A stretch of 31,672 nt of DNA from a virus. Positions 1 to 31,672 of this stretch are shown here, piece by piece. The DNA is taken from IMG/VR virus record IMGVR_UViG_3300021962_000403, positions 1 through 31,672 of that record; one strand, given 5' to 3'. The first letter of the stretch is position 1. Each line of letters opens with the position of its first letter. The position numbers were made by a program, and so were the translations under genes. The notes below the pieces were generated by a model. It worked only from the letters and a program-made list of their open reading frames with translations, made no database searches and was not told the origin of the DNA.

Positions 1-218
1 GTACACAAAAGCTTCTGGACACACTTTACAACAAAGCCCTAGAAGGTGACACTAAGTCAGCCCAGCTTTACCTACAGGCCACCAACCGTATGTTGCCACC
101 TACGGTAACGGTTCAATCTAATAAGAAGGCAACGGAGTTGTCCGACTCTGAGCTCGATGAACTCATTGGACAGATTGCTGCCCATGAGAAGTCGCGACGT
201 AATTTTAAGGTGGTGTAG
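1..218 (+). CDS. possible terminase small subunit, C-terminal part (5'-truncated)
   Basis: An open frame enters from the left edge (first full codon at base 3) and ends at TAG 216-218, giving 71 residues. The visible part has a helical stretch with ALEGDTKSAQLYLQATNR, then a short linker and LSDSELDELIGQI before a basic tail. That layout (a 'GD..AA..LL' helix followed by a 'LSD.EL' helix) is familiar from the C-terminal half of small terminase subunits, which bind the packaging site and hand DNA to the large subunit. The DNA-binding N-terminus lies outside the window, so the assignment is an inference. It would be separated from the large terminase at 5074 by nearly 5 kb, which is unusual but seen in some phages. 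The stop overlaps the GTG of the next gene by one base. Confidence 0.45.
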   Translation, partial: TQKLLDTLYNKALEGDTKSAQLYLQATNRMLPPTVTVQSNKKATELSDSELDELIGQIAAHEKSRRNFKVV

Positions 219-535
219 TGACTACAACAAATGATGCGATGTATGAAGCGTTGACGGTCGCTTACCCGCTTGCGGGTGCGACCCTTGGGGACTTGCTTTA
301 TGCGTTCTGGTCAGAGAAGGGTTTGGAGTACCGGGGCACCCTACAGTACGAGTTCTTTCAGGGTGAGGGCGCCGTAGGTAACACTTTGGGCGACCTTATG
401 AACAGCTACTTTGTTGATGTTTACCCAGCAGCTGTAGATTTGGAAACTTTTAGTACTGACGATTTCGAAGAATGGTTGGAACTACAGATATTTGACCGTT
501 ATGACACGGTTGAGCAAACACTGTTTTCCCTCTAA
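218..535 (+). CDS. hypothetical phage protein, 105 aa
   Basis: The start is GTG at 218, which shares its G with the TAG stop of the preceding gene, an arrangement typical of translational coupling. An internal ATG at 239 is a less likely alternative start. The product is acidic, with many aromatic residues. It contains two loosely similar 'TLGDL' segments (GATLGDLLYAFW and GNTLGDLMNSYF), which may reflect an internal duplication of a short helical unit. No signal peptide, membrane segment or catalytic motif is visible, and I do not recognise the family. Its position between a possible small terminase and virion genes suggests a packaging or structural role, but that is only context. Confidence 0.7.
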   Translation: MTTTNDAMYEALTVAYPLAGATLGDLLYAFWSEKGLEYRGTLQYEFFQGEGAVGNTLGDLMNSYFVDVYPAAVDLETFSTDDFEEWLELQIFDRYDTVEQTLFSL

Positions 536-570
536 TGTAACGATTTAAATAAACACATAGGAGATAACAC

Positions 571-942
571 ATGGCAACTTTCACAAAACTAGCGTTACAA
601 CCAGCAGGCACCACAGGCACAGGTCTTGGTATCAAAGTTGCTGCTACCGCAACTGCGGGCACAGCGATTCATACTGCGTCATCCACTCCTACAACGATTG
701 ATGAAATTTGGTTGTACGCAGTCAATTCATCTGCTTCGGATGTTAAGTTAACTATTGAGTACGGCGAAGCAACTGCACCAGATGGCAATATTGAATATAC
801 TGTTAAGGCTGAAAACGGTCTGTATTTGGTTATTCCAGGTCTTGTGTTACAAGGCAACGCTACTGCTAAAGTTGTTAAGGCTTTTGCTGCCACAACAAAT
901 GTTATTATAATTCACGGGTATGTAAACCGAATCACAGCATAA
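571..942 (+). CDS. predicted virion (tail-associated) beta-sandwich protein
   Basis: The ATG at 571 is preceded by an AGGAG ribosome-binding site at 559-563. The 123-residue product is rich in Ala, Thr and Val and looks all-beta. The core reads DEIWLYAVNSSASDVKLTIE, followed by a proline-glycine turn (VIPGLVLQGN) and a closing strand ending HGYVNRI. This pattern, a sandwich domain with an 'I.GLVL' strand and an 'AFA..TNVI...GYVN' ending, recurs in small structural proteins of marine and freshwater phages next to tail fibre genes. It probably decorates the tail or forms part of the receptor-binding apparatus. It opens a small fibre cluster with the glycine-rich gene just downstream. The exact role is inferred from position and fold-like sequence only. 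Confidence 0.65.
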   Translation: MATFTKLALQPAGTTGTGLGIKVAATATAGTAIHTASSTPTTIDEIWLYAVNSSASDVKLTIEYGEATAPDGNIEYTVKAENGLYLVIPGLVLQGNATAKVVKAFAATTNVIIIHGYVNRITA

Positions 943-950
943 CTTTAGTT

Positions 951-1709
951 ATGTCTAGGATTCTTAGAAATACATCAGGCGGTAAGGCTATTAGCGGTGG
1001 TGCTTTAGCACCACGCTCTCGCCGTAATAACACTTCTCAAGTTGATGACTATTTTCGTGGCGGTGGTGGAGCGTTTACAGCCGTTGTTAATTTTCTTTTG
1101 GTTGGTGGCGGTGGAGGCGGCGGTATAGCCGTCAACTATGATTACTCTGGTGGCGGAGGTGGCGGTGGTGGTGTTTCCGAACATACATTCACAGCAACAA
1201 GCGATGTTCAATATACAATAGTCGTTGGTGGTCAAAGCACCGCAAGCAGCGCATTTGGAACTAGCCGTTCTGGCGGAAGTTATGGCGGTCGTGGTGGTGG
1301 TACTTCTGGAAACGGTTACGGTGGTGGCGGCAACGGTTTTGCTGGTGGCGGTGGCGGCGGTGCTGGCGGAGGTGGCAGCGCTGGCTCAGGCTATACGGCT
1401 GGCAATGGTGGTGCTGCTGCTGGTAGTTCTTATTTTGGAGGCAGTCACGGTGGCGGTGGCGGTGGCGGTCAATATGGTGGACAACCCCCAGGCAGCAGCG
1501 GTGGAGGAACTTATGGTGTTGGAGGAAACGGCGCCACCACTCCTGGTAGCGGTACTGCTGGTGGCGGCGGTGGTGGTACGGGACGTGTAATTTTAAGATA
1601 CCCAGACTCTTTACGTGCTGCTACTGCTACTACTGGTTCACCAACCATAACGGTTTCTGGGGGCTACAGAATTTACAATTTTAGCGGAAGCGGGAGTATT
1701 ACAATCTAA
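951..1709 (+). CDS. glycine-rich tail tip / fibre protein
   Basis: This 252-residue protein has a basic, Arg-containing N-terminus (about 1-45), then a long glycine-dominated middle (about 50-205) made of GGGG runs broken by Ser, Tyr, Asn and Ala. A beta-type end follows: RVILRYPDS, then TITVSGGYRIYNFSGSGSIT. This ending (a 'VI.RYP' strand then 'SGGY..Y.F..SG.ITI') is common to glycine-rich domains of phage tail fibres and adhesins, where glycine stretches can form polyglycine-II helix bundles that expose variable loops to the receptor. The TAA stop at 1707-1709 shares one base with the next ATG. The likely role is host recognition at the virion surface. Glycine tracts encoded by GGT/GGC repeats also make the gene prone to slippage and recombination. 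Confidence 0.75.
   Translation: MSRILRNTSGGKAISGGALAPRSRRNNTSQVDDYFRGGGGAFTAVVNFLLVGGGGGGGIAVNYDYSGGGGGGGGVSEHTFTATSDVQYTIVVGGQSTASSAFGTSRSGGSYGGRGGGTSGNGYGGGGNGFAGGGGGGAGGGGSAGSGYTAGNGGAAAGSSYFGGSHGGGGGGGQYGGQPPGSSGGGTYGVGGNGATTPGSGTAGGGGGGTGRVILRYPDSLRAATATTGSPTITVSGGYRIYNFSGSGSITI
1057..1580 (+). repeat. GGT/GGC low-complexity tract within the glycine-rich gene
   Basis: Dense repetition of glycine codons (mostly GGT and GGC, some GGA) spans the middle of the glycine-rich protein. It is coding low-complexity sequence rather than a non-coding repeat. The codon-level redundancy creates open frames in other registers on both strands, which I regard as shadows. Confidence 0.8.
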
Positions 1710-2071
1710 TGGCATACTTTGCGAAAATTGCAAATGGGATAGTTGAATCTGTTATAAGAGTTGAAAACAGTGAGTTGTTAGACCAAGATAATGTCGAGCA
1801 AGAAAGTTTGGGTCTTGCTTTTATTGCATCGCTGGGTCTTGATGGAGAGTGGGTTCAAACGTCTTTTAATGGCACTTTTCGTAAACAGTATGCTTGTCCA
1901 GAAGGTACTTATGATGCCATAAACGATGTTTTTATATCTCCAAAACCTTTTCACTCTTGGGTTCTTGACGAAAACTTTGACTGGCAAGCACCTGTTGCTT
2001 ACCCAACAGACAATAGAAAGTATTGGTGGGATGAAGCTACGCTAAACTGGGTACCCCGAACAGAAGAATAG
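1709..2071 (+). CDS. conserved phage tail-associated protein, 120 aa
   Basis: The ATG at 1709 overlaps the preceding stop by one base. The product opens MAYFAKI and carries a repeated aromatic signature: FHSWVLDENFDWQAPVAYPT, then KYWWDEATLNWV near the C-terminus. Pairs of 'W.LDE....W.AP..YP.D....YWWDE..L.W' segments are frequent in small proteins of marine myo- and podoviruses, encoded beside tail fibres, and are usually annotated as hypothetical. I infer a fibre-associated or fibre-assembly role. There is no signal peptide or membrane segment. It is the last gene before the A+T-rich cargo pair, and the 33 bases that follow hold only a 5-bp hairpin (2071-2083) and an A-rich stretch. Confidence 0.7.
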   Translation: MAYFAKIANGIVESVIRVENSELLDQDNVEQESLGLAFIASLGLDGEWVQTSFNGTFRKQYACPEGTYDAINDVFISPKPFHSWVLDENFDWQAPVAYPTDNRKYWWDEATLNWVPRTEE

Positions 2072-2104
2072 TAGTTTTACTACAAGTTTATTAAAAAAAA
2101 CAAA

Positions 2105-2779
2105 ATGGACAAACAATACGTGTTTTTGGCTGGACTACCTCGTTCTGGCTCAACTCTTTTTGCAAGTATTATTAATCAAAACCCTGATGTGTTTGCTTCA
2201 TCTACATCTTTTTTATGTGATGCTTTATATCATACATATCAAATATGGAATAGCCGCCAAGCACTCCATGGTGGTTCAAATGACGTTGGGGTAGAAAATG
2301 TTATTAAATCAATAATACCTTCTTTTTATGTTCATCAAACTGAGTCTGTAATTATTGATAAATCATTTACCTGGGGCTCTCCGTATAACTTAACTGTATT
2401 AATCAAAGCCCTTGGCTATGTTCCAAAGTTTATTGTTATGGAAAGGGATATTCCAGAAATAGTTGCATCTTTTAAACGCTTGACGGACGTATCACCAAAC
2501 TATAATCAAAATACACAAACATCAATTATTGACCCATGTATAATCTCATATAAAAATTTATTGTCCCAAATACCTGACCGTTGTTTCGTTGTATCTTATG
2601 AACGGCTTTGTAATGACACAGTAAAATTACTTGAAGAATTTTATGCGTTTATCGACGAACCCAACTTTGAACATAACTTATCGCATATTAAAAATACATC
2701 TACGGACAATGACGATATTTGGGGATTGGTAGGCATGCACGACATTATGCCAACTATTAGGATGTACAAAAATGGATAA
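2105..2779 (+). CDS. phage-encoded sulfotransferase family protein
   Basis: The N-terminus reads FLAGLPRSGSTLFASIINQN (residues 7-26), the P-loop-like 5'-phosphosulfate-binding motif of PAPS-dependent sulfotransferases. A second match is FIVMERDIPEIVASF near residue 110, resembling the 3'-phosphate-binding strand and helix with its Arg and Ser. The C-terminal WGLVGMHDIMP segment resembles sulfotransferase-like proteins of cyanophages. At 224 residues it is short but looks complete. The enzyme would move a sulfuryl group from PAPS to a hydroxyl or amine, but the acceptor cannot be read from sequence. No good Shine-Dalgarno precedes the ATG, only an A-rich stretch. The gene is visibly more A+T-rich than its neighbours and overlaps the oxygenase gene by 8 bases. 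I infer that the pair is a transferred cargo module, perhaps for modifying the cell surface or virion. Confidence 0.85.
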   Translation: MDKQYVFLAGLPRSGSTLFASIINQNPDVFASSTSFLCDALYHTYQIWNSRQALHGGSNDVGVENVIKSIIPSFYVHQTESVIIDKSFTWGSPYNLTVLIKALGYVPKFIVMERDIPEIVASFKRLTDVSPNYNQNTQTSIIDPCIISYKNLLSQIPDRCFVVSYERLCNDTVKLLEEFYAFIDEPNFEHNLSHIKNTSTDNDDIWGLVGMHDIMPTIRMYKNG

Positions 2780-3365
2780 CAAAAATGAGATTTTGATTGA
2801 GGCTTGGTTTCCTAAGACCACATATACCATAATCAATCTGCATCTCTCTAATTTGCCTAAATATAGAAAAGAAATTCTTAAAATAGTAGCGGAGAAAAGT
2901 ATACGAACTGACGCAAACTACGTTGAGACAACTCACGGCATAACTGAAAAAGATTTAAAAAACAATTTAGTTTTCAAAACACTCAGAAAAGACATATTAA
3001 CTCACGCAAACAATTACAGTAAGGCTTTAGGTTATGACCTACAACTAAAGATAGATAGCATGTGGGCAAACGTTAGCAAAAAGGGTGATTATCTTTTCCC
3101 TCATAATCACCCAAGCAGTTTATTTAGCGGAGTTTTTTATGTTAGTGCCGAAGAAAAACTAGACACTATTAAATTTTACAACAACATTAATAACATGTTA
3201 TTGCCTGTTTCGAAACAAAACTTGAACGAACTAAGTTACGAAACATGTACGCATTCTTGCATTCCAGGTAAATTACTTATTTTTAAAAGTGATTTTCTGC
3301 ACGGCTGTCCAGCGCTTAAGGGTGAGGAGAAAATAGTGATATCTTTTAACATTACTCAAAACTAA
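2772..3365 (+). CDS. 2-oxoglutarate/Fe(II)-dependent oxygenase (2OG-FeII_Oxy_5-like)
   Basis: The start overlaps the sulfotransferase stop by 8 bases, so the two are probably co-translated. The 197-residue product matches the phage-enriched family often called TIGR02466 or 2OG-FeII_Oxy_5. It has MWANVSKKGDYLFPHNHPSS with His111 and His113, then FSGVFYVS on the next strand. Later comes IPGKLLIFKSDFLHGC with His177 as the distal iron ligand, and a closing strand IVISFNITQN. Lys187, or a nearby basic residue, may take the place of the usual arginine that binds 2-oxoglutarate. Such enzymes hydroxylate a substrate using O2 and 2-oxoglutarate. Members are widespread in cyanophages, with largely unknown substrates. 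Pairing with a sulfotransferase suggests that hydroxylation could create the acceptor for sulfation, which is my inference. The gene is A+T-rich like its partner. Confidence 0.85.
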   Translation: MDNKNEILIEAWFPKTTYTIINLHLSNLPKYRKEILKIVAEKSIRTDANYVETTHGITEKDLKNNLVFKTLRKDILTHANNYSKALGYDLQLKIDSMWANVSKKGDYLFPHNHPSSLFSGVFYVSAEEKLDTIKFYNNINNMLLPVSKQNLNELSYETCTHSCIPGKLLIFKSDFLHGCPALKGEEKIVISFNITQN

Positions 3366-3366
3366 C

Positions 3367-4668
3367 GTGGGTCGCAATTTAACTAGGTGGCTTATACCGC
3401 TACCAGCAATCCTGTTCTCGTTCTTCCCACAAACAGCGAACGCTGAAGCAACCTATACAACTTGGACCTGCACTACGGGTAGTAGTTCTTGGCAAATGCA
3501 ACAACCCGAAGCCGATTATTTGGCTGGGCTATATCCGACTTGGGCTGACTGCATTAACTGGCAGAACGGCGCACCACCTGAACCTTACAGTTGGTCATAC
3601 GGTGCTTCAGTAACCACCACGACTTCATCTACAACCACCACCACAACAACCACAACGACCACGACAAGCACAACAACCACGACGACAAGCACAACAATCC
3701 AACCAACGACCACAACAACTTTGCCCGAAACAACGACCACGAGTTCATCTACGACAACCCTTCCCACAACAAGCTCCAGCACCACCGAGCCAGTTCAGAC
3801 AAGCACAACCACATCAGTTGAAAGTACAACGACAACCACGACCACAACAACTCAACCAGCCCCGACAACAACGCAAGCACCCTACACTCCCCCGCAAACC
3901 ACCACTACTAGTCCCACCATTGAGACTCAACCCGAATCCACCACACCCGTAACCGAAACCACAGTTGCCGAACCCGAAACCACAGAACCAGAAACATTTA
4001 CAACCGTTCCTGACGGTCCTGTTGAAGAACCTGTTGTGCCTGTTGAGACAACCATTCTTGAGACATTTTTTCCCGACTACGAAGTCGGGCCTGTTCTTGA
4101 CGTCGAAGAAGAATCCCTACCCATAACAGAACTGTTAGAAGAAACCATAATAAGTACAGAGCTAGAAGAAGTAGATGATTCATTGGTTACAACTATAGCC
4201 GAGGAGATTGACATAGTTCTGGAAGAAGTCATTGAAGACGAACCTGTGACCGACGAACAGGTAGAACAAATTTTAGAAAGCCTTAGCGAAGCCGCACCTG
4301 AACAGATTGTTGCTGCCATCACCCAAGTCCTAGCCGCAGACATCACCTCAGACCAAGCCACCGAGATAGCGTCAAGCCCAGAAGTCTTGGCCGCTATCAC
4401 CGAAACTCAAGCTGAAGAACTTTTTGAACAAATCGTTGTGGACGAACTGTCTGAGGAACAGTTGGAGGCGTTTACTGAAGCCATTCAGGAAGCGCCAACA
4501 GAAATCAAGCAAGCTTTTGAGAAAACTATTGATATTTTTAGTTCCAAATTTGATGAATATGTGCCAACCGGCTCTAACGTGCCGGTTCGCACCCGTAGAA
4601 CCCTTGTAGTTATTGGGTCCTTGTTAACGATGTTACCAAGTGTACATATTAAGACAGGTAAATCATGA
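3367..4668 (+). CDS. Thr-rich secreted, C-terminally anchored surface protein
   Basis: GTG at 3367 gives a signal peptide: charged MGRNLTRW, a hydrophobic core LIPLPAILFSFF, and an AxA-like cleavage site (TANA/EA near residue 26). Then follows a small domain with two cysteines (C35, C62) and many Trp/Tyr residues (27-80), and a long Thr/Ser/Pro/Glu linker (82-235) with nearly uninterrupted Thr runs. An acidic helical region (about 245-395) repeats units such as TDEQVEQIL, TSDQATEIA and SEEQLEAFTEAI. A basic-flanked hydrophobic segment, TLVVIGSLLTMLP (412-424), closes the protein. Overall it resembles wall-spanning surface proteins of actinobacteria more than virion proteins. The stop overlaps the next holin-like gene (ATGA), so it is co-translated with the lysis block. 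It might be a wall-spanning lysis factor, a superinfection-exclusion protein or a host-derived gene. The function is unknown. Confidence 0.7.
   Translation: MGRNLTRWLIPLPAILFSFFPQTANAEATYTTWTCTTGSSSWQMQQPEADYLAGLYPTWADCINWQNGAPPEPYSWSYGASVTTTTSSTTTTTTTTTTTTSTTTTTTSTTIQPTTTTTLPETTTTSSSTTTLPTTSSSTTEPVQTSTTTSVESTTTTTTTTTQPAPTTTQAPYTPPQTTTTSPTIETQPESTTPVTETTVAEPETTEPETFTTVPDGPVEEPVVPVETTILETFFPDYEVGPVLDVEEESLPITELLEETIISTELEEVDDSLVTTIAEEIDIVLEEVIEDEPVTDEQVEQILESLSEAAPEQIVAAITQVLAADITSDQATEIASSPEVLAAITETQAEELFEQIVVDELSEEQLEAFTEAIQEAPTEIKQAFEKTIDIFSSKFDEYVPTGSNVPVRTRRTLVVIGSLLTMLPSVHIKTGKS
3610..3860 (+). repeat. ACN (Thr) codon low-complexity tract
   Basis: This stretch consists almost wholly of ACC, ACA and ACG codons with interspersed TCA/AGC. 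It encodes the threonine-rich linker of the secreted protein. The repetition is coding and irregular in period, so it is neither a CRISPR array nor a tandem non-coding repeat. It generates poly-Val and His/Asn-rich shadow frames. Confidence 0.8.
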
Positions 4669-4832
4669 AAAAACTACTTAACTATCTAGCTGAGAACACT
4701 TGGACTTGGGCGGGCACGGGCATGGTATTGATTACCTTGTCTGGACCCACTTTTCGTCAGGCTGTGTTTTTGACAGGTACTGCCGTGGTTCTTCATTCCG
4801 TAATAACCCTAAGTCAGAAAGATGAAAAATGA
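4665..4832 (+). CDS. small holin-like membrane protein, 55 aa
   Basis: This short gene sits exactly between its neighbours: ATG at 4665 overlaps the preceding TGA (ATGA), and its own TGA at 4830-4832 overlaps the next ATG. The product starts MKKLLNYLAENTWTWAG. It has a first hydrophobic stretch (about 14-27) and a second (RQAVFLTGTAVVLHSVITL, 31-49), separated by a Gly-Pro turn, and ends in a charged tail QKDEK. Two short membrane segments and a charged C-terminus fit a class II holin or an accessory holin. Direct coupling to a second holin-like gene supports a lysis role. Alternatively it is a small membrane partner of the Thr-rich protein. No homologous family is recognised with certainty. 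Confidence 0.6.
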   Translation: MKKLLNYLAENTWTWAGTGMVLITLSGPTFRQAVFLTGTAVVLHSVITLSQKDEK

Positions 4833-5074
4833 ACTCAGCAATTGCAAAAGCCCTAGACCTTGGACAACGACTTGTATCGTTGTTTATTGCCAGCGCATTA
4901 CCAATTATCACAGGTGGAGCAATCCTCGGTGTTGATGTGATTAAGTCGGCTGGTGTTGCAGGACTTACAGCCTTGTTTGGTGTTGTACAGAAACTTGCCG
5001 CAGCGTCAGTTGATGGCGAGCTTACATCAGCAGAAATTAGCGCAGCGTTTGGAACTAAGACCAAGAAGAAGTAA
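4829..5074 (+). CDS. putative holin
   Basis: The product has 81 residues and is translationally coupled on both sides (ATGA at 4829; the stop shares a base with the terminase ATG at 5074). It shows an amphipathic N-terminus (MNSAIAKALDLGQ), a hydrophobic segment (LVSLFIASALPIITGGAILG) and a second (SAGVAGLTALFGVVQKLAAA). It then has an acidic DGELTSAEISAAFG segment and a basic end KTKKK. This arrangement, including a 'VVQKLA....DG.LT..EI' tail, resembles holins encoded by many actinobacteriophages. Holins form the timed lesions in the inner membrane that release or activate the endolysin. Here the probable endolysin lies far away at 24073, so the lysis functions are split. The alternative is a small virion membrane protein. 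Confidence 0.65.
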   Translation: MNSAIAKALDLGQRLVSLFIASALPIITGGAILGVDVIKSAGVAGLTALFGVVQKLAAASVDGELTSAEISAAFGTKTKKK

Positions 5075-6669
5075 TGGAATTATCCGACCTTCTCAACGAG
5101 AAGGAATGGAGAAAATGTAAAGGTCCTGAGGACGCAACCTTAGAACAACAGGTTGAAGCATTTGAATATTTCTGTTCCAACTATTGGATGATACGCCACC
5201 CTGAACGGGGTCGTATCAAGTTTGAGTTGCGTGATGCGCAACGAGAAACAATTGCCACATGGTTATCCACCCGATACTCGATAGTGCTTAAAGCACGACA
5301 GATTGGGTTCTCTACCCTTGCGTCTGCATATTCGTTTTGGTTGGCGTTCTTTTGGCCTGACAGGTTTATTGTTATGCTTTCCCGCACAGAGCGTGAAGCG
5401 GCTAAGTTGTTGCAAAAATCAAAGTACGGTTACAAGATGTTGCCGGTATGGATGCGCAAACATGGACCAGAGTTGCTGTCGGATAACCAACTTAAGATTG
5501 TGTTCGCAAACGAATCAGCTGTTGAGTCGCTGCCGTCAGGCAACGACCCAGCCCGAGGTGAATCCGTATTCTTGGTAATCATTGACGAGATGGCGTTCTT
5601 GCCCAACCCAAGCGAAGCTTGGGCATCTATTGAACCAGTTGCCGACGTTGGTGGTCGCGTTATCTGTTTGTCCACAGCTAACGGTGAAGGCAACATATTT
5701 CACGAGCTATGGGTTGGTTCTCAAACCAACACAAATAGATTTACGGGAATCTTCTTTCCTTGGTCTGCTGGCGACCGTGACGAAGAATGGTACGAAGCCA
5801 AGAAGCGTGACTTGCCTGACTGGCAAATGGCACAAGAATATCCATCCGACCCAGACGAAGCCTTTATCCGTTCTGGTCGTCCTGTGTTTGATTTAGAAGC
5901 CTTGCGCGCGTATGAGCCCGAAGAACCAAGTCGTGGCTACTTACACAAAGGAATGGGCAAGGGTGTTTACGAGTTCAGGGAAGATGGTGGTGAACTTGCT
6001 GTGTGGGAGTTCCCCGAGCGTGGTCAAGTTTATGTTATTGGTGCTGACGTTGCCGAAGGTCTTGGTCATGGCGACTTTAGTTCTGCGCATGTAATCAATG
6101 TTGAAACAGGTTTGGTTGTGGCACATTGGCATGGTCATGTGGACGCAGACATATTTGGTGAAGAAGTTTTGTTTGCTTTGGGTTGGTGGTACAACCATTG
6201 CTTGATTGGTGTTGAATCAAACAACCACGGGTTGACAACCCTAAAAGGGTTGCAACGCGTGGGATACAAGAATCTGTTTCGTCAAAGACGGCTTGGTCAA
6301 CGCAACCCAACAGTCAGCGAGACTTTGGGTTGGCGTACAACATCAGTTTCTAAACCTTTAGCCATTGATGAACTAAATGGGAACATGCGAGATGGTGCTT
6401 TGTACATTTCGTGCAAATCAACAATTGCCGAGTTGCGTACTTTTATCCGTGAGCAAAACGGAAAAATGCACGGCTCACCCCACGACGACAGAGTTATGTC
6501 TTTGGCTATCTGTAACCAAATGCTTAAATATGTTTGGCTACCTGAATACAGGATTACAATTGCCCCCAAAAAGAATACGTTTGATTGGTGGAGCCAACAC
6601 ATTCTGAAAGCCCCAAAACCAGGAAGACAACCAATCGGGGCACAAAATGTCAGAAAAGTAACGATTTAG
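5074..6669 (+). CDS. terL: terminase large subunit (ATPase-nuclease)
   Basis: This is the 531-residue motor that drives DNA into the prohead and cuts it. The N-terminal ATPase has a Walker A-like KARQIGFST (73-81), Walker B VFLVIIDEMAF (165-175, D171 and E172), and a coupling motif LSTAN (199-203). The C-terminal RNase H-like nuclease shows VIGADVAEG (D325), GVESNNHG (E381) and HGSPHDDRVM (D471/D472), which would bind the two metal ions. The length is typical. The ATG shares one base with the upstream holin stop, which ties packaging and lysis genes in one late operon. A short basic tail ends the protein. The portal gene follows after two small genes, the standard order. The assignment is secure from motifs. 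Confidence 0.96.
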   Translation: MELSDLLNEKEWRKCKGPEDATLEQQVEAFEYFCSNYWMIRHPERGRIKFELRDAQRETIATWLSTRYSIVLKARQIGFSTLASAYSFWLAFFWPDRFIVMLSRTEREAAKLLQKSKYGYKMLPVWMRKHGPELLSDNQLKIVFANESAVESLPSGNDPARGESVFLVIIDEMAFLPNPSEAWASIEPVADVGGRVICLSTANGEGNIFHELWVGSQTNTNRFTGIFFPWSAGDRDEEWYEAKKRDLPDWQMAQEYPSDPDEAFIRSGRPVFDLEALRAYEPEEPSRGYLHKGMGKGVYEFREDGGELAVWEFPERGQVYVIGADVAEGLGHGDFSSAHVINVETGLVVAHWHGHVDADIFGEEVLFALGWWYNHCLIGVESNNHGLTTLKGLQRVGYKNLFRQRRLGQRNPTVSETLGWRTTSVSKPLAIDELNGNMRDGALYISCKSTIAELRTFIREQNGKMHGSPHDDRVMSLAICNQMLKYVWLPEYRITIAPKKNTFDWWSQHILKAPKPGRQPIGAQNVRKVTI

Positions 6670-6679
6670 GATTGTATTG

Positions 6680-6907
6680 ATGCTTTCCATAACTTGCGAG
6701 AACTGTTCAACAGAGTTTTATGCACCAGAATTGCCAAGGCGGGGTGCTATTTGCTTTAAATGCCACATAGGCACGGTAAATCTAGGGTTTACGTACGGCA
6801 AAGAAAACTTCCATGGACCAACCATTAAGGAACGTCAGGAAAAGCAGGTTGCGGATGCCAAGATAAATGGCATTAACGCCGAGCCCGTTGGCAGTCGTTG
6901 GATTTAA
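6680..6907 (+). CDS. zinc-ribbon small protein
   Basis: I chose ATG 6680 over the TTG at 6677; an AGGA-like site at 6668-6671 precedes it. The 75-residue product has two CxxC pairs, ITCENCSTEF and AICFKCHIG, spaced like a treble-clef or zinc-ribbon knuckle. A conserved-looking stretch GFTYGKENFHGPTIKERQE follows, then a helical tail ending EPVGSRWI. Small zinc-ribbon proteins of this design occur between terminase and portal in actinobacterial phage genomes, but their function is not established. They could bind nucleic acid or assist packaging. There is no membrane segment. The stop lies five bases before the start of the next gene. Confidence 0.7.
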   Translation: MLSITCENCSTEFYAPELPRRGAICFKCHIGTVNLGFTYGKENFHGPTIKERQEKQVADAKINGINAEPVGSRWI

Positions 6908-6911
6908 TGCC

Positions 6912-7112
6912 ATGCCTGAAATCTGGGTTCCGATTGTTGTTGCGGTCATTACGGGCCCAGTAGTGGTGGTACTTAGTAAGTTGCGTAAAGAAAATTCTGA
7001 ACAACATGCTGAGGGTCGAGAACTTTTGCAATCAATTGGTGCAAAGGTTGACAGGGTTGGTAGTAAGTTAGATAAGCACATTGGCTGGCACGAAGGTAAA
7101 GAGGATAAATAA
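6912..7112 (+). CDS. small single-span membrane protein with coiled coil
   Basis: I chose ATG 6912 rather than the upstream in-frame ATG at 6867, because it directly follows the preceding stop and places a hydrophobic segment at the N-terminus. The 66-residue product begins MPEIWVPIVVAVITGPVVVV (one membrane span). A Lys/Arg stop-transfer region and an amphipathic helix (LLQSIGAKVDRVGSKLDKHI) follow, with the acidic/basic end WHEGKEDK. Proteins with this N-in or N-out span plus coiled coil are common near holins and terminases of actinophages. They may act as lysis accessories or spanin-like factors, though no function is proven. The stop overlaps the portal ATG by one base. Confidence 0.65.
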   Translation: MPEIWVPIVVAVITGPVVVVLSKLRKENSEQHAEGRELLQSIGAKVDRVGSKLDKHIGWHEGKEDK

Positions 7113-8962
7113 TGGCACGGATAACCAACACAGAACTGTTAACAAAGTATCGTGACAAACTTGAGCAGTCGCGCCGTTGGCGTAGAGAAGAACGTTACGA
7201 CGACCTGTGGGGTCGTTTGATTGACCTATATCGAGGCAAGCATCATCGCACCGACATCAAAGAAGACCAACTGTTGGTCAATATTGCATTTGCAACTATT
7301 AACGTTATTTCACCCGCAGTATCTATCAATCACCCAAAAATTGCAGTCAATGCTAAACGGCCAGAAGACGCAGATAAAGCAATTGTTACCGAAGCAATTA
7401 TCAACTATTGGTGGCAACATTATGGTTGCCAAGAACAGTTTCGTCGCGCCGTAAAAGACTTTCTTATCTGTGGGCATGGTTGGGTTAAGACTGGCTACCG
7501 TTATGTTGAAGAAGAAAAAGCCCGCGACGATACACCAAACTTTGATTCTTATGATGAACTGACGACACCAGGAGTAGAAGGCGCAGTTGAATCAGAATTA
7601 ATTATCAAAGAAGATAGAGCGTTTATTGAACGTGTTTCTTTGTTTGATATGTTTGTTGACCCGGATGCAACATCAATGGATGACATTCGCTGGATTGCAC
7701 AACGCACTCGTCGCCCAATGGAAGATGTCAAAAAAGATAAACGCTACAATGCGTCGGCTCGCGGTGACGCTGCGCCGTCGCATTACTCAAAATGGGGACA
7801 AGACGAATTCCGCCCACGGGTGTCAACCGATAAAGAAGACGCTTATGTGGAAGTTTGGGAATGGTATGACATTGACCGAAACACAATGTCTGTATTTTGT
7901 GATGGCTCGGACAAGTTTCTTGTTTCGCCAACAAAAATGCCGTTTTTGTTTGGTCATCCATACACAATGATTCGCAACTATGACGTGCCTGATTATTTTT
8001 ATCCAATGGGCGAACTAGAGGCAATTGAACCACTGCAACACGAGTTGAACTTGACTCGTACGCAGATGATGAATCATCGCAAGCGTTTTAGTCGCAAATG
8101 GTTGTACAAAGAAACAGCATTTGATGTTGACGGTCGCAATGCTCTTGAATCAGACGAAGACAATGTGATGGTGCCAGTTATTTCCGAAGAAGGCATTAAT
8201 AGTGTTGTCGCACCTATGCCGGCGGTTATTAACCCGCCAGAGTTCTACAACCAATCATCACTTATTTCAGATGATATTCGTTCAGTCTCTGGACTTAACG
8301 AATATCAGGGTGGTGGAATACCAGAGATTCGTCGTACCGCGACGGAAGCAGCCATCATTCAGGATGCTGCCAATGCTCGCGTTTCGGACAAATTGGCTAT
8401 TGTTGAAAAATCTATTGGCGAATGCGGTCGTCGTTTGATTATGCTTGCACAGCAGTACATGACTGGCGAGCAAGCTGTTCGTATTGTTGGTTCAGAAGCC
8501 GAACCTATATGGTTAAAATTCGACCGTGATTACATTCAGGGTGAATTTGACTTCATTGTTGAGGGTGGTTCAACCCAGCCGGTCAACGAATCATTCCGTC
8601 GTCAAATGGCTATGCAGGTTGTGGACGCTATGGCTCCGTTTGCTGGTGCTGGCATTTTGGATATGCCAAAGTTGGCTACTTATGTGTTGCAGTATGGTTT
8701 TGGTATTCGTGGTGCTGCTTCGTTTGTGACTCAACAACCAATGATGCCCGTACCACCACCTGGCGCAGAACAGGGTGGTCAACCAATGCCACCAGAGCAA
8801 CCGATGCCACAGGGCGCACCAATGCCTCAAGGTCCACCTGTTGATATGGGGCCAATGCCACCAACGGGTGGCATGGCTATGCCGTCAAATATTCCGCCAC
8901 AAATTCTTGCACAATTGCTTGCGCAGGGCGCACCGCTACCAAATACTCAAGGAGCTATGTAA
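7112..8962 (+). CDS. portal protein
   Basis: This 616-residue protein lies two small genes after the large terminase and directly before the scaffold and capsid genes, the canonical portal position. The N-terminal region is rich in Arg/Tyr/Trp (SRRWRREERYDDLWGRLIDL). It continues with LVNIAFATINVISPAVS and a VKDFLICGHGWVKTGYRY stem-type segment. The middle has PFLFGHPYTMIRNYDVPDYF and a helix region around ELNLTRTQMMNHRKRF, both typical of podovirus/siphovirus portals. The final 75 residues are a low-complexity Pro/Met/Gln/Gly tail (from about PMMPVPPPG), probably disordered. The portal forms the dodecameric DNA gate at one capsid vertex and docks the terminase and the adaptor. Assignment is from position and overall sequence character; no single catalytic motif exists to check. 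Confidence 0.9.
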   Translation: MARITNTELLTKYRDKLEQSRRWRREERYDDLWGRLIDLYRGKHHRTDIKEDQLLVNIAFATINVISPAVSINHPKIAVNAKRPEDADKAIVTEAIINYWWQHYGCQEQFRRAVKDFLICGHGWVKTGYRYVEEEKARDDTPNFDSYDELTTPGVEGAVESELIIKEDRAFIERVSLFDMFVDPDATSMDDIRWIAQRTRRPMEDVKKDKRYNASARGDAAPSHYSKWGQDEFRPRVSTDKEDAYVEVWEWYDIDRNTMSVFCDGSDKFLVSPTKMPFLFGHPYTMIRNYDVPDYFYPMGELEAIEPLQHELNLTRTQMMNHRKRFSRKWLYKETAFDVDGRNALESDEDNVMVPVISEEGINSVVAPMPAVINPPEFYNQSSLISDDIRSVSGLNEYQGGGIPEIRRTATEAAIIQDAANARVSDKLAIVEKSIGECGRRLIMLAQQYMTGEQAVRIVGSEAEPIWLKFDRDYIQGEFDFIVEGGSTQPVNESFRRQMAMQVVDAMAPFAGAGILDMPKLATYVLQYGFGIRGAASFVTQQPMMPVPPPGAEQGGQPMPPEQPMPQGAPMPQGPPVDMGPMPPTGGMAMPSNIPPQILAQLLAQGAPLPNTQGAM

Positions 8963-8993
8963 CGGTTTTGCGTTAGGTATAGAGCAAACCGTT
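8961..8993 (+). promoter_or_regulatory. intergenic hairpin just upstream of the scaffold ribosome-binding site
   Basis: Left arm AACGGTTTTGC (8961-8971) pairs with GCAAACCGTT (8984-8993). The stem is 10 bp with one bulged T, and the loop is about 12 bases. It begins inside the portal stop codon and ends at the base before the GGAGG Shine-Dalgarno (8994-8998). No T tract follows, so an attenuator, an RNA-processing site or a control of scaffold translation is likelier than a terminator. Confidence 0.45.
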
Positions 8994-9003
8994 GGAGGAC
9001 TCT

Positions 9004-9789
9004 ATGAGTAATGACAACACCGTTGATAGTGCAATTGAAGCCCCGATAGCAAAAACTGTTGGACAAGTAGAAGTTAGCACGGAAATAGGTGAAGCCCCCG
9101 AAGTAAGCACCGATTATTTTGCTTGGGACGAATACGCTGACAAACCCGTCAAACTAAACGTCGCTGGTGAGGAAATTGATGTTCCACTAAAGGAGGCGCT
9201 TGCTGGATACCAGCGTCAAGCGGACTATACCCGCAAGACACAGGAATTGAGTGAGCAACGGAAACAGGTGCAGTTTGGTGCTGCTTTGCAAGAAGCCTTG
9301 CAGAACGACCCAAAAAGCACTTTGGAATTGTTGAAACAACATTATGGTTTAGAAGAACAGCAATCGTCGGAAGACGAACTGTTGTTGGACCCAGTTGAGA
9401 AACAGTACCGACAACTAGAATCTCGAATGAAAGCATTTGAACAAGAAAAAGCAATGCGGGATTTGGAGAAGACAGTTGAGTCTCTGTCACGGAAATATGG
9501 CGACGCATTTGACGCAGATGAAGTAATTGCTAAAGCTTTGGCTACGGGCAATTCAAATCTGGAAGCCGTCTATAAACAGACAGCGTTCGACCGTATCTTT
9601 GAACAAAGTTTGACCGCATCTCAGTTAAAAGCTAAGAAGGCGGAAGAAGAACAAGCTATTGTTCAAGCGAAACGGGAAGCGACTGTTGTGTCTAAGGGCG
9701 CTTCAGCTAAAAGCGCCGACGTGTCTTCTAAACCCGTAACCACACTTCGCGATGCTTTTGAATTGGCAAAACGCCAAATTAACGGCTAG
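9004..9789 (+). CDS. capsid scaffolding protein
   Basis: A strong GGAGG at 8994-8998 decides the start at ATG 9004 rather than the in-frame TTG 8992 that overlaps the site. The 261-residue product is highly charged and mostly helical. It contains the signature GEEIDVPLKEALAGYQRQAD followed by YTRKTQELSEQR, a pattern widespread in tailed-phage scaffolds. Long coiled-coil-like segments follow (KQYRQLESRMKAFEQEKAM), and a second Glu/Lys/Ala helix region comes near the C-terminus (AKKAEEEQAIVQAKREA). The end, LRDAFELAKRQING, may be the capsid-binding helix. Scaffolds guide procapsid assembly and then leave. Location immediately between portal and major capsid genes supports the call strongly. Confidence 0.9.
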   Translation: MSNDNTVDSAIEAPIAKTVGQVEVSTEIGEAPEVSTDYFAWDEYADKPVKLNVAGEEIDVPLKEALAGYQRQADYTRKTQELSEQRKQVQFGAALQEALQNDPKSTLELLKQHYGLEEQQSSEDELLLDPVEKQYRQLESRMKAFEQEKAMRDLEKTVESLSRKYGDAFDADEVIAKALATGNSNLEAVYKQTAFDRIFEQSLTASQLKAKKAEEEQAIVQAKREATVVSKGASAKSADVSSKPVTTLRDAFELAKRQING

Positions 9790-9812
9790 CACTAACAACA
9801 GGAGATATTACT

Positions 9813-10751
9813 ATGGTCGCTGCCAACAGCAACTTTGACAATCTATTAACAACAACGCTTGCGAACTATCGCTCGACGTTGACCGACAACGTATTCACCG
9901 CACGTCCTTTGACTTACAAGTTGATGGAGGGTGGCCGCATTCGCATGCTTAACGGTGGTACAAAAATCGTTGAGCCACTTATCTACGGACAGAACAGCAC
10001 AGTTGGTTCGTACAGCGGATACGAGACACTCTCGCTCACACCGCAAGAAGGCATCTCGGCAGCTGAGTTTGAGTGGAAGCAATATGCAGCTTCCATCGCA
10101 ATCAGCGGCATTGAAGAAGCCAAGAACAACGGTGAGCAAGAAATCATCAACCTTCTTGAAGCCAAAATCATGCAGGCTGAGGAGTCAATGCGCGAGTCAT
10201 TTAACCAAATGTTTTTCGCAGACGGAACCGGCAACAGCAGCAAAGACTGGAACGGCTTGGGCAACCTTGTTGAATCAGGTAACACTGTTGGTGGCATTAA
10301 CTCGAGCACCTACTCGTGGTGGCAATCAAAAGAAGATAACACAGCAGCTGCTTTGACTCTTGCTCAAATGTCGTCGCTTTACAACAACGTTTCAGTAGGT
10401 AACGACCACCCAGACTTGCTTCTCACAACTCAAACTCTGTTTGAGAAGTACGAAGCTTTGTTGCAACCACAGTTGCGTTACACAGACACCAAGACAGCAG
10501 ATGCTGGTTTCCAGAACCTTCTGTTCAAGGCTGCTCCTGTAATGTACGATGTGCATTGCACAGCTGGTGTGTTCTACATGCTCAACACTAAGTACCTCAC
10601 ACTTGTAGGTCACTCAGGCAAGTGGTTCTCACAGACAGCATTCGTGTCTCCAGAAGACGTAGATGCTCGTTACGCACTTATCATGTGCTACGGTAACTTG
10701 ACAGTCCGTAACCGTGCTAAGCAGGGTAAACTGACAGCCAAGACAGCCTAA
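9813..10751 (+). CDS. major capsid protein (HK97-fold type)
   Basis: ATG 9813 follows an AGGAG site at 9800-9804. The protein has 312 residues. After a short N-arm comes an EPLIYGQNSTVGSYSGYETL strand region (E-loop-like). A long helix (EQEIINLLEAKIMQAEESMR) resembles the spine helix, and the later part is beta-rich and aromatic (DVHCTAGVFYMLNTKYLTL), ending VRNRAKQGKLTAKT. The codon use is noticeably different from neighbours, with more C-ending codons and fewer A/T-ending ones, as expected for the most highly expressed gene. Position after the scaffold and before a decoration-like gene supports the assignment. I see no protease gene, so maturation probably relies on scaffold exit rather than cleavage by a dedicated protease. 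Confidence 0.92.
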   Translation: MVAANSNFDNLLTTTLANYRSTLTDNVFTARPLTYKLMEGGRIRMLNGGTKIVEPLIYGQNSTVGSYSGYETLSLTPQEGISAAEFEWKQYAASIAISGIEEAKNNGEQEIINLLEAKIMQAEESMRESFNQMFFADGTGNSSKDWNGLGNLVESGNTVGGINSSTYSWWQSKEDNTAAALTLAQMSSLYNNVSVGNDHPDLLLTTQTLFEKYEALLQPQLRYTDTKTADAGFQNLLFKAAPVMYDVHCTAGVFYMLNTKYLTLVGHSGKWFSQTAFVSPEDVDARYALIMCYGNLTVRNRAKQGKLTAKTA

Positions 10752-10779
10752 TAACTTCAACAATTAAGGAGAAACTACA

Positions 10780-11193
10780 ATGCCATTAATCGCAAATGAC
10801 ACAGACGGTGCAGTAACACGCAAGCGTCTTGAAACTTGGGCAGCCAAGGAAGAAAAAGTAACCGTTGTTGCAGCAACTGATGCAGCAACCGCACAATCAG
10901 CAGCAACACTTGCTGGAGCAGCAGAGGTCGTCTACACAATGACCCCAACTGCAGGTCGTGCCCTCACGACACCAACAGGTGCTGAATTGGCTGCAGCTTT
11001 CACAGACGAAGTAGTTGGAAGTTCTTTCCGATTCTCGGTTGTGAACCTTGCAGGTGCTACACATGCAATTACCCTTACAGCTGGCGCTTCTGGCGTGACG
11101 CTTGTAGGTAGTGCAACAATCGCAGCTGCTAGTTCAGCTTCGTTTGTTGGTGTTTTCACCACAGCAAGTACAGTTAGCATCTACCGTAAGTAG
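10780..11193 (+). CDS. putative capsid decoration / head fibre protein
   Basis: AAGGAG at 10767-10772 precedes ATG 10780. The 137-residue product is rich in Ala, Thr, Val and Gly. A short charged N-terminal helix (VTRKRLETWAAKEEK) precedes an Ala-rich linker. The C-terminal beta domain carries GSSFRFSVVNLAGATHAITL, ASGVTLVGSATIAAASSAS and a last strand TVSIYRK. That domain, with its 'VGSATIAA' strand, recurs in phage head decoration and fibre proteins. Like the capsid gene, it uses C-ending codons strongly, which suggests high expression. A long hairpin follows at once, bounding the capsid-decoration transcription unit. The likely role is to cement the outer capsid surface, inferred from position and composition. 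Confidence 0.7.
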   Translation: MPLIANDTDGAVTRKRLETWAAKEEKVTVVAATDAATAQSAATLAGAAEVVYTMTPTAGRALTTPTGAELAAAFTDEVVGSSFRFSVVNLAGATHAITLTAGASGVTLVGSATIAAASSASFVGVFTTASTVSIYRK

Positions 11194-11202
11194 ATATAAT
11201 GT

Positions 11203-11231
11203 TTGGGTGGGGGATAAAAGCCCCCACCCAA
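11203..11231 (+). terminator. GC-rich 11-bp hairpin after the decoration gene
   Basis: TTGGGTGGGGG (11203-11213) pairs perfectly with CCCCCACCCAA (11221-11231) around the loop ATAAAAG. No T run follows, so it may be a weak or factor-assisted terminator, or a 3'-end stabiliser for the abundant capsid mRNA. It lies between the decoration stop and the AAAGGAG site of the next gene. Confidence 0.55.
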
Positions 11232-11253
11232 CAACTATTAAAAGGAGAAAGTA

Positions 11254-11568
11254 ATGCCATCAGCAAAACGTAAACCAGTTCGTAAGGCGATGCGAAGCGC
11301 AGATGCTTACGGTAGCCCAGCCAGAAAACAAGGCGTAGCAAAAGGAACATTCAAATCAGGTGGTTTGTATAGTTCGGGTCGTGCTATGGCAATGGCTCCA
11401 GGCACCAAAAAGCGCGCAAAGTTTCGCGATTCAGATACGAAATTGGGCAAGACAACTTCGGCAAAAGACCGAAATCGTCCATACACCGTGAAGAACGTGA
11501 CATCGTATAAGCCTCGTAAGAGCGCTGACGCAATGGGTTCGCCACGCAAAAAAAATAGCCCTCGATAA
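11254..11568 (+). CDS. very basic 104-aa protein, possible DNA-condensing virion protein
   Basis: AAAGGAG (11241-11247) precedes ATG 11254. Of 104 residues, 17 are Lys and 12 Arg against 5 Asp and no Glu, so the protein is strongly positive. Ser, Gly and Pro are abundant and little regular structure is expected. An approximate repeat frames the sequence: SADAYGSPARK (15-25) and SADAMGSPRKK (90-100). It is flanked by two long hairpins in an otherwise compact head cluster. The composition resembles protamine-like or internal head proteins that neutralise DNA. Alternatives are a capsid-interior cement or an RNA-binding regulator. No family is recognised. Functional assignment is inference from charge and location. 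Confidence 0.7.
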   Translation: MPSAKRKPVRKAMRSADAYGSPARKQGVAKGTFKSGGLYSSGRAMAMAPGTKKRAKFRDSDTKLGKTTSAKDRNRPYTVKNVTSYKPRKSADAMGSPRKKNSPR

Positions 11569-11580
11569 TTAATTCGTAAT

Positions 11581-11617
11581 TTGGGGTGTGCCCCCCACCT
11601 TCCAGGGCATACCCCAA
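11581..11617 (+). terminator. 13-bp hairpin after the basic protein gene
   Basis: TTGGGGTGTGCCC (11581-11593) pairs with GGGCATACCCCAA (11605-11617) with one G-T wobble, around the 11-base loop CCCACCTTCCA. There is no T run. With the hairpin at 11203 it brackets the basic-protein gene, so both may tune transcript levels of the capsid genes against those downstream. Confidence 0.55.
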
Positions 11618-11639
11618 GTAACGAAAAGGACAAGTAGTG

Positions 11640-11858
11640 ATGAAGAACGCACAATTGTCCGGTGAATATTACGGCGTACCAATACAAGGTATCCGTCCTT
11701 CCGCAGAAGTTCCAGGCTCACGCCAAGCACCACCAAGCGGTCCATATCTTGGACGCGGTAATTTTTGTGCTGCAAACGATGATACATGTACGGGTCGGAA
11801 AGCCAAAGGCACCGATTACTGCATGGGTCACTTACGAAGCAGGGGTGAATCACAATGA
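11640..11858 (+). CDS. small Cys-containing (zinc-finger-like) head/neck protein
   Basis: An AAAGGA site at 11625-11630 precedes adjacent GTG (11637) and ATG (11640) codons. I take the ATG, giving 72 residues. The N-terminal half is Pro/Gly/Ser-rich and probably extended. The C-terminal half has NFCAANDDTCTGRKAKG followed by YCMGHLRSRG, a C-x(6)-C-x(9)-C-x(2)-H arrangement that could hold one zinc ion. Small proteins with this 'C....DTC.G....G..YC.GH' knuckle occur near the capsid genes of other phages. The role is unknown; nucleic acid binding or virion structure are both possible. Its stop overlaps the adaptor start by four bases. Confidence 0.65.
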   Translation: MKNAQLSGEYYGVPIQGIRPSAEVPGSRQAPPSGPYLGRGNFCAANDDTCTGRKAKGTDYCMGHLRSRGESQ

Positions 11859-12550
11859 CAATGAGCCTTGCCGATGTTCGCACTATGGTGCGAAACATCT
11901 CCGACCTTGATTCGGTAGATTTGCCAAACACCATTATTGACAATGCTGTGAAGGAAGCATTTCAGCGCATTATCGCTCTTGAGCGCCGATGGCCAAAATA
12001 CCAAGAAACGTACACATTCAATACGGTTGCAAGTCAGCGCCCATACACAATATCTACAATTGGCGATATTCGAGAAGTCATATCTCTTGTAGACACATCT
12101 AGCGCAGGTAGTCGTCTAACGATGATTCCCTACGACAACGCAGAAGACATTTGGTTGGGTAATACCGACGTTCCTTCTCGCCCATACTTTTATGCAATAT
12201 GGGACGCACAGCTGCACCTGTATCCAAAGCCTGATGCCGTCTATGCGATAACGCTTCGCGCTTATCGCAACCCTGTTTACACTTGGTTGACAAACACATC
12301 TGAGGCAATTGACCTTGACGAGTGGTTTCATATTCTGCTTGCCTACTTTGTGTTGGCTCGCGTCTACCAACGCCAAGAAGACCCAGAGCTTTCAGCAATG
12401 TATCTCAGGTCGTTTGAGGAAGGCGTAGCCATGGCTCGCCGCGACTTGATGAAGACTCCTAGCGCAAGACCTTTGTTGATGTCGGGTGGTAGGCAGTATC
12501 CAACCATGCGTCGTTGGTTGCAGACTCTTGGCGCAACGTTAGGTACATAA
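11855..12550 (+). CDS. head-tail adaptor (neck) protein
   Basis: The product has 231 residues. Helical N-terminus LADVRTMVRNISDLDSVDLP and NTIIDNAVKEAFQRII is followed by beta segments (YTISTIGDIREVISLVDT, QLHLYPKPDAVYAITLRAY). A C-terminal helical part comes next (EWFHILLAYFVLARVYQR and EDPELSAMYLRSFEEGVAMAR). That order, with a 'HLYP.P....I.L.Y' strand, matches phage adaptor proteins of the gp6/gp4 or DUF6682 type. These form the ring that joins portal to tail. Location between the head genes and the tail hub agrees. The ATG overlaps the preceding stop by four bases and the TAA shares a base with the next ATG, so expression is coupled. Confidence 0.8.
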   Translation: MTMSLADVRTMVRNISDLDSVDLPNTIIDNAVKEAFQRIIALERRWPKYQETYTFNTVASQRPYTISTIGDIREVISLVDTSSAGSRLTMIPYDNAEDIWLGNTDVPSRPYFYAIWDAQLHLYPKPDAVYAITLRAYRNPVYTWLTNTSEAIDLDEWFHILLAYFVLARVYQRQEDPELSAMYLRSFEEGVAMARRDLMKTPSARPLLMSGGRQYPTMRRWLQTLGATLGT

Positions 12551-14157
12551 TGGCGCAGATTCTTCTTGAGCGCTATGACGACTTTACTGGCGGCTTGAAT
12601 CTTCGAGCCGACCAGTTTTTGCTTGCTAAGAACGAATCGCCAGACATGCTTAATGTTGAAATTGACCCTCGTGGTGGTGTGTTTAGTCGTGGTGCAATGC
12701 AACGCTTAAATACAACTGCTGTTGCAGGTACTTGGGCACCTGACAAACTTCATGCTTTCTACGGCGCTACGCCAACAATCATGTTGGCAAATAGCACAAA
12801 GGTTTATCGTTCTACTGGTGGAAACTTTTCTACTCTTGCCTATTCATCGGGTAATGACATTGCTACAACGAACGCGCATGGCGCGTCGTTTGCGAATTGG
12901 GGTTCAACACTATACATCAGCACAGGACCAACAGCGACGGCTGGATACAAATGGAACACAACAGACACATACGCAACAGCCTTAACCGCATCTGGTCCTA
13001 CATGGCAAGCTTATGTAAGTCCCGTGGGTGGATACATGCCAAAAGCGGAGCACAACATTGTGCATGCCAACAAAATGTTTGTAGCCAATACAAGGGAAGA
13101 TGGCGTAAATTATCCTGACCGAGTGCGTTGGTCGCACGAAGGTTTGCCCGAGGATTGGATGGAAGACGACTACATTGACGTCAAAGGTGGCGGTAGCGGA
13201 GTAAATGGTTTGGCTGTCGTGCAGGGTCAATTGGTTATTTTCAAGACAAACGCAATCTATTTGTTGGTTGGTACAGAATCAGACAACTTTAATGTTGTGG
13301 AATTAACAAACACTCTTGGTTGTTCTAGCCGCAACAGCATTGCCGCAGCGGAACAAGGTGTGTTCTTTTATTCAACCCCAGAAGGTTTGTTTTATTACAA
13401 CGGTTCTGTGGTTGAAGATGTTTTTGATGCTCTGCGCCCAATTGTGGACGACAAAGAACTTAGTGCATTGAGCACGGAGCCCTACAGCGTTTCCTATGTT
13501 GGTCGTCGTGTTTGGTTGGCTTTGCCGTACGATGATACATCGTCGGCAACAGCCCCAACTGTTAATTTTGTTTTTGACCCATCACTTGGTCGTGGTGGTG
13601 CATACATGCAGTTTGCTACAGCAGATAGCAAAGGCGTTATTGGCGGTATTAACTGGACCGATTCAAACAATGACAATTTACGATTGATGATTCACCCAAC
13701 ACAACCGTATGTGTTAAAGGTTGATTTGTACGACGAGGAACAAGACAACATCGCAGGAACAGCTGCTGGATTTACTTCCTATTACAGAACAGGTTGGATT
13801 GACGGCAGAACTTATGCTCAAAAGAAAATGTTTCGTCGCCCCGATATTGCTTTTAAGCAAGTTGATACTCAAAGAATTGTAAACGTGAAAGTGTTTCACG
13901 ATTACGAAGAATCATCTGGTTCTGAGCGCAAACAATTTGATGCAACCCTTGGTGCAGCGGGCGAAGGAATGATTTGGGGTACAGACCTTTGGGGAACGGG
14001 TTTGTGGGGTAAGCAATCAGAAGGTGTTCAAATTATTAATGGTTCAAATCTTGGTTTTTGCCGTTCGGTAAGTTTGTTGTTTACTGGACCACTATCGCTT
14101 GACTGGGGTTTTGACTCTATTGCAATTAAGTACAACAACCGAAAGATGACAGGATAA
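12550..14157 (+). CDS. tail hub / nozzle protein (podovirus stabilisation-type)
   Basis: I chose ATG 12550, which overlaps the adaptor stop by one base, over the longer upstream start at 12514. The 535-residue protein opens with GGLNLRADQFLLAKNESPDM, then LNVEIDPRGGVFSRGAMQRL. That is the characteristic start of podovirus tail hub, nozzle or P22 gp10-like stabilisation proteins. It continues as a series of beta segments with repeated Trp/Tyr/Gly (GTWAPDKLHAFYG, VNGLAVVQGQLVIFKTN), consistent with a beta-propeller. A late motif MIWGTDLWGTGLWGKQ repeats the WGT/WGK unit and resembles outer-surface loops. It would form the short tail tube below the adaptor and hold the fibres. The function is inferred from similarity of pattern and from gene order. 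Confidence 0.8.
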   Translation: MAQILLERYDDFTGGLNLRADQFLLAKNESPDMLNVEIDPRGGVFSRGAMQRLNTTAVAGTWAPDKLHAFYGATPTIMLANSTKVYRSTGGNFSTLAYSSGNDIATTNAHGASFANWGSTLYISTGPTATAGYKWNTTDTYATALTASGPTWQAYVSPVGGYMPKAEHNIVHANKMFVANTREDGVNYPDRVRWSHEGLPEDWMEDDYIDVKGGGSGVNGLAVVQGQLVIFKTNAIYLLVGTESDNFNVVELTNTLGCSSRNSIAAAEQGVFFYSTPEGLFYYNGSVVEDVFDALRPIVDDKELSALSTEPYSVSYVGRRVWLALPYDDTSSATAPTVNFVFDPSLGRGGAYMQFATADSKGVIGGINWTDSNNDNLRLMIHPTQPYVLKVDLYDEEQDNIAGTAAGFTSYYRTGWIDGRTYAQKKMFRRPDIAFKQVDTQRIVNVKVFHDYEESSGSERKQFDATLGAAGEGMIWGTDLWGTGLWGKQSEGVQIINGSNLGFCRSVSLLFTGPLSLDWGFDSIAIKYNNRKMTG

Positions 14158-14450
14158 TGCCACTTACAGTACCTTATTCATTTACCAACGGAACAGTTGC
14201 TGAAGCTGGTGAAGTTAATAGTAACTTCACCGCTATCAAAACATTTGTTGATGGTTTGGCAACTGGTGCAAACATTGACAACAATGCACTTGACTCCGAT
14301 AACCTAACCGCAACTGGCGTAACTGCCGGTTCGTACACAACTGCGGATATTACCGTTGACGCCAAGGGCCGCATTACGGCCGCTTCTAGCGGCAGCAGCG
14401 TAACTGGCGATAGCGACCAGGTTGTGTTGGGTTCGCAGGTGTTTGGATAA
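14157..14450 (+). CDS. short tail fibre-like protein
   Basis: The product has 97 residues and its ATG overlaps the previous stop by one base. It begins MPLTVPYSFTNGTVAEAGEV followed by NSNFTAIKTFVDG, a pattern typical of the N-terminal attachment part of phage fibres. Then comes the repeat-like segment LTATGVTAGSYTTADITVDA and KGRITAAS, a common fibre shaft module. The end is short and Gly/Val-rich. The protein probably trimerises on the tail as a small fibre or as an anchor for another fibre. There is no receptor-binding tip in this polypeptide, so the larger glycine-rich protein at 951 may supply that. Gene coupling is by one-base overlaps on both sides. Confidence 0.7.
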   Translation: MPLTVPYSFTNGTVAEAGEVNSNFTAIKTFVDGLATGANIDNNALDSDNLTATGVTAGSYTTADITVDAKGRITAASSGSSVTGDSDQVVLGSQVFG

Positions 14451-14623
14451 TGAGAACATGGAACAGTCCAATTGTCAACGCATTGAAGACGGACGACGCT
14501 ATTGCGTTGCAACAAATCTTTTCTTCGTTGTCGCAGGAGATTGGTCGCATTAATGAAAAAATTGAACAGATACAAATTGAAATGGCTCAATCAAATCGCA
14601 GGGATTATCAAAGGATTAAGTAA
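14450..14623 (+). CDS. 57-aa coiled-coil microprotein
   Basis: This short frame fills the gap between two longer genes exactly: ATG 14450 overlaps the previous TAA by one base and its TAA (14621-14623) overlaps the next ATG. The sequence starts MRTWNSPIVNALKTDDAIAL and continues with SSLSQEIGRINEKIEQIQIE, a heptad-like helix with Ile/Leu at core positions. A basic end NRRDYQRIK follows. It is probably an oligomeric tail or neck component, or a small chaperone for the fibre. The perfect fit with flanking genes is the main argument that it is translated. No homologous family is recognised. Confidence 0.65.
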   Translation: MRTWNSPIVNALKTDDAIALQQIFSSLSQEIGRINEKIEQIQIEMAQSNRRDYQRIK

Positions 14624-15057
14624 TGGCATATAATCCAGCCGACTACGAAGCTCGCAGGCGCGGGTACACGCAACAATATGGCGCAACTGGCGCCATGAAT
14701 GCTTATGCTAATTTTCTTGCTCGCCAACGAGGAACTCGTGGGCGTCAAGATATGTTACGTCAATATGACGAAGCACAACCAAAAGTTGTAGCAGGATACT
14801 CTCGACGTGGGCTTGTTGGCCCAAATGTTAAGTCAGGTATTTTTTCTCGCGGGTTGCAGACACTTGCTAAGCAACGTGCCCGCAATTTGCAAGATTACGA
14901 CCAAGGACAGTTAGAGGAACAACGAATGTACGACCTTGGTGAAGCGCAACGTCTTGAAGCGTTTAAAAATCAACTTGCCGACATGGAGTCGGAAAAAGCA
15001 CAAACTATTGCCAATGCTGCACGTCAGCTTTATGCAAACAGAATGGGGATGATTTAA
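14623..15057 (+). CDS. probable internal virion protein (small), 144 aa
   Basis: The ATG overlaps the preceding stop by one base, and the TAA overlaps the following ATG. The product is basic and Ala/Gln/Arg/Tyr-rich, with helical segments such as GAMNAYANFLARQRGTRGRQ, LQTLAKQRARNLQDYDQGQ and EAFKNQLADMESEKAQTIAN. It sits after the tail hub and fibre genes and before three proteins of increasing size that end in a giant one. That order parallels the gp14-gp15-gp16 ejection proteins of T7-like phages. I infer that it is a small ejected core protein that inserts into the cell envelope at infection. No catalytic motif is visible. An alternative is a tail completion protein. Confidence 0.55.
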   Translation: MAYNPADYEARRRGYTQQYGATGAMNAYANFLARQRGTRGRQDMLRQYDEAQPKVVAGYSRRGLVGPNVKSGIFSRGLQTLAKQRARNLQDYDQGQLEEQRMYDLGEAQRLEAFKNQLADMESEKAQTIANAARQLYANRMGMI

Positions 15058-16235
15058 TGTCTAATATGGAAAATACAGTTGAGGAATCTGGTGTTATCCG
15101 TTGGGACCCAGCAGGTAAAGGTTTCAACCCATACACGGGTGTAGAAAACGATTTCAGAACTGTTACTAGTCAAATTCCAAGTAACAAGATTACACGAAGT
15201 CGTGCAGTAATTGCCGAATCTGCTCCCGAGTTGTTTCCAACTGTTTCTGGTACGTCAAACCAAAATGATTATTGGCTTAAATTAGCACAAGCATTGGGTG
15301 GCTATGGTGCCGGTAGTGGTGGCGGGGACAGCGGTGCAACAAAGCTTGGCTATGCGGAACTTGCCTACAAAAAAGCAAAAGATGCGCAAGACCGTCAAGA
15401 CGCTCTTGCCGCATTGGGTTACGACCGTGCACAAAGCGCTCGCATTTTGGGTGGAATGGAAAACTATTACACGAGCGGTCAGTATGGTAAGGGTTTTGAC
15501 GACTTGCTTAATATGATTAATGAGCAAGGCAAGGTTTCTGAAACAGGCGTTCGAGATGCATATGGTCGTGCGCAAACAAACATTGGCCAGGGATACGATG
15601 TGGCATCTGGCTTGGGTACGGCTGGTTTTAATGCCCTCAACCAATATCTTGCACAAAATCAGAACAACCCTTATGCTGGCATGCAGGCAACTGCTGGAAC
15701 CGCACCAGACGCTCTCACAAGCTATCTAAGCGCTTATGGTGTGTCCGACCAGCCTGTGCAGGGGCAGATTCAAGCAGACCAACTACAGGCTCAACAGGGG
15801 GCTGCAAACTATCAAAACCTTATTGACGTTCTTAGCGGTGTTGCTCAGCAGGGTGCTGGTTCTCGTGGTGCCGAGTCTCAGATGGCACAGTTGTTGTTTA
15901 ATACTGGTTTGGGTCAAGAACGTGCTGGTTATCAAGGGCAGGCAGAGAATGCGCAAGCGCAAGCGCTTGCCGCATTACAGCAACAGTTGTTCCAGTCCAG
16001 GTTTGGTGTTCAGTCTGACCGCAATAGCTTGGCTAATCAGTTGGCTCAACAAATTATTCAAGCTGGTGGCAGTTTGTCTGGTGGCACATCGGGCGATGGC
16101 GGCAAACAACCCGTAGTTCCTCCATCCTCGATTGAACAAATATTGCAAGAGATTGCAGCCCGACAAGAGGCTGGTACGCAAACTGGCGGTCTTTCGGGCG
16201 GTATTGCTCCTGGCTTGGAAGCGTATGCGATTTAG
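15057..16235 (+). CDS. probable internal virion protein, Gln/Ala/Gly-rich, 392 aa
   Basis: The protein starts MSNMENTVEESGVIRWDPAG and is low in complexity: Gln, Ala, Gly and Asn dominate. Helical Ala/Gln tracts occur around residues 290-320 (GYQGQAENAQAQALAALQQQ), and glycine-rich linkers around 85-95 and 345-355. A segment ARILGGMENYYTSGQYGKGF separates two Ala/Gln helical regions. No signal peptide or enzymatic motif is seen. It lies second in the four-gene block between tail hub and endolysin and is co-translated with its upstream neighbour by a one-base overlap. It fits the middle ejection protein of a podovirus, but the sequence alone does not prove that. The family is not recognised. 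Confidence 0.55.
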   Translation: MSNMENTVEESGVIRWDPAGKGFNPYTGVENDFRTVTSQIPSNKITRSRAVIAESAPELFPTVSGTSNQNDYWLKLAQALGGYGAGSGGGDSGATKLGYAELAYKKAKDAQDRQDALAALGYDRAQSARILGGMENYYTSGQYGKGFDDLLNMINEQGKVSETGVRDAYGRAQTNIGQGYDVASGLGTAGFNALNQYLAQNQNNPYAGMQATAGTAPDALTSYLSAYGVSDQPVQGQIQADQLQAQQGAANYQNLIDVLSGVAQQGAGSRGAESQMAQLLFNTGLGQERAGYQGQAENAQAQALAALQQQLFQSRFGVQSDRNSLANQLAQQIIQAGGSLSGGTSGDGGKQPVVPPSSIEQILQEIAARQEAGTQTGGLSGGIAPGLEAYAI

Positions 16236-16257
16236 GGTAACGAAAGGACTATAAGAC

Positions 16258-17187
16258 GTGGACCCGCTTGAGGAATTTTATTTGCGCTTGGCGCAAATGA
16301 GCCAACTTGCCGGCAAACCTGGCTCTCAGCTCAATACGGGTGACTTGAGCAGTCTCCTTTCACCCAATCTTGGACTTCTGACAGGAACCTTGACGGACAC
16401 AAGTCAAAGCGATGAAGATATATATGCTTCGGTTGCGCCCAATATTTCTCGTGTTAAGAATAATCCAGACGCTGACCCAATTGCTACGATGATAGTAGAA
16501 AATCTTGAGGGTGGATTTTCGTTGCCACAAACACTTATTGAGCTTCGCAAAAAAGTTTCTGGTGGAGATTTGAAAGCGTATCAAGAATACGCAAAAGAAG
16601 TTAGCAAAGAAATGGGCGATGTTAAGTCTGCTTTTGGTAAAAGAAAAACCGTCGCTTCCGAAGCTGGTCTTCCTGAACCAAATGCTCAATATGACCCAAC
16701 CCCACAAATGGCTAATATTTACGCTCGATTAGCACAACAGGCACAACCTGTTGAGCCACCCGATACTACAAAAGCAAAAGACAAAAAAGATTTGCTGTTA
16801 TCAAAATCGGGCAAATATATATTCAACCCACAAAAACAACAATGGTCTGCAAATCCAAACTATGTTGAACCAGAACCCAAATATGTATTTGACCCGCGTG
16901 CGCAGAAATGGTCAATGACACCAGAGGCAAAAGAAGAAGGAAGGCGCGCAAAATTGCCAAAGGTTTCCAAAGAAGCAGAAAAAATTAAATATGAAAAAGC
17001 TAGTGAGGCGCGACAACAAATTGCCGCTAAAGAATATGAGGATGTTAAAAATCTTTTAGCTAGCGCTATGCAGAAAAATAGTCTTGCTGGTAGTCCATTT
17101 ATGGATGAGGTTATGAAACGCACCATTATGAAAAGGTTGATAGAAAACCCTGGGGCAATTAATAAATTAATAAAACCACAAGGGTAA
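16258..17187 (+). CDS. probable internal virion protein with tandem KY-F-W repeat, 309 aa
   Basis: GTG 16258 is supported by GAAAGGA at 16241-16247. The N-terminus is helical (LEEFYLRLAQMSQLAG). At about residues 184-226 an internal duplication is evident: KYIFNPQKQQWSANP and KYVFDPRAQKWSMTP. A charged Lys/Glu/Ala helix follows (EAEKIKYEKASEARQQIAAK), and the C-terminus ends with MDEVMKRTIMKRLIENPG, another amphipathic helix. The composition shifts towards Lys/Glu compared with the previous gene. I recognise no family. Position in the ejection-protein block and directly before the giant gene suggests a core or scaffold partner for it. The two-copy motif may be a binding site. Confidence 0.6.
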   Translation: MDPLEEFYLRLAQMSQLAGKPGSQLNTGDLSSLLSPNLGLLTGTLTDTSQSDEDIYASVAPNISRVKNNPDADPIATMIVENLEGGFSLPQTLIELRKKVSGGDLKAYQEYAKEVSKEMGDVKSAFGKRKTVASEAGLPEPNAQYDPTPQMANIYARLAQQAQPVEPPDTTKAKDKKDLLLSKSGKYIFNPQKQQWSANPNYVEPEPKYVFDPRAQKWSMTPEAKEEGRRAKLPKVSKEAEKIKYEKASEARQQIAAKEYEDVKNLLASAMQKNSLAGSPFMDEVMKRTIMKRLIENPGAINKLIKPQG

Positions 17188-17189
17188 CT

Positions 17190-20100
17190 ATGGCCAAACC
17201 GCCAATTAGTGGAGAAGATTTCCTAAAAGAATTGGGCAAGATTTCTGCCAAAAAACAAACTCAAACCACCACGGGTGGCTTGGGTAAAAGTCCATTGCAA
17301 AGTTATTTCGAAGCAAAGGACGCTGAAGCCGCAAAAGCGGCAGAAGCGTTAGGTGTTGCTGGCAAAATTCTTAAACCAGTTTTTAAAGCTGTTACCGTTC
17401 TTGACGCAGGAAAACGAGCAGCGGTTTCTGGTGTCAGAGAAATTGTGGATGTTTTGGATGCTGACCCAAACACGAATGCAAGTTGGTCAGATTTTGTTAA
17501 ACAATCAAAAGATGAAACTTATGGTTTTGGCACAGCGTTCCCTATAAAAAATAAATGGGGCGGAAGAATTGTTGGGTTCATAGGCGATACCGTGCTAGAC
17601 CCTTGGACATATGCAACCCTTGGTGGTGCTGTGCCCGCCAAAGCGACAATGAAATCGATAATGTCGGGTGGCAAAATTATTTCTAAGGGTGGCAAAACAA
17701 GAGAAATATTGGGTGGCATTAAATATGTGCATGGTCGCGAAGGGCGACTCGCCCTCGCGAACCTTGCAAAATCACGCATGGAAGCAATGGGCGAGGCAGG
17801 GATTAGAAACTTTACCAAAGATGAATTTGGTAAAGTTTTTAGAGATGTTGCTGCCAAAGGCAAAAAAGCACTTCCCGGATATTTGCGTGACGATTTGGGT
17901 ATTCGTGGTCCTGGTATTTATTATTTTGGTTCAAGAGTAAAACTTCCTGGTTCTGGTCCAGTTGGCGGTCTTTTAGAAAATTTGGTTACAGGCGCACGTT
18001 TAGGACTTGTAAAAAATCCTGTTGGTCAAAAAGTGATGAAGTATGTGACACCAGATGGAACATTTCAAGCAGCCTACATTGACAATCAATCCGTATTAAG
18101 AGACAGGGTTGCTTTGGCTTCTGGAACCTTAGAAAACGGAGACATCTTAACTCCGCAAGAAGCATTGAATGCTGGTGTGCGTTTGCGCATGGCGCAAAAT
18201 CAACGCATAGCAACAGCCAAAAACGATGAGTATGTTACGCAAGAAGTTATCAGAGTTGTTAATGACCCCGATATGGAAGCAAACAGATTATCTCTTACTT
18301 CTGTTTTGGAACAAGAAGGCGGTATAGAAACTGCGGACAATGTTGTTGGTCCACTTGCCCAAAAAGTACGAAACTTTTTGGATTCAAGACTTAGTGATGC
18401 TCAACGAAAAGCAAATGAGGTTTCTGAAGAATACGGTGCACAATTTGCAAGAAAAAGAAATTATGTTCCGCACATGGAATCAGATGAAGCTGTTGTAGAC
18501 AGACTGAAAATGGGTGAGGAAGCCTGGAAGGCAAGAACTGGTGGTGCCGCTATTGATGACAGTCACAGGTTTGCTTCTTCGTACAGAAGAAGAAGTTTGC
18601 AGCCTGGAGATAACTTTTTTGGACACACTATAGAAAATAGACCGTACACAATTGACGAGTTGAATGATATGGCAAAAAATCCTGGGCCTCTTTTGAATGA
18701 CGTAACAAAACAGCCATTTGAACCATTGACTTATAATTTTTACGAAAATGACATGGTTAAAATTTTGCAAAAATATTCTCGGCACTTTGCACAGCAACAA
18801 GGATTTACTGAATATTTGCTAACAGCAAAACGAGAAGGTGGAGATTTTTTTAGAGTTCTTGCAAAAGACGCAGAAGCAGACCCGTTGGTTGCGATTGATA
18901 CTAGCGACGCTGTTGGTGAACTTACTTCTCGCGCCATAACATCTGCTGGCAGGGTTGGTATTGAGGCAACAACTGACGTTGCTGTTCCTACACCTGCAAC
19001 CATTGCGCCCACACCTGCGACTATTGCACCCAGCCCTACAGTTGCTGTTCCATCACCTGCTACGGCTGTTGATAATTCAATTGACCAATTAGCAATTGAC
19101 CCAATAGGAACTTTGCAAAGAATTGCGCGTCAAAAAAATGTAGAAACAGGAAATTTAGAAACATTTTACCCTGCCACAAACTTGACACCTACTGTGTCCG
19201 AACCAGCGGCGATTGCTGTTCCGGCAACGCCTTCAGTAACGCCTTTGCCAGTTAGTCAAAATTTAGTAAATACGATAGATGAATTTGGTTCAACACTCAA
19301 TGATTTAAAAAACGTTTTTGAAGTTCCACCCAAAATGTTGTCAGACATTTTGGATGGATACGAAAAGGTAAGAGACAAACTTGTTAACAATCTGACAAAA
19401 GAAGGAATTGTTGCTGAAACAGTTTCTGGAGTGCAGGCGTTGGCTCGCGACTTACAAAGAATGGTTGAAATGGGGAACTATGTTCCCAAACGGTCAACTG
19501 TTGTCAATAGTGCTGAAGCCGGTACTCGTTTGGGATTTGACAACGTAATAGATAAAAAAACAATTAATTCTATTCAGGCATTAATAAAAAACTTGTCTAT
19601 AGCTGATGCGGACACAATTGACAAAACAATTGCGTTTGCACTTAAAGATGTTTTCAACAAAGTTGACAAACAACTATTTGCTTCATCTGAAACAAAATTT
19701 GGAGTATTGCAAGCTTTTTACGAAAAAGCTAAAAGATTGAAAAACATAAGAACGGCAAGTCTTAAAAAACGAAATCTGTCTCGAGTCGAAATTGCCAAAA
19801 ATGATTTGCGCTATGGTTTTGCTTTGCAGGACATGCAAATTTTTGGAAACATAATTAAAGGAATTGACGAACGAATTAAACAGTATGTCCAATTTAATTT
19901 TGGTCCGTCTGTTTTAAATCAAACCGAAATAGAAGATATTGCCGCCGAAGTAACTTTGTTGTATGTGTTTCAGACACAAAGAGAGTTGGACCGTATTGCG
20001 AAGTTGCAAAACTTAATTCAAAGAACAGTTACTGACGAAGGTGGTCTAGAGGAAGAAATTGCAATAATTAAAGGATTGATTCCAGATTTGGATTTGCCTT

Positions 20101-23100
20101 TAAGCACGGAAGATGACCTTGCACAATTTATCCGCGTGTATCTTGGCGATGCTGTGAATGATGGTTTGTTGGAAACTCAACGCAAATTATTAAAACAAAG
20201 AGTTTTGGATTTAGAAACGAATTCTTTTTCTAATGTTGCTATTGAAACGGTTTTGGGTCGGGAACCCAAAACCGCTTTAGAGATAAGCAATGAAGTAATA
20301 AAGATTAAAAAGACCGTAAACGTAAGAGCAACAAAGGTTAATACGGAAAGCCGTCGTGCGGCACAGCTAAAAAAGTATCCACAAAATGAACAAAAATTAT
20401 TTAACGCACACTTGCAGCAATTGGAAACAAGAAAAAAAGATATTATAAAACGTCAACAAAAAATTCTTGCAAGACAAAGAGAAGTTAAAAGAATTCAAGT
20501 AGACGAAGAAAATGTTCGTACAAGTATTTTTGTAAAAATACAAAAATACATCAATGAAACAAAACTAAAAGATTGGTTTCGTCCACAGCCAGCACGGATA
20601 GCGGGTCAACCATCAACAAGATTTAGAGACTTTTTTCTTGAGTCCATGCCACAAGTTTTAGGCAAAAATAAAAGATATTCCAATCTTGATGACATGACGC
20701 AAAAGTTTGTTAACGAAAACAACCTTGCCTTTGATGTGTTGGATATTCTTTTAACCAAAAATCCAAATGCAGTAATTGATGCCGCTGATTTTCAAACAGT
20801 ATTAGATATTGCGTTTTCAAATTCGGCAAGAGCTAGAAAGTATATTGCTGAAGCCCGCAAGATTAGTGGGCGCACAGATATAGCAAACTACGACGATTTA
20901 AAGAATTTTCTTTTTAGTGAAGCGGGTGCCTCACAGAGAACAAACAAACAAGTTGCTGATGGTTTGTTTGCGTCTTTGATGAATGATTTTACTAATGATG
21001 TGGCTGAGGTTTCTAAATTAACCGTTAATGAATTGCGTAGGGATGTAGCAATTGCCAATAGGGCAATGCTTTTGGCAGAACAAGAAATAGAAAAATTAAC
21101 AAATCAATTAAACGAATTGTTGCCTGACGAATATTTTACGAGATTTCAAAATAGTATTTTACCGGAACAATCAAGACAGGCTTTGGAAACACCAACAGAA
21201 ATTCCGTTAGCTAATCGCATCAATCCCGAAACTGGTGAAATTATTGGGCAACAAAATTTGGCTGCCAACAAACAAATGTTGTTGGAAGAAAATGATTTTT
21301 ACCCACAAGCCAAAGCTGTTTTGAACCGTATGCAAAATTTGCAACAACTTGCCAATATTGATGGCAGCATGGTTGACTGGACTTTTGGGGGAAGAATACA
21401 GTTTTTATACAATAATCAACCAATGTCATTTACGCCCCAAGAGTGGGATGCGTTTGTGAGCCCACGCAATACTGCTTATGTTCCAAACGACAAAATACAG
21501 TACATTGTTTCACGGCTAAAAGATGAAGATTTGCGTCGCATTGTTTTAGGTGATGATTACACCGACCAAACAATACCTGACGATGAGATGTTGCAAAGGT
21601 TTGTTTCGTATGTTTCCAAAGAACAACCTGATGCTTTTGCTAGTGAACCAACTTTTCTTGCACGACAAGAAAAGATTGGTGAAGTTTGGAACAAATCGGA
21701 TGCCAATAAATTCTTATTTGAACATACCAGAGTTAAGAATTTGGCTGCTGAAGAAGCAGCTAAAAGACAACCAAAGAATGTTGTTAGCGAATTAGACAGA
21801 GAAATTAAAGGTTTGGATAATCAAATTGATTATTACACCACGGAAAGAGTTAGGACTCAAGAATGGTGGGAAACTTACGGGGCTAGCGAAAGACCCCTCA
21901 ACGCTGTTGAGTCTTTGCAACAACAAACAAACAGAATTAATAGATTAACTAATTTAGAATATAGCGACGTTTATCAAGGTTCGCAAAAAGAAATTCCTCA
22001 AGGCTTAAAAGCAAGACCAAGACCTGGTAGTCCCGATTATGACAGTTTAGTCATATTGGGTGTGCCCGAAAATATTTTAAATTCTCCAAATGTCAAAGTT
22101 TTGAATGACTGGTTGAGGGAGCATCCAGAAATTTTTAATTCAATTTTGGCTAATTTTAACGATATCCAAATCAGCGATTTGGATGAGTTTATTTTTATGA
22201 CGCCCACAACCCGCGCAATGCGCGACAAACAGGTTGAGGTTTTGAAGGCAATAAAAAGAAATGGTTTAGAAACTAACCGTACACGAAACAAGAGTATTAG
22301 CAAACTTATTAGGGATAAAGAAAGACTGTTTAGAACGCCCGAGGAAGATAAGGTTCTTGCTGACACAATCGCTAAACGAGCACAGCAGCGGGCAAGAATA
22401 GAAGAAATTAAAAAGAAACAGGCTGCTGCGAAAGTTGTTGACCAGCCAAAAGAAATATCACCGCCAGCAACGGCTGCATCAAGTTACAATCCTGACCTTC
22501 CGTACCATCAACAAGCAGCCAATGTTGAGCGACGAACATTGCAATCTGTGGCAGATTTACCACCTGAAAAAACAGAAACAATCAATCGTCTTGTTCAACA
22601 ATTTGACTCCCAATACGACGAATTTGACAAGACTGCACAAGCAGAGGCGCTTAAAGAGGCTCAACGAACAAAGGGCGTAATAGCGTCTGATTCAACGGTT
22701 GTTGACTTTGATGCTATGGCAAGAATGAGAGATACCGAAAACATTTTAGCAAGTGTTAAAAAACGTGGAACCGCAACACCTGTGGAAGAAGTTCTTTTGG
22801 ATGCAGGAACAAAAGAAGCCGAGGCAATGGTTGTTGCTTCCCGACTTCCGCAAACGGAAGTCGAGGCAAGACTAATGGATGGTTTGGTTTCCATGGCAAA
22901 ACCAACAACACGAACCGTTCCGTTTACTGCAAAAGAAACTGGTATTGCCGACATGATAACGGAAGGATGGAAACGTCTTGGTGCAAAGTTTGACGACATC
23001 CAAGTAAGCCCAGAGTTTTATGAACTTTGGAAAAACGCAAAATATTTTGAAGACCCAGCATTTGTACGCCAAATGGCAAATTTGGTTGGTGGATACACAA

Positions 23101-24071
23101 AATTCCATAAAGCCTACGCAACGCTGACTCCAGGCTTTCATGTTAGAAACCTCATAGGCAACGTATTTCAATATGTGTTAGCCGGTGGTCAAATAGCGCA
23201 CTATCGTCGCGCTAGCGAAATATTTTTTGCATGGAACGAAGCATACAGTAAAGGTGTTTCGTGGAAAAAGTTTTTACGAACTTTGACACCAGAAGAACAG
23301 GTATTTGCAACCAAAGCCAGAACCGCAACGCTTGGTTCTGGTGGCGGTATTTATAGTGACTTGTTCCAAAGTCTTGTTCCGGGCAACAAATCTTACGATT
23401 GGGCGCTTACTCGCGCATCTCGTAATCTTGGTCAAAAATCGGACAACATGTCACGTTTTATTCTTGGATATGATTCTGCTGTCCAGGGCATGAGCGTAGA
23501 CATGACAATAGCAAGAATCAAAAGATTCTATTTTGATTACGAAGACCTATCCAAACTTGATAGAGCAATGAGACAGTTTGTGCCATTCTGGATTTGGACT
23601 TCACGAAACCTTCCACTACAATTACAAAACATGTGGCTTAACCCGAAGCCGTATCAAATATACAATTCTGTTGTACGCAACTTGCGAGACAAAGAAACCG
23701 AACAAGAACAACCATTGCCTATTTGGTTGCAACAAATTAATGCATTCAGAATTCCAGGGTTGCCGCTTTATGCGGCACCCGACCTTGGCTTTACAAGAGT
23801 ACAACAACAACTCGAGCAATTGGCTATGCCCAAAAAGTTTGGTTCAAACCTTAACCCGTTGTTGAGAGTTCCAATTGAACAGGCTTTGGGTCAAAACTTA
23901 TTTAATGACGAAAAACTAGAATCACCGAGCGACAGAATAATAAACATTGTTCAGGGAAGTTTTGTGCCCGTTTCGCAAGTTGACCGTTTGCTCAATTCAT
24001 ATGGTGACGCTAAAATTAATGCTTGGTTAGGATTCTTTGGTTCACCAATTAAGAAAATCAAAAAGGAATAA
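17190..24071 (+). CDS. giant internal virion / ejection protein, 2293 aa
   Basis: This single gene takes up over a fifth of the window. The N-terminal part has FIGDTVLDPWTYATLGGA (about residue 128), resembling the 'G...D..TYLT.GG' start of large phage polyvalent proteins. Two Pro/Ala/Thr linkers lie near residues 600-625 and 667-690. A long Lys/Glu/Gln-rich, coiled-coil-like middle follows (about 980-1140 densest). The C-terminal domain (about 1905-2270) includes YTKFHKAYATLTPGFHVRNL, FDYEDLSKLDRAMRQFVPFW and WTSRNLPLQLQNMWL. This Trp/Pro-rich domain resembles polyvalent-protein-associated domains of actinophages. I see no lysozyme, protease or ADP-ribosyltransferase motif. It is probably ejected with DNA like T7 gp16. 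The third-position bias to A/T is stronger than in the capsid genes. Confidence 0.75.
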   Translation: MAKPPISGEDFLKELGKISAKKQTQTTTGGLGKSPLQSYFEAKDAEAAKAAEALGVAGKILKPVFKAVTVLDAGKRAAVSGVREIVDVLDADPNTNASWSDFVKQSKDETYGFGTAFPIKNKWGGRIVGFIGDTVLDPWTYATLGGAVPAKATMKSIMSGGKIISKGGKTREILGGIKYVHGREGRLALANLAKSRMEAMGEAGIRNFTKDEFGKVFRDVAAKGKKALPGYLRDDLGIRGPGIYYFGSRVKLPGSGPVGGLLENLVTGARLGLVKNPVGQKVMKYVTPDGTFQAAYIDNQSVLRDRVALASGTLENGDILTPQEALNAGVRLRMAQNQRIATAKNDEYVTQEVIRVVNDPDMEANRLSLTSVLEQEGGIETADNVVGPLAQKVRNFLDSRLSDAQRKANEVSEEYGAQFARKRNYVPHMESDEAVVDRLKMGEEAWKARTGGAAIDDSHRFASSYRRRSLQPGDNFFGHTIENRPYTIDELNDMAKNPGPLLNDVTKQPFEPLTYNFYENDMVKILQKYSRHFAQQQGFTEYLLTAKREGGDFFRVLAKDAEADPLVAIDTSDAVGELTSRAITSAGRVGIEATTDVAVPTPATIAPTPATIAPSPTVAVPSPATAVDNSIDQLAIDPIGTLQRIARQKNVETGNLETFYPATNLTPTVSEPAAIAVPATPSVTPLPVSQNLVNTIDEFGSTLNDLKNVFEVPPKMLSDILDGYEKVRDKLVNNLTKEGIVAETVSGVQALARDLQRMVEMGNYVPKRSTVVNSAEAGTRLGFDNVIDKKTINSIQALIKNLSIADADTIDKTIAFALKDVFNKVDKQLFASSETKFGVLQAFYEKAKRLKNIRTASLKKRNLSRVEIAKNDLRYGFALQDMQIFGNIIKGIDERIKQYVQFNFGPSVLNQTEIEDIAAEVTLLYVFQTQRELDRIAKLQNLIQRTVTDEGGLEEEIAIIKGLIPDLDLPLSTEDDLAQFIRVYLGDAVNDGLLETQRKLLKQRVLDLETNSFSNVAIETVLGREPKTALEISNEVIKIKKTVNVRATKVNTESRRAAQLKKYPQNEQKLFNAHLQQLETRKKDIIKRQQKILARQREVKRIQVDEENVRTSIFVKIQKYINETKLKDWFRPQPARIAGQPSTRFRDFFLESMPQVLGKNKRYSNLDDMTQKFVNENNLAFDVLDILLTKNPNAVIDAADFQTVLDIAFSNSARARKYIAEARKISGRTDIANYDDLKNFLFSEAGASQRTNKQVADGLFASLMNDFTNDVAEVSKLTVNELRRDVAIANRAMLLAEQEIEKLTNQLNELLPDEYFTRFQNSILPEQSRQALETPTEIPLANRINPETGEIIGQQNLAANKQMLLEENDFYPQAKAVLNRMQNLQQLANIDGSMVDWTFGGRIQFLYNNQPMSFTPQEWDAFVSPRNTAYVPNDKIQYIVSRLKDEDLRRIVLGDDYTDQTIPDDEMLQRFVSYVSKEQPDAFASEPTFLARQEKIGEVWNKSDANKFLFEHTRVKNLAAEEAAKRQPKNVVSELDREIKGLDNQIDYYTTERVRTQEWWETYGASERPLNAVESLQQQTNRINRLTNLEYSDVYQGSQKEIPQGLKARPRPGSPDYDSLVILGVPENILNSPNVKVLNDWLREHPEIFNSILANFNDIQISDLDEFIFMTPTTRAMRDKQVEVLKAIKRNGLETNRTRNKSISKLIRDKERLFRTPEEDKVLADTIAKRAQQRARIEEIKKKQAAAKVVDQPKEISPPATAASSYNPDLPYHQQAANVERRTLQSVADLPPEKTETINRLVQQFDSQYDEFDKTAQAEALKEAQRTKGVIASDSTVVDFDAMARMRDTENILASVKKRGTATPVEEVLLDAGTKEAEAMVVASRLPQTEVEARLMDGLVSMAKPTTRTVPFTAKETGIADMITEGWKRLGAKFDDIQVSPEFYELWKNAKYFEDPAFVRQMANLVGGYTKFHKAYATLTPGFHVRNLIGNVFQYVLAGGQIAHYRRASEIFFAWNEAYSKGVSWKKFLRTLTPEEQVFATKARTATLGSGGGIYSDLFQSLVPGNKSYDWALTRASRNLGQKSDNMSRFILGYDSAVQGMSVDMTIARIKRFYFDYEDLSKLDRAMRQFVPFWIWTSRNLPLQLQNMWLNPKPYQIYNSVVRNLRDKETEQEQPLPIWLQQINAFRIPGLPLYAAPDLGFTRVQQQLEQLAMPKKFGSNLNPLLRVPIEQALGQNLFNDEKLESPSDRIINIVQGSFVPVSQVDRLLNSYGDAKINAWLGFFGSPIKKIKKE
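20248..20274 (+). repeat. perfect 11-bp inverted repeat inside the giant gene
   Basis: CGGTTTTGGGT (20248-20258) and ACCCAAAACCG (20264-20274) are exact reverse complements separated by CGGGA. It lies in the coding sequence around residue 1020. It could form a stable RNA hairpin or be an operator-like DNA palindrome. Chance is possible, but an exact 11-bp match with a 5-base loop is rare in A+T-rich sequence. Confidence 0.5.
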
Positions 24072-24072
24072 T

Positions 24073-24567
24073 ATGAGAGCAAAAAAAACATATACAGGAA
24101 ACAAAGATGGCGTTGCTGCGGGCGAACGCCCAGGCTTAACAGAGCTGGTCAAGCACCTTGTTTATTTGAGCGAAGGTGCGTTGTGGAACAACGGCACCTT
24201 CGTAAACAGGCCCAAAAGGGGCTCTGAGAGCCTCTCTGTGCACGCTACAGGGCGTGCTGTGGACCTCAGTTATCGCAAAACCCCGACTAAAGGCAAACGA
24301 AACGGTAGAGAAGTTGCCGCACACATTGCAGACTTTCTTGTTCGTCATTCAGACGAATTAGGCATTGAAATGGTGTTGGACTATTTCCCAGAGCCACACG
24401 GTCGTGGCTACAACTGGACCCGTGGTACTTGGCAGAAATACACCAAGCCGACAATACATGGCGCGCCAGGCGGTGACTGGTTGCATGTTGAATTGAGTCC
24501 TCAATGGGCTGACTCTAAACAGAAGGTTCGGGATTCGTTTCTGAAGATATTTCCACAGACTCAGTAA
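24073..24567 (+). CDS. endolysin, M15-type (VanY-like) peptidase
   Basis: I chose ATG 24073, preceded by AAAAGGA at 24061-24067, over the upstream in-frame start at 24037 that overlaps the giant gene. The 164-residue protein carries both zinc-site motifs of M15 peptidases: SVHATGRAVDL (H57 and D64) and GGDWLHVELS (D135, H138, E140). A central DYFPEPHGRGYNW may line the substrate groove. The enzyme should cleave peptide cross-links or stem peptides in the host cell wall (L-Ala-D-Glu or D-Ala-D-Ala type). There is no signal peptide and no separate wall-binding domain, so release needs holins, for which the pair at 4665-5074 are candidates. It is the last gene of the late arm, and its end overlaps the convergent gene by 53 bases. 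Confidence 0.85.
   Translation: MRAKKTYTGNKDGVAAGERPGLTELVKHLVYLSEGALWNNGTFVNRPKRGSESLSVHATGRAVDLSYRKTPTKGKRNGREVAAHIADFLVRHSDELGIEMVLDYFPEPHGRGYNWTRGTWQKYTKPTIHGAPGGDWLHVELSPQWADSKQKVRDSFLKIFPQTQ
24171..24202 (+). other. strong hairpin in the endolysin coding sequence
   Basis: CGAAGGTGCGTTGT (24171-24184) pairs with ACAAC (24188-24192) and GCACCTTCG (24194-24202), giving a 14-bp stem with a GGA loop and one bulged G. Two more stems follow closely: 24217-24223 with 24229-24235 (7 bp), and GCACGC (24240-24245) with GCGTGC (24252-24257). The cluster lies early in the gene and could modulate translation or mRNA stability. Confidence 0.45.
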
Positions 24568-24886
24568 ACTCATAAACTTCGGCTCGTTGAGCGAACTTGC
24601 CTTGCAAGTATCGCTCGAATTCTTCTTTGTCACCGTACATTTTGGCTTCACTCAGAATCTGTAGTGGTGCTACGTACACAATCATGTCGTAGGGGATTGC
24701 CATGATTCCACAACAGTTGCCGCCATCTTGGTCAACTGTGGAAGCGATGTGAACGTAACCATTGTTATAGGCAACGATATAGCCGATAGAAATGTTTGGT
24801 GTTTCGGGTTTGGGATTGTAGTGCTCAACACTCATCCATTCGTCTTCTGAGTAGGCGTCATCCCAAAGAACAATTACTGGTCTCAT
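24515..24886 (-). CDS. conserved hypothetical phage protein, 123 aa
   Basis: This is the last gene of the leftward operon, converging on the endolysin. I chose the start MRPVIVLWDDAYSEDEW (24886), because that ATG overlaps the preceding gene's TGA. A longer form would start at 24904. The pattern 'PVIV.WDDA.S.DEW' followed by a beta-rich middle (ISIGYIVAYNNGYVHIAST) and GIMAIPYDMIVYVAPL is found in small proteins of many phages, without a known function. The C-terminal tail is acidic (EFTESVEISSETNPEPSV). No membrane segment or catalytic motif is visible. Its 3' end shares 53 bases with the endolysin on the opposite strand. Confidence 0.75.
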   Translation of the reverse strand: MRPVIVLWDDAYSEDEWMSVEHYNPKPETPNISIGYIVAYNNGYVHIASTVDQDGGNCCGIMAIPYDMIVYVAPLQILSEAKMYGDKEEFERYLQGKFAQRAEVYEFTESVEISSETNPEPSV

Positions 24887-25026
24887 TGTGCTTCTCTTTT
24901 CCATAGCTCTTGTTGCGCAATGCGAAGCTCTGCTCGCATTGCTTCTAATGTTACTTCAAGTTCTTCTACCCGGTCACGAAGGTAACGTTCTGTTTCCGCT
25001 TGCGTTTCCGATGGTTCATTTTGCAT
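24883..25026 (-). CDS. 47-aa acidic coiled-coil microprotein
   Basis: This small frame starts MQNEPSETQAETERYL and forms one predicted amphipathic helix (RVEELEVTLEAMRAELRIAQ), ending KREAQ. The TGA overlaps the ATG of the next gene by the ATGA arrangement, and the start overlaps the preceding gene by 11 bases. That exact fit in a gap-free operon is the main evidence for translation. It would probably dimerise. The function is unknown. A role as an adaptor or inhibitor of a host protein is possible but not supported by any motif. Confidence 0.6.
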   Translation of the reverse strand: MQNEPSETQAETERYLRDRVEELEVTLEAMRAELRIAQQELWKREAQ

Positions 25027-25300
25027 ACGGGTCTATCCCTTCTTCGTTTAGGTGTTCTTCAATTGTATCAATCAAAGCACTTAAGAACCCCATTATGTGT
25101 AGCCAGGCATCTAAGTTGCCTTGTGTGCCGTCATAGTAGGCGCGACACAATCTAATGGCACTATCGTTTGTGGCAGATAAAACAATGTTTACACCGTTGT
25201 CCAAATTTTGTTGAAGGCTTTTAGCCTTTGATTCTATTTCCTCAACTTGCTTGGCTGGGATAATGTCATATATCCAATCTTGCGATTCTTTACTTGACAT
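25016..25300 (-). CDS. hypothetical protein, 94 aa
   Basis: The start at 25300 (MSSKESQDW) overlaps the end of the upstream 46-aa gene by 11 bases. A longer in-frame start at 25384 would overlap it much more. The sequence is helical: IIPAKQVEEIESKAKSLQQN, then VLSATNDSAIRLCRAYYDG, and a final hydrophobic helix pair (LDAWLHIMGFLSALIDTIEE). No zinc, ATPase or DNA-binding motif is recognisable. The upstream A-rich stretch is not a clear Shine-Dalgarno, so translation is probably coupled. I do not recognise the family. In this position, the distal early operon, small host-interaction proteins are common. Confidence 0.6.
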   Translation of the reverse strand: MSSKESQDWIYDIIPAKQVEEIESKAKSLQQNLDNGVNIVLSATNDSAIRLCRAYYDGTQGNLDAWLHIMGFLSALIDTIEEHLNEEGIDPYAK

Positions 25301-25430
25301 GTTTTTTCTTTTTGTTATGAACGTACAAACAGTTGGTTTGTAAACCGTTTTCCAAAACTCCACGACCAATATCAATGGGTCCATAGTGTTTTTCTAAAAT
25401 TGCCGCAATTTCAGATGCTGTGACGGGCAT
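25290..25430 (-). CDS. 46-aa microprotein with basic tail
   Basis: ATG 25430 lies one base after the TGA of the HTH-DUF1599 gene, and the TAA at 25290-25292 overlaps the next start. The product begins MPVTASEIAAILEKHYGPID and ends in a lysine cluster (HNKKKKHVK). The first helix resembles half of a helix-turn-helix, but a full DNA-binding domain does not fit in 46 residues. It might be a small nucleic-acid-binding or regulatory peptide. The assignment as a gene rests on its tight placement. Confidence 0.5.
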   Translation of the reverse strand: MPVTASEIAAILEKHYGPIDIGRGVLENGLQTNCLYVHNKKKKHVK

Positions 25431-25431
25431 T

Positions 25432-26280
25432 TCAAATCCAATCACTAACTGACTCGTTCGCATAATTCTCTCCTAGTTCCAAATGAAATGTTTCGTCGTT
25501 GAGCATCAAAGCTATTACACAATAGCCCACTATGTCTCGTAGCGTATCAAGCAACGATTCATTTTGTGCTTTAGATTTTTTGGACTTAAGATTATTCAAA
25601 CGCTCAATTTTGTCAGACAAACGAACAAGAACACCCCTGAGACCAAACGCGGTTATGTTGCCATGACCATAATCATGTTGTTTTGATACCAGCAAAGAAC
25701 ACATTTCTCCAGAGTCCCAAACTTTACGTAAGCGCAACTCCTGAATTGCTTCAATACCTATTTCTGTCCAAAGCAAAGATACCGGCAGGTCATCGTCGTC
25801 GAATAAACATTTTTTTGCCGACTCGCAAAGACGCATAAGTTTTGCGTTGTTAGTTTCTATTTCTTCTGTAGCAAACGACGCAATGTGCATAACCCATTGA
25901 CTTGCCGATTGTTCCCATGTGTCAACCACTCTGACCTTCTTTCTAATTAACGGGTGCATTGTTAGTAGCTGTTGTAGTTTAGCATAAGCATTGTTCTTGA
26001 GTCGCCAAGCGTGAGGCTTGGAAACGCCAAGGCGTTTACCAAGCTGCTCGTAAGAAAGAAACTCGCTGTTGACGGCGTTCACAATGAATTGGTCTTGCTC
26101 GTCAAGTTGCTCAATACACATTGCTACTGCTTCGCGTAGCGGTTGTAGTTCTTCTACTGATTCTTCTATTGCGTCGGACACAGAAAGCATCAATGCTTCC
26201 ATCGCCGTTTGTGGGCGTTGTTTATTTAGATAGGTTGATGAAAAGACGTAATTGTCTTGGGGTATGTCATTTTTTGACAT
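25432..26280 (-). CDS. sigma region 4-like HTH fused to a DUF1599-like domain
   Basis: I start at ATG 26280 (MSKNDIPQDN), which overlaps the upstream gene by 14 bases. Other in-frame starts (26298, 26367) lie deeper in that gene. In the 282-residue product, residues 57-107 read QLDEQDQFIVNAV, FLSYEQLGKRLGVSKPHAWR and LKNNAYAKLQ, like the sigma-70 region 4 HTH that reads -35 elements. Residues about 120-190 form an unassigned helical middle. Residues about 194-262 carry LLVSKQHDYGHGNITAFG, RLSDKIERLNNLK and ESLLDTLRDIVGYCVIAL, matching the DUF1599 (nucleotide modification associated domain 1) pattern. No sigma region 2 is present, so it is not a complete sigma factor. It may be an atypical regulator or a nucleotide-sensing transcription factor; the joined function is unknown. 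Confidence 0.7.
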   Translation of the reverse strand: MSKNDIPQDNYVFSSTYLNKQRPQTAMEALMLSVSDAIEESVEELQPLREAVAMCIEQLDEQDQFIVNAVNSEFLSYEQLGKRLGVSKPHAWRLKNNAYAKLQQLLTMHPLIRKKVRVVDTWEQSASQWVMHIASFATEEIETNNAKLMRLCESAKKCLFDDDDLPVSLLWTEIGIEAIQELRLRKVWDSGEMCSLLVSKQHDYGHGNITAFGLRGVLVRLSDKIERLNNLKSKKSKAQNESLLDTLRDIVGYCVIALMLNDETFHLELGENYANESVSDWI

Positions 26281-26695
26281 CGTCGTATGCGGGGTCATAG
26301 AGGAGTTGTGACACTTCCTCTGGCAACAACAAATAACCTTTCGCTGGATTATTTGTGCCTTCCGCAAACAACCTAATTCTTGACTTCGGTAACATTTCTA
26401 TATAACGCTTTAATCTTTCCGTGGACACCACTATCATTGCTTGGTTCATAGTATACACATAGACCCACCACTCTGCCTCAGTTACCATAATCCCTGAGGG
26501 TTTCCACCCATGTTTACGGGGGTTTTGGGCTATTTCAACCACCATTTTGCCGTTCCGATAGCGGTCAGACTTGACCTCAAACGAGCCGTTAACAATTCCT
26601 TGCAGGAATTGTTTAACTTGGTCTTCACCTTGTTTGCCAAACTCCAAATCTTTCTTAAAGTTTGGCTTTGGAATATCCCATCTAGATTCTTTCAT
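26267..26695 (-). CDS. PD-(D/E)XK endonuclease, resolvase-like
   Basis: The product has 142 residues, and its ATG overlaps the RusA stop by four bases. Motifs fit a small PD-(D/E)XK fold: a helix with LEFGKQGEDQVKQF (E24), then GSFEVKSDRYRNG (E40, K42), then MVVEIAQN (E54, Q57), and finally PSGIMVTEAEWWVYVYT, a strand-helix often seen in phage Holliday-junction or structure-specific nucleases. The active-site lysine placement is not the textbook E-x-K after the second acid, so the catalytic set needs structural checking. It follows RusA, so two junction-processing enzymes may work in sequence, or this one may trim recombination intermediates or degrade host DNA. I am fairly sure of the fold, less of the substrate. 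Confidence 0.7.
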   Translation of the reverse strand: MKESRWDIPKPNFKKDLEFGKQGEDQVKQFLQGIVNGSFEVKSDRYRNGKMVVEIAQNPRKHGWKPSGIMVTEAEWWVYVYTMNQAMIVVSTERLKRYIEMLPKSRIRLFAEGTNNPAKGYLLLPEEVSQLLYDPAYDDVKK

Positions 26696-27033
26696 TTTTT
26701 CCTCAACTCCAAACTGATGATTTGTTTATCGTCTGTATAAGCTACACCATTTAGGGCGTCAAGTATTGCTTTAGCATAATTATCTATATCGCCGCGTAGC
26801 TTGGATGGATTACGTTTAGGTTTTAATTCTTTAATAGTTATTTCTGTTTTGTCGTTATCAAAAATTAACGTGATATGTAATGGGCCATCGGCAAAGGCAA
26901 CACCCGAATATGCTTCTGAAATTTTTTTCTCATATTCTCTAGTCTCTTTGGGGGTGTAAGTATGACCGGAACGAGTACTACGAGGGCGCTGTTTAGAACG
27001 CGGTTTGATGTTGAATGTTTGTTTGTGTATCAT
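26692..27033 (-). CDS. rusA: RusA-family Holliday junction resolvase
   Basis: The 113-residue length is typical of RusA. The N-terminus has IKPRSKQRPRSTRSGHTYTP, which matches the basic 'P..KQRPR......YTP' start of the family. The catalytic part reads RGDIDNYAKAILDALNG with D82 and D84, followed by AYTDDKQI with D101/D102. These correspond to the conserved aspartates of Escherichia coli RusA (D70, D72, D91). The enzyme dimer binds four-way junctions and makes paired nicks, which would resolve recombination or branched replication intermediates before packaging. Its start overlaps the primase stop (ATGA) and its stop overlaps the following nuclease gene. The assignment is secure. Confidence 0.93.
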   Translation of the reverse strand: MIHKQTFNIKPRSKQRPRSTRSGHTYTPKETREYEKKISEAYSGVAFADGPLHITLIFDNDKTEITIKELKPKRNPSKLRGDIDNYAKAILDALNGVAYTDDKQIISLELRKK

Positions 27034-27911
27034 TCGCCATATACATCAGCAATAATTTTTGCTAAGTGCATTTCCCCGTCTTCTCTATCATAAAATTTGC
27101 CCCAAGTTTTATCAGCCGTACGGATAATACCATACGCTATTTCTGGTGGCACACCATCAGACCTTAGCCTGTACGCAAGACGCACAAGCGTACCTGAACG
27201 GTCAGAAGTTGGTAAAGGACCTTCCATGAACATTTTGAATGTGTATGGCGACAACAAAGTTTTGGCTACATCAATGGGAACACCAGCACTATTCGCAGCA
27301 AACTGAACTGGGGATTTCGGAACATAAAGTTTTGCAAGAGGTTCCAAATCTTCTTGCACTACAGCATAGGTTGTTGCTTCACTAACAAAAGTTTCTAGAG
27401 ACATAGGTTTATCAGAACTATCAATAATGTAACGAACCGAACATGGCTCAAATAAAGCACCAGGATACGGCAAACGGACATAATTACCGTAACCCGATGC
27501 TTCTTCCTGTTTGGGATTAATTTCTTTAGCCGGCACTTTAACAGCGGCGTGTGCGGCGAGCAAAGCTCGACGCATCACGCGAGCATCAACTGGTTTTCTG
27601 GCAAACACCCATACATGAAAACCTTTAACAGTTTTTTCAACCCAACTCTCAATTAGTTTAAGTTTGAGAGCCAACTGAATATTGCGAGCCTGGTCAATGT
27701 CGTTCACATCAATATCCGAACACCCCCACCAAACCGTGCTGTTATCCATCATTGGGTAAATGCCAATGTACTCTTGCCCCCACAAATGCTTTGTGTACGA
27801 ACCAAGAGTTACTGGTTGCTTAATGCAACCACCTTCCCAAGAGCCATAAGCATCGGTGCGACCAGCAAACAACGCTGAAAAGTTTTTAACTAATTCAGAA
27901 TTGTCTGTCAT
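27030..27911 (-). CDS. archaeo-eukaryotic-type primase (AEP / PrimPol-like)
   Basis: I chose ATG 27911 (MTDNSELVKNF), 17 bases inside the helicase end, over the longer 27944 start. The 293-residue product has a catalytic core of the AEP superfamily. EYIGIYPMMDNSTVWWGCSD leads into the DxD pair (D66, D68 in SDIDVND), then VEKTVKGFHVWVFARKPV with H99 of the sxH motif. KEINPKQEEASGYGNYVRLP follows, the 'PKQ...GN.v.LP' segment of TOTE/PrimPol-like primases. The C-terminal part is helical and may be a PriCT-like module (DRSGTLVRLAYRLRSDGVPP). It should synthesise primers, perhaps also short DNA, with the helicase encoded directly upstream. No zinc finger is visible. Confidence 0.85.
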   Translation of the reverse strand: MTDNSELVKNFSALFAGRTDAYGSWEGGCIKQPVTLGSYTKHLWGQEYIGIYPMMDNSTVWWGCSDIDVNDIDQARNIQLALKLKLIESWVEKTVKGFHVWVFARKPVDARVMRRALLAAHAAVKVPAKEINPKQEEASGYGNYVRLPYPGALFEPCSVRYIIDSSDKPMSLETFVSEATTYAVVQEDLEPLAKLYVPKSPVQFAANSAGVPIDVAKTLLSPYTFKMFMEGPLPTSDRSGTLVRLAYRLRSDGVPPEIAYGIIRTADKTWGKFYDREDGEMHLAKIIADVYGE

Positions 27912-28950
27912 GAAAACCCCGCAAATACTGTTTAGGTAAATCACCGTTAATTAACGGCGTCAACCGACCAGTAGCCAAGTCTAATTCAAAATCAATATCG
28001 TCAACAAGTTGACCAGCTGGACGTTTGTTTTTCAACAAACTTACAGTAACCGTATACTCATGAATTTTGGCTTCATAACGCAAAGCATCTAAACGCTCCA
28101 TAGAGCGTTCGGAATGAGTTTTATCTAACTTGTTAATAATCTCATTCATCTCAGCCATAATAGAATATTTTTTACGGCGAACACCAATAACCGAAGTTGC
28201 TTGTTGTTCACCACCAAAAGCACCAGACGACATAGTTAACTTCATGCCGTCAGCACCCGAACTCCGAGAAGTTTGATGCAACACCAGCAATGGCACATCA
28301 TGCCTACGACCAAATGACTTAACAAATGTCGCTTTATCAGGCACAGTTTCACCAGCACCAACAAGGTCAAGATAATCAATCACAACCAAATCGGGTATCT
28401 GACCCCAAACATCGGACACTTCGTTGTAAGCCCGCTCCATATCCAAAGCGGTCAAAGGCTGGTCAAACACAGCAAGATGCGGAAAGTTTTCTTCCGCTGT
28501 TTCGCGAAGCAAATCAATAGCGTCACGGTCATCCATTGCAACAAGACGCTCCAACTCTCGAGCATCAATACCGTGGTACATACAGGTAAGTTTTATCAAA
28601 ATAAGTTGACGAGGTTCGTCGGGGATAAACATTGCAATATGTTTGTCACGATTATGCAATAACGAATGAAGCAACAACAGCGTTTTACCACCGTGTGCAT
28701 AGCCAATCATCATTGACATTTCGCCGGCAGCAATACCACGCATCTCTGCGTCTATTTGTTGCAAACCCAAATGAATGCGTTCGTGTGGGCTTTGCGCCCA
28801 ACGAACAAACGAATGTGCAGCTTCAGCCAATGGTTCATACATTCTGAACTCTGAAGGCGGAGTAACAGCAGAAAGGTCAGGTGAAACTGAGTTCACCTGA
28901 CCCTCAACCGCATTCCAACCCGCAGAAATTTGTTCTGCGGTTAATTTCAT
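27895..28950 (-). CDS. DnaB/RecA-like replicative helicase ATPase
   Basis: ATG 28950 shares a base with the previous TAA, giving 351 residues. The RecA-type core shows IHLGLQQIDAEMRGIAAGEM leading to Walker A GYAHGGKT (83-90). Next come a strand IAMFIPDEPRQ (106-115) with the usual acidic residue after it, Walker B DLVVIDYLDLVG (187-198), and LLVLHQTSR (221-229), the sensor-like strand with His and Gln. This is the DnaB-family C-terminal domain pattern. The N-terminal domain of DnaB is absent, as in many phage helicases. It would form a hexamer that unwinds DNA at the fork, coupled with the adjacent primase. The alternative is a recombination ATPase of the Sak4/RadA type, but lack of a RadA zinc finger and the primase neighbour favour a helicase. 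Confidence 0.85.
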   Translation of the reverse strand: MKLTAEQISAGWNAVEGQVNSVSPDLSAVTPPSEFRMYEPLAEAAHSFVRWAQSPHERIHLGLQQIDAEMRGIAAGEMSMMIGYAHGGKTLLLLHSLLHNRDKHIAMFIPDEPRQLILIKLTCMYHGIDARELERLVAMDDRDAIDLLRETAEENFPHLAVFDQPLTALDMERAYNEVSDVWGQIPDLVVIDYLDLVGAGETVPDKATFVKSFGRRHDVPLLVLHQTSRSSGADGMKLTMSSGAFGGEQQATSVIGVRRKKYSIMAEMNEIINKLDKTHSERSMERLDALRYEAKIHEYTVTVSLLKNKRPAGQLVDDIDFELDLATGRLTPLINGDLPKQYLRGFHDRQF

Positions 28951-29369
28951 TATCGTGTCTTTGGTGCCCAATAAGCTTTATCGGCATCAACGGCTTTGAA
29001 CCAAGGACGCTTAGGGTTTACTGACAAACCATCACGATTGTCATACACCTTGGTTACACCATCACGCTTACATGCTTTGATAAGCCAGTCTGGCAAATCG
29101 CCATGTTGTTTACCAATAATCTGCAACACCCCACCAACAGACTCACTGGTTGCACTGTTGTTTACGGGTGTTGCATTGAAAGTTGATTTTGCCATTTCAT
29201 AAATTTGAGCATCTTGACTGCCATCAATGATTTCAAACATAATGTCTTTCACACTTGTGAACAAAGTTGTAAATTCGCCCAACTTTGTATCGGTGTCTGC
29301 TTCCTTATTGACGAGGTCTGACGCAATTTTTGCGGCGACCTGGGTGATTATTGCCCTGTCCTTATCCAT
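28950..29369 (-). CDS. conserved protein of the replication module, 139 aa
   Basis: AGGAG at 29377-29381 (reverse strand) fixes the start at 29369 (MDKDRAIITQVAAK). The N-terminal half is helical and acidic (LVNKEADTDTKLGEFTTLFT). A Ser/Thr/Asn linker follows, then a compact C-terminal part with LPDWLIKACKRDGVTKVYDN and NPKRPWFKAVDADKAYWAP. The latter, with its 'YDNR....NP.RPWFK......YWAP' signature, looks conserved, but I cannot name the family. It lies between the Cas4/RecB-like nuclease (8-base overlap) and the helicase (1-base overlap). A single-strand DNA-binding or annealing accessory role is plausible from this context. Its good ribosome-binding site suggests higher expression than its neighbours. 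Confidence 0.65.
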   Translation of the reverse strand: MDKDRAIITQVAAKIASDLVNKEADTDTKLGEFTTLFTSVKDIMFEIIDGSQDAQIYEMAKSTFNATPVNNSATSESVGGVLQIIGKQHGDLPDWLIKACKRDGVTKVYDNRDGLSVNPKRPWFKAVDADKAYWAPKTR

Positions 29370-30204
29370 TGTTATCTCCTGTTTCATTGTCAAGCACACT
29401 AATGTGTGCACCTTTACATACCGACCACCACGGACACCAGCGTTGTGAACACAAGTAGTGTTGGTCGTTTATTAACCAACGTTCATCCGTTGGCAATTCT
29501 TTTCCTTGAAGCATAGTATACGCATAACTGACAGCAGATTGCGCTTGTTTAACAACAAAATCTCCATGCGCTTTAGTTCTGTTAACAGATACAATTTGAC
29601 CATAAGCGTTGTTTACGCGAATCATGACACCAAAATTAAAAAGCGATGTTTCTTTGACAACACCCAATTTGTGTCCAGCAAAAGTATAAATAGAAGACTG
29701 AATATCTTGCGATTGTTTTTCTGATTCAGAATACTTTCGTGCCGCAGTTTTCCAATCCCAAATACCCCATTCATGCAAATAGTCCATTGTTCCTTCAAAC
29801 CACAACTCCATACCTTTTACAGAAGCACCTGTTGGCACAGCAAATGGAACTTCTGATTGACCACCAAGCGGAACATCGGGAAGAATATCTTTAACCCACG
29901 CTTGTGTTAAACCAATTACGTGACCATGCCATGAGTCGGGGTTGACGTTTGTGTGGTTAATGCCTGCGCTTTCAAGTTCTTTGAACTTGGCAAGCGAAAT
30001 ATCTGGAGCATCAGATGTTGATGCATGCCCATTTAACACGGCTTCAATACCAGCATGCACAGCAGTACCAATAGCAGCACTATCGTTTTGTGTTTTAAAC
30101 TCTGGTTGCACGACGCCAAGTCGTGCTCTTTCCGGACACAACAACATGTCTTTTAACCAAGACTGTCGTACAAAAACCCTATTGGTTTCTTTTTCAATTC
30201 TCAT
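29362..30204 (-). CDS. Cas4/RecB-like PD-(D/E)XK nuclease with probable Fe-S cluster
   Basis: AAGGAAGG upstream (30212-30219, reverse strand) supports ATG 30204, giving 280 residues. Motifs in order: SWLKDMLLCPERARLG with C23; IGTAVHAGIEAVL with H50; FEGTMDYLHEWGIWDWKTAA with D141 and the D150-x-K152 pair; QDIQSSIYTFA with Q169; and a C-terminal cluster C252, C257, C263 in YLCSQRWCPWWSVCKG. This is the RecB-like nuclease layout of Cas4/AddB enzymes, in which one early and three late cysteines hold a 4Fe-4S cluster. The role is probably 5'-3' or 3'-5' resection in phage recombination or replication. No CRISPR genes are present, so adaptation is not indicated. It is directly upstream of the putative accessory protein and helicase. 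Confidence 0.88.
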   Translation of the reverse strand: MRIEKETNRVFVRQSWLKDMLLCPERARLGVVQPEFKTQNDSAAIGTAVHAGIEAVLNGHASTSDAPDISLAKFKELESAGINHTNVNPDSWHGHVIGLTQAWVKDILPDVPLGGQSEVPFAVPTGASVKGMELWFEGTMDYLHEWGIWDWKTAARKYSESEKQSQDIQSSIYTFAGHKLGVVKETSLFNFGVMIRVNNAYGQIVSVNRTKAHGDFVVKQAQSAVSYAYTMLQGKELPTDERWLINDQHYLCSQRWCPWWSVCKGAHISVLDNETGDNNG

Positions 30205-30388
30205 TAGAACCTTCCTTAAGTCGTTCAACCTTACCACGCCGACCCTTCGGTTGGCGTGGTACTTGTTCTTTGCCCCCCGCTATTGGGTCTCCGCTACCCC
30301 CCTGAAGGGGGATTATATAAAAACACATTTGTGTACGGTCTGTCAAGCATTTAGGTTCAACACCAACACCCCAAACTATGTTTGCCAT
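30194..30388 (-). CDS. possible 64-aa Gly/Arg-rich small protein
   Basis: The frame from ATG 30388 (MANIVWGVGVEPKCLTDRTQ) to TGA at 30194-30196 overlaps the transglycosylase stop by 13 bases and the nuclease start by 11. The other overlaps in this operon are of similar size, so it may be a real gene. The second half is Gly/Lys/Arg-rich (GGKEQVPRQPKGRRGKVERL). Against it, the stretch holds a promoter-like element and two hairpins, and GC-rich runs are unlike neighbouring coding sequence. No family is recognised. The region is therefore either a small gene or a regulatory spacer. Confidence 0.45.
   Translation of the reverse strand: MANIVWGVGVEPKCLTDRTQMCFYIIPLQGGSGDPIAGGKEQVPRQPKGRRGKVERLKEGSNEN
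30232..30261. other. 13-bp inverted repeat
   Basis: TACCACGCCGACC (30232-30244) pairs with GGTTGGCGTGGTA (30249-30261) around CTTC, with one wobble position that is G-T on the plus strand and A-C on the minus strand. It lies 28 bases upstream of the nuclease start. A second small stem (CCCCC 30298-30302 with GGGGG 30307-30311, loop TGAA) is nearby. Operator or mRNA-processing site are both possible. Confidence 0.5.
30312..30346 (-). promoter_or_regulatory. promoter-like element (weak candidate)
   Basis: On the minus strand TTGACA (30346-30341) is followed by TATAAT (30317-30312). Both hexamers are perfect consensus, but the spacing is 23 bases instead of about 17, so function is doubtful unless an activator reshapes the site. 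It would drive the nuclease-helicase-primase part of the operon. Confidence 0.3.
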
Positions 30389-30906
30389 GGAAGCCACCCA
30401 TTGCCGTGCTTTCCATCTGAATACAGCCATATTAAACGGGCTGATAACAGATTAATTCGCGGATAAAACAATTCTTCACAGCTTTTTAAAATTCCAAAAG
30501 CTTGCAAGTATCCGTTTGGATACCATTTTGAAGGCTTACACCAATAGGCATTGATTTGAAGAAGTCCATATGAGCCACCATTGGGGTCTTCGCTGTAATG
30601 AACAGCCGTATAACAGCGAGATTCACGGTGCATAATATGGTCGAGCATTTCTAAATCTTCTTCTTGCCAACCTGTGTCAGTAGCTAACTGTGCCCATTGC
30701 GGACACAACATATTATTAGGCAACCTAATAACATCTTTAGGTGGAATAGGGATAGGTTCAACTGGGTCAACAATTACATCAAAAGATGTAATTGTTTCAT
30801 TAGGGGGTCGTGGAACGGCGTTCCGGTAGCCCGCAAGTTTGGGTGGTGTCAATAACCACACAACACCCGCAGTACAGGCAACACCTACAATAAATCGTTT
30901 CAACAT
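30376..30906 (-). CDS. membrane-anchored lytic transglycosylase (SLT/lysozyme-like)
   Basis: AGGAG at 30914-30918 (reverse strand) precedes ATG 30906. The product has 176 residues. The N-terminal MLKRFIVGVACTAGVVWLLT is a signal anchor. A Pro-rich spacer follows (VPRPPNETIT, VDPVEPIPIPPKD). The catalytic domain (about 66-176) has DHIMHRESRCY with E95 as the probable general acid, GGSYGLLQINAYW (111-123), and CEELFYPRINLLSARLIW, matching the 'ES....G..Q.N......L.dp..N...a' layout of SLT/goose-type lysozyme folds. It ends GNGWLPWQT. It would cut glycan strands from the outer membrane face. Its location in the early arm, away from the late lysis genes, is odd. It could loosen the wall early, act in superinfection exclusion, or be a delayed lysis factor. 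Confidence 0.8.
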   Translation of the reverse strand: MLKRFIVGVACTAGVVWLLTPPKLAGYRNAVPRPPNETITSFDVIVDPVEPIPIPPKDVIRLPNNMLCPQWAQLATDTGWQEEDLEMLDHIMHRESRCYTAVHYSEDPNGGSYGLLQINAYWCKPSKWYPNGYLQAFGILKSCEELFYPRINLLSARLIWLYSDGKHGNGWLPWQT

Positions 30907-30915
30907 TATTATCTC

Positions 30916-31212
30916 CTAGTCAAATATGCGTTTTCTGGGTTTACGATGAGAACCAAACACAACACCACCCCAAACACCAATACAATGATGTTTGTAGGCA
31001 AAGTTATAACATTCTTTTTGAACCTTGCATTCACCACAAATTTGTTTAGCATTGTAAACATTTGTGCCAGGCCCACTAGGAATTTTACCTTTAGTAATAG
31101 CAGGAAAGAACCATTCACTAGGACAATTTTTACAATTAGCGTCAGCGTAAATAGGTTTTAGTTCATTGTACATTTTTTCACTAAGTATTTGTTCTTGTTT
31201 TGTTTTTTCCAT
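30916..31212 (-). CDS. whiB: WhiB-family Fe-S transcription regulator
   Basis: ATG 31212 overlaps the upstream TGA by one base (TGATG), and GGTGG at 31219-31223 (reverse strand) may be the ribosome-binding site. The 98-residue protein has the WhiB cysteine set: C30, C59, C62 and C68 (an extra C27 lies two residues before C30, and C77 is further on). NVYNAKQICGECKVQKECYN holds three of them, for a 4Fe-4S cluster. The G[VI]WGG turn follows at 79-83 (GVWGG), and then a basic tail GSHRKPRKRIFD for DNA contact. WhiB proteins bind the host principal sigma factor and alter promoter choice. In phage it probably redirects host RNA polymerase or blocks host WhiB. The family is limited to actinobacteria and their phages, which fixes the host phylum. 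Confidence 0.93.
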   Translation of the reverse strand: MEKTKQEQILSEKMYNELKPIYADANCKNCPSEWFFPAITKGKIPSGPGTNVYNAKQICGECKVQKECYNFAYKHHCIGVWGGVVFGSHRKPRKRIFD

Positions 31213-31442
31213 CACCAACCACCCATTTCTTTAAATGATTTACCATTAACATCCCAACCCGCATCACGAAGAAGTTGCGACATAATTTCACAACCGGACT
31301 CGCGAACATAAGAACGAAATAGTTCTTCTATGTCTTCTAATGCGACACAAGCCATTGCGCCTTTGAGATGTGGCATGCAATCACGCACATCGCTATCTGT
31401 AAACGCTACAGACATTTGTATTGCCGCATGACGGTTTTCCAT
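31212..31442 (-). CDS. hypothetical protein, 76 aa
   Basis: AAAGGAG (31447-31453, reverse strand) fits ATG 31442. The product begins MENRHAAIQMSVAFTDSDVR and has two or three cysteines (DCMPHLKGAMACVALEDIEE, SGCEIMSQLL) in a helical context, ending GWDVNGKSFKEMGGW. The cysteine spacing does not match a known zinc or Fe-S motif. It is coupled to whiB by a one-base overlap, so it may be functionally linked to it, for example as a regulator partner, but this is only context. No family is recognised. Confidence 0.65.
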   Translation of the reverse strand: MENRHAAIQMSVAFTDSDVRDCMPHLKGAMACVALEDIEELFRSYVRESGCEIMSQLLRDAGWDVNGKSFKEMGGW

Positions 31443-31452
31443 AATTGCTCCT

Positions 31453-31527
31453 TTAGTATTTTGTGATTTGATTTATCATGAATATTGTTGCACAGATAAA
31501 CACAAGAACTCCAATTGTAAATATCAT
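31453..31527 (-). CDS. 24-aa transmembrane microprotein (candidate)
   Basis: ATG 31527 overlaps the upstream TGA (ATGA), and TAA lies at 31453-31455, ten bases before the next gene. The product is MIFTIGVLVFICATIFMINQ plus ITKY, essentially a single membrane helix with a short tail. The coupled position in a gap-free operon argues that it is translated. Only experiments could confirm it. The function is unknown. Confidence 0.45.
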   Translation of the reverse strand: MIFTIGVLVFICATIFMINQITKY

Positions 31528-31672
31528 GGCATTTCTTCTGCTTTCTCGTACAACCAATCAATACTTCTTTTAACCCAATTTTCAATTTCAAGTATTTCAT
31601 CATCGTCATATGGACGACCACTTGGATTATTTACATATTCATTAAGTCCATTATATATATAGTCAATAATTC
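31524..31672 (-). CDS. hypothetical protein, C-terminal 48 residues (truncated at window edge)
   Basis: An open frame enters from the right edge (first full codon at 31670 on the reverse strand) and ends with TGA at 31524-31526. The visible part is acidic and aromatic: IIDYIYNGLNEYVNNPSGRP, then YDDDEILEIENWVKRSIDWL and YEKAEEMP. The start is outside the window. It is the first visible gene of the leftward operon, and its stop overlaps the microprotein start. I see no motif. Confidence 0.6.
   Translation of the reverse strand, partial: IIDYIYNGLNEYVNNPSGRPYDDDEILEIENWVKRSIDWLYEKAEEMP

Follow-up and report, generated by a model that had tools for sequence, protein, structure and literature searches.

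A sigma region 4-like helix-turn-helix gene merged with DUF1599 in a phage lineage, with a candidate internal start kept at the junction

The fused gene and its genomic setting

The window analysed here, i.e. the whole 31,672-nucleotide stretch of the viral record IMGVR_UViG_3300021962_000403, carries near one end of its minus-strand genes an open reading frame of 282 codons that joins a sigma-70 region 4-like helix-turn-helix (HTH) to a DUF1599 domain. The plus strand across 25432-26280 is stop-rich and the frame is open on the minus strand only. The assigned ATG start is favoured because relatives L004, L007, L010 and L012 carry no in-frame ATG or GTG further upstream. The features of the locus are listed below.

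25432..26280, minus strand: fused HTH-DUF1599 gene, 282 aa, ATG start, stop codon at 25432-25434
25951..26160, minus strand: sigma-70 region 4-like HTH domain, residues 41-110 (Pfam match to residues 55-103, 25972-26118)
25930..25944, minus strand: Shine-Dalgarno (SD)-like stretch AGAAAGAAGGTCAGA, codons 113-117, at the HTH/DUF1599 junction
25927..25929, minus strand: predicted internal start GTG, codon 118, with a predicted 165-aa product
25711..25926, minus strand: helical middle region, residues 119-190, equivalent to the beginning of the DUF1599 protein in its ancestral, stand-alone form
25471..25710, minus strand: DUF1599 domain, residues 191-270 (Pfam match at 25504-25683)
25290..25463, minus strand: small downstream gene, 57 aa, beginning within the 3' end of the fused gene and with its own SD
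26267..26695, minus strand: upstream neighbour of PHROG 13596 (PHROGs, E=3e-32), overlapping the fused gene by 14 nt
26692..27033, minus strand: RusA-like Holliday junction resolvase (PF05866, E=1.5e-19), a conserved cassette member
27030..27944, minus strand: AEP-type primase (PF22548, E=8e-18), used as cassette marker
27895..28971, minus strand: DnaB-like helicase (PF03796, E=6e-10), used as tree marker

The minus strand holds a replication cassette with the fused gene near its end, convergent with the late genes of the plus strand, which encode a terminase, a P22-like portal, scaffold, head and internal virion proteins. The 57-aa downstream gene, a small protein without annotation, is kept in relatives, and the PHROG 13596 gene was found by sequence in most, not all, of the fused loci. 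By eye, the stretch FEVKSDRYRNGKMVVEI in the PHROG 13596 protein resembles a PD-(D/E)XK-type nuclease motif, with no Pfam match. A scan of the operon for promoters gave no excess over shuffled sequences. The same minus-strand block contains a WhiB-like gene (30916-31218; PF02467, E=1e-10), which is present in the clade of the window and also in L031 and L032. WhiB proteins have been described in Actinobacteria and in phages of these bacteria, so that this gene indicates an actinobacterial host. The lineage is one of podovirus-like phages of roughly 37-42 kb, with Actinomycetota as the probable hosts.

Three other regions of the window deserve mention in their own right. Upstream of the terminase, a sulfotransferase-like gene (PF13469, E=3e-12) and a 2OG-Fe(II) oxygenase gene (PHROG 81, E=1.5e-33) overlap, the pair occupying 2105-3365 on the plus strand as possible auxiliary genes. 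A plus-strand ORF of 2293 aa at 17190-24071, more than one fifth of the record, has no Pfam match and may encode a large protein that is associated with the virion or injected. Finally, an SLT_3 lysozyme-like gene (30376-30906, minus strand, below cut-off) lies in the replication-side block and not with the late genes.

Two known domain families in one protein

On the single sequence, the Pfam model Sigma70_r4 (PF04545) matches residues 55-103 with E=0.0026 and 17.7 bits, below its cut-off of 24.1, and the NCBIfam sigma70-ECF match to the same part (E=4e-7) is likewise below its own cut-off. PHROGs 1740, 36 and 351, annotated as sigma factor or transcription regulator, also match the HTH part, the values for PHROG 36 ('transcriptional regulator') ranging from 1e-4 for the window protein to 3e-9 for split relatives. 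Since the single-sequence match was weak, a family profile was built from 20 relatives; against the PDB it retrieved region 4 of solved sigma factors (6pfj at E=2.4e-10, with four more below 1e-8; 8x6g at E=4e-10). In the AlphaFold model of the 282-aa protein (mean pLDDT 77) the HTH reaches 86-90 and superposes on isolated region 4 structures with TM 0.7-0.8 over about 58 residues (Foldseek probability 1.00, with E-values near 1 due to the short match); it was the sole part matched when the whole protein was searched by fold against the PDB. The family profile and the AlphaFold model together secure residues 55-103 as a sigma-70 region 4-like HTH, where a preliminary description made from the sequence alone had seen one at residues 57-107. 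Its putative recognition helix (HAWR...A...L) is its best conserved part. As that description also held, the protein cannot be a complete sigma factor, because region 2, responsible for core binding and -10 recognition, has no match in the 282 residues with Pfam or NCBIfam models.

The DUF1599 half was recognized directly. The profile searches recovered both domains, DUF1599 above cut-off from the single sequence and the HTH, below cut-off there, with the family profile. PF07659 matches residues 200-259 (E=3e-7, 31.1 bits against a cut-off of 25; E=1.5e-9 in a second search), within the 194-262 or so expected from the preliminary reading, and it matches all 31 aligned relatives, among which the pattern DYG / RxxDKxxR / E-x3-D-x3-D is invariant. 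PHROG 1485 covers this part as well (E=2e-15). DUF1599 occurs in many phages and some bacteria, its name and predictions pointing to nucleotide modification or defence; we found nothing in the literature on its function or activity. Modelled alone, it forms a confident helical bundle (pLDDT 87.6, pTM 0.85) in which two long neighbouring helices carry the invariant R100-D103-K104-R107 and E121-D125-D129 (A4 numbering), spaced so as to occupy one face of each helix. In the model these polar faces resemble a binding site for a ligand or metal. Despite the good model, searches of the PDB by sequence or by fold returned no solved homologue of DUF1599.

Two enzymatic readings of this domain were rejected. 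MazG (PF03819) has no match within the window at E≤0.001, and this search as well as the PDB sequence and fold searches with DUF1599 left a MazG-type NTP pyrophosphohydrolase without support. An HD-hydrolase reading of the motif KQHDYGH was discarded since distant members of DUF1599 have other residues in place of its first histidine (KNRDYG, KHKDYG); a 'guanosine polyphosphate pyrophosphohydrolase' of the phage record MW202803 appears HD-like by eye, and no match was obtained for it.

The helical stretch of some 70 residues between the two domains, hitherto described as unassigned, aligns with the first ~70 residues of stand-alone DUF1599 ORFs, including a TWxxA motif, and has a pLDDT of 78-98 over most of its length in the AlphaFold model. 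On this alignment it is no extra domain or linker but the helical beginning of the DUF1599 protein that related phages encode separately.

The module exists in fused and split forms

Relatives were collected from IMG/VR, 54 from a search with the single protein and 80 more loci, some on contigs already found, from a search with a DUF1599 alignment. As many as 43 distinct sequences, drawn from many metagenomes and with identities of 33-100%, carry the full-length fusion. The open fusion being so recurrent, the error joining two genes that had been named as a caveat to the single-polypeptide reading is excluded. Relatives with split genes do exist, as an artefact of sequencing or assembly would lead one to expect, but in addition to the recurrence across samples there is purifying selection on either side of the junction: compared pairwise with the window gene, each of the four segments has a dN/dS of about 0.0-0.22, dS being close to saturation or saturated. 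We consequently give an artefact a negligible probability.

In split relatives, an HTH protein of ~110-135 aa is followed by a DUF1599 protein of ~150-190 aa encoded by an adjacent, overlapping gene, the ATG of DUF1599 overlapping the HTH stop by 1-32 nt, mostly with an SD-like stretch. The pair comes after RusA, from which the gene of PHROG 13596 often separates it. We considered that a programmed ribosomal frameshift might join the split ORFs and rejected it, as the frame offsets vary by locus and the DUF1599 ORFs each have their own ATG. In INPHARED, the sole related record found with DnaB was MW202803, a circular 42-kb 'Podoviridae sp.' genome, where a stretch left without annotation (MW202803.1, 4900-7010) carries split HTH and DUF1599 genes.

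The association of both genes is strict within this lineage. Among loci with the primase/DnaB cassette, HTH and DUF1599 are paired in 77 of 77, of which 41 are fused and 36 have the HTH gene immediately upstream and overlapping; these counts refer to loci with full flanks after removal of duplicates and contig-end truncations, and about 30 of the counted loci lay outside the set used to build the HTH profile. In contrast, none of the 24 DUF1599 loci without the cassette, from phages and MAGs (IMG/VR and MAG data), has an HTH beside it (Fisher p=1e-23, before correction for relatedness). Searching GTDB genomes for a host yielded just three loci, all with DUF1599 alone and without HTH. DUF1599 in general does not, therefore, require the HTH, and adjacency within one lineage could be due to operon inheritance alone. 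On a DnaB tree, the fused and split states require four changes, at least three of them forced by well-supported branches, for instance where the fused L033 is nested among the split L035, L038 and L084; it is to be noted that this is a quick tree with several long branches, which gives no direction to the changes. Fusion or fission has thus happened repeatedly.

A candidate internal start is kept at the junction

Within the fused gene, the stretch AGAAAGAAGGTCAGA precedes a GTG at 25929-25927, and its duplex with the anti-SD (-5.4 kcal/mol) is the best among the 12 in-frame internal ATG/GTG codons and equal to the value at 14623, a predicted gene start. It is a moderate value: of the ATG/GTG codons in the whole window, 9.8% score equal or better. 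The GTG, which is codon 118, is invariant in 11 distinct close relatives and sits where the stand-alone DUF1599 starts in relatives. A likely start at this position is a new element with respect to the preliminary description.

Comparable signals are found at the junction of many fused genes elsewhere in the family. The clade of the window has AGAAAGAAGGTCAGA-GTG, L029, L031, L071 and L072 keep AGAAGGAGA...ATG in frame, L033 keeps AAAAGGAGAAAAT-ATG and L070 AGAAGGAGAATCAAA-GTG, also in frame, most of L079-L097 show GAGGT...ATG, and the L080 and L087 groups likewise keep an SD with ATG or GTG. Junction ATGs average an SD energy of -6.2 kcal/mol, whereas the remaining internal methionine codons of the same fused ORFs average -1.9 (p=2e-8, a significance that is overstated as the rows are related and not independent). 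From one fused sub-lineage (L016-L028 and L073-75) the internal start has mostly disappeared.

In the 11 distinct sequences of the window's clade, synonymous variation falls to 0.03 over the GTG and the five codons before it, compared with a gene mean of 0.34, which places this dip at interior rank 3 of 256 windows. In the start-less fused sub-lineage, the same spot is unremarkable (rank 56 of 205). The lowest values of all are found at the 3' end of the fused gene, at the overlapping start of the next gene (one row was misplaced in that run), and this dip at the beginning of the 57-aa gene serves as an internal positive control. The SD-like sequence and the in-frame GTG, conserved together with depressed synonymous variation, lead us to predict an extra product of 165 aa, so that the gene would yield both the 282-aa fusion and a DUF1599-only protein. 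Whereas the domain families of the 282-aa protein are known, a module that is fused or split and retains a start at the junction is new: the two genes would have merged without loss of the former start, which makes for a sharp prediction of two products.

Possible function of the module

The strict pairing, the overlapping translation and the repeated fusion argue that HTH and DUF1599 act as a single complex, and we consider it somewhat probable that the locus encodes a merged two-gene module in which a region 4-type transcription regulator works together with DUF1599. The HTH part, a minimal region 4-type protein comparable to phage late regulators or minimal phage sigmas, would most likely contact promoter DNA and/or the flap of RNA polymerase. 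It may bring DUF1599 to phage promoters or to the polymerase, or DUF1599 may tune the activity of the HTH, and the complex could in either case tie phage transcription to the replication or nucleotide state. In the sub-lineage of the window both parts lie in one chain, and the retained SD and GTG probably still provide free DUF1599 of 165 aa, which would set the HTH:DUF1599 ratio. The earlier suggestion of a transcription regulator accompanying nucleotide metabolism is plausible and has been strengthened by the 77 of 77 pairing and by the repeated fusion or fission.

The same data could be accounted for by mere convenience of the operon, the HTH regulator and DUF1599, as a nucleotide-pool enzyme, being independent early proteins whose overlap ensures translational coupling and whose fusion by stop loss has no functional meaning. 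The overlapping starts of the split forms do make fusion a one-step accident, and the fact that several fused sub-lineages still have the internal start suggests a need for free DUF1599. We nevertheless hold this explanation to be rather unlikely, since the pairing persists over strongly diverged phages while the neighbouring PHROG 13596 gene comes and goes, several independent fusions or fissions have persisted, and the L016-L028 sub-lineage persists, as judged from its sequences, with the fusion alone. Another alternative makes the HTH a decoy that mimics region 4 of the host sigma, displacing it or pairing with a phage WhiB-like protein. WhiB proteins bind region 4 of sigma-A, a WhiB-like gene lies in the same block and the HTH has the sigma-4 fold, but WhiB was detected in some loci only (flanks are often too short to tell) and the best conserved part of the HTH is the putative recognition helix, as contact with DNA would predict. 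A decoy is in our opinion quite improbable.

A narrower form of the module-complex explanation is a switch: by binding or hydrolysing a (modified) nucleotide, DUF1599 would turn the HTH from early to late promoters. The family name and the conserved polar helix faces are in keeping with it, and the gene ends the replication operon, a frequent place of late regulators (PMC13123087). Against it stand the lack of a MazG match over threshold in the window, of a solved-structure homologue of DUF1599, of a named DUF1599 activity in the literature and of any excess over shuffles in the operon promoter scan; nucleotide sensing by DUF1599 is speculative and a switch of this kind appears doubtful. Equally tentative, and unlikely as it stands, is a fuller version in which two in-frame starts would supply fusion and free DUF1599 to a complex bound at the promoter or polymerase, DUF1599 reading or editing the nucleotide pool so that transcription follows replication. 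If true, such a two-start nucleotide-reading complex would be the first functional context for DUF1599. Returning to the merged regulatory module in its general form, the strict and repeatedly fused partnership with an HTH puts DUF1599 into a context that can be tested, namely transcription.

Comparison with known systems

The window protein shares with sigma-70 region 4 (PF04545/PF08281) an HTH of ~60 residues with the region 4 fold and sequence profile; it differs from sigma-70 factors in having no region 2 or 3 and in carrying DUF1599 instead. Minimal single-HTH sigma factors and the flap-binding HTH of gp33 have been described in phages, and these one-HTH proteins bind promoter DNA and/or the polymerase flap (PMC7824862). 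With them, T4 gp33 included, and with the late regulators RinA, ArpU and Ltr, the window gene has in common a small HTH protein ending an early or replication module, and late regulators are often located at the end of the replication operon (PMC13123087). No Pfam or NCBIfam model of the RinA or ArpU family matches the protein, which is hit only by PHROGs 36 and 248 ('transcriptional regulator/activator'). Unlike the RinA, ArpU and Ltr genes, it is convergent with the late genes instead of upstream of them and has a fused partner. Ltr lies directly upstream of the promoter under its control (PMC13123087), so that the window gene, being convergent, would have to act in trans.

The DUF1599 half shares with its family (Nucleotide modification associated domain 1; PF07659, PHROG 1485) the pattern DYG ... 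RxxDKxxR ... E/D-x3-D-x3-GY and differs from other members by its N-terminal helical extension and by the HTH, fused here and directly upstream in split relatives. The same architecture, by structure match, is found in A0A6J5QFU4, a 273-aa protein of an uncultured member of Caudovirales that is 78% identical; this is a deposited sequence with an automatic name only ('Clostridium phage phiCTP1, Gp74'), for which we found no function. In the unrelated Geobacillus phage PT9.1, the DUF1599 gene overlaps by 4 nt a regulator gene annotated as ArpU family, Brochothrix phages BL3 and BtpYZU03 have an annotated transcription regulator or activator within about 0.5 kb after DUF1599, and the arrangement is looser in Streptococcus phages. 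These examples, which are not a count, are suggestive of a tendency of DUF1599 in other phages to have a Holliday junction resolvase on one side and a late regulator on the other.
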